Shown here one piece after another: positions 1 through 64,000 of a stretch of 64,000 bases of DNA. Under the pieces are notes generated by a model. It searched no databases. It was not told where the DNA came from and saw only the letters and a program-made list of their open reading frames with translations. Source of the DNA: Bacteroidota bacterium (lineage in GTDB: Bacteria; Bacteroidota; Rhodothermia; Rhodothermales; UBA10348); contig JADFHF010000001.1 in assembly GCA_022567305.1 (NCBI GenBank), positions 124,001-188,000 on the forward strand, written 5' to 3'. Position numbers and translations under genes: made by a program. Position 1 is the first letter of the stretch. The number at the start of each line of letters is the position of its first letter.

Positions 1-1
1 A

Positions 2-673
2 CAAGGAAAAGAATCGGCCGGGTGGTTCGACATGTCTACGTTAAAGGAACCGTACCGTATTGAAGGGAAAAAGACGATGGGTCTTGAGATCGCGGAACAG
101 TTCGACTGGAACTTACCGGATGTGATTATTTACCCGACCGGAGGAGGGACCGGCTTGATTGGAATGTGGAAAGCATTCAATGAACTCCGAGAGTTGGGCT
201 GGTTGAATTCCGAAAAAATGCCAAGAATGGTTTCAGTTCAATCTACCGGCTGCTGCCCCGTCGTAATTGCCTTTGAAGCAGGTGAAAGGTTTTGCACTTT
301 TTTTGAGAATGCATCAACCGTGGCTAAGGGCCTCCGCGTTCCAGCGGCCATCGGTGACTTCATGATCCTTGATGCGATACGGGAAAGCGGCGGAACCGCC
401 ATCGCCGTTGAGGAAGAACGGATTCCGGGTTGGATGAGAAAAGGGGCGTCGCTGACGGGCATTTCGATCTGCCCCGAGACCGCCGCTTGCATTGGAGCGG
501 TCGAATCGCTAACGGCGAGCGGCTGGATTCAAGAGGACGAACGGATTGTAATATTTAACTGCGGCGCCCTCCAGAAGAACGTAGATCTATTTGACGAACA
601 TCTTCCCGTCATCCGGGCAGATGCGGAAATCGAATGGAGTTCGGACACCCCCATTCTGGAGGAATCCCTATGA
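2..673 (+). CDS. thrC: Threonine synthase, C-terminal part (5' end outside window)
   Basis: PLP enzyme of the last step of threonine synthesis, turning O-phosphohomoserine into threonine. The frame is open from the first bases and reads GWFDMSTLKEPYRIEGKKTMG across the edge, so the ATG at 32 is internal. About 223 residues are visible. They hold the glycine-rich PLP-phosphate loop PTGGGTGLIGMW (near bases 134-169), typical of fold-type II enzymes of the plant/archaeal ThrC type. The Schiff-base lysine and the N-terminal domain lie upstream, outside the window. The stop codon overlaps the ATG of the next gene (ATGA at 670-673), so the two are probably translationally coupled. A threonine dehydratase or another fold-II relative is less likely, because the GWFD...KTMG and GGGTGLIG segments match ThrC. 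Confidence 0.88.
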   Translation, partial: QGKESAGWFDMSTLKEPYRIEGKKTMGLEIAEQFDWNLPDVIIYPTGGGTGLIGMWKAFNELRELGWLNSEKMPRMVSVQSTGCCPVVIAFEAGERFCTFFENASTVAKGLRVPAAIGDFMILDAIRESGGTAIAVEEERIPGWMRKGASLTGISICPETAACIGAVESLTASGWIQEDERIVIFNCGALQKNVDLFDEHLPVIRADAEIEWSSDTPILEESL

Positions 674-1140
674 AAACTTTTCTTCGATTTTTGCTCCTGG
701 TTGTCATTCTAAATGTTTTGCGGTATGGCATCGCCGGCCTTATCGAAGGCCCGCTCATCATGCCGTCTCTCACGGGTGTCATGGAGGCTCATCCGGACGT
801 TTTCACCGCTGAGTTTACGACGCTTGACTAGGTAACTTCCTTCGTCTATAACTTCGTGATGTGGTTGGTCGTGGTCTGGATCTACCACCTTGCCCACGCC
901 AATCTAGCCGGTTCGGATATTGTTAAGAGCCTGAAAGTATTTGGAATAGCGTGGCTCTTTTTCGCGTCTGTGAGTCTGATTTATATGAATCACTATGGAG
1001 TCGGTCGGGAGTTCTATCACTGGAATATCCTCGACGGGGTGATTGCATTTACAGTTGTAGGCCTAGCCAATGGCCTGCTGTATCGACGCGTGATGGGCAT
1101 GGCTCAGAAGAACGCAGAACCCGCCGAGATCGATTCTTAA
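670..1140 (+). pseudogene. Small multi-pass membrane protein interrupted by an in-frame TAG
   Basis: I do not recognise the family. The reading frame starts at ATG 670, after a good GGAGG at 658-662, and overlaps the thrC stop. It runs 53 codons (TM1 MKTFLRFLLLVVILNVLRYG) to an amber codon at 829-831. The same frame then continues without shift as VTSFVYNFVMWLVVVWIYH and two more hydrophobic segments to TAA at 1138-1140. Together this makes a plausible 156-residue protein with three or four helices, broken in the loop after TM1. A Tyr codon (TAT/TAC) mutated to TAG, or a base-call error, would explain it. A GTG-ATG at 856-861 could restart translation of the second part. The stop shares bases TTAA with the stop of the convergent yceI-like gene. 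Confidence 0.6.
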
Positions 1141-1745
1141 TTGCGTTTGACAACCATTTCGAAGAAGATAACAATGTCGTCTTTGGTGTGAAGCGCACCG
1201 AACAGTGCCGTTGGGGGTTTCATTCCAAAATCGGACATCTTCATTTCATGGGAGCCGGAAAATACAATCGGTCCCAGTTCCGACATCCTCACTCCAACGA
1301 TCATCTCGATCTGATGGGTCTCACCGGCTATAGTCAGGTTCCCTATTGTGCCGATAATAAAGGAGTCCGGTGCCGCGCCTTCGACTCGACTTGTCTCGGC
1401 CTCAAGGAGTTCATAGGTGATTTCACCATGCTCACTCGCCTTGAGCGTTCGCAGCATTAAGCGGTCCATGATGGAGCCTTTCCCACCCGACATCTCTTCG
1501 ACGACAACGCTTAGCTTCACGGATTGAATAAACGGGACCCCGTCGGAATCGGTGCTGAATTCCATCCAGCCTCCCAAACTGTCGGCAGCCACCGACCAAT
1601 CGCTCTGATTCGAAGTGCCTTCTACCTTGAGCGTACTTTCTACAGCAAAGGCACTTCGCTCCTGGGCGTGCGTCGACTGCGGGAGAAAAATCACAAGTAC
1701 AACGACGACAGCAACGGCGGCAGAGAAATGTCGAAAAAGAGACAT
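1137..1745 (-). CDS. YceI-family periplasmic lipid-binding protein
   Basis: About 202 residues. The N-terminal signal peptide (MSLFRHFSAAVAVVVVLVIF, then cleavage after THAQ) sends it to the periplasm. The mature part is one YceI-like lipocalin fold: the early VEGTSNQSDWSV strand matches the family's GTS...DW signature, and the end has FGMKPPTALFGALHTKDDIVIFFE. Characterised members bind polyisoprenoid or amphiphilic ligands; the ligand here is unknown. An in-frame GTG at 1760 exists, but the ATG at 1745 places the signal peptide correctly and was chosen. The gene is convergent with the broken membrane-protein gene, sharing the TTAA of both stops, and divergent from the Gfo/Idh gene. Confidence 0.78.
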   Translation of the reverse strand: MSLFRHFSAAVAVVVVLVIFLPQSTHAQERSAFAVESTLKVEGTSNQSDWSVAADSLGGWMEFSTDSDGVPFIQSVKLSVVVEEMSGGKGSIMDRLMLRTLKASEHGEITYELLEAETSRVEGAAPDSFIIGTIGNLTIAGETHQIEMIVGVRMSELGPIVFSGSHEMKMSDFGMKPPTALFGALHTKDDIVIFFEMVVKRN

Positions 1746-1953
1746 AATTGACTGACCCACAAAGATGGCTGAATCATTGTATTTCGATATCCCGCGAATG
1801 TACGGAACACAGAGAACACCCAGAATAGCGAAAGCTTAGGATCGAGATTTTTTCAGTCCTTTGGAAATGCGGTTTGATGAGGCAAAAGGGACAGAGATAT
1901 TTCGAACCCGTCTGGCATTTGTTCTGGGCGGCATTATCTTTCGAGATGCACGG

Positions 1954-1976
1954 ACTAGAGTTTGCAATCCTCTAGT
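1954..1976. promoter_or_regulatory. Inverted repeat in the leader of the first Gfo/Idh gene
   Basis: A perfect 7-bp inverted repeat, ACTAGAG at 1954-1960 and CTCTAGT at 1970-1976, separated by 9 nt, sits about 34 nt before the chosen ATG (2010). It lies in the 264-bp divergent gap between yceI and the Gfo/Idh gene. It could be an operator half-site pair or a leader hairpin. Nothing else in the gap is recognisable. Confidence 0.3.
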
Positions 1977-2009
1977 TGCCCACGCGCTCATCAACTACTC
2001 GTCAATATC

Positions 2010-3440
2010 ATGAGTCAATCTGGATCCATGAACGCAAAAAATACTTCCCGCCGGGCATTCATCAAGAAAGGAACCCTGGCCGCATCCGCCATCGTCGCGG
2101 GTGTGACGTCTGAGCCCGTCCGCGCCGCGAAACACCGATATACGACCACCCCATCAAGTGTTCTTGGAGCCAACAATCAACTGCGAGTTGGCTTCGTAGG
2201 CGTTGGAGGACAAGGATTTAATGCACACGTTCGAACGGTCACAAACATGACTGGCGAAAACAATGAAACGTGGCATAATTACGAATATAATGCGGTCGGC
2301 GTCGCGGCCTGCGATCTTTATTCTGGTCGCCGGGATCGAGCCGGAGCGCTTCTGGAAATCGCCCGATCCGAGGGCGGCCTGGGTGACTATAAAGTAGAAA
2401 CGTATGAGGATCACCGCAGACTTATTGAACGGGATGATATCGACGTCGTCTTCATCGGGACCGTAGACCACTGGCACTCGCAGATCGTCATTGACGCACT
2501 GGAAAGCGGCAAACACGTCTACTGTGAGAAGCCGATGACACGCTATCTGCCGGAAGCGTTCGAGGTGTACGATGCCGTCCAGCGGACGGGCATGAAGTTT
2601 CAGGTGGGATCCCAGTACTGCACGGAAGGAAAATGGCACGTCGCCGCAGACATGATCCGCGCAGGCAAGATCGGGCGGTTGGTGTTGGCTCAAGATTCGT
2701 ACACCCGCAACTCTGCAACGGGTGAATGGAATTACTACGAACTGGAAGAAGGCGTAACACCGGCTACCATGGACTGGGAGCATTGGTTGGGTAAGGTCAG
2801 AAATCGCGTGGACTTCAACAGAGAACACTATCACCGCTGGCGCAAGTATCTAAGGTATTGTGCTGGAATTCTTGGAGACCTGCTCGCCCATAGAATTCAT
2901 CCACTGGTCATTGCCACAGGCAATCCAGAATTCCCAAAACGGGTAGCCTGTCTGGGTACAAATGGAATCACACTGGATGAAGTCGGCCCGGATGACCGAA
3001 CGGTTACAGACAATACACAAGTGATGGCTGAGTTTCCGAGTGGATTAGCGATGGTGATTCTAGGCTCAACGGTTAACGAACAGGGTCTGGCGCAGGTAAT
3101 CAGAGGTCATGAGGGAACGCTTTACTTTGGCGGAAATACGGTTGAATTACGGCCTGAGAGACCGTTCGGCGATCTTGTAGACCAGGAATCACACGACAAT
3201 ATTGAACCTGGAGTGAGTATTCCTGCTCACGTGGCTGACCTGTTTGACTCGATCAGAAATGATACCGAGCCCAATGGCAACATTGAAGTGGCCATTCGAA
3301 CCCAGACGATCATTTCAATGGCTGAAATGTCTGAACGGATGGGAGAAATGGTGTACTTCGATGAAGAAACCCGGTCCATGTCTACCGGCAGCGGTCGACC
3401 GTTGGAGACGCTCACGTATGGAACCATGGAGTTATCCTGA
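2010..3440 (+). CDS. Tat-exported Gfo/Idh/MocA-family oxidoreductase
   Basis: About 476 residues. A twin-arginine signal (SRRAFIKKGTLAASA, R14-R15 from ATG 2010) predicts export of the folded, cofactor-loaded enzyme. The Rossmann domain starts with LRVGFVGVGGQG. The family motif GKHVYCEKP gives E173-K174-P175, with the conserved catalytic lysine. The C-terminal domain contains WEHWLG and a GDLLAHRIHPL helix that would supply the active-site histidine. Relatives use tightly bound NAD(P) to oxidise or interconvert sugars and cyclitols; the substrate here cannot be read from sequence. A TTG at 1962 would add 16 residues before the signal, so ATG 2010 (or 2028) is preferred. It is followed after 28 bp by apbE and then a second Gfo/Idh gene, likely one transcription unit. 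Confidence 0.85.
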   Translation: MSQSGSMNAKNTSRRAFIKKGTLAASAIVAGVTSEPVRAAKHRYTTTPSSVLGANNQLRVGFVGVGGQGFNAHVRTVTNMTGENNETWHNYEYNAVGVAACDLYSGRRDRAGALLEIARSEGGLGDYKVETYEDHRRLIERDDIDVVFIGTVDHWHSQIVIDALESGKHVYCEKPMTRYLPEAFEVYDAVQRTGMKFQVGSQYCTEGKWHVAADMIRAGKIGRLVLAQDSYTRNSATGEWNYYELEEGVTPATMDWEHWLGKVRNRVDFNREHYHRWRKYLRYCAGILGDLLAHRIHPLVIATGNPEFPKRVACLGTNGITLDEVGPDDRTVTDNTQVMAEFPSGLAMVILGSTVNEQGLAQVIRGHEGTLYFGGNTVELRPERPFGDLVDQESHDNIEPGVSIPAHVADLFDSIRNDTEPNGNIEVAIRTQTIISMAEMSERMGEMVYFDEETRSMSTGSGRPLETLTYGTMELS

Positions 3441-3468
3441 ATCGCTGACCCAAACTTCCTGTTAACTC

Positions 3469-4401
3469 GTGAAAACTGTGCGTGTGGCGGTCAACGCGAT
3501 GGCAACGCGTTTCGAATTCGTGTTGCTGGGCGAGGACGAAACACTTCTTCAAGCGGCCGGTGAGGAGGCTCTGCGAGAAATAACATCTCTCGAAAAGCGG
3601 TTGAGCTACTATTCAGATACAAGCGAGCTTACGCGAATCAACCGCCGCGCCGCATACGAACCCATCCCCCTGGCTCCGGATCTATTTTCTCTTTTGCGTG
3701 AAGCAGAACGGTTCGTAAAAAAAACTGGTGGTGCCTTCGATCCAGCGATTGGACCGCTCTTACGATGTTGGGGGTTTGTAGAGGGCTCCGGATCTATTCC
3801 TGATGATACCGCGCTCGAGGAGGCAACGGCCATGTCCGGCTTCCACCATGTTCATCTGGACAAAAACTCCAATAGCGTCCGATTCGACCATGAGGGAGTA
3901 GAAATCGACCTGGGTGCAATCGGAAAGGGATACGCTCTGGACGAGGCTGCTCGAATTGTAAAAGGGCACGGTATTACGAATGCACTGCTTCACGGGGGAA
4001 CCAGCACCGTCGTGGGAATCGGAACATCCTACGATGGAGAGCCGTGGCGGATCGGGATTCAGGATGGTGATGCCGTATTGGGTACGATCGAACTCGAGAA
4101 TTCCTCCCTGTCGATCTCCGCGCGATCTGGGAAATTTTTCACAAGTGGAGAACGGAGCTATACCCACATCCTTGATCCGCGCACGGGACATCCTACATCC
4201 GAAGCGGCCGTATCGGCCATCGTGTCCAGCACGGCTACACGATCCGATGCGCTTTCCACCGCCGCACTTGTGTTGGGATCAGCGGCACTAGAACTTCATG
4301 ACCCGGAGACGGGTGTAGGTGTGTGGAGGACGGCGGATCCCAGTTCGGTACTGGTTCTTGATGGTCTACCCGCGTTTGATCGGAACCTGAGCTGGTCTTG
4401 A
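3469..4401 (+). CDS. apbE: FAD:protein FMN transferase (ApbE family)
   Basis: 310 residues, a normal length for the ApbE domain. ApbE uses FAD and Mg2+ to attach FMN covalently to a Thr or Ser in a target flavoprotein. Landmarks are NAMATRFEF at the start, the GAFDPAIGPLL and DLGAIGKGYALD segments, HGGTSTVVGIG, HILDPRTGHPTS, and the metal/flavin-binding TRSDALSTAALVLG near the end. The start is GTG at 3469, which aligns with the domain start. No signal peptide or lipobox is visible, unlike many periplasmic ApbE proteins, so it may act in the cytoplasm. It sits between two Tat-exported Gfo/Idh genes, 28 bp after one and 61 bp before the other. No Nqr, Rnf or FMN-binding-domain target is encoded in this window, so the flavinylated partner is unknown. 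Confidence 0.88.
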   Translation: MKTVRVAVNAMATRFEFVLLGEDETLLQAAGEEALREITSLEKRLSYYSDTSELTRINRRAAYEPIPLAPDLFSLLREAERFVKKTGGAFDPAIGPLLRCWGFVEGSGSIPDDTALEEATAMSGFHHVHLDKNSNSVRFDHEGVEIDLGAIGKGYALDEAARIVKGHGITNALLHGGTSTVVGIGTSYDGEPWRIGIQDGDAVLGTIELENSSLSISARSGKFFTSGERSYTHILDPRTGHPTSEAAVSAIVSSTATRSDALSTAALVLGSAALELHDPETGVGVWRTADPSSVLVLDGLPAFDRNLSWS

Positions 4402-4462
4402 TCCGTGTGGTACGTAGGAGTAAGAACGAATCTATTGATCATCGGTACTCTCAGATATTTCA

Positions 4463-5752
4463 ATGTTGACCATGAGCAATCGTATGCCGAATCGCCTGGA
4501 TTCCATCAGTAGAAGAGACTTTCTCAAAACGAGCTCGCTGGGAACCCTCGCTGGCGTGTTGACGAGTGAATGGGTCCTTCTTGAGCCCGAACCGACCGAG
4601 CTTCGCCCATCGATCACAGATACCGTAAACTGCGCGGTCATCGGATATGGACTATGGGGACGCGAGATCTCGGCAACGCTTTTGCGACTGGAGGAGGCGA
4701 ACCTGGTAGCCGTCTGCGACACCTATCCCGTGATGCTCCGGCGCGCTGAACGATCGCTATCCGAAATATCTACCTACACCGATTATCGGGAAATCCTCGA
4801 TCATGCCGAAATCCCGGCGGTCTTCATCGCCACACCCTCACATTTGCATTCACAGATTGTTCTGGACGCCCTTCAAGCCGGAAAACACGTCTACTGTGAA
4901 GCTCCTCTCGCTTCTTCCATCGACGATGCTCGTCGAATCGCCGCAACCGCAAGAGCGCACGAGGGACAAATTTTTCAGGGTGGACTCCTGTATCGCACAG
5001 AGCCACAGTACCGTTCCGTTTACGGCTTCATTCGGAGTGGTGCTCTTGGTAAAGCGATCATGGCACGGGCCCAATGGCACGTCCGAGAATCGTGGAGAAG
5101 GTCGTCGCCGGATTCGGCTCGAACCCGGGCGCTTAACTGGAGGCTCGATCCGGAAATTTCTCCCGGTCTAATGGGCGAAGTCGGGATCCAGCAATATGAT
5201 ACGGCCATGTGGATTTTCGGCGGCCTTCCAACTGCTGTCTCTGGATTTGGCGGTGTGTACTACTGGAAAGACAGAGACGTAGCCGACACGGCGCAAACCG
5301 TGATGGATTTTTCCACCGGTGAACGGATGATCTACGACGCCACGATTGTCAGCAGTTTTGACGCCATGTACGATACGTTTTATGGGAGCGACAGCACCAT
5401 CATTCTGCGTGACGGAAAGGCCTGGATGTTTAAGGAAGTGGATGCCCCGATGCAGGGTTGGGAGGTTTATGCACGAAAGGACAAGTTTTACAAAGAAACA
5501 GGAATTGCCCTTCTAGCGAATGCCACGAAGTTGGATGCGCTGGGTCAGGATGCTACGGATGACGACCCAAACGCCGAGACACCCCTCTTTCATGCACTGA
5601 AAGCATTCATGGACAATTATTTCTTCGGCCCCTACGAACCGGTAATGAACTACCAGAAATCGTTCGATGCAACGGTCGTCGCCTTGAAAGCCAACGAAGC
5701 CGTAATCGCAAATTCCCGTATCGAGTTCCAACCGGAGTGGTTCGAGATCTAA
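4463..5752 (+). CDS. Tat-exported Gfo/Idh/MocA-family protein lacking the EKP lysine
   Basis: 429 residues. The twin-arginine signal SISRRDFLKTSSLGTLAG (R17-R18) is followed by a Rossmann segment (VNCAVIGYGLWGREISATLL) and the typical middle motif. That motif reads GKHVYCEAPLAS (E146-A147-P148), so the usual catalytic Lys of EKP is Ala. The neighbouring paralogue at 2010-3440 has DALESGKHVYCEKP at the same place, so the substitution is clear. The C-terminal domain has GEVGIQQYDTAMWIFGG, again suited to a sugar-dehydrogenase fold. It could be a binding or partner protein, or an enzyme that uses another base. ATG 4463 was chosen; 4472 and 4484 are alternatives. Its stop overlaps the convergent tatD stop by four bases. 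Confidence 0.82.
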   Translation: MLTMSNRMPNRLDSISRRDFLKTSSLGTLAGVLTSEWVLLEPEPTELRPSITDTVNCAVIGYGLWGREISATLLRLEEANLVAVCDTYPVMLRRAERSLSEISTYTDYREILDHAEIPAVFIATPSHLHSQIVLDALQAGKHVYCEAPLASSIDDARRIAATARAHEGQIFQGGLLYRTEPQYRSVYGFIRSGALGKAIMARAQWHVRESWRRSSPDSARTRALNWRLDPEISPGLMGEVGIQQYDTAMWIFGGLPTAVSGFGGVYYWKDRDVADTAQTVMDFSTGERMIYDATIVSSFDAMYDTFYGSDSTIILRDGKAWMFKEVDAPMQGWEVYARKDKFYKETGIALLANATKLDALGQDATDDDPNAETPLFHALKAFMDNYFFGPYEPVMNYQKSFDATVVALKANEAVIANSRIEFQPEWFEI

Positions 5753-6531
5753 GCCAAAGCGAATAATCGTTTGGCATTTTGGCTCGTGATTTCCGCCACT
5801 GCGTCTACGGTCATCCCCCGGACCTCCGCGAGTCGTTCAGCCACCAGCCGAACATGGGACGGTTCATTTCTTTTCCCTCTATGGGGAACTGGGGCGAGAA
5901 AGGGCGCATCGGTCTCCAACACGATGGCTTCCATCGGCACCTCGTTGATCGCGTCAGGAACACCGGCATTCTTGAAAGTGAGGGTCCCCCCTATCCCAAA
6001 GTGGAATCCCAATTCCATGATATCCGGCACCACATGAGGCGGACCACCAAAGCAGTGGAAGATTCCTCTGAGTCTTTCAGGATGTTCGGACCGTTCTTTC
6101 TCTTCCTTTAGAATGCGAATGATGTCGTCTTGAGCTTCGCGGTTGTGGAGAATGAGGGGTAAATCTTCCGAGATGGCCAGCCGTGCATGGAGGCGTAAAA
6201 ACTTCTTCTGCGTCGCATCGAATGATCGATCCCAGTGGTAGTCCAGTCCGCTCTCTCCTACGGCAATAATATTTGCATTCTGGCAAAGAGATTGAACCTG
6301 TTCAAAGTCTTCGTCGGATGCTGTTTTCGTATCAGACGGGTGGATGGCCGCCATCGCAAAAAGCCCCGAAAATCGATCGCAGAGTTCCAGCGCCTGATGA
6401 ATCGATCGAATATCGATTGCCGGCATTAGAATGGTTTCGACCCCGGTATCTCGAGCACGAGTGATAACGTCTTCCAGATCCTCTGCGAATTGTTCGAGGT
6501 AAATATGGGCATGCGTATCAATCAGTATCAT
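5749..6531 (-). CDS. tatD: TatD-family metal-dependent hydrolase/DNase
   Basis: 260 residues, the usual TatD length. It is a cytoplasmic amidohydrolase-like TIM barrel, related to 3'-5' exonuclease TatD and to D-aminoacyl-tRNA deacylase-like YcfH. All metal-binding positions are visible: DTHAHIY near the N-terminus (HxH), GESGLDYHW (Glu), LILHNREAQ (His), IFHCFGG (His) and ETDAPFLAP (Asp). The start is ATG 6531. It is convergent with the second Gfo/Idh gene. A 192-bp gap separates it from the divergent histidine kinase. YcfH and TatD cannot be told apart from sequence alone. Confidence 0.85.
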   Translation of the reverse strand: MILIDTHAHIYLEQFAEDLEDVITRARDTGVETILMPAIDIRSIHQALELCDRFSGLFAMAAIHPSDTKTASDEDFEQVQSLCQNANIIAVGESGLDYHWDRSFDATQKKFLRLHARLAISEDLPLILHNREAQDDIIRILKEEKERSEHPERLRGIFHCFGGPPHVVPDIMELGFHFGIGGTLTFKNAGVPDAINEVPMEAIVLETDAPFLAPVPHRGKRNEPSHVRLVAERLAEVRGMTVDAVAEITSQNAKRLFALA

Positions 6532-6723
6532 ATCGACCGGCTCATTTTCCGTCTTTTACACAGCTACAATCTACCAACCGGATCTAAAATATCTCGAACT
6601 GAAACAAAACACTTGTATCGAAAGACAAATCAGAGGAACATTGACGGCAGTCCCTCATGAGAATAAGTTACTTTCGAACCGAGGAGTTCCGAAAACGGAG
6701 ACCGTCCAACTTATTTCCGCGAA

Positions 6724-9240
6724 GTGCAGAATCGCTCTTTCATAGCCCGATTCGTGGTCCTGGTTACCACGCTGCTCGCGCTCATACCACTGGGGCAGAT
6801 GGTGAACGACTGGTATGAAGTGTCCCACTTTGAAGAGCTACTGAGCACGCGAATCCAGTCTTCGGCGAGAGGATATGACTGGGTTGAGTGGCAGGAAATC
6901 GATGGCCGAATCATCGCAGGTTACGTTTTTCCGAGTGGACCGGCTGCCAACGCTGGAATTCAAGAAGGCGATCTGTTCTTTATGCTGGAGTATCAGCAGT
7001 ATTTCGATACGGAGGGTCTCAGAGATGCTATTTCAGGCATTCCACCCGGCGAGGTTAGAAATTATCTTGTCGTAAGGGGAGACGAATATGTAGATGCTCG
7101 CGTCCAGATCGCGCGGCACCCGACGTTTGTGTACCCTCGCTCTTTGGGGCTCTGGAGACTAGCTCTCTGGGGCTTTACACTAGGCTCCTTTTTCCACATC
7201 CTCGGTCTCGTTATAGCCGGGCCGCTGGCCACCCGATCCAAGAAAGCCCGTTTTGAACTCGTGCTGATTGCCGTTTCATCGGCCTGGATTGTGGGCAATC
7301 TGCTACGCCTTTTAGCTGTAGAATTCTTGGGGCCACCGAACGTGGGCACCGCCTATGACGACGTGTTTCAGACGCTCACGTTCATTGGACTCGTGGGGTG
7401 GATCGGGTTTCCTGTCCTTCTTCTCCACAAAGTGATTGTAGACGGAAATCTGGCCGGTACAGGTCCTTATGGAAAGATTCACACTGCCGCCTACTTCACT
7501 CCTTTTCTTCTTCTCGTTACCGTACTCGTAACGGCACTATACGGACACCTGGGACCGGTCACGCTGGAGGATCTGCTCACTCCGATTCTGTTCTACGCCT
7601 CCTGCTATATCGCTGCCGCGGCGCTTCTTGTGTTTATCTCCTATGTGGCCAAAGATGCCTTGGCCGGTCAGCTGCTGGGCGAGTGGGGCCGGAAAGGAAG
7701 CGCGGCCATTCTATTCGTCGCCATCGTGGTGGCATTGGTAGTGACCGGGGTGCTTCCGGTGCTCACAAGTCTTTCAGATGCCACAGCAGGATGGATTATT
7801 GTTGGTGCGCAGCTCATTGCCGTAGCACCCGTCACACTCTTCAGTCTCGGAACGCTCCGGCATGGAAAGGTGGACGACGTGGTTACTCGAGCACTGGTCT
7901 ACGTATTGGTACTCGGACTCATCTTTTTGGCCTTTGTCGGGGGCCTGACGTTGATGGAATCCATGTTGGCCCATTCTGGAAACAGCCGCGTCGTACTCGA
8001 GGGGATGTATGTGGTCATTCTGCTGATCCTCTTCGAGCGATTCGCTCGGCGTCTTCGCGTATTTGCTTCGTCATTTTTTTCCACCGAGCGGCACAAGGCT
8101 CGACAACAACTAACCCGTTTCCAGGCCGAGATGACGGATATTCTAGACACTGAATTGCTCGCTCAGAGTACAATCAACGTGGTTGGCAGGGTTTTCAAAG
8201 CCAAATCGGCGATCCTTTTTCTTCCGGGCGCATCCGGAAAAGGCAGGTGGATCACTGGAAGGTATCACCCCGAAGCCCCGTACCTGACCGAACGGATCTT
8301 TCATACGGTCTGGCCTCATTTCAAAGATCATCCGACCATCTGGGCGAGAAATCCCGAGTTGAATGAGAACACACTTCCTGAGGAGCTTTCCACTCTTCTC
8401 GAAGAGCACCACGCGGCCCTGGCTATTCCGATACGCCGGGAGGGCGAAGCTCGAGGACTTCTTGTTCTCGGAAGAAAATCAGCTCGTCGCTCGGTGTATA
8501 ATCTCGATGATCTTGAGCAAATGCGTTCCTTGAGCAGCCAATTGGCACTGGCTGTTGAGCGACTTTCACTGATTGAACGCGAGCGTCAGCTGGCAAAGGA
8601 AAGTACAAAGGCACACCTGGTAGCCCTGCGTGCACAAATCAATCCTCATTTCCTCTTCAACGCGCTGAATACGATTCTCGCTCTGATCGAAGAGCGGCCC
8701 GATGAAGCCGAAAGCGTTGTTGAGGACCTGGCTGCCATCTTTCGGCATACACTAACCACCGGCAGTCAGCCTTTCGTCAGTCTCGAAGAAGAATTCACGC
8801 TCGTAGAATGCTACCTGAAGATTGAGCAGGCAAGATTTGGAGATCGTTTGAGTATACATTGCTTTCTCGACCCGGAGGTGGCGGCTGTCCCGGTTCCGGC
8901 ATTCGCCGTCCAGACACTCGTGGAAAATGCAATCAAGCACGGACTGGAGAAACAACGGAAGCACGGTACTCTTTCGTTGTCCTGCACTCGATTGGATGAC
9001 GAATTTTCCCGCGTTGTGGTAACGGACTCAGGAGTCGGAATCCCGTCGCTGTTTGGTGAAGCCAAGCCAGCTGAAGGAATTGCCTCCTTCTTTGGGATCG
9101 GACTCACCAATGTGGCGTCTCGCTTGGAAAGGCATTATGGGCGCCGCGACCTACTTAAATTCGAGAGTGATGTCGAATCCGGTACAACGGTAACGCTTCT
9201 CATCCCAGAAGAAAACAACACCCCAACCGATGACGAATGA
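6724..9240 (+). CDS. LytS/YehU-type sensor histidine kinase with PDZ, multi-TM and GAF domains
   Basis: 838 residues. Order: an N-terminal membrane anchor (1-24), a PDZ-like domain exposed outside (about 40-135, with GYVFPSGPAANAGIQEGDLF), about eight membrane helices (about 145-440), a GAF-like domain (about 460-610), a His_kinase domain with LRAQINPHFLFNALNT (phosphoacceptor H642), and an ATPase domain (VENAIKHGLEKQ, DSGVGIPSL, GIGLTNVASRL). PDZ domains bind protein C-termini, so this kinase may read exposed peptides, for example misfolded outer-membrane proteins; that is inference. It starts at GTG 6724. The LytTR regulator follows after 73 bp and is its likely partner. Confidence 0.85.
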   Translation: MQNRSFIARFVVLVTTLLALIPLGQMVNDWYEVSHFEELLSTRIQSSARGYDWVEWQEIDGRIIAGYVFPSGPAANAGIQEGDLFFMLEYQQYFDTEGLRDAISGIPPGEVRNYLVVRGDEYVDARVQIARHPTFVYPRSLGLWRLALWGFTLGSFFHILGLVIAGPLATRSKKARFELVLIAVSSAWIVGNLLRLLAVEFLGPPNVGTAYDDVFQTLTFIGLVGWIGFPVLLLHKVIVDGNLAGTGPYGKIHTAAYFTPFLLLVTVLVTALYGHLGPVTLEDLLTPILFYASCYIAAAALLVFISYVAKDALAGQLLGEWGRKGSAAILFVAIVVALVVTGVLPVLTSLSDATAGWIIVGAQLIAVAPVTLFSLGTLRHGKVDDVVTRALVYVLVLGLIFLAFVGGLTLMESMLAHSGNSRVVLEGMYVVILLILFERFARRLRVFASSFFSTERHKARQQLTRFQAEMTDILDTELLAQSTINVVGRVFKAKSAILFLPGASGKGRWITGRYHPEAPYLTERIFHTVWPHFKDHPTIWARNPELNENTLPEELSTLLEEHHAALAIPIRREGEARGLLVLGRKSARRSVYNLDDLEQMRSLSSQLALAVERLSLIERERQLAKESTKAHLVALRAQINPHFLFNALNTILALIEERPDEAESVVEDLAAIFRHTLTTGSQPFVSLEEEFTLVECYLKIEQARFGDRLSIHCFLDPEVAAVPVPAFAVQTLVENAIKHGLEKQRKHGTLSLSCTRLDDEFSRVVVTDSGVGIPSLFGEAKPAEGIASFFGIGLTNVASRLERHYGRRDLLKFESDVESGTTVTLLIPEENNTPTDDE

Positions 9241-9313
9241 AGAACGAATACATCAGTACTCAGGTTGTAATTTGTGTAGCCTAGTATACGGAAGACCTCC
9301 AGTTTACATATAG

Positions 9314-10183
9314 ATGACTAAGGATTACGCCATGTCTTCAAACACATTACGAATATTAGTCGTTGATGACGAGCCACCGGCACGGAAGCGACTCAAAAAG
9401 ATGCTCGCGGAGGTGTCTTCCAACGACAAAATTGAGATCGTCGGCGAAGCCACAGATGGTGTAGAGGCCATCGAAATCCTAAACAAGGGCGGCATCGATG
9501 TGTTGTTTCTAGACATTCAGATGCCCGGGTTCGACGGATTTGAAGTATTGGATCGCATCGATCCGGATACGCGACCGGTTGTCATATTTACTACGGCGTT
9601 CGATGAGTATGCCATTAGAGCCTTCGAAGTCAACGCAGTAGACTACCTCCTGAAACCGATTCCGAAAGAAAGACTCGAAGAAGCGCTTGATCGCGCAACG
9701 AAGCTATGCAGCGCACCCGATTCAAAAGAAAAGACCGAAGAGCGTATGGCCCGGCTGCTCGACTGGATGGATGCACAGTCGGTAATCGAGGCCGAGTTAG
9801 AGGACTACTCTGAGTCGGACGGACCACTGCAACAATTGTCTATTCCGTACCGGGATCGAATACTGATTATCCCCATTGACCGACTTGTTTCGGTGGAAAT
9901 TTCCGAAGGCATTACTCGCGTATTCATCCTGGAGGACGAGTTGGACTCACCTCGCCCGATGCTCAAGCAACACATTGTGAACTATACGCTGGACCAGTTG
10001 GGTGGACTCCTCGACTCAAATGACTTTATTCGGGTTCACCGGTCAGCCATCGTACAGTTCGGGCATATCCGAGAGTTGGTCCCGTGGTTCTCGGGGCGTT
10101 ACAAGCTCATCCTGACCGCCAATCATGAAGTCATTGCAAGCCGGGAACGATCGAAGCTCCTAAAAGAGCGCCTGATGATCTAG
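9314..10183 (+). CDS. LytTR-family response regulator
   Basis: 289 residues. A receiver domain with acidic pair DDEPP and phosphoacceptor D67 (VLFLDIQMPGFDG), a Thr (FTTAFDEYA) and a Lys (YLLKPI) is followed by a linker and a LytTR DNA-binding domain (about 180-285, with FIRVHRSAIVQ and LTANHEVIASRERSKLLKERL). LytTR regulators bind pairs of short direct repeats at promoters of envelope, peptidase or quorum-type genes. It is the partner of the upstream PDZ kinase. ATG 9314 was taken; ATG 9332 (MSSNTLRIL) also starts the domain well. Its stop overlaps the convergent glycosidase stop by four bases. Confidence 0.88.
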   Translation: MTKDYAMSSNTLRILVVDDEPPARKRLKKMLAEVSSNDKIEIVGEATDGVEAIEILNKGGIDVLFLDIQMPGFDGFEVLDRIDPDTRPVVIFTTAFDEYAIRAFEVNAVDYLLKPIPKERLEEALDRATKLCSAPDSKEKTEERMARLLDWMDAQSVIEAELEDYSESDGPLQQLSIPYRDRILIIPIDRLVSVEISEGITRVFILEDELDSPRPMLKQHIVNYTLDQLGGLLDSNDFIRVHRSAIVQFGHIRELVPWFSGRYKLILTANHEVIASRERSKLLKERLMI

Positions 10184-12144
10184 CGAACAATCGCAATCGG
10201 CTTTGTTTGGGTGCGTGATCCAACCCTGAGAACCACGAAATAGGTCCCAGACGACAAGGGACTTCCAGAACCATCCAACCCATCCCATCGAGCAAAGTGT
10301 TTTCCACGGGTGGTATTGACGCCTTTATGGATAACAGCGACCTCTTGACCGAGCACGTTGTAAACCGACAGAGATACCGGATCGGGTCGGTCGAGAGTAT
10401 AGCGGATGGTCGCCGACGTAGAGACAGGATTGGGCGAAACGGATTCAAACTGAAAAGCGATCTCGGGCGTTGATCGGGTCGACACTCCCGTACTCTCAAA
10501 CATGACCATTTCGCTCTCTGTCGATTCGACTGAATTCGCGCTAAGAGAAGTGACGACGTACCAGTAGGGGGTTACGTCAACTGGGGGTTCATCGAAATAA
10601 AATGTGTCATACGTAACGGCTAGAAGATTTTCGGGGTCTTTCGTTACCTCCCTCGGATCCGGTTGCACGAGGGACTGGGCCCTGTAGAGTGCATACCGAC
10701 GGGGTTCTACATATCCCGCAATTGGGGGCGACCAGTGGACAACCATCCCTCTCGTCTTGGTGAGGAAGATGAAGTCCAGCTCGTGCGGTGGATCTGGATT
10801 AAATAGATCGCGCCAGACCATTGTTGGTGTGAGAGCCAGGTTTCGATACAAATCACCCTTCAACGAATCAGCAAGGCCCAGAGAAGAAAACCGGGTTACG
10901 TTCTCGGCGCGAAAGAGAATATTCCCTTCGACCCCGTCCGTCGCTCTACTGAACCGAATTTGATTCGGAATCTCGGTCGGCGCGTAGAGAGCTCCGGAAA
11001 ACGTTGCAGGATCCGACCGATAGACCCCAAGTCCTGGGTAGATATGCCTTCCATTTGAGACCGAAACCCACCACAGAGCCAGCGTTCCGAAATCCTGACC
11101 TCCTCCGAAAGGCCAATACAGCTGGGGCGCTATGTAGTCGACCCAACCCTCTTCCATCCATTTGATCGCGTCCCCAAAAATCACATCTACGGCAGACAGC
11201 CCCACAATTCCACGAGGTACACCACTTCTCCATATCCCAAACGGACTGATTCCAAATTTCACGTCGGGATTTATATCTTGGATACGCTCAGACACGTCGC
11301 GGACAAACTGATTGATATTGTCCCGCCGCCAATCGAATAAGCTGAGAGCTCCCGCATACGTATTGAATGCAACCAGATCTTGCAGATCAATTTCATTTGG
11401 GGGATAAGGATAGAAGAAATCGTCGAAATGGATACCGTCGACGTCGTACCGGGTTACGACGTCTGAAATAACATCTACGATATATTCACGGACCTCAGGA
11501 ATACCCGGGTTCAAAATGGAGATCGTGTTGACCTGGATCAACCATTCCGGATTTTCAACGGCCACGTGAGTGCTGTGTAGCCCATAGTTACCTACCGAGC
11601 GTTCGACCCGAAACGGATTTATCCAGGCATGGAGCTCCATGCCATATTGGTGAGCGGTCAAGATGGCAAACTCCAGCGGATCGTAATACGGATCCGGAGG
11701 GCTCCCCTGCTGGCCCGTTAAATAATAGGACCATGGTTCTAACTGCGAATCATACATCGCGTCCGATTCAGACCGAATCTGAAAAAAGACGCTATTGATT
11801 CCAGCGTCGTGGAGTTTCCGTAACATAGTGTTGAGTTCGGCCTTCTGGGCCGAACTGGATAGAAACCGAGACGACGGCCAATCCAGATTGATGACCGTAG
11901 TGATCCAGGCGCCACGAAATTCATGCTTGAGTCCACTGGGCTGACTCCAGGCGGTGAGTGGCAAAAAGACCGCAAACGTAGTCAAAAAAATCGCGCGTCG
12001 GACCGAATACGAGTCCTGAATTCGAGTTTTCCTCAAATTGGATGATGCATCTTGGTCAGAGCGCACCGAAAATGACACGCAATTAGAAAACATCCTATAT
12101 AAAAAGATAGGGCCAATTAATTGACTCATCTTCTCCGTTTTCAT
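10180..12144 (-). CDS. Secreted GHL10 family glycoside hydrolase with T9SS sorting domain
   Basis: Up to 654 residues. A signal peptide (AIFLTTFAVFLPLTAWSQ) is followed by the GHL10/DUF187 barrel: HEFRGAWITTVINLDWPSS, GMELHAWINPFR, DGIHFDDFFYPYP (acidic pair), FGISPFGIWR and DYIAPQLYWPFGG. After about residue 430 come a fibronectin-type segment (VVHWSPPIAGYVEPRRYALY) and a C-terminal T9SS sorting domain (VSPNPVSTSATIRYTLD to PIAIVR). Characterised GHL10 proteins such as E. coli DigH cut peptidoglycan glycan strands already stripped of peptides. The T9SS tail predicts secretion or surface attachment. ATG 12144 leaves an unusually long pre-signal stretch; TTG 12036 would put the signal peptide at the very start. 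Confidence 0.85.
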   Translation of the reverse strand: MKTEKMSQLIGPIFLYRMFSNCVSFSVRSDQDASSNLRKTRIQDSYSVRRAIFLTTFAVFLPLTAWSQPSGLKHEFRGAWITTVINLDWPSSRFLSSSAQKAELNTMLRKLHDAGINSVFFQIRSESDAMYDSQLEPWSYYLTGQQGSPPDPYYDPLEFAILTAHQYGMELHAWINPFRVERSVGNYGLHSTHVAVENPEWLIQVNTISILNPGIPEVREYIVDVISDVVTRYDVDGIHFDDFFYPYPPNEIDLQDLVAFNTYAGALSLFDWRRDNINQFVRDVSERIQDINPDVKFGISPFGIWRSGVPRGIVGLSAVDVIFGDAIKWMEEGWVDYIAPQLYWPFGGGQDFGTLALWWVSVSNGRHIYPGLGVYRSDPATFSGALYAPTEIPNQIRFSRATDGVEGNILFRAENVTRFSSLGLADSLKGDLYRNLALTPTMVWRDLFNPDPPHELDFIFLTKTRGMVVHWSPPIAGYVEPRRYALYRAQSLVQPDPREVTKDPENLLAVTYDTFYFDEPPVDVTPYWYVVTSLSANSVESTESEMVMFESTGVSTRSTPEIAFQFESVSPNPVSTSATIRYTLDRPDPVSLSVYNVLGQEVAVIHKGVNTTRGKHFARWDGLDGSGSPLSSGTYFVVLRVGSRTQTKPIAIVR

Positions 12145-12242
12145 ACGTTAGTTGTCCGTAGGTGAATTTACGTGCGCCCCCACCCCATGGGGCAACAGAA
12201 TATTCAGAATTAGCATTCCTCTCACCATCACATCGATGACCT

Positions 12243-14117
12243 ATGCACAGAGTTACCATTCTTCTACTGGCCGGCATGTTCATACTGGTCGGAAATTTGT
12301 TTTCGCAAGCGACCGATTATACGTGGCTTAACGAGCTTTCCACGGATCCGGCCGCACCATACAGCCTTAACCACTCTGGTTCTCGACAGGTCAGTGGCCC
12401 GTACGATCTGGATGGAGACGGTCTGATCGAAGTACTCGTTCAGGATTATACAGGTGGAGGCCGCGTGCACGTTCTTGAGGTTGTCGGCCCCGACACTTGG
12501 GAGCACGTGTATTCAACACCCGTTCTCGACGCGTATCCCGGCACAAACAATGCCCGAACCATCGCCGGAGGCGATGTCGATGGAGACGGTAAAGGAGAGA
12601 TTTATTTCTTCGCTGGTCGCTCATATGCAGAAAACTCTCCATATCCTCCAGGGCTCTATGTGTTCGAACATACGGGCATTGACAACGATTACGGAGATGC
12701 CCCAGCCAGTATATATGAATTTGTTGATCTCCCAAATCGATGGCGACAGGAGCAGCTAACCATTGTCGATGTGGATAAGGATGGCTCGGATGAGCTCTTA
12801 TTTGGCAATAATGGGAATAACACCTTCGATCGCTGGTATGTCCTTGGCGTAGACGGAGACATCGGTTCAGGATTCGAGACCTGGATTGAAGAGGCGGTCT
12901 GGACCAGCCGTAACCTAGGACCCGACTTCGTCGATCGCGGCGGTGGAAGTCCCTACGGAATGGTTGTTGCGGACCTCGACGGGAACGGAAGAAATGAAAT
13001 CGTAATGACGTCGTGGAACTGCCTGAACACGACTATTGTCAAAGTGTTGGCTCCTAATGCCTATTTAGCACCGGGTGCAGGTACACCCAATGGCTTTAGG
13101 CATCTCACACAGAATCCGGGTGATAGTTGCGGCGCCCCGGATCACGTTTCATTTTTCGGTCTGAATGTCGTGGATGTTGATGGTGACGGAAACGATGAGG
13201 TGTATGGATCAGTCCTGCAGACTGGCGACGTTTATATCATTAATTACAACCCCGGTGAAAACGTTTCCGGTATTACAGACGACAATTTCACACTGGGTCT
13301 GATCCCCGGTTTGTCATCATTAGGATTGACCATTGGAGATCTTGACGGCGACGGTCACATGGATTTCATTGGTACTGGATCGACGTATGAAGCAGAAGCG
13401 TTCAACAACAACGAACCGCCGAACTGGATCGACATCGTTGAATACAACGGTGGCGACCCGGAAGACCCCGCCAGTTATTCGGATGTCATCAACGTCCTTT
13501 TCCCGGAAGACCAACTGGATTCGTTTGATCTGGTTATTAATGACTCGCTGGGAGTGATATGGGAAACACGCGAATCCGGAGACCAGGGTGGTGAATTCGT
13601 TTCTAAGCTGGCTTTTCTTGGCGATCCGGACAACGACGGATTTACGGAAGTTGCTATGGGCTTCCAGGGTGTCGACGACAGTACGTTCGTCTTTAGCAGA
13701 GTCTGGAATCCTGCGGATTCGACTTGGGCACGGACTGTGACCTCGGCTACCGCCAATCCGCGTCGTGCATTCATGCGCGTACTCGCCTCAGACGGAACAA
13801 ACATCTCCATTCAGGATGATCGAGTGGTTCTGCCGTCCGATTATATTCTTGAGCAGAACTACCCGAATCCATTCAATCCGTCGACCACGATTCGATTCAC
13901 GCTTCCACTCGACAAGACCATTTCTGTGAAGGTTTACGACGTAACCGGACGCTTGGTGACGACGGTTGTCGACAACCAGTTCTATTCGCAAGGCACTTAT
14001 GAGGTAGTGTGGAACAGTACCAACCTGGGTGGTATACCCGCCGCCAGCGGTACGTATCTGTACACACTTGAGTATGGAAATTTCCGCCAGACCAAGCGGA
14101 TGGTCCTGCTGAAGTAG
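12243..14117 (+). CDS. Secreted FG-GAP/VCBS-repeat protein with T9SS sorting domain
   Basis: 624 residues. A signal peptide (MHRVTILLLAGMFILVGNLF) is followed by about seven calcium-loop blades of the FG-GAP/VCBS type: DLDGDGLIEVL, DVDGDGKGEIYFF, DVDKDGSDELLFG, DLDGNGRNEIVMT, DVDGDGNDEVYG, DLDGDGHMDFIG and DPDNDGFTEVAMG. These suggest an integrin-alpha-like beta-propeller. The end is a textbook T9SS type A domain (LEQNYPNPFNPSTTIRFTLP ... YDVTGRLV ... LLK). It is probably a surface or extracellular binding protein with no visible catalytic module. A strong terminator follows at 14136, so it is likely monocistronic. Confidence 0.87.
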   Translation: MHRVTILLLAGMFILVGNLFSQATDYTWLNELSTDPAAPYSLNHSGSRQVSGPYDLDGDGLIEVLVQDYTGGGRVHVLEVVGPDTWEHVYSTPVLDAYPGTNNARTIAGGDVDGDGKGEIYFFAGRSYAENSPYPPGLYVFEHTGIDNDYGDAPASIYEFVDLPNRWRQEQLTIVDVDKDGSDELLFGNNGNNTFDRWYVLGVDGDIGSGFETWIEEAVWTSRNLGPDFVDRGGGSPYGMVVADLDGNGRNEIVMTSWNCLNTTIVKVLAPNAYLAPGAGTPNGFRHLTQNPGDSCGAPDHVSFFGLNVVDVDGDGNDEVYGSVLQTGDVYIINYNPGENVSGITDDNFTLGLIPGLSSLGLTIGDLDGDGHMDFIGTGSTYEAEAFNNNEPPNWIDIVEYNGGDPEDPASYSDVINVLFPEDQLDSFDLVINDSLGVIWETRESGDQGGEFVSKLAFLGDPDNDGFTEVAMGFQGVDDSTFVFSRVWNPADSTWARTVTSATANPRRAFMRVLASDGTNISIQDDRVVLPSDYILEQNYPNPFNPSTTIRFTLPLDKTISVKVYDVTGRLVTTVVDNQFYSQGTYEVVWNSTNLGGIPAASGTYLYTLEYGNFRQTKRMVLLK

Positions 14118-14135
14118 TACCCGGGAAAATACCCT

Positions 14136-14168
14136 AAGGGGAGGCCCGTGTGGGTCTCCCCTTTTTTT
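14136..14168 (+). terminator. Rho-independent terminator after the FG-GAP gene
   Basis: A 12-bp stem (14136-14147 pairing with 14152-14163, one G-T pair) with a GTGT loop is followed by a T run to 14168. It ends transcription of the FG-GAP gene 19 bp after its stop. Confidence 0.88.
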
Positions 14169-14282
14169 ATCTTAGGATTGGATATTTTCTGGAGCTTGCG
14201 TCGTTTCATTCGTTCAACTTGCGACGCCGCTGCCTAAAATCCATTTGTGTGACGTTAATAATAGAATTTCACGCGATTTCAG

Positions 14283-17123
14283 ATGCCAATTCCCTTTACG
14301 AGGCTCCAGATGCGACCAAACGCCCGGCATCAATCAGGGTCAGGAATTCATCCCCTTCTTTCCCGTATCTCGAGCGTCTGTCTTCTCGCCGTCCTGTTCG
14401 GTATTTCTGAGGCCAATGCGCAAGGCAAAATTGCTGGAAGAATTACGGATCAAGACACGGGTGAGTCCTTAATCGGAGTAAACGTACTCATTGATGGTAC
14501 GACTCAGGGTACTGTCACGGATATCGATGGTAATTACATCATTCTGAATGTACGCCCGGGCGTTTACACGCTTCGATTCTCCTATATAGGGTTCTCTACT
14601 CAGTTGTTATCCGATGTCCATGTAGCCACAGGTCAAACCACCCGATACGATATTACCCTTCGACAAGAAGCCATCCAGGGTGAGGAAATTGTTATTGTCG
14701 CCGAACGACCTCTCATCCAAAGGGATCTGACGTCGTCCAAACGAACCGTTGTCGCCTCGGAAATTGAGGCGCTCCCGGTCGAAGGATTCTTCGGCGTCCT
14801 TCTCACCCAGGCAGGAGTGAATCAGGGCCCCGGGGGTGAGATTCATATTCGAGGCGGACGCAGCAACGAAATCTCTTATCTCGTAGACGGCATGTCGGTT
14901 GGAAACCCGTTCGAAACGAACGGCCTGGCTACGACTGTCGCGACAAACGCCATTCAGGAATTGACCGTGATCTCGGGCGCTTTCAACGCAGAGTATGGAA
15001 AGGCGATGTCGGGGATCGTCAACCTGGTTACGAAGGAAGGTGGCGAGCGCATGCACGGCTCTCTCAGTTTCTATGGTGGAGACAATGTGACCAACGATGG
15101 AGACATTTTTGGCACACCTTCAGGCTTCGGTTTGAATGTGTATACAATGGAGGCGACTCTTAGTGGCTCCATGCCTTTCGCTAAGAAGATTCGATTCTTT
15201 CTCTCGGGGCGTTACGACAACAACGACGGAACCATCTACGGAATACGCGAGCATCTGCCATCGGATTCAGCCAATTTCAACGGTACACCCGAGCTCCTGG
15301 AGACCATTCAGGAATTCATTCCGGGATATGATGGCCCGGTCTGGTACTACGAGCTCCTCGGGAAACCGTGGTACGAATACGGTCAGGGGGAAGAAATACC
15401 CGGAGAAGTGGTGGCAATGAATCCTCGCTCGAGCGGCAATTTTATGGCCAAGCTGAGCACCAGACCGGCTCGCGGGATGAAGCTTGAGTATTCGATCCTC
15501 ATGGACGGCGAAAAAAGAAAGCGTTTTAATTTCTCGTATCGCTTCAATCCCGACGGAGTCCGGACATTCAGGGATCGAAGCATCAATCAGAGTATCCATT
15601 GGACGCACACTCTCGGCGATCGGACGTTCTATATCATCCGGGCATCGTTGGCAAAAAATATCGCTAAGAATCGATTGTACGACGATCCCCTGGATCCACG
15701 CTATGTCTCTTCGGGCGCAATTATCGGCTTCCCGGGCAATCAGTTCCTGTTCGGCGGAAACCAGAAGGTTAATGTCCGTGAGGAGTCACGCTCACTTCGA
15801 ATAAAGGGCGACCTGACGAAACAGATCGGGATTGTCCATGAAGTCAAAACAGGTTTTGAACTCCAGAGGCATGAACTGGATCGTGTCGATTTCACGACAC
15901 TCTTTGATGGGGATACATACCGTGAACCCACCGTTCCGGGTGTCGACTCCCCGCTCCACGATCGATATGATAGCCAGTTAGTAACCGAGACTGCCTTCTA
16001 TGTGCAGGACAAACTGGAGTTTGAAGACTTCATCATTAATGCAGGAATTCGCGTTGAACGGTTTAATCCGAATGGCCAGGCCATACCTGATCTGCTCAAT
16101 CTTGAAATCACCGAAGAAGCCGACGTCGTTGGCCTCGTGGACGCCGATCCTTCAATCGTTGTGATGCCAAGGTTGGGAGTCTCGTTTCCGATCACGGAAC
16201 GAGGAATTATACACTTCTCGTTCGGACATTTCGCACAGATGCCCAACCTGAGAACCCTCTATTTCAATCCTGACTTTGAATTTTCGCGAGGTGAGCAACC
16301 AACATTTGGGAATGCATCATTACGCCCCGAGCGAACCGTTCAATACGAGATGGGCCTGCAGCAACAGCTCACGGATGATATTGCGTTTGATATTACGGGG
16401 TTTTTCAAAGATATCCGCGACTATAAAGTCCTTGAGACGATACGATTCAGCACGATTGCCGGTGAGGATTTGTATCGAATATGGCGAAACAAAGATTACG
16501 CAAACATCAAGGGAGTCGTTTTTGCACTTACAAAGCGACGGAGCCGGAACGGAATTCTTTCGGCAACGCTAGATTACACATTTCAGATCGCCGAAGGAAA
16601 TAACACGGAATCCAATGCATTCTTCTTCAATGCATTGTCTGGAAAGGAGACGGAGCTGGAACTGGTTCCACTTCTGTTCGATCAGCGACACATTCTCTCG
16701 AGTACTGTTACACTGACTAAAGCGAACAACTGGGGTATTTCGTTAATCGGTCAGTATGCTTCAGGATATCCATACACCCCGCTATTATTCGATCAGAAAA
16801 TCGACCAGCTACCACGCAACGCTCGAAAACCGTCTCTTTTAAAACTTGACGCGCATCTTTACAAAGAAGTTGAACTCGCCGGACGGACCCAGCTGCGCAT
16901 CTTTGCCAGGATCTTTAATGTGCTCGACAGGCTGAACGAGAATTTCGTGTTCAGCGATACGGGTCGAGCTACTTATTCGTTGAATGGACAGCGCGGTACG
17001 CATGCAACCTGGGAGCCCGCCTACGCACTTCCCGGTATCCATAATCTGGACGAGTATAATACGCGCCCACAATTCTATAACTCACCGAGAGAAATTAAAT
17101 TCGGTGCAACGATTTCTTTCTGA
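14283..17123 (+). CDS. TonB-dependent receptor with CarboxypepD-like N-terminal domain
   Basis: 946 residues. A signal peptide ends near SEANAQG. A carboxypeptidase-regulatory-like domain follows (GRITDQDTGESLIGVNVLID, about 48-130), then a plug domain (GEIHIRGGRSNEISYLVDGM, AEYGKAMSGIVNLVTKEGG) and a 22-strand barrel ending in REIKFGATISF. It imports a large or scarce substrate across the outer membrane using TonB energy. This CarboxypepD plus plug layout is typical of Bacteroidota. It lacks a SusD partner; instead it is followed after 31 bp by a large secreted protein and then a PorV/PorQ-type barrel. ATG 14283 was used; ATG 14310 is an alternative. Confidence 0.9.
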   Translation: MPIPFTRLQMRPNARHQSGSGIHPLLSRISSVCLLAVLFGISEANAQGKIAGRITDQDTGESLIGVNVLIDGTTQGTVTDIDGNYIILNVRPGVYTLRFSYIGFSTQLLSDVHVATGQTTRYDITLRQEAIQGEEIVIVAERPLIQRDLTSSKRTVVASEIEALPVEGFFGVLLTQAGVNQGPGGEIHIRGGRSNEISYLVDGMSVGNPFETNGLATTVATNAIQELTVISGAFNAEYGKAMSGIVNLVTKEGGERMHGSLSFYGGDNVTNDGDIFGTPSGFGLNVYTMEATLSGSMPFAKKIRFFLSGRYDNNDGTIYGIREHLPSDSANFNGTPELLETIQEFIPGYDGPVWYYELLGKPWYEYGQGEEIPGEVVAMNPRSSGNFMAKLSTRPARGMKLEYSILMDGEKRKRFNFSYRFNPDGVRTFRDRSINQSIHWTHTLGDRTFYIIRASLAKNIAKNRLYDDPLDPRYVSSGAIIGFPGNQFLFGGNQKVNVREESRSLRIKGDLTKQIGIVHEVKTGFELQRHELDRVDFTTLFDGDTYREPTVPGVDSPLHDRYDSQLVTETAFYVQDKLEFEDFIINAGIRVERFNPNGQAIPDLLNLEITEEADVVGLVDADPSIVVMPRLGVSFPITERGIIHFSFGHFAQMPNLRTLYFNPDFEFSRGEQPTFGNASLRPERTVQYEMGLQQQLTDDIAFDITGFFKDIRDYKVLETIRFSTIAGEDLYRIWRNKDYANIKGVVFALTKRRSRNGILSATLDYTFQIAEGNNTESNAFFFNALSGKETELELVPLLFDQRHILSSTVTLTKANNWGISLIGQYASGYPYTPLLFDQKIDQLPRNARKPSLLKLDAHLYKEVELAGRTQLRIFARIFNVLDRLNENFVFSDTGRATYSLNGQRGTHATWEPAYALPGIHNLDEYNTRPQFYNSPREIKFGATISF

Positions 17124-17154
17124 AAAAAAACTGCCCGAAAATTATTCGACTCTA

Positions 17155-20100
17155 ATGATGTTCATGAATCGACTGCTCAGCATAGCTCTCCTCGTGCTCG
17201 TGACGGGATCAGCAGCCGCCCAAACCCGGGAACGGGGTTGGTCCTATAGCCAGCACGGGCGGTGGATCGAACAGCAATCCCAAAAAGGCGGCGCATCTTC
17301 AGTTTCGGACTGTTTTGATGACACGACCATTCGGAGGGACGCCATCTTAAATGGGAATCGAATTACGGCGCAGATTCTCAATTTCGGGTCCATTTCATCC
17401 CCCGGAAACGTGATTACGGACATTGTTTGGAATGGCTTAGGGTACGGTTACGAGTTTGGTCCCTTCGTGGCTGCAGAGGTACCCGATCCCAATCATGACG
17501 ATCCGAAAAGCGTACCCATGCGCGACGACAACGACAACGTCGTTTTTGGAGATGATGGTCTTCCCATTTGGGTAACCCATATCGTATCAGACGGAATTGT
17601 ATCGAACGGCGGAGAAGTATCGCCTGACCTGTCGGAATATTGGGGCTGGCAACCGATTCCGTGTGCCCAACCAATCGGAAGCTTCGAAGGACTTGATGTA
17701 GTCAATCCAGACTCGAAACTGATTCCGACGAATGACGCGCCCGATGAAAACCTCGACGGTCAACCCGATTCATGGCCGGCGTCATGGTACAACGAAAACC
17801 TTAAGAAATACGTTTGGCCTGGGGCATTGCAACAAGGTGTTTCGAACGCTGACAAAGAAGCGCTGTATTTCATGAACGACTACGGCAATCGCGAATTTCA
17901 ACACTATAGTCCCTTCCCTTCAGACGAATCGAAGAGGGGACTCGGTCTGGAAGTTGAGGTTCGACTCTACCAGTGGGCCAATCCTCTCGCCGAGGACGCC
18001 ATCTTCCTTGTTTACAAGATCACAAACAAGAGCGAGAAGGACCTGGATAGGGTCGTATTCGGAATGTGGGGCGATCCTCACGTGGGCGGCCCCGGAGACT
18101 GGCAAGACGACCTGGCGGCATGGGATAGCAATCGCAACATGGTCTTTGCATGGGATAGCGACCAGCGATCTGATATTCCCGGGAGGTCACCAGGCTACTT
18201 CGGCTACAAGTTTCTAGAAAGCCCCGGATTGGGGAATGAGATCATCAACGGCGTTTTTTACCCGGGAGACGGTATCGATAACGATAACGACGGTATGATC
18301 GATGAGTCGTGGACCGACGGTATCGACAACGATAACGATTGGAATCCGGAGTTTGACGATGTGGGGGTCGATGGCATTCCGGGTACAGGTGATGAAGGTG
18401 AAGGGGATGGATTCCCGACCTCAGGAGACCCCTTCGACATCACAAAGCCGGGTGAACCCAATTTCGAGTTTACCGATATCGATGAGTCGGATATGATCGG
18501 GTTGACGTCATTTGCGTCGCCACGATTTGCAGGAAGCCGCATCAGCGACGATGAGCGGGTCTGGGGTTGGGTTCGACCGGGTCGATTTGACGATATTCCG
18601 ACCGAACCAGGAGATTACGTCTTTCTATACGGAGCCGGCTATTTCCCGCTTCGTGCGGGCGAGACGAAGCGATTTTCGATTGCCTTGATTGTAGGTGAGA
18701 GTTTAACTGATCTCCGGCTGAACGCAGACACGGTCCAGGAAATCTTTGAAGTCGGATACCGTTTTGCCAAGCCACCTGACAAGCCTATCGTCACAGTCGT
18801 GCCCGGCGACAAGAAAGTAACCCTGTACTGGGGCGACCGTTCGGAACAAACCCTTGATCCACTCTCAAGAAGCAAGGATTTTGAAGGGTACGCCATTTAT
18901 CGATCGACTGACCACGAGTTCAGCGATCAACAGACCATCACGGACATCAACGGTACCAAATTTCTATTTTCACCGCTTCAAAGTGTACTTGGAGTCGAGG
19001 CCAAGTTCGATTTGAAGAATGGATTGAAAGGCCCCTCTCCCATCGTCTTTCCGCAGCGCGGAGTAGCGTACGATTTAGGAGACGACACGGGACTGTTTCA
19101 CACCTATATAGATTCCAATGCCGTAATAAATGGTCAGACCTATTACTACTCTGTTGTTGCGTACGACCGGGGGTATAGCGGTGGAGGCGAGACTCTGTTC
19201 GGCCAAGGAATACCACCCAGCGAAACGAGCAAAACCATTACCTACAATCCGACCACGGACAGCTACATATTTGACGTTAATACGGTATCTGTAATACCGC
19301 GGCCCCGAGTGGCCGGCTACGTAGCGGCGTCCATCGAGGAGGCAGGTGGTATTCTGCACCCAACGGGGAACGCAACTGGCGACGTATCTATCAAGCTCGT
19401 GGATGAGTTGGCTGTAAAAGACGGCGGGAACTATACACTCGGCTTCATCAACAGTGGAGGCTCGGTACTCTACTCGGTTTTAGACGAGAATCCGATTACC
19501 AAACGACTGCGGGCCGTCCTCGGAAAGACCTCTTCGCTTAACTTCAGGAATATTGTCCAGGAAACATTCAGCCTGAGAACGGACGGCGGGGCCGTTCTGC
19601 AAGACGGAACGGACTATATCCTCAACGCAAGCTCGGGTTCGGTGCAAATCATCGGTACGACGGTAAACGAGGGAGATTCGCTCACAGCTACCTTTAAGTA
19701 CACACCGGTTCGTCTCAGTTCATTGATCAACGGCGAGGAAGGGAATCCGGTATTCGACGGGTTACATCTATTTCTAGAGAACCAGGAACTTGGACTGGAC
19801 CTGGATGAGACAGGCTGGGCTCAAGGCGGTAACAATATCGAATTTGAGGTGTCGGTAGCTAAATCCGGACCACGGAAGATTCCTCAACCAAACGATTACG
19901 AAGTCACGTTTGCAGATGAACCCATTACGGTCGGAATCAGCAACAATCTTCCGCTTCCTTTCCGCGTGCTGAATCTGACGAAGGGAAATGAGGAGGTTTC
20001 CATTTTTGCCACCGATTTGAATAGAGATGGTGACTGGGACGTAGATGAACCGATCATTTTCGTCGAAACGGTAGACGGTCTTCAAACCGCATCATGGCAA

Positions 20101-20556
20101 ATACGATTTTTCGATAGCGGAGAGACACCAGGAAACGGTGACGTCTTCTATATCAAAACATTCAAACCGTTTTCTACGATAGATACATACTCCTTTCAGA
20201 CTGTAGCGGCTCGGACAGAGTCTGCTCTAGCCAAGGAAGAATTGCGAGATGTCTATGTGGTCCCGAATCCGTACGTCGCAACCAACGAGATAGAGCCCAG
20301 AAATCCAGTTACGCGATCGGATAGAGGTGATCGCAGGCTGTACTTTGCGAATGTTCCTCGGCGATGTACCATTCGAATCTACACCGTTGCAGGGGAACTG
20401 GTGGACATCCTATATCATGACAGCACAATAGACGACGGCAAAGTCTTCTGGAATTTGCGCACGAAGGACAACATGAACATTTCGTACGGCTTGTACATCT
20501 TCCACGTTGAATCGGACGAAGGTTCTTTTATCGGCAAGTTCGCCGTGATCAAATAG
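17155..20556 (+). CDS. Large secreted protein with Ca-loop segment and NPYV-type C-terminal sorting domain
   Basis: About 1133 residues from ATG 17155 (17158 is also possible). The frame is open back to 16984 but that part overlaps the receptor gene. Signal peptide LLSIALLVLVTGSAAAQT. The central part has an acidic thrombospondin-type-3-like stretch (DGIDNDNDGMIDES, then DGIDNDNDW) and a fibronectin-III-like region (PIVTVVPGDKKVTLYWGD). Near residue 750 it has SSGSVQIIGTTVNEGD-type surface-protein beta segments. The end has DVYVVPNPYVATNE ... IRIYTVAGELVDILYHD ... GKFAVIK, a FlgD/T9SS-like tail seen in Rhodothermota. It has no enzyme motif. It lies 31 bp after the TonB receptor and 18 bp before the PorV/PorQ gene, so a surface complex is likely. 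Confidence 0.8.
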   Translation: MMFMNRLLSIALLVLVTGSAAAQTRERGWSYSQHGRWIEQQSQKGGASSVSDCFDDTTIRRDAILNGNRITAQILNFGSISSPGNVITDIVWNGLGYGYEFGPFVAAEVPDPNHDDPKSVPMRDDNDNVVFGDDGLPIWVTHIVSDGIVSNGGEVSPDLSEYWGWQPIPCAQPIGSFEGLDVVNPDSKLIPTNDAPDENLDGQPDSWPASWYNENLKKYVWPGALQQGVSNADKEALYFMNDYGNREFQHYSPFPSDESKRGLGLEVEVRLYQWANPLAEDAIFLVYKITNKSEKDLDRVVFGMWGDPHVGGPGDWQDDLAAWDSNRNMVFAWDSDQRSDIPGRSPGYFGYKFLESPGLGNEIINGVFYPGDGIDNDNDGMIDESWTDGIDNDNDWNPEFDDVGVDGIPGTGDEGEGDGFPTSGDPFDITKPGEPNFEFTDIDESDMIGLTSFASPRFAGSRISDDERVWGWVRPGRFDDIPTEPGDYVFLYGAGYFPLRAGETKRFSIALIVGESLTDLRLNADTVQEIFEVGYRFAKPPDKPIVTVVPGDKKVTLYWGDRSEQTLDPLSRSKDFEGYAIYRSTDHEFSDQQTITDINGTKFLFSPLQSVLGVEAKFDLKNGLKGPSPIVFPQRGVAYDLGDDTGLFHTYIDSNAVINGQTYYYSVVAYDRGYSGGGETLFGQGIPPSETSKTITYNPTTDSYIFDVNTVSVIPRPRVAGYVAASIEEAGGILHPTGNATGDVSIKLVDELAVKDGGNYTLGFINSGGSVLYSVLDENPITKRLRAVLGKTSSLNFRNIVQETFSLRTDGGAVLQDGTDYILNASSGSVQIIGTTVNEGDSLTATFKYTPVRLSSLINGEEGNPVFDGLHLFLENQELGLDLDETGWAQGGNNIEFEVSVAKSGPRKIPQPNDYEVTFADEPITVGISNNLPLPFRVLNLTKGNEEVSIFATDLNRDGDWDVDEPIIFVETVDGLQTASWQIRFFDSGETPGNGDVFYIKTFKPFSTIDTYSFQTVAARTESALAKEELRDVYVVPNPYVATNEIEPRNPVTRSDRGDRRLYFANVPRRCTIRIYTVAGELVDILYHDSTIDDGKVFWNLRTKDNMNISYGLYIFHVESDEGSFIGKFAVIK

Positions 20557-20574
20557 TCAGAGACCAACAAGAAA

Positions 20575-21612
20575 ATGAAGATATCTACGACTATCGTCGC
20601 GGTGTTTCTGATTGCAGGATCCTCAGCCGGGCAGTCTCTGCGTAACGGCGAGACGGATACGATTACTAAAGTGGGAACGACTTCGGCCCAGTTTCTGAAG
20701 ATCGGCGTGGGCGCGAGAGCCATCGCACTCGGTGGATCATTTGTAGCCGAAGCCAATGACCTGTCGGCTCTGTACTGGAATCCAGCGGGCCTGGCTCATT
20801 TGCAAGGCGGAGCAGTGGACCTGTCACATACCCAGTATCTCGCTGATATTAATTACAACTATGCGGCCTTCGGTTTGAATCTCGGTAATATGGGAACGGT
20901 AGCGGCCTCCCTGATCTTCCTTGACTCGGGAGACATGCCTGTGAGAACCACAAGTCGTCCCGAAGGCACAGGTGAGTTGTTCAAAGTCCAGGATTACGCG
21001 TTACAAATTTCTTATGCGCGTGCACTCACGGATAATTTTGCGATCGGTACAACGATCAAGTACATCAGTGAGACGATTTGGCACAGCACCGCCTCTGCTA
21101 CAGCTTTCGATGTGGGTGTTTTATTCACTACACCATTTCGGAAACTGAGATTGGGAGCCAACATGGCCAATTTCGGCCCGAATATGCAGATGAACGGGCG
21201 TGACATCCTTTTCAGTCAAGATCCCGGCCAGGATCAGGAAGGCAACGTCGAAATAGTAAATGCCGAGTACTTGATGGACAAGCATCCGCTACCCCTGATG
21301 TTTCGAGTGGGTCTGGCCTGGGATGCCATGAACACGGCTGATCATCGGATCGTGGTTTTAACGGACGCAACTCATCCAAATGACAACAGCGAGTATGTAA
21401 ACGTGGGTACCGAATACACCTTCAGAAACCTGCTTGCCCTCAGGATTGGATTCAAGAATGCATTTGAGGAAGACGGGGAACAGGGCCTGACGTTTGGAGG
21501 CGGACTCAACCTTCGAGTAGACCGATCCGTCCGGATGAGAATTGATTATGCTTATGCCGATTTTGGAAGACTCGAGCAGGCGCACTGGTATAGTTTCAGT
21601 TTGAATTTTTAA
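20575..21612 (+). CDS. PorV/PorQ-family outer-membrane barrel
   Basis: 345 residues with a short signal peptide (ending SSAGQS). The family signature is strong: TSAQFLKIGVGARAIALGG, then NDLSALYWNPAGLAHL, and the barrel ends with an aromatic LEQAHWYSFSLNF. PorV and PorQ are barrels of type IX secretion: PorV shuttles cargo from the translocon to the attachment complex. Many Rhodothermota carry extra copies beside particular cargo. Here it follows a T9SS-type secreted protein by 18 bp, which suggests a dedicated shuttle or partner rather than the housekeeping PorV; that is inference. Confidence 0.85.
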   Translation: MKISTTIVAVFLIAGSSAGQSLRNGETDTITKVGTTSAQFLKIGVGARAIALGGSFVAEANDLSALYWNPAGLAHLQGGAVDLSHTQYLADINYNYAAFGLNLGNMGTVAASLIFLDSGDMPVRTTSRPEGTGELFKVQDYALQISYARALTDNFAIGTTIKYISETIWHSTASATAFDVGVLFTTPFRKLRLGANMANFGPNMQMNGRDILFSQDPGQDQEGNVEIVNAEYLMDKHPLPLMFRVGLAWDAMNTADHRIVVLTDATHPNDNSEYVNVGTEYTFRNLLALRIGFKNAFEEDGEQGLTFGGGLNLRVDRSVRMRIDYAYADFGRLEQAHWYSFSLNF

Positions 21613-21673
21613 TACTAAATTTTACTAGTCAGAGCACGATACCGACTCTTTCTACTGGGCACATAGCGACCAT

Positions 21674-23314
21674 ATGAGATCAGTTTTTCTCGGGATCGTA
21701 CTGTGGACGATTTTTGCAGCCTCTCCTTCCCAGGCGCAACTCCTAGCCGATATCACAGATGCTCCGGCCTCACTTACGAAGACCAGCACTTCGATTATCG
21801 GAAAGCGCCTGATCGCACGCGTCGAAACCCGACCCATATTCACCTCCTTCACCGGACTGGCGGTTGAGATCTTTTCGACCTCTGATGAACTGGAGGGAAA
21901 AGTCCGATTCGACGACTCCGGCGTCTGGGGCGAGTGGATTTCCCTCTATTTTGTGCGTTCAGCAACCAACGGATTTCATATCGCCGGATTTTACGGCGAA
22001 AGGGTCTGGTCTTCGACTCGATTTCAGCTTGAGGTTTCAGGGCCATCGAACTCGCCCATCATTTTTGGCTCCGCAGGCGTATTCGATAATCGCCTGGACG
22101 ACGACCGCCATGCTCCAACACCCTCTCCACTCCCTCAAGAAAACCGCGCGATCGGCGGGTTTCATATAACGCCGCCCGCTCTTATTACGCGCTCTAATTG
22201 GGGTGCTGACCCGTTCGTACTCGGAAATCCGGTTCCACTCGCGAATCCATCGTATGATTATATGACGTTTCACCACGCGGCCGGCTTCAGCGCAACGACC
22301 TTTGAAGAGGGCCTGGTTCAGGTGAAAGCGATTCAGGATCTTCATCAGAATATCCGAGGCTGGAGCGATATCGGGTATCAATTCATCATCGATCGGAGTG
22401 GACGCGTCTACCAAGGGCGACCTTTTTTAGACTCCAGTACCACGCTTGCCCAGGGACCGGTTCTCGCAAGAGGAGCCCATGTCGGTGGATTCAATACGGG
22501 GAATATTGGGATCTGTATGCTTGGCTGTTATCATCCGTCGGAAGGTAGTTTCTGCCAAGAGGTTCCGACAACGGAATCGTTGCAGACATTCGTCACCCTG
22601 TTTGCTTTCCTGAGTGATCGGTACGGCCCGGCAGCCGCCAACATCAGAGGACATCGAGACTGGTCGTCCACGGCCTGTCCGGGGGACAATAATTATCCAC
22701 TGCTCCCGACCGTAAGAGCCGATGTCGAGACCCTCCTTATTACAGGAAATCAAGCCGTAGCGACGGCAGAACTATCAGCCAAGTCCGATGAGGCTGGTAC
22801 GATTCGTATTTCGTGGATATTTATCGAGGACTTCGGCGTCGAAACGTATCGTCTGGAGCGTACCCATCTGGGAGAAACGACAGTTATTTTTGCAGGGATC
22901 GGTGCAGAAACAGCCTCATTTGCGGATCCGGAAATCACCGATATCGGAACGATAACGTATGCCCTGTATGCTCACGCCGAAGACGGCAGGGTCCAGCGAG
23001 TCGCATCCGTAGATGTGGAAATCAACTTCCCAGAAGTGTTCCTACTGTCAGAAGTGTTTCCGAATCCGGCCCACACCAATGCTACGCTTCGGTATTTTCT
23101 GGCCCACGATGGAGTTGTGCGAATCAGTCTGTTTGACGTGTCCGGAAGAGAGGTGCAGCTTATTGAAGACCGATTCGAAAAGGGAAATCGGTGGTATCTT
23201 TCCAAACTGAATACCGCTTCTCTAGCCTCAGGAATGTATTTCTATCGGATTCGTGTTGACGGATTTGCCGGAATCGTATTTGATGAAACCCGGTCGATCG
23301 CGGTAATCAATTAA
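21674..23314 (+). CDS. Secreted PGRP-type N-acetylmuramoyl-L-alanine amidase with T9SS sorting domain
   Basis: 546 residues. Signal peptide (VLWTIFAASPSQAQ), an N-terminal beta region (to about 160), then an amidase_2/PGRP domain starting at LITRSNWGAD. Zinc ligands are visible: H200 in MTFHHAAGF, H327 in IRGHRDWSSTACPG and C335; the Tyr/Asp surroundings (IGYQFIIDRSGRVYQGRP) are also normal. It cleaves the bond between MurNAc and the stem peptide. The tail has a fibronectin-like region and a T9SS sorting domain (SEVFPNPAHTNATLRYFLA ... VSGREVQLI). Secretion suggests action on foreign or released peptidoglycan rather than its own wall. It lies 61 bp after the PorV/PorQ gene and may share its transcript. 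Confidence 0.9.
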   Translation: MRSVFLGIVLWTIFAASPSQAQLLADITDAPASLTKTSTSIIGKRLIARVETRPIFTSFTGLAVEIFSTSDELEGKVRFDDSGVWGEWISLYFVRSATNGFHIAGFYGERVWSSTRFQLEVSGPSNSPIIFGSAGVFDNRLDDDRHAPTPSPLPQENRAIGGFHITPPALITRSNWGADPFVLGNPVPLANPSYDYMTFHHAAGFSATTFEEGLVQVKAIQDLHQNIRGWSDIGYQFIIDRSGRVYQGRPFLDSSTTLAQGPVLARGAHVGGFNTGNIGICMLGCYHPSEGSFCQEVPTTESLQTFVTLFAFLSDRYGPAAANIRGHRDWSSTACPGDNNYPLLPTVRADVETLLITGNQAVATAELSAKSDEAGTIRISWIFIEDFGVETYRLERTHLGETTVIFAGIGAETASFADPEITDIGTITYALYAHAEDGRVQRVASVDVEINFPEVFLLSEVFPNPAHTNATLRYFLAHDGVVRISLFDVSGREVQLIEDRFEKGNRWYLSKLNTASLASGMYFYRIRVDGFAGIVFDETRSIAVIN

Positions 23315-23403
23315 GCGATACGAGCTTAGACTGAAATCGCCTAAAGAAATCAAGCTGGTGTCGGAAATCCCGCTCCAAGAACCCGTTGTTTATCGGGAGC
23401 GCG

Positions 23404-23418
23404 GATCTGATTCAGATC
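23404..23418. promoter_or_regulatory. Perfect palindrome upstream of the acyl desaturase
   Basis: GATCTGATTCAGATC has 7-bp arms with a single central base. It lies in the 256-bp gap before the desaturase, about 150 bp from its ATG. A second, looser inverted repeat (CGCTCC ... GGAGCG, about 23370-23402) precedes it. It could be an operator for membrane-lipid control, or part of a weak terminator of the amidase gene. Confidence 0.35.
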
Positions 23419-23570
23419 TCGTCAGTAAATGGGATCGAGTGTCGAGATGCGTTAAATTGCTCGCTCGCTTGTTGTCTGCTATTTTGGGTGCAGACTGTGG
23501 CCGATCTATGCATTAGCCCAAGCATGAACATAGTATATCGCCGTTATTTCCTGGTTTAAATTCTATCCAA

Positions 23571-24722
23571 ATGTCTTCAGCAAAATCTTCTAGCAAAGAA
23601 CGAATTCAACTGGATTGGGGCAATATCTCTTTACTCGGAGGATATCACATTGCCCTAGTCATCGCCCTTCCGATCTATCTCATCTACACCGTTCCATCAT
23701 GGGCGTTGATCGGCTTGACGGCCCTTCTGATAGCGTTTTGCCTGCTGAGTATTACGACAGGATACCATCGACTTTATTCTCATAAGACCTATAACGCTCG
23801 ACCGGTTGTAGAATGGATCATGTTATTCTTTGGTACGCTGGCGACAGAAGGCAGTGTGCTCAAATGGTCGCACGATCATCGACTTCACCACAAGCATGTC
23901 GATACGGATCGAGACCCCTACGGTACACCGAAAGGATTCTGGCATTCCCATATTATCTGGATGTTCAAGGCCCCGGCTCCGTGGAATGAGCAGTTGGTAC
24001 GTGACCTGAACCGCAATCGACTGGTCCAGTTTCAGCACCGCCACTATGAAATCCTCATGTTGCTCACTAACGGCATTGCGGTTGGTGCCGTCGCGCTCAT
24101 ACTGAACGATCTTGTCGGCGCTTTGGTCATATCGCTATTGGTTCGCTTGTTCATCGTTCACCACTGCACCTGGTTTATCAATTCCCTGGCGCATATGTGG
24201 GGCTCGAAACCCTATTCCACAGAACAATCCGCAGTAAACAACTTTTTCCTGGCGTTTATAACTGCCGGTGAGGGTTACCACAACTATCACCATACGTTTG
24301 CCAGCGACTATAGAAATGGAGTCCGCTGGTACCAGTTTGATCCCGCCAAATATCTGATCTGGTTCATGAGCAAAATTGGACTCGCGAAAAACCTCAAACA
24401 GGCGGACCGACTGACGATCAAGCGAAATCTGATCAGTGCCGATCGAAAGTTGATGCTGACTCATCTAGAATCAATTCGCCATCTGGACAGGGCTCAAATC
24501 GCGGAAATGATCGAACGAATCTTTGAACCCCTGAGCAATAAGCTTGTGGGTCTGAAGACAACCACTGAGCGCTATCGGAAACTGAAAAAAGCAGGATCGG
24601 ACGAACTTGCTGCGTTAAAACTCAGAATGCATGAGCTACATCGTTCCATTTCTCAAGACACGGCCGAATGGAAGCAGTTGATGCAATTCGTGCTAAAATT
24701 AAAACCTCAGTTCGCCCTCTAA
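23571..24722 (+). CDS. Acyl-CoA/acyl-lipid desaturase (delta-9 type)
   Basis: 383 residues. Membrane di-iron enzyme that inserts a cis double bond into fatty acyl chains, adjusting membrane fluidity. The three histidine boxes are intact: HRLYSH (about residue 67), HDHRLHHKHVD (about 103) and HNYHHTF (about 240), with hydrophobic pairs between them. The stearoyl-CoA-desaturase-like order and GEGYHNYHHTFASDYR are diagnostic. A charged, helical C-terminal tail of about 110 residues (AQIAEMIERIFEPLSNKL...) follows the catalytic core and may be a coiled coil. Its stop is 19 bp from the convergent ABC permease stop. Confidence 0.92.
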   Translation: MSSAKSSSKERIQLDWGNISLLGGYHIALVIALPIYLIYTVPSWALIGLTALLIAFCLLSITTGYHRLYSHKTYNARPVVEWIMLFFGTLATEGSVLKWSHDHRLHHKHVDTDRDPYGTPKGFWHSHIIWMFKAPAPWNEQLVRDLNRNRLVQFQHRHYEILMLLTNGIAVGAVALILNDLVGALVISLLVRLFIVHHCTWFINSLAHMWGSKPYSTEQSAVNNFFLAFITAGEGYHNYHHTFASDYRNGVRWYQFDPAKYLIWFMSKIGLAKNLKQADRLTIKRNLISADRKLMLTHLESIRHLDRAQIAEMIERIFEPLSNKLVGLKTTTERYRKLKKAGSDELAALKLRMHELHRSISQDTAEWKQLMQFVLKLKPQFAL

Positions 24723-24741
24723 GGTTCAGCCGCGCTTCACG

Positions 24742-27189
24742 CTACTCGTGACGAAGCGTTTCTACAGGGTTTAGACGCGCTGCCCTGATCGACTGAACGC
24801 TAACCGTTCCCATTGCGATCGCGAGTGTGATGCCCGACGCCAGTAGAAATACCAGCGGGCTCATCGTAATCTTAAATGCGAAGTTTTCGAGCCAGGAGTT
24901 CATCGCCAGATAAGCAATTGGCGTCGCCAACACGCTGGCGACGAGGACCAGAATAACGAATTCTTTCGCCACGAGCGTGGCGACATTCGCAATGGATGCA
25001 CCAAGCACTTTTCTGATTCCAATTTCCCTGAGTCGTTTGGTTACGGTGAGAATGGCCAGTCCAAAGAGTCCCATGCAAGCGATAATAATGGCCAGGATCG
25101 AAGAATAGGTGACGATATTACTCCAGCGCTGCTCCGTCTGATACTGGTTGGCAATGTCCGCATCCAAAAACGAATACGTGAACGGTTTTGAAGGCTGTGC
25201 TTCGTTCCATGTCTTTTCGATCAACGCGAGATTTCCTGCTACATCATTCCCTTTGATCTTTATGAGCAGGGCCCCCAGGTAGTTATAGTAGTTCGGAAGC
25301 ATATTCATGACAGCCGGTTGAACTTCAGATCGAAGTGACTGAAAGTGAAAGTCTTTCACGACTCCAATAATCGTAACGGGCTCGTCTATCAAGAAGCTCA
25401 GCCAGTTCTCCATCACATGTCCGACTGGTTCTTCGAGGCCCATTTCTCGAACGAGTGCTTCGTTAACAACGAGAGCGTCTGTAGGATCGGAGGCATAGTC
25501 TTTAGAAAAAAAGCGCCCCTCGACGATTTCCATACCCATCACGTCTAGATAATTGTACCCGACCCCAAAATTGTAGGCCGACCGGGTAACCCCATCACCG
25601 TCGGTCCACGTATTACGGTCCGATCCCCTGGTAAAGGGTGTACCCGATCTAGAAATGTTGATAATCCCATCCTGGGGAAGAAGCGAAGCCTCGAAATGTT
25701 CGATCACATTGTCCGCATCTCCGCGCCCGACTTGGTAAGCATTCACCGATACAATCAGGTCCTGATTGTATCCGAGATCCTTGTTCAACATGAAATTGAG
25801 CTGCTGGGTCATTACAGCGGTGCCCGTGATGAGAGCAACAGAAATCGTGTACTGGACCACTACGAGGGTGCGTGTGAGCCAGCTCGTTCGAAGGGACCCC
25901 GACGCCCCCTTCAGAACCGCTGTCGGTTGAAATCTGGACAACACCAGGGCCGGATAACCCCCTGCAATAAATCCGACGACAATGAGTAGTCCGATTACAG
26001 CGCCGATTGCCAGTCCAGGCGTGATTGAAGAGAAACTCAACTGGTTTCCCGTCAATACGTTGAATAAGGGTAGCGTGAACACTGCCACAGCAATCCCTGC
26101 TAACAGCGAAATTCCCGTGAGTACGAAAGACTCCCCCCAGTATTGCTTCATCAACTGACCTTTATAGGCCCCAAGAACCTTACGCATCCCCACCTCACGA
26201 GCTCGACCGGCTGACTGTCCGATGGAAAGCGTCATGAAATTGATGCATGCTATCAGAAGAATGAGTAGCCCGATACCGGATAACACGATCGAGTACAACG
26301 GGTCGTGCGGCTGAACTTCGTATGGAACCCACACATCCGGGGTCATATGCATGGCCGCAAGCGGTTGAAATCGAAGGGCGTACGCGTCATCGCCTTGCGC
26401 AAGAGAGCCATTAGCCCGTAATGCCGTGACGTACCCCTGAAATTCAGTGTCGACCCAAGGACGCGCTATGACCTCCATTTCTGCTCCTGAAGTCGCACTC
26501 GAAAGCTGGACGTAGGTCGAAACGCGCCCTCCGAAATTATTCCCACCCAACCGGACGTTGCCGTAGTTCTCGAAAGAGATCGCCGCATCGAAAACCATAC
26601 TTGAGTTGTTGGGAAAATCTTCAACGATACCCACAACAGTAAAATCGTATGTGACCTCGTTACGCGTAATGGAAACGACGTTACCCATGGCCTCGGTTTC
26701 ATTTCCGGGCTCGAGGCCAAACATGATTCCAGCCGTCTCCCTGGTGATCACCATCGATCCCGGATCGTCCAGGCTGGACCCCACATCTCCGATGGCCAGC
26801 GGAAATGAAAACATCTGAAAGAAATCTGTCGTGACTTCGGCAAGTCGGCGACGGAAAAAGTTTTCGCCAACCTGCAAATCCTGAGGAGAAGCCACGAAAG
26901 GAGAAGCCCTCTCAATGGATGGAAACGTTCCGGAGATCGATTCGGTGAAGGTTGGCGTCATCATCGCCTGAACACTTACCTCACCATCCGGGTTTTTGTA
27001 CTCTAGGTACGTGCGATAAATATTGTCTGCGTTCTCATGAAATCGATCGTAGCTCCATTCGTGCCAAACCAGCATGAAAATGAGTATGCAACTCGCCATT
27101 CCGACAGCGAGGCCAAACACATTGACGAAGGAATTGACCTTTTGCTTTCTAAGGGAGCGAATCGCCACCTTCAAGTAATTTTTAAACAT
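24742..27189 (-). CDS. FtsX/MacB-type ABC transporter permease
   Basis: 815 residues. N-terminal anchor (YLKVAIRSLRKQKVNSFVNV, then a helix), a large periplasmic MacB_PCD-like domain (about 45-280), a first FtsX core with three helices (about 285-430), a second periplasmic domain, and a final FtsX core (about 690-810) with TKRLREIGIRKVLGAS. Such eight-helix permeases do not move substrate through the membrane; they pass mechanical force from a cytoplasmic ATPase to the periplasm, for lipoprotein release, antimicrobial-peptide resistance or hydrolase control. It is preceded by a similar gene 103 bp upstream. No ATPase gene is present in the window. Confidence 0.87.
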   Translation of the reverse strand: MFKNYLKVAIRSLRKQKVNSFVNVFGLAVGMASCILIFMLVWHEWSYDRFHENADNIYRTYLEYKNPDGEVSVQAMMTPTFTESISGTFPSIERASPFVASPQDLQVGENFFRRRLAEVTTDFFQMFSFPLAIGDVGSSLDDPGSMVITRETAGIMFGLEPGNETEAMGNVVSITRNEVTYDFTVVGIVEDFPNNSSMVFDAAISFENYGNVRLGGNNFGGRVSTYVQLSSATSGAEMEVIARPWVDTEFQGYVTALRANGSLAQGDDAYALRFQPLAAMHMTPDVWVPYEVQPHDPLYSIVLSGIGLLILLIACINFMTLSIGQSAGRAREVGMRKVLGAYKGQLMKQYWGESFVLTGISLLAGIAVAVFTLPLFNVLTGNQLSFSSITPGLAIGAVIGLLIVVGFIAGGYPALVLSRFQPTAVLKGASGSLRTSWLTRTLVVVQYTISVALITGTAVMTQQLNFMLNKDLGYNQDLIVSVNAYQVGRGDADNVIEHFEASLLPQDGIINISRSGTPFTRGSDRNTWTDGDGVTRSAYNFGVGYNYLDVMGMEIVEGRFFSKDYASDPTDALVVNEALVREMGLEEPVGHVMENWLSFLIDEPVTIIGVVKDFHFQSLRSEVQPAVMNMLPNYYNYLGALLIKIKGNDVAGNLALIEKTWNEAQPSKPFTYSFLDADIANQYQTEQRWSNIVTYSSILAIIIACMGLFGLAILTVTKRLREIGIRKVLGASIANVATLVAKEFVILVLVASVLATPIAYLAMNSWLENFAFKITMSPLVFLLASGITLAIAMGTVSVQSIRAARLNPVETLRHE

Positions 27190-27292
27190 GAGCCGCGCGT
27201 ATCAGATTGGTTCGGCGTAATCGGTTTTCACTACAGACCTTTGACTTCTCTAAACACGGAATCGTTTGCGCCGCACTCGATGTTTTTGCCCC

Positions 27293-29692
27293 CTAGTTCT
27301 GATGAAGGGCATTCACAGGATTCGTGAGAGCCGCACGAATTGACTGATATGCGACGGTCAGCCAGGCGATCAGCAGTGCCACGACACTCGCTACAAGAAA
27401 TACCTCCCACCCTACGGATATCCGGTACACGAAATTCTCCAACCAAAGCTGAGATCCGAAATAGGCCAACGGGATCGAGATTAGCGTCGCAAGAAGCACA
27501 AGTTTTGTGAATGAGCTCGTTAGCATAATGACAATCCCACTCGTGGAAGCGCCCAGGACTTTACGCACGCCGATTTCCTTGGTCCGTTGTTCGGCAATAA
27601 ACGAGGCCAGGGCAAAAAGTCCAAGGCAGGCAATGACGATCGCAAGGATCGTAAACGAATTGATGATGCCGCTAATCCGAATTTCTGTCCGATACAGTTT
27701 GTCATACTCTTCATCCAGGAAAAAATAATCCATAGGCCGCCCGACGGAGAAATCTCCCCAAACGGATTCGATTGAGCTCATCGCCCTGACCAGGTTTTCA
27801 GATGCGATTCGCACCGAGACGTATTGGTACCAGGATGGTTGAATCTGAAGCACGATGGGTGCTACCGCATGCTTCATGGATTCAAAATGAAAATCCCTCA
27901 CAACCCCGATGACGTTTCGCGAATCGTTAAATTGTCGGGTAAGTTCTACCCCAATCACTTCTTCTGCAGACGTAAAGCCCAGAGCATCGAGAGCGGCCTC
28001 GTTCATCATGAACGCAAGCGTTTCATCAGAAACCATTTCCTCTTGAAATTTTCGACCCTCAATGACATCCATCCTATAAACGTCCAGAAAATCCTCATCG
28101 ACAGCGAGAATATTAAAGGTCATGCCATCCACGTTCATTCCCTGTTCCTTTGAAATGACACTTAGGGACTGAGCACGGCCCGGAATCGACGAAGAAAATG
28201 TGACCCCCGTTACATCGGGTATTCCCTCTAGTTCAGCCTTGAAGGCATCGAATCTGGAAGAGATCTCCTGATTGTTTCTGGTATTCATCACTAGGATCTG
28301 TTCCTTGTCAAATCCCAGATCAGCCGTACGCATATAGTTTAGCTGAGTGTTTGCAATAACGGCCCCGACAATAAGCGTGACCGAGATAACGAATTGGAAA
28401 ACGACGAGAGCCTCTCGAAAAAAGACGGATCCTCCTTGGCTGGCGACTTGACCTTTCAGGACCCGGACTGGTTTAAACGCAGACAGAACGAAAGCGGGAT
28501 AAATCCCCGCAAGAAATCCTATTCCGACGCCGCCTGCGAGTAATGCAAAAACGAGCCCGTATCGATCCAGATAGCTGAACGAGAGTGTCTTGAACGCAAG
28601 CTGATTAAAGACCGGCAAAAGCGCCTTAATCAGAATCATTGCCAGGGCCACTGAAATGACGCCAACCAAAATCGATTCCCCAAGAAACTGTCCCATCAAC
28701 TGTTTTCGACTGGCGCCCGATACCTTTCGCATTCCGACTTCCTTTGCCCGTTTCGCCGACCGGGCCGTCGCCAGGTTCATGAAGTTGATACACGCCAGCA
28801 GCAGAATAAATAGGGCTATCGCCCCGAACACATAGACGTACTCGACCTGACTGTTGGCCTCGAGCTCTCTCTGATAACTCGAACGCAAATGGATATCGGT
28901 GAGGGGTTGGAGATATAGAAACTGACGATACCCGCTGTTCGACTCCTGATCCCCAATATATCGGGAGGGCATTTCGCGGATCTGTTCTGCAACAGCCGCC
29001 ACATCGGCCGACGGTGTGAGCTTGAAATAAGTGTAAAACCTCAAATTCCACCAGTTCCAATTCTCGCTGGGTGTGTGTCTCAAAGACTCCAGAGTCGTGA
29101 ATGAACCAAGCATATCGAAGTCGAAATGAGACTGGCTGGGCGGATTTTCTACGACACCGGTCACCGTAGCGGCTCGATCCTCAATTTGAAGAGTTTGGCC
29201 GATTGGGTCGCTTCTACCAAAATATTTTTCCGCTGCACGCTCAGTCAGTACCACAGAAAATGGAGCTACAAGCGCGCGCTTGGGATCTCCTTTCAGCAGT
29301 TTGAAGGAGAATACATCGAAAAACGTGGAATCCACGGCAAAGAATTTGTCTTCGTAGAACCCCCGATCCTCATACTCTACGAGATACGTTTGCTGTTGCA
29401 TACGAACAGCCGCGTCGATTTGAGGAATATCCGATTCGGCAGCGCGCAACATGGGCGCAGATGATGTCGCCGTTAACTCGGACTCACCGTTGCTGGAATA
29501 TCGTTCGACACGGAGTCGATAAATTTGATCAGCGCTCTCGTGAAAGCGATCGTACGAGAGTTCATCCTCGATATACAGAAAGATGAGTACGCAGCAGGCA
29601 ATTCCGACCGCCAGACCAAATATGTTGATCGCCGCGAACGCACGATTCTTGAGCAGTGTTCGTACAGCGATTTTCAGGTAGTTACGGAGCAT
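27293..29692 (-). CDS. FtsX/MacB-type ABC transporter permease, paralogue
   Basis: 799 residues, the same layout as the following permease: YLKIAVRTLLKNRAFAAIN anchor, MacB_PCD domain, first FtsX core with LARSAKRAKEVGMRKVSGAS (reads ATARSAKRAKEVGMRK), second periplasmic domain, and terminal FtsX core with EQRTKEIGVRKVLGAST. The two genes are tandem on the minus strand; this one is promoter-proximal. They could form a heterodimer or two homodimers. Both need an ATPase encoded elsewhere. The RhythmDRFHE(N/S)AD(N/Q)IYR segment after TM1 is shared by both (YDRFHENADNIYR and YDRFHESADQIYR). Confidence 0.87.
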   Translation of the reverse strand: MLRNYLKIAVRTLLKNRAFAAINIFGLAVGIACCVLIFLYIEDELSYDRFHESADQIYRLRVERYSSNGESELTATSSAPMLRAAESDIPQIDAAVRMQQQTYLVEYEDRGFYEDKFFAVDSTFFDVFSFKLLKGDPKRALVAPFSVVLTERAAEKYFGRSDPIGQTLQIEDRAATVTGVVENPPSQSHFDFDMLGSFTTLESLRHTPSENWNWWNLRFYTYFKLTPSADVAAVAEQIREMPSRYIGDQESNSGYRQFLYLQPLTDIHLRSSYQRELEANSQVEYVYVFGAIALFILLLACINFMNLATARSAKRAKEVGMRKVSGASRKQLMGQFLGESILVGVISVALAMILIKALLPVFNQLAFKTLSFSYLDRYGLVFALLAGGVGIGFLAGIYPAFVLSAFKPVRVLKGQVASQGGSVFFREALVVFQFVISVTLIVGAVIANTQLNYMRTADLGFDKEQILVMNTRNNQEISSRFDAFKAELEGIPDVTGVTFSSSIPGRAQSLSVISKEQGMNVDGMTFNILAVDEDFLDVYRMDVIEGRKFQEEMVSDETLAFMMNEAALDALGFTSAEEVIGVELTRQFNDSRNVIGVVRDFHFESMKHAVAPIVLQIQPSWYQYVSVRIASENLVRAMSSIESVWGDFSVGRPMDYFFLDEEYDKLYRTEIRISGIINSFTILAIVIACLGLFALASFIAEQRTKEIGVRKVLGASTSGIVIMLTSSFTKLVLLATLISIPLAYFGSQLWLENFVYRISVGWEVFLVASVVALLIAWLTVAYQSIRAALTNPVNALHQN

Positions 29693-29865
29693 AAGCCGTT
29701 AGATAAATGAGGCCTGTTTAGCTTGTTCCGGAGTCATTCTGTGGGTGTGTAATCAACGGAAACAATACGCTCTCCAGGCACCGGGGGTTACAACAAGCAT
29801 AAGGGTATTCTAATAGTTGTTTTTTTGTAAACGTAGAAACGCCTTCCCAAGGCCGAATTGGACGA

Positions 29866-29878
29866 ATTGGTGACCAAT
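29866..29878. promoter_or_regulatory. Small palindrome next to a direct repeat upstream of the PLP enzyme
   Basis: ATTGGTGACCAAT (6-bp arms, one central base) overlaps the second of two CGAATTGG copies (29854-29861 and 29863-29870, 9-bp spacing). The group is about 100 bp upstream of ATG 29977, in the gap divergent from the ABC permeases. It could be an operator for either side; evidence is weak. Confidence 0.25.
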
Positions 29879-29976
29879 ATCTAGGCGGATCTGTGTAATT
29901 CGGTGGGATAGGAAGCGGCGCCTGTCAATTCCTATCTTATGGACGCTGGAGTTCTCCCTCAGACGTGGATAGTCCC

Positions 29977-31281
29977 ATGAGCATCCCGGATCCGATCAGC
30001 AGACGCCGTTTTCTTGCGCAGTCGGCGCGTTTCACGCTGACTTTGCCGTTGCTATCGCCAACGCTTATCACGCGCACGCTAGGTGCCGAAAATCCGCTCC
30101 ACTTTCCGGATACTCCAGAGTGGGTCATCGAGGCTCGAAAACGAATTCCCTCCTGCGGGGTGTCCAAGAATTTCCAGACGGCTGGAATCGCGCCCTCCTC
30201 CACGTTAGCGATCAACGAGGTTGCGTCGAAGCTGAACTACCAAAACAGGTTCGGCCCCACGGATCCGAGAGTTTCGGACATGGCGTTGATAGAACCGACG
30301 CTGCGAGCGCATCTGGCGAACGTTTTTGGTGCCCATACGGATGAGGTGGCCCTTACTCACAGCACGTCAGAGGGAATCAATATTGCGTCGTGGTCTCTAA
30401 ACTGGACGGACGGCGATGAGGTCATCATCAGTAATCAGGAACACCCCGCCAACATCGTCCCGTGGTACAACCTGCGTGATCGATTTGGAATCGTTATTCG
30501 ACAGATCGATCTCGGTATCGGAACGGAATTGGTCCCTGAAGTGGAGAATCAGCTGACAAAAAAGACACGCATGGTGAGCATCAGCCATGTCTCCAAAAAC
30601 AACGGTCGCGCGCTTCGAACTGAACACTGCGCCGACCTGGCTGAGTGTCTGCGATCCAGCGGCGTGGCATTTCATCTCGACGGCGCGCAGGGGCCAGGTT
30701 GTATTCCTGTCGATTTTCATGAGCTTGGTAGCGACTGCTATAGCACGTGTGGCCACAAGTGGCTCCTTGGACCCAAGGGAACCGGGGCATTTTTCGTAAG
30801 AAAAGAACGTCTTAACGATACCCTCATGTCTTGGACCGGCGCCCACAGTCACGACGAGTTTGATTATGAGGGCCATTTCACGCTCAAGGATGAGGCGTCC
30901 CGATTTGAATTCGGAACCCGGGCATTGGCCGATTTCGCGGGGTTTGACGCAGCTATTTCTTGGTTGGAGAAGCTTGGGCTGCAACGCATTATGGAAAGGA
31001 TTAGGGAGCTCGGACAGTATGCCATCGATAAGGCAAACGAGATGAACGGCTTCGGATGCTCATCTCCGCTCGATGCGCGTGACCGGTCGGGCATCTTCGT
31101 GCTTCGCCTTCCGGAAGGCTGCAACAGCTGGGATGTCTATTACAAGCTGAGGGACGAGGACTTCATCCATACGTCACCCGTCCGTGCAGAGCGCGACTTG
31201 CGTATAGCCCTTCATTTTTTCAATACGACGGACGAGATCGACGAGTCTTTTAAGATCATCGAGCGCTATTGCCGCGCATGA
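29977..31281 (+). CDS. Tat-exported class V aminotransferase-fold PLP enzyme
   Basis: 434 residues. A Tat signal (ISRRRFLAQSARFTLTLPLL, three arginines at 9-11) precedes a complete class V fold. HSTSEGINIASWSL and NQEHPANIVPWYNL form the PLP pocket, HLDGAQGPGCIPVDF carries the Asp/Gln pair, and CGHKWLLGPKGTGAFFVRKE holds the PLP lysine K261. The closest described relatives are isopenicillin-N-epimerase-like and cysteine-desulfurase-like proteins; the substrate cannot be told. Export of a PLP enzyme is uncommon and fits Tat, since cofactor loading happens in the cytoplasm. A GTG at 29965 would add four residues; ATG 29977 was preferred. Stop lies 9 bp from the convergent rmuC stop. Confidence 0.85.
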   Translation: MSIPDPISRRRFLAQSARFTLTLPLLSPTLITRTLGAENPLHFPDTPEWVIEARKRIPSCGVSKNFQTAGIAPSSTLAINEVASKLNYQNRFGPTDPRVSDMALIEPTLRAHLANVFGAHTDEVALTHSTSEGINIASWSLNWTDGDEVIISNQEHPANIVPWYNLRDRFGIVIRQIDLGIGTELVPEVENQLTKKTRMVSISHVSKNNGRALRTEHCADLAECLRSSGVAFHLDGAQGPGCIPVDFHELGSDCYSTCGHKWLLGPKGTGAFFVRKERLNDTLMSWTGAHSHDEFDYEGHFTLKDEASRFEFGTRALADFAGFDAAISWLEKLGLQRIMERIRELGQYAIDKANEMNGFGCSSPLDARDRSGIFVLRLPEGCNSWDVYYKLRDEDFIHTSPVRAERDLRIALHFFNTTDEIDESFKIIERYCRA

Positions 31282-31290
31282 CGCCATGGT

Positions 31291-32679
31291 TTAAATCCCT
31301 TCGTCGAAGAGCGGAATACCCTCCTCTGTTGCGCTTGATAGTTCACCGGCCTCGAGCTGTTTGGCCGCCGTGTCCACCTGTTCGATCTCCTGAACGTCCT
31401 GAGTAGAACCGGCTCCCATTTCCTTAAAACGACGCGCGGATACCAACACTCGGCGTTCGAGTGAACCCACAGCCGAATTGTAACTCGAAACGGCCGAGTT
31501 CAGCCGCGTACCTACTTTCGAAAAGTGCTCGGCCATCTTGCAAATTCGCTCATAGAGTTCTTGACCAAGCCTGCTGATCTGCTGGGCATTCTGAACAATC
31601 AGGTCCTGTCTCCACCCCGAGGCTACGCCATGAAGCAAGGCGATCAAGGTCATCGGCGTCGCGATGAGTACGCGGTTTTGAATCCCGTATTCAAGAAGGG
31701 TCGGATCGGCATAGCAGGCCTCGTATAACATTGATTCTGCAGGAAGGAATAGGACGACTATTTCCGGGGCCAAGTCAAACTGGGAGTGATACGATTTGGA
31801 CGCGAGGTTCTTCACATGATCCCGGACCTGGCGAACGTGTTGGGAGAAGAACGCTGCTTTAAGATCGTCGTCTTCCTCTTCAACGCCCGATAGATAGGCA
31901 TCCAGAGGAGTCTTTGCGTCTACGACGATGTTACGACCACCTGCTAAATGTACAACCAAATCGGGCCGGAGGAGCCCGTCATCCGTTCGAATCGTCTGTT
32001 GCTCATCGAAATCACAATGTTCCACGAGGCCAGCCAACTCGACGACGCGGCGCAGGTGAAACTCTCCCCACTGACCGCGGACCGTCGGTTTTCGGAGCGC
32101 GGTTACCAGATTACTGGTCTCTTTTTGAATCTGAAGCTGGGCCTCCTGTAACCCCTTGACCTGTTCTTTGAGCGATGAATACGCGTCGACGCGTTGTTTC
32201 TCTATGTCGCCAATCTGTTTGGTGACTTCCTTGAGTGATTTCTCGAGAGGATCGACGAGGTTTTTCATCTCCAACGTACGCTTCTCCTCCTTGGCATCAA
32301 CCTTGGTCAGGAGATGTTCGACTTGGGTCTTTGCAAGCTCAAGAAAACTCTTGTTGTTCGAGTCTAAAGCCTTTCGCGATAAGGTCTGAAACTGGTTCAC
32401 GAGTTCTTCCTGAGCTTCACGGAGTAAGGCCAGTTTTTCCGAGGCGGCGAGACGCTCCTGTTCTCTTGCAGCCACTTCTCCGGAAAGCTGCGCTTTAAGA
32501 TCTGAATTGTCTACCGTAGCACTTTTAAGGTCTTCCGTGAGCGAACGAACGGATTCCTGTTTGTCGTCGAGACGCGTTTTGATAGAGGCTGATTGCGCGT
32601 TATTGATAAACCGCATGACGACCCAAACGATGAGCCCGCCGAGAGCGAACGCGACCATGGTTCCGATTCCTAATTCCAT
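31291..32679 (-). CDS. rmuC: DNA recombination protein RmuC
   Basis: 462 residues. N-terminal membrane anchor (TMVAFALGGLIVWVVMRFI), a long coiled coil (about 35-190), and a C-terminal RmuC nuclease-like domain with VRGQWGEFHLRRVVELAGL, RPDLVVHLAGGRNIVVDAK (restriction-endonuclease-like core) and YGIQNRVLIATPMTLIALLH. RmuC limits rearrangements at inverted repeats and helps remove DNA damage in E. coli. It follows the addA-like gene by 64 bp on the same strand, so it may be the last gene of a repair operon. Confidence 0.9.
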   Translation of the reverse strand: MELGIGTMVAFALGGLIVWVVMRFINNAQSASIKTRLDDKQESVRSLTEDLKSATVDNSDLKAQLSGEVAAREQERLAASEKLALLREAQEELVNQFQTLSRKALDSNNKSFLELAKTQVEHLLTKVDAKEEKRTLEMKNLVDPLEKSLKEVTKQIGDIEKQRVDAYSSLKEQVKGLQEAQLQIQKETSNLVTALRKPTVRGQWGEFHLRRVVELAGLVEHCDFDEQQTIRTDDGLLRPDLVVHLAGGRNIVVDAKTPLDAYLSGVEEEDDDLKAAFFSQHVRQVRDHVKNLASKSYHSQFDLAPEIVVLFLPAESMLYEACYADPTLLEYGIQNRVLIATPMTLIALLHGVASGWRQDLIVQNAQQISRLGQELYERICKMAEHFSKVGTRLNSAVSSYNSAVGSLERRVLVSARRFKEMGAGSTQDVQEIEQVDTAAKQLEAGELSSATEEGIPLFDEGI

Positions 32680-32743
32680 ATCTATCTTCCTCAGAAATAA
32701 CTCAGAATTGCCATAGAAATCAATCAGAAAAACGATTGAAGCC

Positions 32744-35700
32744 TCACGTTACAGGGATCCAGCATCCCTCATGCGTCGACCACAAGCCGCATTCAACGAC
32801 CGGAGAATCGGCCAAAGTTTTCCATGCCCTAGAGTATGCGAGCACCTGCCCGGCGTACTTATCACGAAGGGACTCCGCATCGGTTCGATCTGTTTTGTAA
32901 TCTACGATAGTCCATGCGTCGTCTCTACAAAATACCAGATCAATTGTACCCGTAAGGATCTCTCGTTTCTCGTTTTCAATCGACGAAACGGAAAACGGAA
33001 CCTCGGTCAGTACCTGGTCCGCCACCAAAAGATGATTCCAAACGACTGATTCCCGGAAGTCGGATAGCTGACTCAGAGCCGCATCCGCGAGCTGATTGTC
33101 TGAAACCCGTCCGGTCTCGCATTCTTCGTCCAATACGGTGATTACACGGTTTCTTTCCTCCTCGACCGTACGGGGTGTGGTGCGATGTTGAACGGTGTAT
33201 TCCAGAAGTCGATGCATCGCGTTTCCAAAACCCATCCCGCGGCCCGGTGGCGCCACGGCTCTGGCGCCGGCCCCGATTTCAGCCACATCATCGGCTTCGG
33301 TCGCCTTTTCGATTCCCGTAACCGAGACGACTTCATAAGAGGGTTTCGCGATTTTTTCTAGCTGCTGCTGAGCAAAAGAGAGTCGTTCAAACCACTCGTC
33401 TGACGAGATTGATCGTGATCCCGAAGAATGATCTGGAGACGCCTGGGGAGCATCCTGTGCCTCCGAAAGGATACTCGGAGCATCAGTATCGTCGAGAGCC
33501 GCATAGAGTGGACTCCACGTTCCAGCATCCTCTTTTCCCAAATATCTCGAGACAACCAGCACCTCTCTGGCTCTTGTGGCCGCTACGTAGAGAAGACGCG
33601 TTCTTTCGGCTTGTTCATGGATGAGCTCTTCGCCGAGTGCGTCTAGCCAGCCGAGAGGTTCAGCAATCGTTTGCTCCCGATACCCGACCCGTTTACGAGC
33701 GGGTAAGAACAGGCGATCGCCCGCCTCCGATCGATCAATGTGAATGCGCGGATCTGAAAAATTCTCTTTGGGCAAAGGATCCGCCAGACACACAACGCGT
33801 GCTTCGAGGCCTTTGGCCTGATGAACGTTATAAAGCCGAACGACATCTTTCGTCCCGGTTTCGAGCGTCATTTCTTCAGCCTCAATTTCGCCATTCAACA
33901 AACGATGAAGCTCGACGCGAATTTCAGGCCATCCCAATCCTGTTGATTCCCATGTCCTCATCAAAGAAAGTGTACGCTGAACAGCACCTGCTCGGGCAGA
34001 GCCTCCTTCGTCGAATACGAACGCGGCCATCAGGCCCCTTCTGCTGATGAGCTGCTCGAGTGCATGTGACAGCGAGTTTTCCTCAAACAGCTCACGTGCC
34101 TGGGTCAACGTACCGAAGGCGTCCATGAACGCAGCTTTTTCTTCTCCTGACAGGGATTCGGGTAGTTCGGGTTGGTTGAGATAATCACCCCCTGCCTGTA
34201 CAAACCGGTACAAAACTGCGTCCGATAGTCCGGCAAAAGGACCACGGAGATAGGCGAGTCGTGCCACTGGATCGTTTGCATTGTACACGGTATCAATCAA
34301 ATCGATGAGCGGTGCGAGCGCTCCTGAATGATTGATCGCTTTCCCTCCCGCTGTCACATAGGGAATACCCTGATTTTCAAGCGCGGCCGCATAGATATGC
34401 ATTCTGTTTGATGCCCGAACCAGAATCAGAAAATCGCCGAATCGAACTCCCGACAAGTTGAGATCCGCATCGGCATCGCCGTCGACCGCGCTTCGAATCA
34501 ATCCGGCAAGAGCGGCCGCATCCTTGATGGCGATTCCTGTCGCATTATTCCCGGCAACTTGGTCAATCCTCAACTGCATAACCGGAGGGGTATCCATTCT
34601 TTCGTTGTTGGCCGCGCTCAAGGATTCATATTCAGCCTGGTAGGTCTCGTCGTGCATCGCAAAAAGGGGTTCGACTGCCGAATTAATCCATGCGCAAAGC
34701 TCCGGACGCGAACGAAAATTAGTCTGAAGATGCAGCGACCGGCCACCTGAGAGCTCGATTTGCCCAGCGATCTCCCCAAATACACGGATGTCCGCATGCC
34801 TGAATCTGTATATGGATTGTTTCTCGTCCCCTACCATAAAAAGTGACCCGGGTCGAGGGCGACACTTTTTCCAATCCCTCTCTTTGATATTCCGGGATGT
34901 TATCAGAAATATGATTTGAGATTGGAGTGGGTCTGTATCCTGAAATTCATCTACGAGGATGTGCGAATATCGACCCTGGACGTATTCCCTTAGACCTGGA
35001 TCATCTCTCATCGCTTCGACGACCATCAACAGGAGATCATCGTACGTCAATCGTCCCTGCTCTACTCGATACTGTCTGTATGCCTTTGTCGCGGAGTCGA
35101 CGAACTCTTCGATCTTCGAGTGGACGAATTGCCTCCAAGCGGTAACGGCAGGTCGAACGACGGACGTCACAAATGATGAAATAGATTTGTCTTCGCCATC
35201 AAGCAAAGAGGATCCTTTGAGTGCATTGGCGGTTTGGCGCGCAGGATCTGATTTTGTCCGAGACCATTTAGTGACCGCGACGACGCCGCTGCTTAGGGAT
35301 CCATCTCTTCCGACGAGGCTATTCAGTTTCTCCAAAAACACAGCGCGATCTGCGTTCGTGTTCGTGCCCCGAACGCGCCGAAATCGAGCTAACTCAATTA
35401 CGAGTCCTGAAATCTTATCTACGCCTTCTGAAAACGGCATCCGTTCTCCGATCCAACCCAAATACTTTTCAGTCTTGTTCATCGCACCTGCCAGGTCTGG
35501 CTGCTCGACACCTCTGCTCTCAACAATCAGATGCATGAGCGAAGCGCGGTCTCCGAAATAGTCAAACAGGTCTGACGGTAAAATCCCCAGATCGCCGAAC
35601 TCCTTCCGCCAGTTCAGTTCAGCGGTCAGCGTCAGGCGCAAGTATTGATTCCAGAATTGCCGGCGGAGAATTCGCTCCTGCCTTTCGTCCACAATCTTGA

Positions 35701-36154
35701 AGTCGGGAGAGAGTCCGAACGAGAACGGCCGCTCGCGAAGTAGCGACGAGCAGAAGGCGTGAATCGTATCGATAAACGGCCCATCAGTCGCAGATCGCGC
35801 CCTGCTAACATGCTTCAGTTCTTCTGAAAAGGCCGTTGAGACAAGAAAATCGTCGATGTCCAGCCTCCCCGCGGGATCCAGTTTGGATTCGGCATCCTCC
35901 AGCGCCTCGAAAAATCGTCCCCTCATCTCTCCGGCTGCTTTCCGGGTGAATGTAATCGCGGCCAGGTGATCAACGGGCACACCACACCTGACGAGCGCCA
36001 CCATCCGTTCGATCAGAACACTCGTTTTACCAGAGCCGGCTCCTGCACGAACAAGAAAATTCTCGTCAAGAGAGAAAGAAGAATCGGATGACAGCGGAGT
36101 CAGGAATTCTCGATCCCCCCGAATGGTGCTCCGGATTTGTTCGTCAATAATCAT
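32744..36154 (-). CDS. addA: AddA-like UvrD-family helicase-nuclease
   Basis: About 1136 residues. A superfamily 1 helicase with Walker A RAGAGSGKTSVLIERM, motif Ia ITFTRKAAGEMR, DEAD-like HILVDEFQDTDPLQ, GDEKQSIYRFRHAD, and late motifs YNVHQAKGLEARVV and LYVAATRAREVLV. The C-terminal PD-(D/E)XK nuclease shows GTIDLVFCRDDAWTIVDYKTDR and GQVLAYSRAW. With the adjoining AddB-like protein it would form the end-resection enzyme that processes double-strand breaks for RecA. Its ATG at 36154 overlaps the TGA of the upstream gene (TGATG); a GTG three bases earlier is an alternative start. RecB is excluded because the partner has AddB features. Confidence 0.87.
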   Translation of the reverse strand: MIIDEQIRSTIRGDREFLTPLSSDSSFSLDENFLVRAGAGSGKTSVLIERMVALVRCGVPVDHLAAITFTRKAAGEMRGRFFEALEDAESKLDPAGRLDIDDFLVSTAFSEELKHVSRARSATDGPFIDTIHAFCSSLLRERPFSFGLSPDFKIVDERQERILRRQFWNQYLRLTLTAELNWRKEFGDLGILPSDLFDYFGDRASLMHLIVESRGVEQPDLAGAMNKTEKYLGWIGERMPFSEGVDKISGLVIELARFRRVRGTNTNADRAVFLEKLNSLVGRDGSLSSGVVAVTKWSRTKSDPARQTANALKGSSLLDGEDKSISSFVTSVVRPAVTAWRQFVHSKIEEFVDSATKAYRQYRVEQGRLTYDDLLLMVVEAMRDDPGLREYVQGRYSHILVDEFQDTDPLQSQIIFLITSRNIKERDWKKCRPRPGSLFMVGDEKQSIYRFRHADIRVFGEIAGQIELSGGRSLHLQTNFRSRPELCAWINSAVEPLFAMHDETYQAEYESLSAANNERMDTPPVMQLRIDQVAGNNATGIAIKDAAALAGLIRSAVDGDADADLNLSGVRFGDFLILVRASNRMHIYAAALENQGIPYVTAGGKAINHSGALAPLIDLIDTVYNANDPVARLAYLRGPFAGLSDAVLYRFVQAGGDYLNQPELPESLSGEEKAAFMDAFGTLTQARELFEENSLSHALEQLISRRGLMAAFVFDEGGSARAGAVQRTLSLMRTWESTGLGWPEIRVELHRLLNGEIEAEEMTLETGTKDVVRLYNVHQAKGLEARVVCLADPLPKENFSDPRIHIDRSEAGDRLFLPARKRVGYREQTIAEPLGWLDALGEELIHEQAERTRLLYVAATRAREVLVVSRYLGKEDAGTWSPLYAALDDTDAPSILSEAQDAPQASPDHSSGSRSISSDEWFERLSFAQQQLEKIAKPSYEVVSVTGIEKATEADDVAEIGAGARAVAPPGRGMGFGNAMHRLLEYTVQHRTTPRTVEEERNRVITVLDEECETGRVSDNQLADAALSQLSDFRESVVWNHLLVADQVLTEVPFSVSSIENEKREILTGTIDLVFCRDDAWTIVDYKTDRTDAESLRDKYAGQVLAYSRAWKTLADSPVVECGLWSTHEGCWIPVT

Positions 36155-39123
36155 CACGAAGCCCCCGGGAGGTGTTTCTCAGCGTACTTCCAGTCGGACA
36201 ATAACTCATAGTGCGGCATGTCCGTTTGGGTGGACGCGACTTTGAATCGAATCGAGGTTTTAAGGTGTGACACGTTTCCACATACCCTCTGATAGTCGCA
36301 GAACTTGCAAGCGCCGTTGTCATCGGCGGCCTGGAAGAAAGATCCTGCTTGCACCAGGCGACCGACACGCCTGAGCTCTGCGGCAACCTCTTGTCGGAAG
36401 GCCGAAGGATCGGCTTCAATTCGCCGACCGAGTTCCCGGCTACTCGGAAAGAGATATCCCGATCGGTTTACGGATTCCCCAAGCAGCTCCTCGACAACGT
36501 AGGCATAGAGCGCCCATTGAAGGGAACGCCCGTCGTTGAGTAGATCTTCTGCATCGTACTCGGAACTGGTCCCGGTTTTGTAGTCGGTGATGGCAAATCC
36601 GCCGGTCTTCACTCGATCAATGCGATCAATCCGGCCGAGAAGAGAAATCGATAACCCTTCGAGGTCAATTATAATTTTCTCCGTCCGATCGGTGTCTGAT
36701 TTTCGGTTTTGAGGCCAGATGCCAAAGCCAAACTCAAACGCGTAAGGTTCGGCGTATTCCTGGCGTTCGATTTCGTCGCAGATAAACGCACGCGCGACCA
36801 TTCTCAATTCCGAACGAATCTCCTCTTCCACGGCTGGATTCGGGGCTGATCGAGTGCGAGCAAAATCGTCTACCGCTGACAAAAACAGCTTCTCCAGCTG
36901 GGTCGTGTCAGGTTCAGCGATCGGCCCGGATCGACTGGACATGAACGTGGCCAATATATCGTGTACGAGCAATCCCTTCTCGAGCGGACTCATCCACACG
37001 TCATCTTCGCGTTCATCAAGTGTTCTGGCCTTTAGTACATTCTTCAAGAAGTATCGAAATGGACAGGCCGTCAAGGTTTCCAGCCTGGAAGCCGACCACC
37101 TGACACGGCCTGAATAAGGATTTTTTTGCCGGGACGATATCTGAACCTGCCCGTCGAATGGAGTCCACGATTCTGATTCACGCTGCCGGATTGCATTTCG
37201 ACCTCTACCGATCCAAGGGTAGAGCCGGTCACATTTTTCAGCAGCGTCGTTCTGATCCTTGAGCGCCAGGATCATGTCAGTCCGGTCGAGTGGAAGACCG
37301 AATTCCGGGTCATTGGAGTCGGGTACGTAGGATTGAGGCGAGAGAGACGTCTCTGGCACGTCGGTACCGTCGGAGATCGAGCGTAAGACCGATGATGGAT
37401 ACAGTTCGCGACCGTCCGAAACATCATAGCAGTTGTACACGAGCGTTACCGCTCCCGTAGCTCTAGCGAGTGCGAACTCAAGATTGCGGGGCCGGTCTTC
37501 AGCAGTTTCTTTCGATGTGATCAGGCGATGATCATGCCCTTTTTCGAGACGTTGTTGAAGATCGTCTGGAAGGAAAGGGTTCTCTGACACATGAGTGGCC
37601 ATGGTGAGCTCATCAAGACCCACTACATACAGATTGGGTCTATCCGAATACCCGGCTTGAGAAAACGGTACCACGTGTAGAGACGCAGGTGAAGATTTGC
37701 GGGCTTCGCATCGACGAGTATCCAGGATATCCTGCATTCGACGAACGAGCACTGAGCGCGGTAGACGATCTGTCACCTCATCACTCAATCGCCTGAATAC
37801 AGACAGAATTAGATCGATGGTATCGATGATGGTCTGTTCGACAGACGGTTCATCTTTCTCGTCAACCGAAAAAACGTATGCTTCCACAAAGCGCTCAACT
37901 CGCCCTGAAATCTCCGCGAGAGTCGCCTCTGAATTCACTTCTCCAAGAGATAACAAGGATTGAAGTGCATCCGCTACGCTTCTTGCGATTTCCAGGGATC
38001 TCGTCCGGTCATCTTCTACGAAGGAACCCCTCGCGGCCCTGAGCTCATGTTCCAGTTTCTTCTGGTGCTGTTCAAAAACGTGATGATAGAACTTGGCGCC
38101 ACCGGTCAGATGAACGGTCGAAAGAATGTTTGCTGCGTGAACAGAAATTGAACTGCCGTCTTCGTTCGATTTTCCGAGATGAACGAATCCACCTCGCAAC
38201 ATTTGAACCAGGCGTGAACTGGACTGTCCGTCTCCGATCCACTGCAGAAACTGCCGGATCGCCTGCCCCACACGGGTTGACGTCATCTCGTACCCCTTGG
38301 CAAGGGTGATATCGATGTCAATTCGGTCTGCAAGAGAACGAATGGCCCGGATATAGGGCTCTCTCGATGCATAAACCAGTTCAACCGAATCGAGTGGTAA
38401 GCCTTTCCCAACCATATCCCTGAACACCGCTCGGATTTCATTTTCCACACCCACCGCACTCATGACACGATAGGTCGCCCGGTTGTGCATTCGTGCCTTT
38501 GAATTCTTAGCCAGAGGCCAATCTCTTAATAAGAAGCCCGCCGTCTCTTCTCGGGCGTCAGACGCGTGGGCTGGCGGCCCAATCCTGAAGACCGACGCTG
38601 CCCATCTTGAAAGTGTGCGGACGTAGTCCAATTCAAGTTCGGAGAGCACGACCTCGTCCAAAATCACCACTAATTCAGGCCGAACCGAATTCGGTTCCTG
38701 TTCCAACGTCTTGGCGGAAGAAACCAAAATATCGGCCTCGTCAACCAGGTTTCTCTGACTTAGATAAGATTCGTACAGATGATATAGTTCGGCTACCTGA
38801 TGCTCGCCTTCTAATCTACAGACACTTTGATAGTCAGCCGTCGAGACTCCCGCTTTCCGGAGCGTTCGGACTGTATTGGCGATCGACGAGCCGGACCTGG
38901 TGATCGGGCTCGAAAACGGAACGTCCAAATCTTGAATGAGTTTTTCAAGCAGGATTACGGCTCCTTCACGGGACAAAAACCGCGACCGCGGAGAGCAGGA
39001 AGCATCCCAGATCGAGATGGCATGCTTGGACACGGTTGTGACATGTACATTCAGCCAACCCTGTCCTCCCGCGGCTAGAGCACGAAGCATTTCTGTTCCT
39101 ACCTGGGGGTCAGGAACCAGCAA
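36154..39123 (-). CDS. addB: AddB-like nuclease subunit with Fe-S cysteines
   Basis: At least 989 residues. The N-terminus has VLLVPDPQVGTEMLRAL, typical of the inactive-helicase part of AddB. The C-terminal region carries WSASRLETLTACPFRYFL, the nuclease core LGRIDRIDRVKTGGFAITDYKTG with QWALYAY, and a terminal ACKFCDYQRVCGN. The Cys in ACPFRYF plus the last three Cys would form the AddB-type 4Fe-4S staple. The only canonical start is TTG 39123, yet the frame stays open to 39234 and encodes GRVHIDRTFYSYPLSQLSSA-like residues leading into EKVLLVPDPQVG, so the true start is probably further upstream. The ATG that would serve (39243) is followed by GTT and a TGA. Confidence 0.82.
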   Translation of the reverse strand: MLVPDPQVGTEMLRALAAGGQGWLNVHVTTVSKHAISIWDASCSPRSRFLSREGAVILLEKLIQDLDVPFSSPITRSGSSIANTVRTLRKAGVSTADYQSVCRLEGEHQVAELYHLYESYLSQRNLVDEADILVSSAKTLEQEPNSVRPELVVILDEVVLSELELDYVRTLSRWAASVFRIGPPAHASDAREETAGFLLRDWPLAKNSKARMHNRATYRVMSAVGVENEIRAVFRDMVGKGLPLDSVELVYASREPYIRAIRSLADRIDIDITLAKGYEMTSTRVGQAIRQFLQWIGDGQSSSRLVQMLRGGFVHLGKSNEDGSSISVHAANILSTVHLTGGAKFYHHVFEQHQKKLEHELRAARGSFVEDDRTRSLEIARSVADALQSLLSLGEVNSEATLAEISGRVERFVEAYVFSVDEKDEPSVEQTIIDTIDLILSVFRRLSDEVTDRLPRSVLVRRMQDILDTRRCEARKSSPASLHVVPFSQAGYSDRPNLYVVGLDELTMATHVSENPFLPDDLQQRLEKGHDHRLITSKETAEDRPRNLEFALARATGAVTLVYNCYDVSDGRELYPSSVLRSISDGTDVPETSLSPQSYVPDSNDPEFGLPLDRTDMILALKDQNDAAEKCDRLYPWIGRGRNAIRQRESESWTPFDGQVQISSRQKNPYSGRVRWSASRLETLTACPFRYFLKNVLKARTLDEREDDVWMSPLEKGLLVHDILATFMSSRSGPIAEPDTTQLEKLFLSAVDDFARTRSAPNPAVEEEIRSELRMVARAFICDEIERQEYAEPYAFEFGFGIWPQNRKSDTDRTEKIIIDLEGLSISLLGRIDRIDRVKTGGFAITDYKTGTSSEYDAEDLLNDGRSLQWALYAYVVEELLGESVNRSGYLFPSSRELGRRIEADPSAFRQEVAAELRRVGRLVQAGSFFQAADDNGACKFCDYQRVCGNVSHLKTSIRFKVASTQTDMPHYELLSDWKYAEKHLPGAS

Positions 39124-39270
39124 TACCTTCTCTGCTGCGGGATCAATACCAGCGTTGAGCGCCGAGGAGAGTTGCGAAAGTGGGTATGAGTAAAAAGTAC
39201 GATCGATATGAACGCGCCCAGCAGCGGCTTTGAATCAAACCATAAGAACACTGCTTGAAAGGTATATCAC

Positions 39271-39296
39271 GCCTATGACATCTAGATGTCACAGGC
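39271..39296. promoter_or_regulatory. 26-bp palindrome between addB and the DnaQ-like exonuclease
   Basis: The core TGACATCTAGATGTCA (39276-39291) is a perfect 16-bp palindrome. After one mismatched pair the symmetry continues with GCCT at 39271-39274 and AGGC at 39293-39296, giving 24 of 26 symmetric positions. It lies in the divergent gap of a repair locus, 28 bp from the ATG at 39243 on the minus side and 131 bp from the exonuclease ATG. Its length and place fit a repressor operator serving both sides. It does not match the E. coli (CTG-N10-CAG) LexA box. Confidence 0.55.
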
Positions 39297-39426
39297 TGTG
39301 TCTACATTTCGTTGAATTGAAGAAAAAGGGTCAATAACCGCAATAAAACAGCATTTTAGGGTTTAAGTGATGCTCAATACACCCGGACACGCGCCTGTAC
39401 TTGAATGACAATGGAATAAGAGAGCT

Positions 39427-40242
39427 ATGAGTAAAATAATGATCGCGTTTGATGTCGAAACGACTGGAAAAAATCCGGAGACTGACCAGATCGTCGAGAT
39501 TTCCATGTGCTTGTATGAAGCAGGTAATGAAGAAACGTATCACCGTCTGTTAAAGCCAGACGTCTCGATTACACCCGGAGCACAACGAGTCCACGGAATC
39601 TCGATGGAGGACGTCCAGGATGCCCCGAACTTTGCGGACGTATCCGACGAAATCCTCGAGTTTCTGGCTGCGGCTGAAGTTATTGTAGGGTACAATGTCC
39701 GTTTCGACATACGATTTGTTGAGAAAGAGTTTGCCAGGCTAGGCAAAGAAATCCATCTGGATGAAAAATTGGTGGTGGATCCCTATCGCATTTGGCAGAC
39801 CATGGAACCTCGAAAGCTCGAAGATGCGCATCGAAAATTTGTCGGTGGAGAAATGGAAGGTGCCCACCGAGCGACAGCGGATGTACACGCAGTCGTTGTG
39901 GTGCTTCGCGGTCTTCGTCGTGAGTTCAACCTGGAAGAGGCCTCGTGGGAAGATCTCGCTCAATTGACTGATCCTCAAAGGGAAGCCTGGGTAGGCGATT
40001 CGCAACATTTTCTATGGGAAAACGAGCAGGTCATTTTCAACTTCGGGAAATACAATGGTCGGGAGCTTCTTGAAGTTGCCCAGAAAGATGCTGGCTACCT
40101 GAACTGGATTCAAAGATCTGATTTCCCACGACATGTAAAGAATTTGTGCAAGGGTGCGGGCGCCGGATATGCTCAAACCGTTTTCAATGAAAAGATAGCT
40201 GCAACGTTTGGGCCCCCACCCGTTGCCAGCGAAACGTCCTGA
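39427..40242 (+). CDS. DnaQ-like 3'-5' exonuclease with ExoX-type C-terminal motif
   Basis: 271 residues. A DEDDh exonuclease: ExoI motif AFDVETTG (D9, E11), ExoII GYNVRFDIRFVEKEF, and ExoIII HRATADVHAV with the His and Asp of the DEDDh type. The C-terminal part (about 205-245) has FNFGKYNGRELLEVAQKD and YLNWIQRSDFP, the small domain found after exonuclease X and related proteins. It degrades DNA from 3' ends in proofreading or repair, and is probably a stand-alone nuclease rather than the replicative epsilon subunit. It is divergent from the addB-addA-rmuC block and shares the palindromic gap with it. Confidence 0.85.
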   Translation: MSKIMIAFDVETTGKNPETDQIVEISMCLYEAGNEETYHRLLKPDVSITPGAQRVHGISMEDVQDAPNFADVSDEILEFLAAAEVIVGYNVRFDIRFVEKEFARLGKEIHLDEKLVVDPYRIWQTMEPRKLEDAHRKFVGGEMEGAHRATADVHAVVVVLRGLRREFNLEEASWEDLAQLTDPQREAWVGDSQHFLWENEQVIFNFGKYNGRELLEVAQKDAGYLNWIQRSDFPRHVKNLCKGAGAGYAQTVFNEKIAATFGPPPVASETS

Positions 40243-40310
40243 CCTTGCTTCAAACTACCGAAATCTCCTACTTTTATGGAGATTCAGACATTCACCAGAC
40301 GTGAAATACA

Positions 40311-40733
40311 ATGAATACGTATTCCCCAGATTTATTGGCCGTACTCGTAGCAGGCCTGGTACCGATGGTCGTTGGAGCAGTCTGGTACGGACCGCTCTTC
40401 GGAAAGAAATGGTTGGAAATGATAGGTAAAACGGAGGACGAGATCAAAGCAGACTTCAATCCGCTCAAAGCCTACGGGATATCATTCATTATGGCCCTCG
40501 TCATGGGTTACGTGCTCGCACACGTCCTGCAAGCCTGGGATGATGCATACGCCATGACTGGATGGGCGGCTGGAATGCAGGGCGCATTCTGGTCCTGGCT
40601 AGGATTTGTCGTTACGATTGGATATCAGTCGATGGCCTGGGAAGGCAAAAAACTTGGATTGTTTGCCATGAACATGGCGTACAATCTGGTCGTCCTTCTG
40701 GGGATGGGCACCATCCTTGGCGTTTGGAGATAG
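40311..40733 (+). CDS. DUF1761 four-helix membrane protein
   Basis: 140 residues with four hydrophobic segments. The family signature is LVAGLVPMVVGAVWYGPLFG followed by KKWLEMIGKTEDEI, and the protein ends with MAYNLVVLLGMGTILGVWR, as usual for DUF1761. No function is known. It lies 68 bp after the exonuclease and may be co-transcribed with it. Confidence 0.8.
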   Translation: MNTYSPDLLAVLVAGLVPMVVGAVWYGPLFGKKWLEMIGKTEDEIKADFNPLKAYGISFIMALVMGYVLAHVLQAWDDAYAMTGWAAGMQGAFWSWLGFVVTIGYQSMAWEGKKLGLFAMNMAYNLVVLLGMGTILGVWR

Positions 40734-40783
40734 GTTTAATCGCACTCTGGACGACGTGGTGGCGAAACCGGGGCGGCGACGAA

Positions 40784-41083
40784 CTACCTTTTGGATTCGT
40801 CCTGTTCCGCCTCAACGGCTGGATTCTCCGCTTGTTTAGAGGCAGCTGGAAGTCGCCTCATGTGAGATTCAATGAGTTCGAGACGCTCTTCCAGTGGTAT
40901 TATTGCGTCTGTCATCGCTTCCTGAATCATGCCTTTCAGTTCAGACGTCCCAAGACTATGGGATCCGCTCTGGGCCCTGATCTGTTCACGTTTTAGATCA
41001 TTTTTTGCTTTCGCGTTCCATGCAATAAATGAAAAAATAATTACATTCATCATCAGGATGAAGAAGACGGTAGAAAATTCCAT
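40784..41083 (-). CDS. Small membrane-anchored protein with a helical tail
   Basis: 99 residues, family not recognised. One N-terminal membrane helix (STVFFILMMNVIIFSFIAW) is followed by a charged linker and an amphipathic helix (MIQEAMTDAIIPLEERLEL), with an acidic end. The organisation (one helix, then coiled coil) resembles small envelope-stress or phage-shock accessory proteins, but there is no sequence signature to name it. It starts at ATG 41083 and stands alone. Confidence 0.55.
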   Translation of the reverse strand: MEFSTVFFILMMNVIIFSFIAWNAKAKNDLKREQIRAQSGSHSLGTSELKGMIQEAMTDAIIPLEERLELIESHMRRLPAASKQAENPAVEAEQDESKR

Positions 41084-41316
41084 TGGCTTCTACGATTGGG
41101 TTTTACGATTTTAGTTGCCGTTTGAGGCGAACAACTCCTGTTTCGGAATCTCATCTTCCAATAAAAGTGCCATCACACTGATATCCAAGTTTCGAGGTGT
41201 TCTGATCGTTTGTGGAGCATCTTTCAGACGCAGTAACTTGAACACTGAAAATCCGTAGACCATGCCGAAGCATTACGCAGGTTTCGCGTTCCCTTCCATC
41301 GAGCGAACTATGAGAA

Positions 41317-41535
41317 ATGGCCGATAAATACGAAACGTCTATCTACACGAAAAAGCAGCTCAACAACGCCCGGACTAAAGGCCAGGTGAAAGGATGGGTC
41401 CAGGGCGCTGCATCTACGTTTCTGTTTTTGTTGCTCATGAAATTCGTGGGACTGATTCCAGCCATCGCGGTCCTCGGCGGCCTGGGTTATCTCGGCTACA
41501 GAATATTTTCCGCGGGCAAAGAAACAATCTCCTAA
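41317..41535 (+). CDS. Small membrane protein of 72 residues
   Basis: Family not recognised. A polar N-terminus (KYETSIYTKKQLNNARTKGQ) is followed by two short hydrophobic segments (STFLFLLLMKFVGLIPAIAV and LGGLGYLGYRIF). It is probably an inner-membrane hairpin. ATG 41317 has no clear ribosome site. The 233 bp before it contain nothing recognisable. Confidence 0.55.
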   Translation: MADKYETSIYTKKQLNNARTKGQVKGWVQGAASTFLFLLLMKFVGLIPAIAVLGGLGYLGYRIFSAGKETIS

Positions 41536-41607
41536 AAACTTCCTGATTCGGTATTATTTCCGTGTTCGACCGGTTAATTTTGTCCCCCCGAACAGAAATC
41601 CCCGGAA

Positions 41608-42180
41608 ATGGACAGACGAGACGCACTTACCAAGCTCACCCTACTGATCGGTGGAGCTGTTTCAGCTCCCACGTTTTCCGCCTTCATCTCCGGATGTGCA
41701 CCGCCACGTTCTCAGGGTACGTACGTCCCGCTTTCGCTAGATTCGAATGCCTTTCGTCTTATAGGCGAACTTGCCGAGCTGATTATTCCAGAGACAGATA
41801 CTCCAGGCGCCTTGACTGCGGGTGTCGACAGATACATAGATAGTGTGCTAACCGACATTTTCAGCGAAGATCGGCGAAGCGATTTCTTTCTGGGAATGGA
41901 GGACTTCTCGAGCCGAGCGCACGCTTCGTATGGAGCTGACCTGAGAGAAATGAGCCCCGAACAGCAGCGCGATTTTCTAGTCGCACTTGAATATGAAGCC
42001 TTTCGTGGAATTCCATCGCACGTGCCCAATGCGGCTTCCTTTTACCGCCAGGTAAAAGAGCTGACGGTCACAGGGTATTACACGTCAGAAGTAGGCGCTA
42101 CAATGGAACTTCATTTGATGCCCTATGGAAAGTATCGACCGATTGTGCCGTTGGAAGAGATCGGGAGAGCGTGGGCGTAA
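41608..42180 (+). CDS. Gluconate 2-dehydrogenase subunit 3 family protein, Tat-dependent
   Basis: 190 residues. The N-terminus MDRRDALTKLTLLIGGAVSA is a Tat-type signal; FISGC at about residue 30 could also be a lipobox, so the protein may be a Tat lipoprotein. The family core reads IGELAELIIPETDTPGA, then AGVDRYID and MSPEQQRDFLVALE, ending in GYYTSEVGATMEL. In known gluconate and FAD-glucose dehydrogenases this small subunit binds the GMC flavoprotein and pulls it through Tat. The GMC gene follows after 30 bp and has no signal of its own, which fits that role. Confidence 0.87.
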   Translation: MDRRDALTKLTLLIGGAVSAPTFSAFISGCAPPRSQGTYVPLSLDSNAFRLIGELAELIIPETDTPGALTAGVDRYIDSVLTDIFSEDRRSDFFLGMEDFSSRAHASYGADLREMSPEQQRDFLVALEYEAFRGIPSHVPNAASFYRQVKELTVTGYYTSEVGATMELHLMPYGKYRPIVPLEEIGRAWA

Positions 42181-42210
42181 ACCCGTAGCCGGCAACTAAA
42201 TGCGAGCGCC

Positions 42211-43908
42211 GTGATAACCCTCAAACGCGAATCATACGACGCCATCGTTATCGGTTCTGGAATGTCCGGGGGCTGGGCAGCCAAAGAACTCTGTGAGAAA
42301 GGGCTCAAGACGCTCGTCCTGGAGCGGGGCCGCGGAGTCGAGCACGGAACAGACTACATCACGGAGCACAAACAACCGTGGGAACTCCCCCATCGAGGTC
42401 AAACACCTCCTGCGCTAGCTGAGCGTGATTACGCGGTACAGAAGGAGGTATATCTGTTCGACGAGTCCACGAGACACTTTTTTATCAATGACCGACTGAA
42501 TCCCTATAAACAGAAAAAGCCTTTCTCCTGGATCAGGGGGAACCAGGTCGGCGGTCGATCTCTGTTGTGGGCACGTCAGTGTTATCGCTGGAGCGATCTA
42601 GATTTCGAGGCCAATGCCCGTGATGGACACGGTGTCGACTGGCCCATACGTTATACAGACATCGCTCCCTGGTACGATTATGTTGAATCCTTTGTTGGAA
42701 TCTCGGGCGAAGCGCTCGGCCTGCCGCAGTTGCCGGATGGTAAGTTCCAGAAACCCATGGAAATGAATGTGGTAGAGCGGCATCTCAAGGGCCGCATTGA
42801 GAACTCGTTTCCGGGTAGAAGAATGACCATTGGACGCTGTGCCGTTCTGACGGAGGAGCTGAATGGCCGTGCACCCTGTCACTATTGTGGGGAATGCGAA
42901 AGAGGATGCTCGACCCGCTCTTATTTCAGCAGCCTATCCGTAACGCTCCCGGCAGCCATGGCAACCGGCAACTTGACGCTGCGACCTCACAGCAACGTTC
43001 ATTCGATCATCTACGACGAAGAACGCGATCGGGCAACCGGTGTCCGGGTCGTGGACTACGAGTCCAAGGAGGTCCTCGAGTTTGATGGACAGATCATTTT
43101 CATGTGTGCATCCTGCATTGGTACGACACAGATCATGATGAACTCGAAGAGTCTGCGGTTTCCCGACGGCATCGCCAATTCAAGCGGCGCGCTCGGGCAC
43201 TACCTCATGGATCATCATGAACTCACGTCGAGTGCGGTGATCGACGGATTTGAAGACGATTATTACGAAGGGAAAAGACCCAACGGCGTCTATATTCCTC
43301 GATTTCGGAACGTAGATGAACAGTCTTCGCGAAATGATTATGTACGTGGATTCGGGTTTCAGGCAGGTGCGTTTCGAATGGGATGGGGCCGCGGAGCAAG
43401 CGAGCCTGGGTTTGGAATCGATCTCAAAGAAAAACTCCGCTCACCGGGACCCTGGGCGATGTGGATGTCGGGTTTTGGAGAAGCGCTGCCTGTCTTTGAG
43501 AATCAGGTGTCGTTATCAGAGGAACGCGATGAGTGGGGATTACCCATCGTGGAAATCGACTGCGCTTATACCCCAAATGCGTATGCAATGCGAGAGGATA
43601 TTGCGGTGTGTATTCGTGAGATGTACGAAGCCGCAGGATTTCACTCGATAGAGATTGGCGACATTCCAAATGTCGTTCCGGGAATCGCCATCCACGAAAT
43701 GGGCACGGCCAGGATGGGTCGTGATCCAAAAACATCGGTGCTCAACGCCTTCAACCAGTGCCACGACGTGCCCAATTTGTTCGTGACGGACGGCGCATGC
43801 ATGACCTCATCGGCGTGTCAAAATCCATCCATCACCTACATGGCTCTCACAGCCAGAGCTGTAGACTTCGCCGTGACGGCGATGAAACGAGGGGATCTAT
43901 ACTCTTAA
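42211..43908 (+). CDS. GMC-family FAD-dependent oxidoreductase (gluconate-dehydrogenase-like)
   Basis: 565 residues from GTG 42211. N-terminal FAD motif AIVIGSGMSGGWAAKEL and VLERG; GNQVGGRSLLWARQC; and a C-terminal catalytic part with AIHEMGTARMG and CQNPSITYMALTARAVDF. Residues C223, C226, C229 and C233 form CHYCGECERGC, a CX2CX2CX3C arrangement like a ferredoxin 4Fe-4S site. The substrate is probably a sugar or sugar acid. With subunit 3 it forms a periplasmic pair; no cytochrome c subunit is encoded beside it. It stops 3 bp before the convergent tauE gene. Confidence 0.87.
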   Translation: MITLKRESYDAIVIGSGMSGGWAAKELCEKGLKTLVLERGRGVEHGTDYITEHKQPWELPHRGQTPPALAERDYAVQKEVYLFDESTRHFFINDRLNPYKQKKPFSWIRGNQVGGRSLLWARQCYRWSDLDFEANARDGHGVDWPIRYTDIAPWYDYVESFVGISGEALGLPQLPDGKFQKPMEMNVVERHLKGRIENSFPGRRMTIGRCAVLTEELNGRAPCHYCGECERGCSTRSYFSSLSVTLPAAMATGNLTLRPHSNVHSIIYDEERDRATGVRVVDYESKEVLEFDGQIIFMCASCIGTTQIMMNSKSLRFPDGIANSSGALGHYLMDHHELTSSAVIDGFEDDYYEGKRPNGVYIPRFRNVDEQSSRNDYVRGFGFQAGAFRMGWGRGASEPGFGIDLKEKLRSPGPWAMWMSGFGEALPVFENQVSLSEERDEWGLPIVEIDCAYTPNAYAMREDIAVCIREMYEAAGFHSIEIGDIPNVVPGIAIHEMGTARMGRDPKTSVLNAFNQCHDVPNLFVTDGACMTSSACQNPSITYMALTARAVDFAVTAMKRGDLYS

Positions 43909-43911
43909 GCC

Positions 43912-44691
43912 CTACGTGAAGAGGAGTTTGCGAGCGAGAAGGACAAGAGCGATTAGGATCACGATCCCCAGAATACGTTGAATCACTTTCGGCTCGACTC
44001 GCGCAGCGCCGAAATACGATCCACCGAACCCTCCGATGACTACCGCACCAATTAAGGGTAAATAGTCGGAAAATGTTATCTCGTGAAACTGGACACGTGC
44101 CAGAATTCCGAAGAGTGAATTGATCCAGATGAAGATCGCGCCCGTTGCTGCCGCTTCCTTCTCCTTTCCCAGCCCGAACAAAATAATAAGAGGAACGAGA
44201 TAGATCCCGCCTCCAATGCCTACGGTGCCAGCCAGAAATCCCAGAATTCCGCCGAGTCCAAAAGGCAATATTTTCTTGACCCGGTCACTGAGCTCAAATC
44301 CCAGTTCGAGATCGTCAACCAGATAAATGCGAGCAGCCACGAAAATGAGTGAGCCGAGGAGAAGCCACCCAAAGATCGTCTGGCTCAGGTGCAAGGAACC
44401 TCCCAGATAGGCCATCGGAATCGACGTGACCAGAAACGGCCAGATGAGACCAAAACGTGCGTGTTTGTGCCGGATAAAATTGATGCTCCCGGCGAATGTG
44501 ACGATCAGGTTCAGGCTCAGCGACACGGTCGGAATCACGACATAACTGACACCGAAAATGGTCAAGAGAGCCGTATAAGACGATCCTCCACCGAGACCGA
44601 CCGAGGAGTACATAAACGCAATCCCGAGAAAGAGAGTTGCCACGATCCATATTGAAACGTCGCCGGTCGGACCGAATAGAGAGATCTCCAC
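43912..44691 (-). CDS. Sulfite exporter TauE/SafE-family transporter
   Basis: 259 residues, eight hydrophobic segments. Two typical glycine-rich repeats are seen: SVGLGGGSSYTALLTIFGVS in the first half and GTVGIGGGIYLVPLIILFG in the second. The family exports sulfite, sulfoacetate or similar anions. It begins with GTG 44691. The gene that follows upstream on the same strand is 32 bp away, so they may be one unit, though no functional link is obvious. Confidence 0.87.
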   Translation of the reverse strand: MEISLFGPTGDVSIWIVATLFLGIAFMYSSVGLGGGSSYTALLTIFGVSYVVIPTVSLSLNLIVTFAGSINFIRHKHARFGLIWPFLVTSIPMAYLGGSLHLSQTIFGWLLLGSLIFVAARIYLVDDLELGFELSDRVKKILPFGLGGILGFLAGTVGIGGGIYLVPLIILFGLGKEKEAAATGAIFIWINSLFGILARVQFHEITFSDYLPLIGAVVIGGFGGSYFGAARVEPKVIQRILGIVILIALVLLARKLLFT

Positions 44692-44723
44692 TGTTCACGG
44701 ATGTCTTCGTGTTTCTCGAACGC

Positions 44724-45818
44724 CTAGCCAGCGCCGTTGGTCGTCAGCGATAGACGATCAACATATTCCTTAAAACTATCCAAGGCCGTCGAAATCTGCC
44801 TCTTTGCAAAAATTCGAAAGATCGGCGTAAGCAAGCTGGCCGGAAACGCTTTTTTATGATAGTGGAATTCCCGTCTGATTCGAGTTCCCGTTCCTTCTGC
44901 TTCCAGGAGTGTAAAAAGCGCGAGATCTTTTACGAACGGAGGATCCATCAATCGTTCCCCATAAACCAGTTTGTTTGGGCCGTAATCAGCCGTTATCGTC
45001 TCGAAATCGAGCAAATCGCCTCGTACGACGCATTGGTGGCGCATACCTGTCCGATTAACACGATCCGATTCAAAGTTCAATTGTTCCACTCCTTTCGTCC
45101 AGTCCAAGCGGATGTTCAGATTGCTGATGAGTTCATACGATTCCGAGACCGGCCGATTGACAAACACCTCCTTCGCGATCGGATTCGGCATGCGTTCGAA
45201 GTCCTCAATTTGCTCAGGCACTGGAACGCGGTCATGTAAATCGGTCATGGCCGCAAATCGAAAACTGACCTCACCGATCTCGTCATAAGAATCAGAGCTC
45301 GATTTGAAATCCACCCAAGAAGGCAAGGCTGACTCGGCATATGGCGACGATCGTTCCGCCAAATTCTCGGTCACAAGCAAATATTCGTCCATAGGCACCG
45401 AATTTTTCAGTAATCGGTGTACGAGGATCATGTCGGGGCCATACGGTTTGTGAAACTCTTTGACCTTGATGAACTCCAGAGGACCGGCGTGGGCGACAAT
45501 TTTCAGAGAAAGCGACTGCGCTGACGAACACGCTCCACAGTGACAGATTCGTCTCGATTCATACTGCTTCAGCTGCGTGTGAAATCGAACGAACATTCGC
45601 TCAGCCAGCGTCGCAATCCGGGGAACCGAGGGCACGACGTCTTTCAGATAAAAGAGAATCGCATCTCCCTCAATTTCGGCGACAGTGAGACCCAGATCGT
45701 CAGCGTCGATGATCGATTCCAACAACTCCGACACGATGTGTCGTCCGTGTTCAAGCTCGATTTCGTTAACGAATCGCGTAAAACCGGAAATGTCTGGAAT
45801 CAGTAACAGTGAATGCAT
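44724..45818 (-). CDS. DUF2652 cyclase-homology domain fused to an SRPBCC/START-like domain
   Basis: 364 residues. The N-terminal half (1-190) is the DUF2652 domain, related to class III nucleotide cyclases. LLIPDISGFTRF gives D9 and EIEGDAILFY gives D52, the two metal-binding Asp; E48 sits where guanylyl cyclases have their base-selecting Glu. GPDMILVHR puts Ile131 where cyclases have a catalytic Asn, while R135 is kept. A CHCGACSS motif is typical of DUF2652. The C-terminal half (about 215-355) resembles SRPBCC ligand-binding proteins (FVNRPVSESYELISNLNIRL, RIRREFHYHKKAFPA). It may be a degenerate cyclase or a nucleotide-binding sensor. The substrate is unproven. Confidence 0.72.
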   Translation of the reverse strand: MHSLLLIPDISGFTRFVNEIELEHGRHIVSELLESIIDADDLGLTVAEIEGDAILFYLKDVVPSVPRIATLAERMFVRFHTQLKQYESRRICHCGACSSAQSLSLKIVAHAGPLEFIKVKEFHKPYGPDMILVHRLLKNSVPMDEYLLVTENLAERSSPYAESALPSWVDFKSSSDSYDEIGEVSFRFAAMTDLHDRVPVPEQIEDFERMPNPIAKEVFVNRPVSESYELISNLNIRLDWTKGVEQLNFESDRVNRTGMRHQCVVRGDLLDFETITADYGPNKLVYGERLMDPPFVKDLALFTLLEAEGTGTRIRREFHYHKKAFPASLLTPIFRIFAKRQISTALDSFKEYVDRLSLTTNGAG

Positions 45819-45859
45819 TCAGTTCTAGCTCTATTTGCATTGAGTTGCAATCAGCTGCA
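45810..45859 (-). promoter_or_regulatory. Palindrome and 10-bp-spaced TTGCA repeats at the start of the DUF2652 gene
   Basis: TGAATGCATTCA (45810-45821) is a perfect 12-bp palindrome that spans the start codon. Next come TTGCA at 45835-45839, TTGCA at 45845-45849 and CTGCA at 45855-45859, exactly one helical turn apart. Such phased repeats can be binding sites for one protein face, but could also be chance. Confidence 0.3.
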
Positions 45860-45876
45860 AGGAATTACGGTCATGA

Positions 45877-47436
45877 TCACTCTATAGGTCTCAGCCGAAG
45901 ATGATGAAAGTCGAAACTGAAGTCCGTAGCCCGTGAAACCGCACGCATTCTCGCCTGATAAACGGATCCATCCGCATTCAAATCAAAGATGACGAAAGAA
46001 TCTGCACGCAGCTCCCGATCATCCCATTTTGCGATGAACGTATCATTCATATAGTGAATGAGATCTCCAACCAAACTCGGCGTGTGTGCAAAGCGAATGC
46101 GCAGGCCGTCTTCCCCGTGCTCCATAATGATATTTCCGTACCAGATGTCCTGATACACTCCGGTATAGGCGTCAAGAGAGAGCGATGGACGGGTCGCTGC
46201 AGGTGGAACGAGTAGAGACGCATCATCAACCGACGGTACCGACGCTTTGATCCGTTCGCGCACGGTCTGAAACGCCTGTAACCAATCCGTGTCGGAGACT
46301 CCCAGATAATGGTCCAGGATGTAGTGTGTAATTGAATTATAGGCATCGCCAGACTCCTGATTGGTAAACACCGCGACACCTAGTTTCAGTTCGGGAATCA
46401 TAGCCACGCGAGAGGCATATCCCGGCAGAAATCCCGTATGCGTTACGAGTTTCTTCCCTCGATAGTCACGTATTCCGAAGCCCAAAGCATATCCATTAAA
46501 ATTGGTTTTCAATGGCGACAATTCAGGAGCCGGAGTGCCTGATGGAATGGGAGTCACTATGGACCACAATTCCCGGGTTATCCGTGGAGAGAAAAGTCGG
46601 CGGTCCTGCGCCACCCTCCCTGAATCCAGTTGCACAACCAGCCACTTCGCAATGTCGACGGCGTTTGAATTAATTCCACCGGCCGGATTGGTATTGTCAC
46701 TCTGAAACGGCTGAACGATTTTCACTTCGCCACCGATGGGTGCATGGGTGGTTGCAGTGTTGCGGCCCACCCCGGAAATAGAGTGTCGCACGTTGCTTTC
46801 CGACATGCCAAGAGGTACCAGAATGCGTGACTCGATAAAGTCTTCCCAGGACTGCCCACTGACTGCCTCGATCACCTCACCGGCGACTATGTACAGCACA
46901 TTGTCGTAGGCGTACGCACTCCGGAAACTGGTTTTTAGAGGCAAGTAACGAAGGCGACGTACGATTTCCTTTCGGTCGTAGTCGGTCGGCGGCCACCACA
47001 TCAGATCCCCGGCGCCGAGAGCAAGGCCACTTCGGTGAACCAACAGATCGCGAATGGTCATTTCACGCGTGACAAACGGATCGGACATCCTGAACCAGGG
47101 CAGGTAGTCGATGACGGGAGCATTCCACTCGAGTTTACCTTCGTCGACCAGCATGCCCAATCCGGTGGCCGTGAACGCTTTCGTATTGGAAGCGATTCCA
47201 AATAGTGTGTGCTCGTCGACGGCATCGGGTTCACCAAGCATTTTGACGCCGTAACCTTTTGCGACGATCACATCACCGTCTTTGACAATCGTAACGCTTA
47301 CGCCTGGAACTTCGAACGCTTCGAGTACGCGCTCAACGTACGCATCGAGATCGGACGGGGCTCGAACCTGCCCCCAAGATGTCGCGACAAGGGTGAAAAC
47401 CGCGACTGTAACCGCAACAAATCTGAGTCGAATCAT
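45877..47436 (-). CDS. Secreted serine hydrolase (class C beta-lactamase/PBP-like) with DUF3471 domain
   Basis: 519 residues. A signal peptide (FVAVTVAVFTLVATSWGQ) is followed by a beta-lactamase-fold domain with S83-N-T-K86 (SxxK), YAYDNVLY (YxN) and KLVTHTGFLPG (HTG), all active-site boxes intact. The C-terminal 120 residues (SLDAYTGVYQDIWYGNIIME ...) are a DUF3471-type beta domain. Family members hydrolyse D-amino-acid peptides, esters or, rarely, beta-lactams; the substrate is unknown. It lies 58 bp upstream (in its own direction) of the DUF2652 gene, so the two could be transcribed together. Confidence 0.87.
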   Translation of the reverse strand: MIRLRFVAVTVAVFTLVATSWGQVRAPSDLDAYVERVLEAFEVPGVSVTIVKDGDVIVAKGYGVKMLGEPDAVDEHTLFGIASNTKAFTATGLGMLVDEGKLEWNAPVIDYLPWFRMSDPFVTREMTIRDLLVHRSGLALGAGDLMWWPPTDYDRKEIVRRLRYLPLKTSFRSAYAYDNVLYIVAGEVIEAVSGQSWEDFIESRILVPLGMSESNVRHSISGVGRNTATTHAPIGGEVKIVQPFQSDNTNPAGGINSNAVDIAKWLVVQLDSGRVAQDRRLFSPRITRELWSIVTPIPSGTPAPELSPLKTNFNGYALGFGIRDYRGKKLVTHTGFLPGYASRVAMIPELKLGVAVFTNQESGDAYNSITHYILDHYLGVSDTDWLQAFQTVRERIKASVPSVDDASLLVPPAATRPSLSLDAYTGVYQDIWYGNIIMEHGEDGLRIRFAHTPSLVGDLIHYMNDTFIAKWDDRELRADSFVIFDLNADGSVYQARMRAVSRATDFSFDFHHLRLRPIE

Positions 47437-47790
47437 TTTCCAATCTCCCGTTCAGCGCCTTAGATGAGGTTTTGTAGGCACCAGTTTAGACGCGATGGGG
47501 TCAAGAAAGCAAGCAGGAAACACTTAATTAGAGCAGGATTTTACAATCACGAAAGTAGCTCCTTGCGCAATGTTGTGTTCTGCTTTCGCACGAGTTCGAT
47601 TCGATCAAGGCGAAGATGAACCCGAGTTCAGCTTGCTGTATTGGCTGGCCTTTTCACGTTACTGATTTTCCCGACTGCTCCTCGAACGGTACGACACGCT
47701 CTCGCTAATACGCCGATTATTCAGAATAGCCAAGCTCTTTTTGAGCTGATGTATATCAAGCATCGGCTAGAAAAAATCTGAACTAAGCAC
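47437..47790. other. 354-bp gap without a convincing gene
   Basis: Between the serine hydrolase start and the tonB stop. An open stretch near 47640-47780 reads VQLAVLAGLFTLLIFP then FELMYIKHRLEKI, but it follows a stop and has no start codon, so it may be a remnant. A small hairpin (AAGCTC TTTTT GAGCT, about 47729-47744) is present. I see no tRNA or known RNA. Confidence 0.4.
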
Positions 47791-48564
47791 CTAATTGAGC
47801 CGGAATATAACGGGTATGTGCAAGTAGACCGGAACGGGTCTCCCCCGTTGTGTCCCGGCGATAAATGTTTGAAGCATCACCGCCCGCTCAGCTTCCTTGT
47901 CCAGACTCTCCTGAACACTTCGGACGATTATGGGATCACGCGGGGTGCCGTCCGCAGCCACAACGATTTGAACCACAACCGTGCCTTCTATGCTGGCACG
48001 GCGGGCGATTTCCGGATACTTTAATTCGGCCAAAAGTGCCTCAAACCCTCCGACCATTTCGGGCGGATTCTCGACAATCATGAAGATTTCCGGCTCGGTA
48101 TCTTCTTCGATTACAGGAGCTGGAGGCGGCGCGTCCGTGATCGCCTCTTCGAGATCCAAGAATGAGTCGAAATCCAGATCGTCGTCAGCCAGCTCGACGT
48201 CGTTGGGCACCTCAACTGGAATCGGAGGTCTTGGCGGAGGCGGTGGTTTTTCAAGCTGCTCGGTTTGAACGATCTCTTCCATTTGCACAATTTCCTGCGC
48301 GGCAATCGTGAAGTCCTCGCTCTCTCCCAGACTAAACTTGATTTGAAATGCTCCGATGGATGCCGACAGGGCTATGACCATTCCGAATTGTAAAATGATA
48401 AGGTACCGGGTGCGGCGAGTGCGGCGTAAATTGGACCGTTGCCTGAATCTTTCCTCGAGTTGCTCGGGAGTTAGTCCGGAAATTCCACTCTTTTGCTCGC
48501 GTATTCGGCCGAAAGTGGACCCATAAGCCGGTAGAAAATTCCCTATCAGAAAGTTCTTTCGCAT
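47791..48564 (-). CDS. tonB: TonB-family energy transducer
   Basis: 257 residues. A cytoplasmic N-terminus of about 50 residues, longer than usual, is followed by one membrane helix (YLIILQFGMVIALSASIGAF), a proline/acid-rich spacer with PPPPPRPPIPVEVP, and a C-terminal TonB domain (about 165-257) with YPEIARRASIEGTVVVQIVV and FIAGTQRGRPVPVYLHIPV. It transmits proton-motive energy to TonB-dependent receptors such as the one at 14283-17123. No exbB or exbD gene is nearby, as is common in Bacteroidota. A later start inside the first 40 residues is possible. Confidence 0.88.
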   Translation of the reverse strand: MRKNFLIGNFLPAYGSTFGRIREQKSGISGLTPEQLEERFRQRSNLRRTRRTRYLIILQFGMVIALSASIGAFQIKFSLGESEDFTIAAQEIVQMEEIVQTEQLEKPPPPPRPPIPVEVPNDVELADDDLDFDSFLDLEEAITDAPPPAPVIEEDTEPEIFMIVENPPEMVGGFEALLAELKYPEIARRASIEGTVVVQIVVAADGTPRDPIIVRSVQESLDKEAERAVMLQTFIAGTQRGRPVPVYLHIPVIFRLN

Positions 48565-48785
48565 CCTGAAGTTGCGATCGTGAGTGAAGATAGCGGTGCT
48601 CGCGTAAAGATTTAAACGGTAACTGCTCTTTTTGGATACAGGATTCGTTTACCGTCCTGACGAATTCAATGAACCCGCACGGACTTCGCCCGTGGGCGGC
48701 ACGAAATACACTCATAATACAGGTGATTCACCCAAGAGTTGGGTGAGAAGACAAGCCAGACGGGCGCGATGGCGCTACATAGATC

Positions 48786-48986
48786 CTAAGCAGCCTGCTG
48801 AGAGATCAGCCTAGGACTCGACGATTTGTGAGCCAAATCGGTAACCGGAGCCAGATTTTGGCTCAAATCAGAGTCACGGACTGCCATTTTGCGTTCTAGA
48901 AGCGTGGTTACGTAGATAGCTGATAGGCCAATGAATAAAACCGGCAGCAGCCAGCCTGCGAAGAGAATGAGCTCAAGAATTGACAT
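48786..48986 (-). CDS. Putative small membrane protein
   Basis: 66 residues from ATG 48986. One hydrophobic segment (LILFAGWLLPVLFIGLSAIY) is followed by a polar tail (ERKMAVRDSDLSQNLAP). The frame is open further upstream to 49157, but that part overlaps the divergent YjbQ gene. No homology is recognised and it could be a non-coding frame; the 221 bp between tonB and this gene hold nothing else. Confidence 0.35.
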   Translation of the reverse strand: MSILELILFAGWLLPVLFIGLSAIYVTTLLERKMAVRDSDLSQNLAPVTDLAHKSSSPRLISQQAA

Positions 48987-49103
48987 GATGGGTAACTCAG
49001 ACTTAGTAACACTAGAGGGAGAATTCTTAGTATCGCCTTTAGAGCGAGCGATCTTAAGTCGGAGCACATGGTAGATCACGATTAATAAAATCCTCAAGAG
49101 CCA

Positions 49104-49523
49104 TTGACCCATCAAGACCAATTTAAACTCACCACGTCCGGGCACCGAGATATGCATGACGTGACCCCATTTGTCGCGAACATCGTTGCAAAATCAGGTG
49201 TTGGAATCGGAACCGTGCATGTCCATGTAATCGGAAGCACTGGAGCTGTCGGCACGATTGAGTACGAACCCGGGCTGCAGCAAGACCTTCCCGAGATCCT
49301 CGACAAGCTGATGCCGCCGAGCCCAGAATATGGACACGAAGAGGCCTGGCACGACGGAAATGCGCACTCACACCTCCAGGCGACCACGCTGGGTCCGTCC
49401 GTCAGCGTTCCTATTTCCAACGGCGAATTAGTGTTAGGCACGTGGCAACAGATATTCTTTCTCGAATGCGACGTACGCCCCCGATCCCGAACACTGGTCG
49501 TCACCGTGATGGGAGACGAGTAA
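49104..49523 (+). CDS. YjbQ/UPF0047-family protein (thiamine-phosphate-synthase-like)
   Basis: 139 residues from TTG 49104, the only start before the upstream TAA at 49086. The family fold is clear: GHRDMHDVTPFVANIVAKSG, GTVHVHVIGSTGAVGTIEYE, then HSHLQATTLGPSVSVPIS and GTWQQIFFLECDVRPR. The His cluster and the last Glu/Asp are the likely metal or active site. Some members have weak thiamin-phosphate synthase activity; the true role is unsettled. It is 50 bp before a lipoprotein gene on the same strand. Confidence 0.82.
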   Translation: MTHQDQFKLTTSGHRDMHDVTPFVANIVAKSGVGIGTVHVHVIGSTGAVGTIEYEPGLQQDLPEILDKLMPPSPEYGHEEAWHDGNAHSHLQATTLGPSVSVPISNGELVLGTWQQIFFLECDVRPRSRTLVVTVMGDE

Positions 49524-49573
49524 TTGCACTACAGTGACGAATCAAGAGACCTGTCCTACCGGTATAATCCAGT

Positions 49574-49978
49574 ATGAGATACTTCTCCGTCGTTCTATTA
49601 CTCAGTCTAAACGGACTCGCTGGTTGTCTAATTTCCAGTGTAAATCAGTTGAGTCAGACCTGGATGTCGATATCACCGATTCAGTGTATGGGCAATCCTT
49701 GGGAACAGGATTGGCTTGCCTCTCACGACAACGATTACGAGTCGTATCCCGCTGATCCGACTACACCAGAGCTCGAAGCAGGAGAAAAGGAAATCATTAG
49801 AGACTACTTTGCTCGCCAGGGAGTTCGCATAGAGCGACTGGATTCGAAGCAATTCGACGGCGCTGTCTGCCTTGCCTGTTCGTGTCCGGCTGGATATACG
49901 ATGTTCGCCTTGATCGACGATGTAGCCAAAGATCGCATGTTGGAATTGGGGTTCGCATCGTCCATGGCACCCGACTGA
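49574..49978 (+). CDS. Small lipoprotein with a conserved Cys cluster
   Basis: 134 residues, family not recognised. The signal ends in LNGLAGC, a lipobox. Near the C-terminus CLACSCPAGYTMFALIDD has three cysteines in CX2CXC spacing and may bind metal or form a disulfide. The acidic middle part (EAGEKEIIRDYFARQGVRIE) looks helical. It stands between the YjbQ gene and a secreted protein gene. Confidence 0.55.
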   Translation: MRYFSVVLLLSLNGLAGCLISSVNQLSQTWMSISPIQCMGNPWEQDWLASHDNDYESYPADPTTPELEAGEKEIIRDYFARQGVRIERLDSKQFDGAVCLACSCPAGYTMFALIDDVAKDRMLELGFASSMAPD

Positions 49979-50159
49979 CCCTGCTCACACATCTCTCGTT
50001 CTCCCGATCTGTTCGTCATCTAACCTCAAACAGTTGCTTCTTGAGTACTGTTTTTGCAGATTGAACGACCATGCGTCGCTTCGGGACATCCCACTGTATG
50101 TTCTTGAAGGATGGCGTATTGAGGAAGGATAACCCTTGCCCTGTTAAACCAATCAATTA

Positions 50160-50906
50160 ATGACAATGAGAAAGCTATCGCTGCTTATTATTCCCCTACT
50201 TTTCGTTACGACATTTGAATCGAATGCACAATCAAACAACATTGCCCAAATTTGGGAAATGGTACCCATTTTTGGTCACGCCGGAATGGTCGAAGACGCT
50301 CTCAAAGAACACGTGTTGTGGAGAAATGCCCACGGTGACACGTGGAATTGGGACGTGTTCCAAGTCGTTACCGGGGAGAATTATAACACCTTTTACGCCC
50401 GGTCAGGGAGCCATACTTGGGCTGATTTTGACAGTTATAATCTTGAAGGCGCAAGTGAGCATTTCCAGGCTACCGTTCAACCACACTTACAATCTGTCTC
50501 CAATTCGATTTCGGCAGGCGATACGACGAATGTCTACTTCCCCCCCGATGGCGAGTTCAATCTTCTCACGGTTGTGTCGTACGACGTCATAGGATCCAAG
50601 CGGATTGCCTTAACTGACGCCTTGGGCAAATTCTCTGAAGCTCTCAGAAAAAGAGGTACGAGCTTCTATCATGCATTCTATTGGACTGTGGCCGGTGGTG
50701 ATGGGACCAACGATCTCACCGGCGTATTCCCAGCAGACACCTGGGCAGACTTTGAGGATCCGGATCCCAATATCATGCAGATAATGATGGAAGAGTATGG
50801 CGAAGAAGCCATGGGAATCTTTGAGGCATTTACGTCAGCAGTTCGTAATGAACGGACCATGATTCTCTTGCACCGTAAAGATTTATCGTCAGACACCGTT
50901 GAATAA
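50160..50906 (+). CDS. Secreted protein with two ABM-like halves
   Basis: 248 residues; signal peptide (LSLLIIPLLFVTTFESNAQ). The mature protein seems to be two similar halves: GENYNTFYARSGSHTWADFD in the first and AFYWTVAGGDGTNDLTGVFP then TWADFEDPDPN in the second, like a fused pair of dimeric alpha-beta barrel (ABM-type) domains. No catalytic residues are apparent. ATG 50160 and 50166 are both possible. It is followed by a strong terminator at 50933, so it is monocistronic. Confidence 0.65.
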   Translation: MTMRKLSLLIIPLLFVTTFESNAQSNNIAQIWEMVPIFGHAGMVEDALKEHVLWRNAHGDTWNWDVFQVVTGENYNTFYARSGSHTWADFDSYNLEGASEHFQATVQPHLQSVSNSISAGDTTNVYFPPDGEFNLLTVVSYDVIGSKRIALTDALGKFSEALRKRGTSFYHAFYWTVAGGDGTNDLTGVFPADTWADFEDPDPNIMQIMMEEYGEEAMGIFEAFTSAVRNERTMILLHRKDLSSDTVE

Positions 50907-50932
50907 TCGTTAGAATACCGACTTCCAATAAG

Positions 50933-50965
50933 GGCCCGCCGGTGCGTCACTGGCGGGCCATTTTT
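50933..50965 (+). terminator. Rho-independent terminator after the secreted ABM-like gene
   Basis: A GC-rich 12-bp stem (50933-50944 with 50948-50959, one G-T pair), 3-nt loop, then A and five T (50961-50965). It is placed 27 bp after the stop at 50906. Confidence 0.9.
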
Positions 50966-51158
50966 GTAGAAGGCCTTTCGGCAATCCCAGTCTGATCTAG
51001 AACCACTTCAGAATGCTCTTTCAATTCGATATAATTTATGAAGATACCGTGAAACGTCGCTTTGTGAGTAATACATTGACTCCAAGAGAAACGTAAGAGT
51101 ACCACTTGGATTCGTACTAAAAGCGTAGCAAAGCCGCACGAGCGAGTCGTCCTTGGTA

Positions 51159-52277
51159 ATGAAGACATTCGAATCTGCCGCGAAATTCCCGAACTCAGGG
51201 ATGGCCGTCCTGTGTTTGGGTCTTGCAGTCATCGTTTCTGCCTGCGCGGACGATCAACTTGCGGATTCAGTACAAGAAGAAGAACAAACAGACCCGGGTG
51301 AACTCTGTAGTTTCCCAACCAGCGCACTGACTGACGGAGGCGTCGGAAAAGATGGCATTCCGGCGCTCACCAATCCGGCCTTGGTCTCTCCCGAACTGGT
51401 AATCAAATACCTGGCCGAAGATAACAGGGTAATTGGAATCCTGGTTAACGGCGAAGCAATCGCCGTACCGCACAACATTCTCTGGTGGCATGAAATCGTC
51501 AATTTCGATTTCCCTTCTCAAGATGTCGCTATCACCTATTGTCCGCTGACAGGGTCCTCCATCGGTTTCGACAGATCGGTCGTGGGTGGAGCAGAGTTCG
51601 GTGTATCAGGTCTTTTATTCCAAAACAACCTGACGATGTACGATCGGAATACAGAGGAATCGTTGTGGCCGCAGATGTTGCTAGAGGGAGGATGTGGCCC
51701 TGCAAAAGGGCAGCCCTTAGAGACGGTCCCCGTATTCGAAATGACGTGGGCGGGGTGGAAAGACTTATATCCGAATACCAAAGTTATTGCTGCGGAGACG
51801 GGGTACAACAGAAATTATACGGAGTTTGGATATCCATATGGAGACTACGAAGTCGAAGACAATCCGCGATTGCTATTCGATCAGCCTATAAATAGACGAA
51901 GACCCCCCAAGGAGCGCCTACTCGGAATACCCGGAACGGACGGCGGAATTGCTTTCCCATTCAATGAGCTGGATAAGACCCCGGTCACGGTGGTGGAAGA
52001 GACCTCCGATGGAAAAGATGTCGTTGTATTCTGGAGCAGATTTCATCGAGGAGCAGCTGCCTTTCGGCCTGCACTGGGAGACCTGAATCTATCGTTCAGA
52101 GTAGAAAACGGAATATTCGTAGACGAACAAACGGGTAGCACGTGGCAACTCGATGGCCTGGCGATCGATGGGCCGCTGGTCGGTGAACGGTTGGAACCCA
52201 TCTCAGAGGCATACGTCGCGTTCTGGTTTGCGTGGGCTGCATTTTCACCCCCTACGCGAGTATGGACGGCTGGATAG
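51159..52277 (+). CDS. DUF3179 lipoprotein
   Basis: 372 residues from ATG 51159. The lipobox VIVSAC ends a signal peptide. The DUF3179 domain is complete: VIGILVNGEAIAVPHNILWW, HEIVNFDF, ITYCPLTGSSIGFDR, GVSGLLFQNNLTMYDR, SLWPQMLLEG, and the C-terminal ENGIFVDEQTGSTWQLDGLA and FWFAWAAFSP. The conserved YCP-TG-S core suggests a chemistry that has not been described; DUF3179 proteins are widespread and secreted. The barrel gene that follows begins 2 bp after this stop, implying co-transcription. Confidence 0.85.
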   Translation: MKTFESAAKFPNSGMAVLCLGLAVIVSACADDQLADSVQEEEQTDPGELCSFPTSALTDGGVGKDGIPALTNPALVSPELVIKYLAEDNRVIGILVNGEAIAVPHNILWWHEIVNFDFPSQDVAITYCPLTGSSIGFDRSVVGGAEFGVSGLLFQNNLTMYDRNTEESLWPQMLLEGGCGPAKGQPLETVPVFEMTWAGWKDLYPNTKVIAAETGYNRNYTEFGYPYGDYEVEDNPRLLFDQPINRRRPPKERLLGIPGTDGGIAFPFNELDKTPVTVVEETSDGKDVVVFWSRFHRGAAAFRPALGDLNLSFRVENGIFVDEQTGSTWQLDGLAIDGPLVGERLEPISEAYVAFWFAWAAFSPPTRVWTAG

Positions 52278-52279
52278 CA

Positions 52280-53134
52280 ATGCGAAAGTGGGCCCTTACC
52301 CTGTTGTATGGATGCCTGATCACTGGAATATTCGTACCGTCTGCGTTTTCGCAGTGGGTAGAAAAGCCAAGGCAGGGATGGATTCAGGTCGCTCTGTATC
52401 ACCACGACACGACGACTCGGTTCGACGAGCAACGAAATAACGAATCTCTATTCAACGAAGGGGGTAGGTCCATTACGACGTCCGTTTTCTTAACGGGTGT
52501 CATTGGAGTTTTCGAAGGCGTTGACGTCTGGGTTCAAGCTCCCTTTCATCGGCTAGAGTTCAACGATGTGGTCGAAAAAAGGAGAAGCACCGGCGTCGGA
52601 GACCCACGATTTCATGTTCGAATAGACCCGTTTACGATCGTTGGGTCTTCAGCGCCTTTCCCGTTAGCTCTACGGGGTGGTGTCAAACTCAAGGGTCAGG
52701 AATTCCCCGTCGACTCGGAGATCATACCGTTGACTGAGGGTCAACGCGATTGGGAACTCATACTTGAGTTAGGTCACTCGTTTTTCCCTCGACCCATCTA
52801 TGCGATGCTCTGGATAGGCTATCGCTGGAGAGAAAGCAATACAGAAGTCCGAAAAGATCCTGGAAATGAGTTTTTCTACCTCGCAAGCGTCGGCGGCGCT
52901 CTCGACGAGTGGAACTGGAAGTTATCTTTTGAAGGACTCGCTGGCCGCCCGAGTCACTTCTTCGATATCCCGATCGAGTCTTCGAAACGAGAATTCTTTC
53001 AGATTCTTCCCAACATCGGACGAAGTCTCGGACCAGGTGTGCTGGAAATTGGAGGACGATTCCCTCTCTCGGGTCGAAATCTACCCTCAGGCCCGGCTGT
53101 TTTTATTGGGTACTTTTTTAGATTCAGTGTGTGA
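52280..53134 (+). CDS. Outer-membrane beta-barrel protein
   Basis: 284 residues. A signal peptide (ALTLLYGCLITGIFVPSAFS) is followed by many short amphipathic strands (TGVIGVFEGVDVWVQAPFHR, LRGGVKLKGQEF, ELGHSFFPRPIYAMLWIGYR) and an aromatic last strand (FIGYFFRFSV). This looks like a transporter-type OMP barrel but the family is not named by sequence. ATG 52280 follows directly on the DUF3179 stop; ATG 52262 would add 6 residues and overlap it. The pair may act together at the outer membrane. Confidence 0.68.
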   Translation: MRKWALTLLYGCLITGIFVPSAFSQWVEKPRQGWIQVALYHHDTTTRFDEQRNNESLFNEGGRSITTSVFLTGVIGVFEGVDVWVQAPFHRLEFNDVVEKRRSTGVGDPRFHVRIDPFTIVGSSAPFPLALRGGVKLKGQEFPVDSEIIPLTEGQRDWELILELGHSFFPRPIYAMLWIGYRWRESNTEVRKDPGNEFFYLASVGGALDEWNWKLSFEGLAGRPSHFFDIPIESSKREFFQILPNIGRSLGPGVLEIGGRFPLSGRNLPSGPAVFIGYFFRFSV

Positions 53135-53204
53135 GTCTGCAAAGCCCTTTTTTGTGACCGTCGCTCAAATCCCGTTTCTTGGGGCGAACCCATCTAATTG
53201 GGCT

Positions 53205-53321
53205 ATGGTAGACAAGCAATTAACCCATTATAATATCGTCGCTGAACTCGGCCATGGTGGCATGGGCAGCGTCTACAAAGCTGAGGATACGAAGCTCTTT
53301 AGCACGCCCCCGGGAGACTGA
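53205..53321 (+). pseudogene. Ser/Thr protein kinase stub
   Basis: 38 codons, ATG 53205 to TGA 53319. It reads HYNIVAELGHGGMGSVYKAE then DTKL, an unmistakable protein-kinase glycine-rich loop (GHGGMGSVYKA). It stops before the catalytic lysine (VALK). The next 270 bp show no kinase lobe in any frame, so the gene is truncated or mostly deleted. It lies just after the outer-membrane barrel gene. It cannot be an active kinase. Confidence 0.75.
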
Positions 53322-53592
53322 CCATATACAGATCACTACGTCAATCCATAACTCGGATTCGCCGGTTCACGCAGGAGACGTGGGTTCGCCCAGATTCAAA
53401 TACAAGGGAGTCCATTACTTCGCCACACCCTGGCTTATTTCGCCCGGACATCATTGGCTCGATACCGGCTCCTCGGGTACACACAAGCGAAACCCGGCGT
53501 CAGCAGCGTTCGATGGACGAAATGTCGGCGCAGGCGGATCAAATGACCCGCTCTGCGTCCGACGCTTCTCGACGGTAGCCAAACCTGCGGCA
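53322..53592 (+). other. Gap after the kinase stub without a recognisable gene
   Basis: 271 bp. One frame stays open (53254-53697) and reads GVHYFATPWLISPGHHWLD, but it overlaps the antisense lipoprotein gene and matches no kinase, TolB or TPR motif. It is probably debris of a lost gene. Confidence 0.4.
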
Positions 53593-54498
53593 TTAGTTGA
53601 CGACTTGTGCCGTGCCGCTGGGAGAAGACGCAATGGCATTATTGTCCATCGAGTAGACCGTTCCCGAGATCGCTCCCGCTGGTATCTGTCCGACTAACGG
53701 CTTCAGTGTAAACGGCCCGGGATCGCTGTCCGGCGACGGCTCAATTGAGATCACCGCCGTCATTCCTGCCAGGTCGGTGGGAAAGCTGAGTCCAGCAGGA
53801 GCATTCACCAGATAGTCTTCTCCAGGAAATGGTGGCCCCGCCTCCACTCCGCTGAAAGGATCATCGTCGTCGACACCTGAAACAGAAGCGAACGTGCCGC
53901 TCGTTACCGGTGTACCGTCAATCACCGCCCATCCCTCGTAAAGCCATCCGGCAGGTAGAGTGGGTAACGTCAGACCGGCAACGAAAGCCGCTCCGCTCGG
54001 ATCCAGAAACCAAATTCCGCTGTTTTCATCTGAATCTGCCCCATTCGTAGGCGTTGCCAAAATATAGACTCCTGTCGCCCCCGTGAAATCATCTCCGAGC
54101 GATGATCCATGACCGATTTTCAGGTTGGCAATCCCTCCAGAAAAATCTCCACTCACAATATGCGTCGACGACGGAACCGAATCCGTGTCTCCATTCGGCT
54201 CGATCGTGAGAATAAACGTCGAGGCTATCTCCAGGTCTAGACCCGTGTCGAACTCGCCATTCGCGATCGCCGAGCCGTTCAGATCAACGATGGCCCCCGT
54301 GGCACCGACATTAAACTTTCCTGTGGTTTCTGCGCTTCCTCCTATGACCGCCCAACCTTCATAGTGAAATCCGTTTGTGAGCGGATCAAGTCCATTGAAA
54401 CTCAGGCGTAAAATGCCATCCCCGTCCGAATCATTGCTGTCGCAGGCGGACAGCCCCAGAGCAAGGAATACTAGAATTCGAGAATATTTGCGATCCAT
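53593..54498 (-). CDS. Lipoprotein with two EGW repeats
   Basis: 301 residues. Lipobox ALGLSAC, then an acidic spacer. Two similar units are visible: GFHYEGWAVIGGSAETTGKF (about 42-61) and WLYEGWAVIDGTPVTSGTF (about 187-205). Each has the YEGW..I...V.(T/S)GxF pattern also seen in C-terminal domains of anti-sigma-K-like proteins, where Y-LW-I..G.P...G.F occurs. It may be a surface sensor or binding protein; no enzyme motif is present. The function is not known. Confidence 0.6.
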   Translation of the reverse strand: MDRKYSRILVFLALGLSACDSNDSDGDGILRLSFNGLDPLTNGFHYEGWAVIGGSAETTGKFNVGATGAIVDLNGSAIANGEFDTGLDLEIASTFILTIEPNGDTDSVPSSTHIVSGDFSGGIANLKIGHGSSLGDDFTGATGVYILATPTNGADSDENSGIWFLDPSGAAFVAGLTLPTLPAGWLYEGWAVIDGTPVTSGTFASVSGVDDDDPFSGVEAGPPFPGEDYLVNAPAGLSFPTDLAGMTAVISIEPSPDSDPGPFTLKPLVGQIPAGAISGTVYSMDNNAIASSPSGTAQVVN

Positions 54499-54602
54499 AA
54501 CTAAGCAGGATTGATGCTGGTTTTTGAGGATTTACCCGCATCTTAAGGCGCTTAGTTCACGGCAGGATCACAGTGAGATCAAAGTTCAGAAATGCTCCCC
54601 TG

Positions 54603-56075
54603 TTAATTGACGAGAGCTGCTTTTCTGAACGGAAGCGTGAAACTGAACGTGGTGCCTTGGTTGACTATGCTGTCAACCAGAAGCGTGCTGTTGTGGAGCT
54701 CGACGATTTTTTTAGCAATGGCCAACCCAAGCCCCGCGCCGCCATAATCGGCGGCCCGGCTCTCGTCTGCGCGGAAGAATCGATCAAAAATCCGCGGTAA
54801 ATGATCCGGAGCAATTCCAACTCCTGTGTCTGCCACGGTCACGCCCACCCCATCTCCGTTAATAGTTGGGATGATCCGTACTTCACCACCTGCAGGCGTG
54901 TACCGAATTGCATTATCAATCAAATTTGAAATCGCGCGCTCCACGAGCGCAATGTCGCCGTACACCATCGGTGCGTCTTCCGTTAGATCCAACTCCAAGC
55001 GTACCTGTGCAGCCTCCGCCTCCGGCTTGAACTGAGCAGCCACGTCCTGCACCAGATCGGATACAGAGAATTTTTCAGCCTGAAGTTGCACCTGCTTCGC
55101 ATCCAGCTTCGAAAGTTCAAAAAGCTCACTGACCAATTTGTTTAGTTTCTGCGTGTTGGCCAGTCCCGTCTCGACATACTGAATGAGCTGCTCTTTGTCC
55201 ACCTCATCCTTTTTCATCAGAATCGTCTCGAGATATCCCTGGATAGAGGCAAGGGGGCCACGAAGATCGTGGGAGACATTTGCGATCAGCTCCCGGCGAA
55301 GCTGATCGTTTTGCTGGAGTTTTTCGATGTTTGCTTCAATCGTATCGGCCATTTGATTGAACGTGGTTGCCAGCTGACCAAATTCATCCGAAGACGTTTT
55401 CTCAACCCGGTTTCCGTATTCACCTTTCGCGAAATCGGCAACGACTTGATTCATGTTTCGCAGGCGCCGTGTTATGAACGCGAACAACAGTAACCCCAGA
55501 AGCGCGCCGATCAGCGCAACGATTCCAAGACTTCGTGCAAGCGTCCGCATGATGTAGCTATCCCGTACCATCGCAGCGATGGAATCATACCTCTCGCTAC
55601 CGAGAACGATATATAGATAACATCCCTTCTCTCCCATTATCTCAAGGGGCGCAACGGAAAAAGGTTTCATCCCTCCTATTTCGAGCGGATCATCAGCCAG
55701 GATCGGGAGGCTCTCTCCAGCCATCATCCGGTTCATAGGCTCAACATCCAGCACCCTCTGGACAGGCTCTTGACCTGACTCAATAAACAGCGCCTTAATC
55801 ATGCCGGTGCTGCCTAGCAGATAGATATCGATGCGCGGATTAATGCCGATGAGGAGCTCAATTTTCTCCCGTATCATCGCATGGTCGATACTGTCAACGA
55901 GAAAAGGCTGGAAGTCGACGGCCATGACCTGAGCCAAATTCTGATTCAGCTTTTGTTCAGACTCATCCACAAATTCCAAAGCAGCATTTAGGCTCTGCCA
56001 ACCCACAACAAGCGTAAGTCCAATCATTAACAGAAGGAAAAGAGCCGATAAACGGATATAAAAGCTGCGCATCAT
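54603..56075 (-). CDS. Membrane sensor histidine kinase (HAMP-HisKA-HATPase)
   Basis: 490 residues. Two membrane helices (near 10-30 and 185-205) enclose a periplasmic sensor, followed by a HAMP domain (RRLRNMNQVVADFAKGEYG), then HisKA with NVSHDLRGPLASIQGYLET (H269), and an ATPase domain with LIDNAIRYTPAGGEV, DTGVGIAPDHLPRIF and GGAGLGLAIAKKIVE. It autophosphorylates and passes phosphate to the OmpR-type regulator whose gene overlaps it by four bases (ATGA at 56072-56075). The signal is unknown; the sensor domain is of the PAS/Cache-like size. Confidence 0.9.
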   Translation of the reverse strand: MMRSFYIRLSALFLLLMIGLTLVVGWQSLNAALEFVDESEQKLNQNLAQVMAVDFQPFLVDSIDHAMIREKIELLIGINPRIDIYLLGSTGMIKALFIESGQEPVQRVLDVEPMNRMMAGESLPILADDPLEIGGMKPFSVAPLEIMGEKGCYLYIVLGSERYDSIAAMVRDSYIMRTLARSLGIVALIGALLGLLLFAFITRRLRNMNQVVADFAKGEYGNRVEKTSSDEFGQLATTFNQMADTIEANIEKLQQNDQLRRELIANVSHDLRGPLASIQGYLETILMKKDEVDKEQLIQYVETGLANTQKLNKLVSELFELSKLDAKQVQLQAEKFSVSDLVQDVAAQFKPEAEAAQVRLELDLTEDAPMVYGDIALVERAISNLIDNAIRYTPAGGEVRIIPTINGDGVGVTVADTGVGIAPDHLPRIFDRFFRADESRAADYGGAGLGLAIAKKIVELHNSTLLVDSIVNQGTTFSFTLPFRKAALVN

Positions 56076-56854
56076 GTCGTCGCTACCTCCACTGTGGTTG
56101 GCTCCACGAAACGATACCCAAGGCCTCGTTTCGTAATTATATAGCTCGGGCGCTCGGGGTCTGTTTCGATCTTAGCCCGTAGTCGGTTTATGTGAGAATT
56201 GACCGTGTGACTGTAACCGTCATACTGGTAGCCCCATACCAGGTCGAGCAGCTCCTGCCTGGTATACACGCGTCCCGGATTCTGCGCAAACAGAAGAAGT
56301 AACTCCCACTCTTTCGCGGTAAGGTCAATCATTTCACCCCGAAGCGATGCACGACGTTTTTCGGTATCAACTTCCAAATCACCAAATAGTATCAAACTGG
56401 GCGAATTTTGGCCCTCGTCATCCTTTTCCAATTCGGACCTTCTGAGCAAAGCCTTCATACGGGCAATCAGCTCTCGAATACTGAAGGGTTTGGTGAGGTA
56501 GTCGTCCGCCCCGAGTTCAAGGCCGAGCACCTTGTCCATCTCTTCTGATTTCGCTGTAAGCATTAGAATCGGTAAGTGGGCGTTCTGAGTGCGGATCTGT
56601 TTGCACACTTCCAATCCTTCTAGACCCGGTAGCATCAAATCGAGAATGACGAGCGAGTAGTCGCCAGAGAGGGCCCGGTCAAGACCCAACTTTCCATCGG
56701 CGATGATGTCGGTCGTGTAGTTGAGATCCTCGATATGGATTCTAATCAGCCTCGCAATATCTGCATCATCCTCGATAATCAGAATCCTTAAAGGCCTATT
56801 TGACGATTTTTGAATCATTTCCGGGTTTGACGTTCTCTTTGAACCTGAAAGCAT
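56072..56854 (-). CDS. OmpR/PhoB-family response regulator
   Basis: 260 residues. Receiver domain with acidic pair EDD, phosphoacceptor D72 (LVILDLMLPGLEG), MLTAKSEEMDK and YLTKPFSIRELIARM, then a winged-helix DNA-binding domain (LTAKEWELLLLFAQNPGRVY, HINRLRAKIE, RGLGYRF). It is the partner of the downstream kinase (four-base overlap). ATG 56854; ATG 56818 also starts near the receiver. Its divergent upstream gap contains two adjacent palindromes, possible autoregulation sites. Confidence 0.92.
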   Translation of the reverse strand: MLSGSKRTSNPEMIQKSSNRPLRILIIEDDADIARLIRIHIEDLNYTTDIIADGKLGLDRALSGDYSLVILDLMLPGLEGLEVCKQIRTQNAHLPILMLTAKSEEMDKVLGLELGADDYLTKPFSIRELIARMKALLRRSELEKDDEGQNSPSLILFGDLEVDTEKRRASLRGEMIDLTAKEWELLLLFAQNPGRVYTRQELLDLVWGYQYDGYSHTVNSHINRLRAKIETDPERPSYIITKRGLGYRFVEPTTVEVATT

Positions 56855-56933
56855 AGCCCCTTTCTTCCCACACTTGCATCACGCGAAGATCACAAGAGTT
56901 AGTGGATAGAAGTCGTGTAAAAAGGAGTGCCCT

Positions 56934-56958
56934 ACTACGCGTAGTGGCCTATTAGGCC
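56934..56958. promoter_or_regulatory. Two abutting palindromes between the OmpR-type regulator and a TPR gene
   Basis: ACTACGCGTAGT (56934-56945) is a perfect 12-bp palindrome, and GGCCTATTAGGCC (56946-56958, 6-bp arms around T) follows directly. They lie 80 bp upstream of the regulator start and about 80 bp upstream of the TPR gene start (57040), so they could be operators for both. Confidence 0.45.
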
Positions 56959-57039
56959 ATTCCAGTTACTTTGCTTGTACACATGGCCTTCTTTTCTCAT
57001 CTTCCGGTGTTCAGAATGCCTAAACATCCAGACTCCGTC

Positions 57040-58512
57040 ATGCGTCGCTATTTTATTGTCATCCAGGCTGCACTCCTCTTTGCGACACCGTCGTTCGCAC
57101 AGGAACTTACCCACGTTGAAGGCCTCGGCAGCATCTATTTCCCGAATTCGGGTAGCGAAGAAGCCCAGGATGATTTTATCAGAGGTGTTTTGCTTCTGCA
57201 CAGCTTCGAGTTTGGACCGTCCGCTCAGGCTTTCAAATCTGCACAAGAGAAGGATCCGGATTTTGCTATGGCCTATTGGGGCGAGGCCATGACCTATAAT
57301 CACCCACTCTGGCGGGCCAAGGATGAGCAGGCCGCCAGCGACGTCTTCGCCCGCATGCCATCGACTGCTCCAACCGATCGAGAAAATGGTTATCTGAACG
57401 CAGTTCGAATACTTTATGCGCCTGGCGAATCCAAAGAAGACCAGGACCGGGCCTACATGGAGGCCATGAAACGTCTCAGCGAGGCCTTTCCAGAAGACGA
57501 TGAGGCACGAGCATTCTACGCGATATCCATTCTAGGAAGCCTTAACGGCGAGCGCGAATTCGCAACGTATATGAAAGCGGCGGCGGCGGCGGCAGGGGTC
57601 TTTAAGCGGAATCCGAACCACCCGGGAGGAGTGCACTACCTCATTCACTCGTTTGACGACCCGGTTCACGCACCGCTCGGTCTACCCGCAGCCGATGCAT
57701 ATTCGAAAATCGCACCGAACGCAGCTCATGGTCAGCACATGACTTCCCACATTTTCGTCGCCATGGGATTGTGGGATCGGGTTGTGAGTGCCAATATTAT
57801 AGCGTCGGCTGTGCAAGACGCAGTTCGTGCCGAGGGCGGCCGGGGACCCAACGTGTGTGGGCACTACTCGTCGTGGTTGCATTACGGACGCCTGATGCAG
57901 GGTGAGTTCGAAGAAGCCGAAGTGCTTATGGATGCATGCCACGAGCGTGTGGCATCCGGAAATCCTTCGGGTGGAGAGTGGGGCTATTTCGTCAGTATGC
58001 GCGCGCGGCACATCATGGATTCTGAAATGTGGTCGCTCGCCAATCGATGGACGGCGAATCCACCGAGATGGTCGATCGAACAGATGGCCAGTAGAGCGGG
58101 AATTTCAGGTGGGCGCTACTTCACGTATATCCTCACAGATGCCATCGCCGGACTCCATCAAGGGGATGCGACAACGGCGCACACTGTACTAGATGACGAT
58201 TGGGGACCTTCTCCTGGGCGTGTCGTCCAATTGAACCAGCTACGGGGTTTGCTGGCCATCCAAGAGGGTGATCGTGACGCCGGCATCGCGCTTCTTGCCG
58301 AAGCTGCGGCTGGCGAAGATGCTGTCCCTTTCGAGTTCGGTCCACCACGACTCGTAAAACCCACATACGAATCGCTGGGAAGCGCACTTCTCGCGGCTGG
58401 AAGGAATGGAGAAGCCGAAATTGCGTTTCGAAGGGCAGCTGAGCGTACGCCGGGGCGGACTCTCGCTACAAAAGGATTGAATGCGGCCGCCGTGGATGGT
58501 ACCGACGATTAG
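57040..58512 (+). CDS. Secreted TPR-like helical-repeat protein
   Basis: About 490 residues from ATG 57040, which places the signal peptide MRRYFIVIQAALLFATPSFA at the start; the frame is open to 56971. Tetratricopeptide-like units are seen at AAQAFKSAQEKDPDFAMAYW (reads SAQAFKSAQ...) and in the C-terminal part (EAEIAFRRAAERTPGRTLAT). The middle has PNAAHGQHMTSHIFVAMGLW, a conserved HGxHMxSHIF pattern of unknown role. A run of six alanines (GCG/GCA) occurs at about 57585. It is probably a periplasmic or surface protein-interaction module. It is divergent from the OmpR-type two-component genes. Confidence 0.72.
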   Translation: MRRYFIVIQAALLFATPSFAQELTHVEGLGSIYFPNSGSEEAQDDFIRGVLLLHSFEFGPSAQAFKSAQEKDPDFAMAYWGEAMTYNHPLWRAKDEQAASDVFARMPSTAPTDRENGYLNAVRILYAPGESKEDQDRAYMEAMKRLSEAFPEDDEARAFYAISILGSLNGEREFATYMKAAAAAAGVFKRNPNHPGGVHYLIHSFDDPVHAPLGLPAADAYSKIAPNAAHGQHMTSHIFVAMGLWDRVVSANIIASAVQDAVRAEGGRGPNVCGHYSSWLHYGRLMQGEFEEAEVLMDACHERVASGNPSGGEWGYFVSMRARHIMDSEMWSLANRWTANPPRWSIEQMASRAGISGGRYFTYILTDAIAGLHQGDATTAHTVLDDDWGPSPGRVVQLNQLRGLLAIQEGDRDAGIALLAEAAAGEDAVPFEFGPPRLVKPTYESLGSALLAAGRNGEAEIAFRRAAERTPGRTLATKGLNAAAVDGTDD

Positions 58513-58778
58513 GCCAACTTCGAGCCTCGGCGTCGATAACAGCGCGAGCTAATCGCTCGAATCTGAGAATCCTCAACGAACGCACGATAGACGGCAAAGA
58601 GTTTTTCTGGTTTGCTGATGAAGGCGCTGGCGGAGATACGGCCGAGTGATTGATCGACATCTGCTCAGATAATACCAAAGGCCAGCTCCTCGGACACCTC
58701 GCGCTAACGCACAACGACTACCATATTGGTCAGGTCGCCGTTATCTGCGGTCGTCACGGTCTGAAGAATTCGTGTTAG
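58503..58778 (+). pseudogene. DinB-superfamily remnant with an in-frame TGA
   Basis: In one frame: ARANRSNLRILNERTIDGKE, then FFWFADEGAGGDTAE, a TGA at 58647-58649, and LIDICSDNTKGQLLGHLALT with HNDYHIGQVAVICGR and a stop at 58776. The HLALTHNDYHIGQVAVI segment is the usual C-terminal helix (metal-binding His) of DinB-like proteins. The N-terminal helices and start codon are missing; the fragment begins within the end of the preceding TPR gene. It is a degraded thiol-transferase-type gene. Confidence 0.6.
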
Positions 58779-58811
58779 CAACTTTGATCTGAAGTAAACG
58801 TCTTCTGGTGT

Positions 58812-59837
58812 ATGAATAGATTCATGTTCATTGCTTTACCGTTTATTCTGCTCTCATGCGATTCTCATCACGAGCAAGATCAAACTCAGACGGAATCGCC
58901 CACATACGTTTGGTCTCAGGTTGCAACCACGCCCACTCTTTATCGGGTAGAATCTTCGGTGGTCTATGATTCAGATAGCGATCGTCTGATTCTATTCGGT
59001 GGTAGAGACCGCAATTGGAATGAAAGCAACGATACGTGGGAGTATAATCCTGCCGAGAAATCCTGGCGACGAATCAATACGATTGGTAGCCCATGGAAGC
59101 GACAGTTTCACGCCATGGTCTATGATTCTATTGGAAAGCGAGCGATCCTGTTTGGAGGCTACGAAGGTGATGAGGCGCTGGGAGATTTGTGGGCGTTCGA
59201 CTACGATGAGGCTAGGTGGGAGACTCTACCCAACGAGTTCGCTCCCGCTCCTCGTTACATGAATGGATTGGTATTCGATTCGGCAAACAATTCACTTGTT
59301 CTATTCGGCGGACGAATTCACGACGGAAACTCTCAACTCCAAGCCAACGACACATGGATTTACTCGCTGGACGAACTAGTCTGGGAAAAGCGCACACCAG
59401 CGATATCACCTCCGGCTAGAGATCACATTAGCATGGCGTACGATCCGGAATCCGGGAATACGATTCTGTTTGGTGGAAATGGATCGGGAGGTACGCTCGG
59501 CGACACCTGGACCTTCGATCTCGCGCAAAATGCATGGGAGAAAATGGGGCCTGATAATGCGCCATCACCCAGAGATCACAACATACTCACCTACTCGCCT
59601 GACTTGAGTGGTGTGCTTCTGGTCAGCGTCGGAATGGGCGAAACGACAGACTGCTGTTGGACCTATCGAGCGATCGAGAACACGTGGATTGATATCTCTC
59701 CTGCCGGCAAGATGCCCGAAGGCCGCGACCACATGCAAGGAGCCCTCACTCCGAACGGTTTATTCTTTTTCGGCGGTTTCAGCGGCGGACCCGGTGGAGC
59801 GAGGGGGGATTTCTGGGTTTTGAAGCCCGTCGATTGA
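58812..59837 (+). CDS. Kelch-repeat lipoprotein
   Basis: 341 residues. The signal ends in ILLSC, a lipobox. Five or six Kelch blades follow, each with a YD..xxxxLFGG core and a later W..L: DSDSDRLILFGGRD, DSIGKRAILFGGYEG, DSANNSLVLFGGRI, DPESGNTILFGGNGSG and GLFFFGGFSGGPGG. It is a beta-propeller, probably a surface-exposed binding protein anchored in a membrane. ATG 58812 is 33 bp after the DinB remnant. Confidence 0.8.
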   Translation: MNRFMFIALPFILLSCDSHHEQDQTQTESPTYVWSQVATTPTLYRVESSVVYDSDSDRLILFGGRDRNWNESNDTWEYNPAEKSWRRINTIGSPWKRQFHAMVYDSIGKRAILFGGYEGDEALGDLWAFDYDEARWETLPNEFAPAPRYMNGLVFDSANNSLVLFGGRIHDGNSQLQANDTWIYSLDELVWEKRTPAISPPARDHISMAYDPESGNTILFGGNGSGGTLGDTWTFDLAQNAWEKMGPDNAPSPRDHNILTYSPDLSGVLLVSVGMGETTDCCWTYRAIENTWIDISPAGKMPEGRDHMQGALTPNGLFFFGGFSGGPGGARGDFWVLKPVD

Positions 59838-60019
59838 CGTCGCAGCACTGCTATTTCAGTTGCGTTCAAGGCCCGTGAATGTTGCGTTAACTCCTTTGAT
59901 CGCTTACACTTGTTCACCGTCTTGTTAGCCGGGTTGAAGTGAAATCGCGCCGGAGAGATGCCCTAGTCTCATTCCCGGAAGAGAATACCCTCCCAGCGCG
60001 ACAATCACGAACCACCCAT

Positions 60020-60033
60020 TCGAACTAGTTCGA
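60020..60033. promoter_or_regulatory. Perfect 14-bp palindrome just before the S9 peptidase start
   Basis: TCGAACTAGTTCGA ends 9 nt before ATG 60043. It could be an operator or a leader hairpin covering the ribosome site. The 205 bp after the Kelch gene contain nothing else I can name. Confidence 0.4.
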
Positions 60034-60042
60034 GGCCCCACC

Positions 60043-62055
60043 ATGAAAGTCTTGTTCTCATTGTTCCTTCCCGTAGCGCTGATTATTCCCGTTCAAGCCC
60101 AAACGTCTGAGAATAATCGTCTGTCGCTTGATCTCTATCTGGAAATGGAATCCGTATCTAATCCCCGGATCTCCCCGGACGGAACTGAGATCGCGTACAC
60201 CCGCGGACGCATTGACAAGGTGAATGATGACCGCGAATCCGATTTGTGGATCATGAATGCGGACGGAGGCATGAACCGATTCTTGGTGAATGGAAGCGAC
60301 CCTCGGTGGTCTCCCGATGGCGGGCGTATCGCCTTTACCGCATCCGGCGAGCCGAAGGGGTCGCAGATTTTCGTCATGTATCACAATATGCCGGGCCCAG
60401 CAACGCAGATCACGCACCTGGATCAAGCTCCATCGAACATTACCTGGTCTCCGGATGGGGAGCAGATCGCCTTCTCGATGTTCGTTCCCAGCAAGGATCC
60501 ATGGTCGATTGATATGCCTGAAAAGCCTGAGGGTGCGAAATGGACCGAATCACCTCGCATTATTCAGAGTCTCGTCTACCGTCGAGATCGTCGAGGCTTT
60601 CTGGAAGAAGGGTTCACTCACCTGTTCGTTGTCCCCGCTGAGGGAGGAACGCCGAGACAGATCACCGGTGGCGATTGGAACCACAACGGAATCTCTTGGA
60701 GCCAGGATGGCGAGAAAATCTTCTTTTCCAGCCTCCGGGTTCCACATGCAGAGTATGCCTGGCGCGAGTCTGAAATCTATTCCGTCGACGTCGACTCGGG
60801 TGAAATTGTACAACTCACGAACAGAATCGGCCCGGATGGTGGACCTGTCGTTTCGCCGAACAATCTATTTATCGCATACACGGGTTATGACTTTACAGAC
60901 GACACGTACATCGAGCGAAAGCTTTACGTCATGGATATCGACGGATCAAATCCGCGCGAGCTGGCAGCCGGCCTGGACCGCTCACCGAACGGCATCGTCT
61001 GGTCCGAAGACAATTTCGGCGTCTATTTCAATGCAAACGATTCCGGAACGAGAAATTTTTATTTCGCATCGGTCGATGGAACCGTGCGAAAAGTGACCGA
61101 CGGAAATCATATGCTGACGGTAACGGACGTGGACAAAGAAGGGCACGCAGTCGGCGTGTTAGCGGATCCACATCGAACGTCGCTTCTTGTCAGCTTTGAT
61201 GCCGACCAACCCGCTATCGCCACTTTACTTGACGTAAACGATGATATTCTTGGACGACTTCAGCTGGGCGAGGTTGAAGAGATCAACTACAAGTCGACTG
61301 ATAATTACGATATCCAGGGTTGGGTGATCAAGCCGCCCGATTTCGACCCTGCGAAGAAATATCCGCTTATCCTCGCAATACACGGTGGTCCTCACGGCAT
61401 GTACAATGTCGGATTCAACTTCGCGTGGCAGGTGCATGCGGCAAAGGACTACGTCGTTCTCTATACGAATCCACGTGGTTCGTCCGGATACGGTAGCCCG
61501 TTCGGCAACGCGATTAAGAACGCATATCCTGGGAAGGATTACGATGACTTGATGAACGGGGTTGACGCAGTTCTCGCGCAGGGGTATGTGGACGAAAACA
61601 ATATGTTTGTTTATGGTTGCAGCGGCGGAGGCGTTCTTACATCATGGGTCGTTGGTCACACGACGCGTTTTGCTGCAGCGTCGGCCAATTGCCCGGTAAC
61701 AAACTGGCTCTCGTTTGTGGGCACAACCGACGGTGCGAACTGGTATCGAAATTTTGAAAAGCTCCCGTGGGAAGATCCGTCAGAACATCTTCGGCGATCG
61801 CCGCTGATGTACGTGGGAAACGTCGAGACACCAACCATGCTGATGACGGGTGTCAATGACTTGCGGACACCGATATCCCAAACGGAGGAGTACTACCAGG
61901 CCCTCAAAGTTCTGAAGGTCGATACGGCAATGCTTCGCTTCAACGACGAGTTCCACGGAACGAGTTCAAACCCTTCCAATTACCTCCGAACCCAGCTTTA
62001 CTTGCACTACTGGTTCAACAAGTATCGTCGGGAGCCAGAAGAGGGTACGAACTGA
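60043..62055 (+). CDS. Secreted S9-family peptidase (acyl-peptide/dipeptidyl type)
   Basis: 670 residues. Signal peptide (LFSLFLPVALIIPVQAQT). The N-terminal propeller has TolB/WD40-like units (NPRISPDGTEIAYTRGRID, DPRWSPDGGRIAFTA, NITWSPDGEQIAFSM). The C-terminal alpha/beta hydrolase has VYGCSGGGVLTSW (nucleophile S527), VNDLRTPISQ (D606) and DEFHGTSSNP (H638), all in the expected order. It trims N-terminal dipeptides or acyl-amino acids from peptides in the periplasm. The esterase-TPR gene starts 41 bp after its stop and is probably co-transcribed. Confidence 0.92.
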   Translation: MKVLFSLFLPVALIIPVQAQTSENNRLSLDLYLEMESVSNPRISPDGTEIAYTRGRIDKVNDDRESDLWIMNADGGMNRFLVNGSDPRWSPDGGRIAFTASGEPKGSQIFVMYHNMPGPATQITHLDQAPSNITWSPDGEQIAFSMFVPSKDPWSIDMPEKPEGAKWTESPRIIQSLVYRRDRRGFLEEGFTHLFVVPAEGGTPRQITGGDWNHNGISWSQDGEKIFFSSLRVPHAEYAWRESEIYSVDVDSGEIVQLTNRIGPDGGPVVSPNNLFIAYTGYDFTDDTYIERKLYVMDIDGSNPRELAAGLDRSPNGIVWSEDNFGVYFNANDSGTRNFYFASVDGTVRKVTDGNHMLTVTDVDKEGHAVGVLADPHRTSLLVSFDADQPAIATLLDVNDDILGRLQLGEVEEINYKSTDNYDIQGWVIKPPDFDPAKKYPLILAIHGGPHGMYNVGFNFAWQVHAAKDYVVLYTNPRGSSGYGSPFGNAIKNAYPGKDYDDLMNGVDAVLAQGYVDENNMFVYGCSGGGVLTSWVVGHTTRFAAASANCPVTNWLSFVGTTDGANWYRNFEKLPWEDPSEHLRRSPLMYVGNVETPTMLMTGVNDLRTPISQTEEYYQALKVLKVDTAMLRFNDEFHGTSSNPSNYLRTQLYLHYWFNKYRREPEEGTN

Positions 62056-62096
62056 TTTTCAGTACGGCAGATCGTCGCCGTTTCAATATTTTCGCG

Positions 62097-63554
62097 ATGA
62101 GTTTCCAGATCCACACCATCATGCATTATTCCGTTCTCGTACTCGGACTATTCGTTTTCTTTTCACAGGAAAGCAGTGCCCAAGAGGAAGAAGCATTTCT
62201 ATCTCTCGGAGAGACCCACGAAATTTACTCGAACGTCCTTGAAGAGTCACGGGAGATCATCGTAGGCCTACCCTCAGGATACCAGACCAGCGACGACACA
62301 TATCCCGTAATATATCTACTTGATGGTCGAGGGCATTTTCATCATACGACGGGAACGGCACGATTTCTCGCAAGGAACGGACGCATGCCGGACGTCATCG
62401 TGGTGGCGATTCCGAATACGGATCGGACGCGGGATTTGACGCCGCCAACTCACGTCGACAGCCTGGGTACGTTCCCAACAGCCGGGGGAGCGGATAACTT
62501 CCTGGAGTTCATCAGCGAAGAACTCAAACCTTACGTTGAAGAGAATTTTCGGACCAGACCGTACTCCATTCTGATTGGGCACTCTTTCGGTGGTCTGTTG
62601 GTGAATCACGCGCTCGTTCATCGGCCAGACATTTTTAATGCATACGTGTCCATAAGTCCAAGTCTTGGGTGGGATGAACAGCGACTGGTTGCGCAGGCTG
62701 ATTCAGCGTTCAATCATGCGGACAACCTGGTCGGCGATTTCTATATGACGATGGGAAATGAAGGAGGGGAAATGCTGGGTGGCGCGATGAAATTTGCGGG
62801 TGTTCTGGAAGGCAAGGCGCCAGATTCATTCCGTTGGGAGTTCAATCAGATGGAAGAAGAAGATCATGGTTCGGTCCCTCACAGATCCACCTACTATGGA
62901 CTCGAAAAAATATTTGAGGGTTGGCATTTGCATGATCCTGTTGGCCTCTACGAAACGGGAGGATTGACGGCCATCGACCGGCGTTTCGAGCGCTCGTCTA
63001 AACGCTTTGGGTATGAAAGAAGTGCTTCTGGTCAGATACTAAGCCAGATTGGCAGCAAAGCGCTCGAGGAGAAGAATTCCGCCGAGGCAGAGGCAATTTA
63101 TGTGCGAATGATCGAAAACGATCCGAACTCAGCGACGGGTCATTACGGGCTAGGTGAAGCCCATGCGCTCATGGGCCACGAGAATGCGGCTATCGAGCAT
63201 TTTAAGCTCGCTCTCACGCTCGATCAAAAAAACAAGAAAGCACGAGAAAAGCTAACAGAATATGGGGTCGATTTATCCGATTACCCGGAAAATGTTGAGG
63301 TACCAAAGCAAGTGCTGGAGTCCTATGCCGGCACCTATTCTGATGCTGATGAAGAGTACGTGATCACCTTGAATGGAGAAAAGCTATTCTTGGAAGTTGG
63401 AGGAAAATGGGAGATGTATCCTATATCTACAGAACGATTTAAACTGATCGTAGCTGAAGTGTATGTGATCTTCAAGACCAACGACTTAGGGAAAGTCATC
63501 GGTTTTACGATTGATCAGAATGGAGATAAGAGCGAAACCACTCGGATCGAATAG
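62097..63554 (+). CDS. Secreted alpha/beta hydrolase (esterase) with TPR and C-terminal beta domain
   Basis: 485 residues. A signal peptide (LVLGLFVFFSQESSAQ) is followed by an esterase domain of the Fes/YbbA type, with LIGHSFGGLLVNHALVHRPD (S163) and DHGSVPH as the His loop; a catalytic acid is likely between them. Then come TPR-like helices (SAEAEAIYVRMIENDPNSAT, GHENAAIEHFKLALTLDQKN) and a DUF3471-like tail. ATG 62097 was taken; ATG 62121 would start at the signal core. The usual substrates are siderophore esters or sugar esters; here undetermined. Confidence 0.85.
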   Translation: MSFQIHTIMHYSVLVLGLFVFFSQESSAQEEEAFLSLGETHEIYSNVLEESREIIVGLPSGYQTSDDTYPVIYLLDGRGHFHHTTGTARFLARNGRMPDVIVVAIPNTDRTRDLTPPTHVDSLGTFPTAGGADNFLEFISEELKPYVEENFRTRPYSILIGHSFGGLLVNHALVHRPDIFNAYVSISPSLGWDEQRLVAQADSAFNHADNLVGDFYMTMGNEGGEMLGGAMKFAGVLEGKAPDSFRWEFNQMEEEDHGSVPHRSTYYGLEKIFEGWHLHDPVGLYETGGLTAIDRRFERSSKRFGYERSASGQILSQIGSKALEEKNSAEAEAIYVRMIENDPNSATGHYGLGEAHALMGHENAAIEHFKLALTLDQKNKKAREKLTEYGVDLSDYPENVEVPKQVLESYAGTYSDADEEYVITLNGEKLFLEVGGKWEMYPISTERFKLIVAEVYVIFKTNDLGKVIGFTIDQNGDKSETTRIE

Positions 63555-63828
63555 AGCCATCGAGCACTTGACTCTGGAATCAAGCTAAAAAGTTTGGTTG
63601 TCCGAACAGACCCCCGCTAATGCCGACGAATGAAGCAGCCTTCCTCCTCTCACCTCATACTGATAAACAAGATGGGCAGGGACGATCGGATAGTAGAGCG
63701 TTTTTTCCTCACGCGGCTCCTCCGAATAGCAGGAATAGCTTGTCTATCGTGGTTGAATTGCCTATTATTTTGATGGGATGGTTTGCATCTGAAGCTCTCT
63801 TGCGAGCATAACCCCTTGGGGGACAACC
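63555..63828 (+). other. Gap with a CCCC-TT-GGGG hairpin before the last gene
   Basis: 274 bp with no convincing gene. AGCATAACCCCTTGGGG at 63805-63821 is a short hairpin-like element 7 nt upstream of ATG 63829, and overlaps the G-rich ribosome site (GGGGGA). Confidence 0.4.
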
Positions 63829-64000
63829 ATGATTCGAAATAATTGCACGCATCGTCGTCTGTACGGTTACTCTACCCTTCTCGTCAGTCTGTCGATTTCC
63901 TTGCTGCTGGGAATTACTCCATTTACAGCGGCTGCTCAGGACCAACTGAGCGAAACTGAGCAAATCATTCATGTGCTCAACCGGTTGGCCTATGGCCCGA
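63829..64000 (+). CDS. DUF1800 family protein, N-terminal part (truncated by window end)
   Basis: 57 residues are visible. Signal peptide (LLVSLSISLLLGITPFTAAA) followed by QLSETEQIIHVLNRLAYGP, the HLLNR(L/A)xxGP start that characterises DUF1800 proteins. These are secreted proteins usually encoded beside a DUF1501 partner; their function is unsettled. GGGGGA precedes the ATG at good distance. Confidence 0.75.
   Translation, partial: MIRNNCTHRRLYGYSTLLVSLSISLLLGITPFTAAAQDQLSETEQIIHVLNRLAYGP

Follow-up and report, generated by a model that had tools for sequence, protein, structure and literature searches.

A palindrome before recA and other DNA repair genes as the probable site of a WYL-family damage activator

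The window, the whole 64-kb stretch of DNA that was analysed, belongs to genome G000 (3.76 Mb in 115 contigs). A 26-bp palindrome lies at the right-hand edge of the interval 39124-39296, which separates two divergent sets of repair genes. The flanking genes were identified as the initial annotation had named them, with RmuC, AddA and AddB encoded on the minus strand and an RNase_T/ExoX-like (DnaQ-family) exonuclease on the plus strand. The features of the locus are as follows.

39271..39296, no strand: palindrome GCCTATGACATCTAGATGTCACAGGC, 26 bp, 12 of 13 pairs symmetric (sequence symmetry, chance expectation)
39276..39291, no strand: putative core activator box, TGACA-N6-TGTCA (half-sites conserved, N6 free)
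39303..39308, plus strand: -10-type element TACATT, 11 nt past TGTCA, promoter facing the exonuclease gene (sequence, offset count)
39259..39264, minus strand: -10-type element TACCTT, 11 nt past TGTCA, promoter facing addB (sequence, offset count)
39427..40242, plus strand: gene for a DnaQ/RNase_T-family 3'-5' exonuclease with an ExoX-like C-terminus, 271 aa (family match; orthologues also preceded by the box)
36154..39123, minus strand: addB, first listed start TTG at 39123 (family match)
32744..36157, minus strand: addA, UvrD-type helicase-nuclease (family match)
31291..32679, minus strand: rmuC (family match)

The beginning of addB is odd. No ATG, GTG or TTG occurs from an in-frame TGA to the TTG at 39123 (39123-39236, minus strand), and the frame is open for about 100 nt above this TTG, where its translation (FKAAAGRVHIDRTFYSYPL...) resembles the N-termini of relatives. 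An unusual start codon, a frameshift or an assembly error are possible readings.

The palindrome is symmetric at 24 of its 26 positions, and its inner 16 bp (TGACATCTAGATGTCA) are palindromic without a mismatch, as the initial annotation had described. A perfect 16-bp palindrome is unremarkable by itself, since about one is expected per 64 kb; three were found in the window. The window contains a single 26-bp palindrome with at most one mismatched pair, where 0.04 would be expected by chance. The actual proof of its function is its conservation in relatives. Nearly all sampled members of the family carry RTGACA-N6-TGTCAY at a similar place upstream of the exonuclease gene, with a different N6 in each; constant half-sites around a varying spacer are the pattern expected of a protein-binding site. 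The consensus across loci is TRTGACA-N6-TGTCAYA. The exact core TGACAN6TGTCA is present in each of 27 genomes of the family at 2-10 copies per genome, compared with mostly 0-1 for a reversed control, G000 being the noisiest of them (5 core sites versus 4 for the control). Searching the genome for the core near repair genes, which the initial annotation had named as its own refuting test, revealed a second site before recA and another before holA. The remaining exact core sites of G000 are that of the exonuclease/addB locus and those before two uncharacterised genes, both of which belong to families found repeatedly behind the box.

A box matching at 9 or more of 10 positions was present in 34 of 37 sampled recA promoters of the class, representing 12 of the 15 sampled families and including two f18 genomes on the Balneolales side; the sampled genomes are mostly MAGs, and the labels Balneolales and Rhodothermia derive from class-level relationship and similarity to published Balneolaeota features. 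The left half of the recA box is almost always TGACA; on the right, either TGTCA or TGACA occurs. The three recA promoters without a box (G038, G039 and G040) come from genomes that also lack the WYL orthologue described below. Judged by this conservation, the palindrome is a regulatory site shared by recA and other repair genes throughout the class.

Downstream genes were assigned by clustering, family search or sequence reading. Behind the box we found ssb (at 11 loci, in several of which a MazG-type gene diverges from it), the exonuclease/addB pair, recA, ruvB, holA, radA and genes for a RAD52-like protein and a methyladenine glycosylase, as well as one case each of ruvA, recR, an sbcD-like gene and a PolX-like gene. 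Targets in families other than that of the window are ssb, ruvA, ruvB, recR, radA, recA and the sbcD-like, RAD52-like and DnaQ genes. In f18, a family of another order in the same class, the site stands before recA, a gene resembling a metallo-beta-lactamase-type exonuclease, and DinB-like genes. The commonest targets of all are two families, A and B, without a match in Pfam or NCBIfam. Family A (13 loci, L149:2001-2474 and L049:1101-1448, both on the minus strand, and 11 more) comprises proteins of about 115-155 aa with a basic C-terminal tail and a modelled structure of three short strands and two helices; its genes adjoin dinB in two loci examined. Family B (17 loci, L002:800-1444 and L156:1780-2406, both on the minus strand, and 15 more) comprises proteins of about 200 aa, and its genes often adjoin a flotillin-like gene. 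Its low-confidence structural model had no significant match in the PDB; a weak 46-residue match to 1y88 gives no more than a nuclease-like hint. Both families are candidate damage effectors.

Two further observations concern genes behind similar sites. TnpB/IS605-like genes stand directly behind the same promoter type at L241, L244, L245 and L247, in two families (G032 and G028), and such transposon genes may have captured a damage-type promoter. DinB-like genes at three f18 loci (L298, L300 and L304) carry the near-identical variant TGACATAGGGTTGTCA; L298 adjoins a fragment resembling a WYL protein, and a SiwR-like paralogue may be what binds the variant.

The box occupies a fixed place in the promoter. 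Of 178 oriented sites, taken from loci that were chosen with no regard to a -10, 61 had TAnnTT 11 or 12 nt past TGTCA, compared with a mean of 0.9 and a maximum of 5 for null offsets. Among the 89 unique sites, such a -10 element stands on one flank in 31 and on both flanks in 15, and the two-sided form of the window recurs at the exonuclease/addB locus of several relatives. The N6, where a -35 element would fall, is mostly unconserved, with one position (G) conserved in about two-thirds of sites, and the -35 position of box promoters shows no conservation. Fixed spacing between box and -10 fits an activator in contact with sigma, and a repressor operator would not need it. These features point to a predicted activator site in place of the -35 element, not to a LexA-type repressor operator. 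The proposal in the initial annotation, an operator of a DNA-damage regulator, is supported by class-wide conservation before repair genes, with an activator in place of a LexA-type repressor as the one correction.

Could the palindrome have no regulatory role at all, being a chance occurrence, a repeat element or an RNA hairpin? Chance does supply about one perfect 16-bp palindrome per window of this size, but the half-sites are conserved across the class while the N6 varies, RNA folding at the palindrome is not unusual (z -1.2) and a terminator scan there found none. We regard this reading as refuted by conservation and its residual probability as negligible. A lineage-specific LexA (SOS) box, at which LexA would repress until RecA triggers its cleavage, would account for a site before recA and repair genes, and G000 does encode a LexA. 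The box, however, was absent from all lexA promoters examined in the family and the order, many of which carry a different, TATGT-N6-TATGTGT-type direct repeat; LexA is therefore improbable as its regulator and was rejected. That direct repeat corresponds to the Balneolaeota LexA motif TTACACATATTTTWTACATA (PMC7739468). It occurs in 7 of the 37 recA promoters, in 6 of them together with the box, so that two systems can control recA. The box is also kept in families whose LexA is built differently (G028 and G034), and no -35 lies between its half-sites. It matches none of the LexA motifs compared, namely CTGT-N8-ACAG, GGA-N5-TCC, CTAA-N5-TTAG and the Balneolaeota direct repeat (PMC8565304, PMC7739468). 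The Balneolaeota LexA regulon belongs to a related lineage and has SOS-type targets including recA, but its LexA represses at a direct repeat and the present site is a palindrome (PMC7739468). All this leaves a LexA box very unlikely. As a separate observation, some families of the order have a second LexA type whose own promoter contains GGTGAAA...TTTCACC-like palindromes (L058, L073 and L075, upstream of lexA), unlike the first type with its direct repeat.

Another repressor, for example of the S24/XRE, TetR or MarR type, might instead block RNA polymerase at the palindrome. Repressors most commonly use a palindromic operator that overlaps the promoter, and among regulators our co-occurrence comparison covered the WYL family only. 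A repressor, however, needs no fixed distance to a -10 element, which 61 of the 178 oriented sites have at 11 or 12 nt; the -35 is missing; and the co-occurring WYL family includes known damage activators of the same geometry. We consider such a repressor unlikely.

The geometry of the site pointed to WYL activators. G000 encodes one WYL protein (325 aa, G000:C35:99442-100416), with HTH_PafC, WYL and WCX domains according to Pfam. Its best relatives in the PDB are the PafBC chains (6sj9), DriD being weaker, and the segment IRNFRLD of its WYL domain aligns with VRNFRLD of PafC. The gene lies in a syntenic block mnmG-rsmG-WYL, usually beside mfd. Orthologues (at least 378 bits) were cleanly apart from paralogues (at most 154 bits) in the first genome set, in agreement with synteny. 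The box is absent upstream of the WYL gene itself, and autoregulation was dropped as a route to the regulator. In this the gene resembles PafBC, whose level does not change.

We then compared the distributions of gene and promoter among 114 genomes of the order, counting as promoter the box followed by N11/12 and TAnnTT (control essentially zero) and as orthologue a best match of at least about 180 bits, which includes fragments. Promoter and orthologue were both present in 57 genomes and both absent in 36, with 11 genomes having the orthologue only and 10 the promoter only. For the 78 genomes that are at least 90% complete, the corresponding numbers are 41, 29, 6 and 2 (Fisher p = 3e-13, which overstates the co-occurrence because the genomes share ancestry, uncorrected here). 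The association holds inside single families (f13, both in 6 and neither in 17; f15, both in 2 and neither in 12). All 10 promoter-only genomes are incomplete MAGs (56-94% complete), and the 11 orthologue-only genomes lack a strict promoter match. Most f18 genomes combine the promoter with a full-length WYL homologue (about 33-40% identity). WYL paralogues of other families might share the box. Genome content, site geometry and homology together indicate that the regulator is most likely a WYL-family damage-sensing activator.

Three known systems are close to the one proposed here. Mycobacterial PafBC, with its RecA-NDp promoter, is also an HTH-WYL-WCX regulator with recA and repair genes as targets, its promoters also lack a usable -35, and in some cases its recA is under LexA too (PMC5656591, PMC6789036, PMC11804915). 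Its promoter tTGTCRgtg-8nt-TannnT amounts to TGTC-N12-TAnnnT (PMC5656591), compared with TGTC-N12 or N13-TAnnTT here, and it works via a -26 element by sigma adaptation triggered by single-stranded DNA (PMC11804915). However, PafBC is a heterodimer encoded by a linked PafB/PafC gene pair and has a non-palindromic site (PMC6789036), whereas here there is one WYL gene and an inverted repeat that is bidirectional, with a -10 on both flanks at some loci. The PafBC genes lie beside pafA, the present gene beside mnmG-rsmG, and the phylum is different. DriD of Caulobacter, the activator of a LexA-independent damage response, is a single WYL activator, as predicted here, and its palindrome overlaps the -35 at a constant spacing from the -10 (PMC12340889, PMC4211646). 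Its site, ATACGAC-N7-GTCGTAT (PMC12340889), has only the GAC...GTC half-sites in common with TRTGACA-N6-TGTCAYA, and it has few known targets, recA not being listed, whereas here recA carries the box. The mycobacterial SiwR (PMC10693628) is a homodimeric WYL activator linked to genotoxic stress with an imperfect palindrome upstream of the -10, but it controls adjacent DinB-like genes and not a dispersed repair regulon. The present system works like PafBC, DriD and SiwR, yet is fully none of them. Within the open-licence literature searched, the motif is not described in the studies of the nearest lineages (PMC8565304, PMC7739468) or in other papers.

Taken together, it is highly probable from these comparative data that the palindrome is the site of a homodimeric WYL activator that, on DNA damage, drives promoters without a -35 element by sigma adaptation. 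A single WYL gene and a palindromic site suggest a homodimer, as in DriD and SiwR, and it is in this form that the HTH-WYL-WCX protein of G000 would bind. The box would take the place of the -35, with the proximal TGTCA at about -26 and a TAnnTT -10 at a constant distance of 11-12 nt from it. When DNA is damaged, the activator would probably bind single-stranded DNA in its WYL domains and let the housekeeping RNA polymerase use these -35-less promoters. With a -10 on each flank, the single site of the window should be able to drive two divergent units, the exonuclease gene and addB-addA-rmuC. recA and further repair genes would be under this regulator too, alongside LexA as a separate system.

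To our knowledge, detailed accounts of WYL damage activators exist for a few systems only (PafBC, DriD and SiwR), and descriptions of damage regulation in this region of the tree deal only with LexA or phage-like LexA substitutes. We think it likely that Rhodothermia (Rhodothermales and Balneolales) share a class-wide damage response. In it, recA, ssb, ruvAB, recR, radA and addAB would be driven directly by one homodimeric WYL activator instead of LexA, from a palindromic, -35-replacing element that can fire both ways, and the activator would also control families A and B as new damage effectors. If so, damage regulation across an entire bacterial class would apparently depend mainly on a WYL activator. 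This would also supply a binding motif that can be tested genome-wide and reveal the PafBC promoter in a symmetric form, and families A and B would be ready candidates for new damage-response functions.
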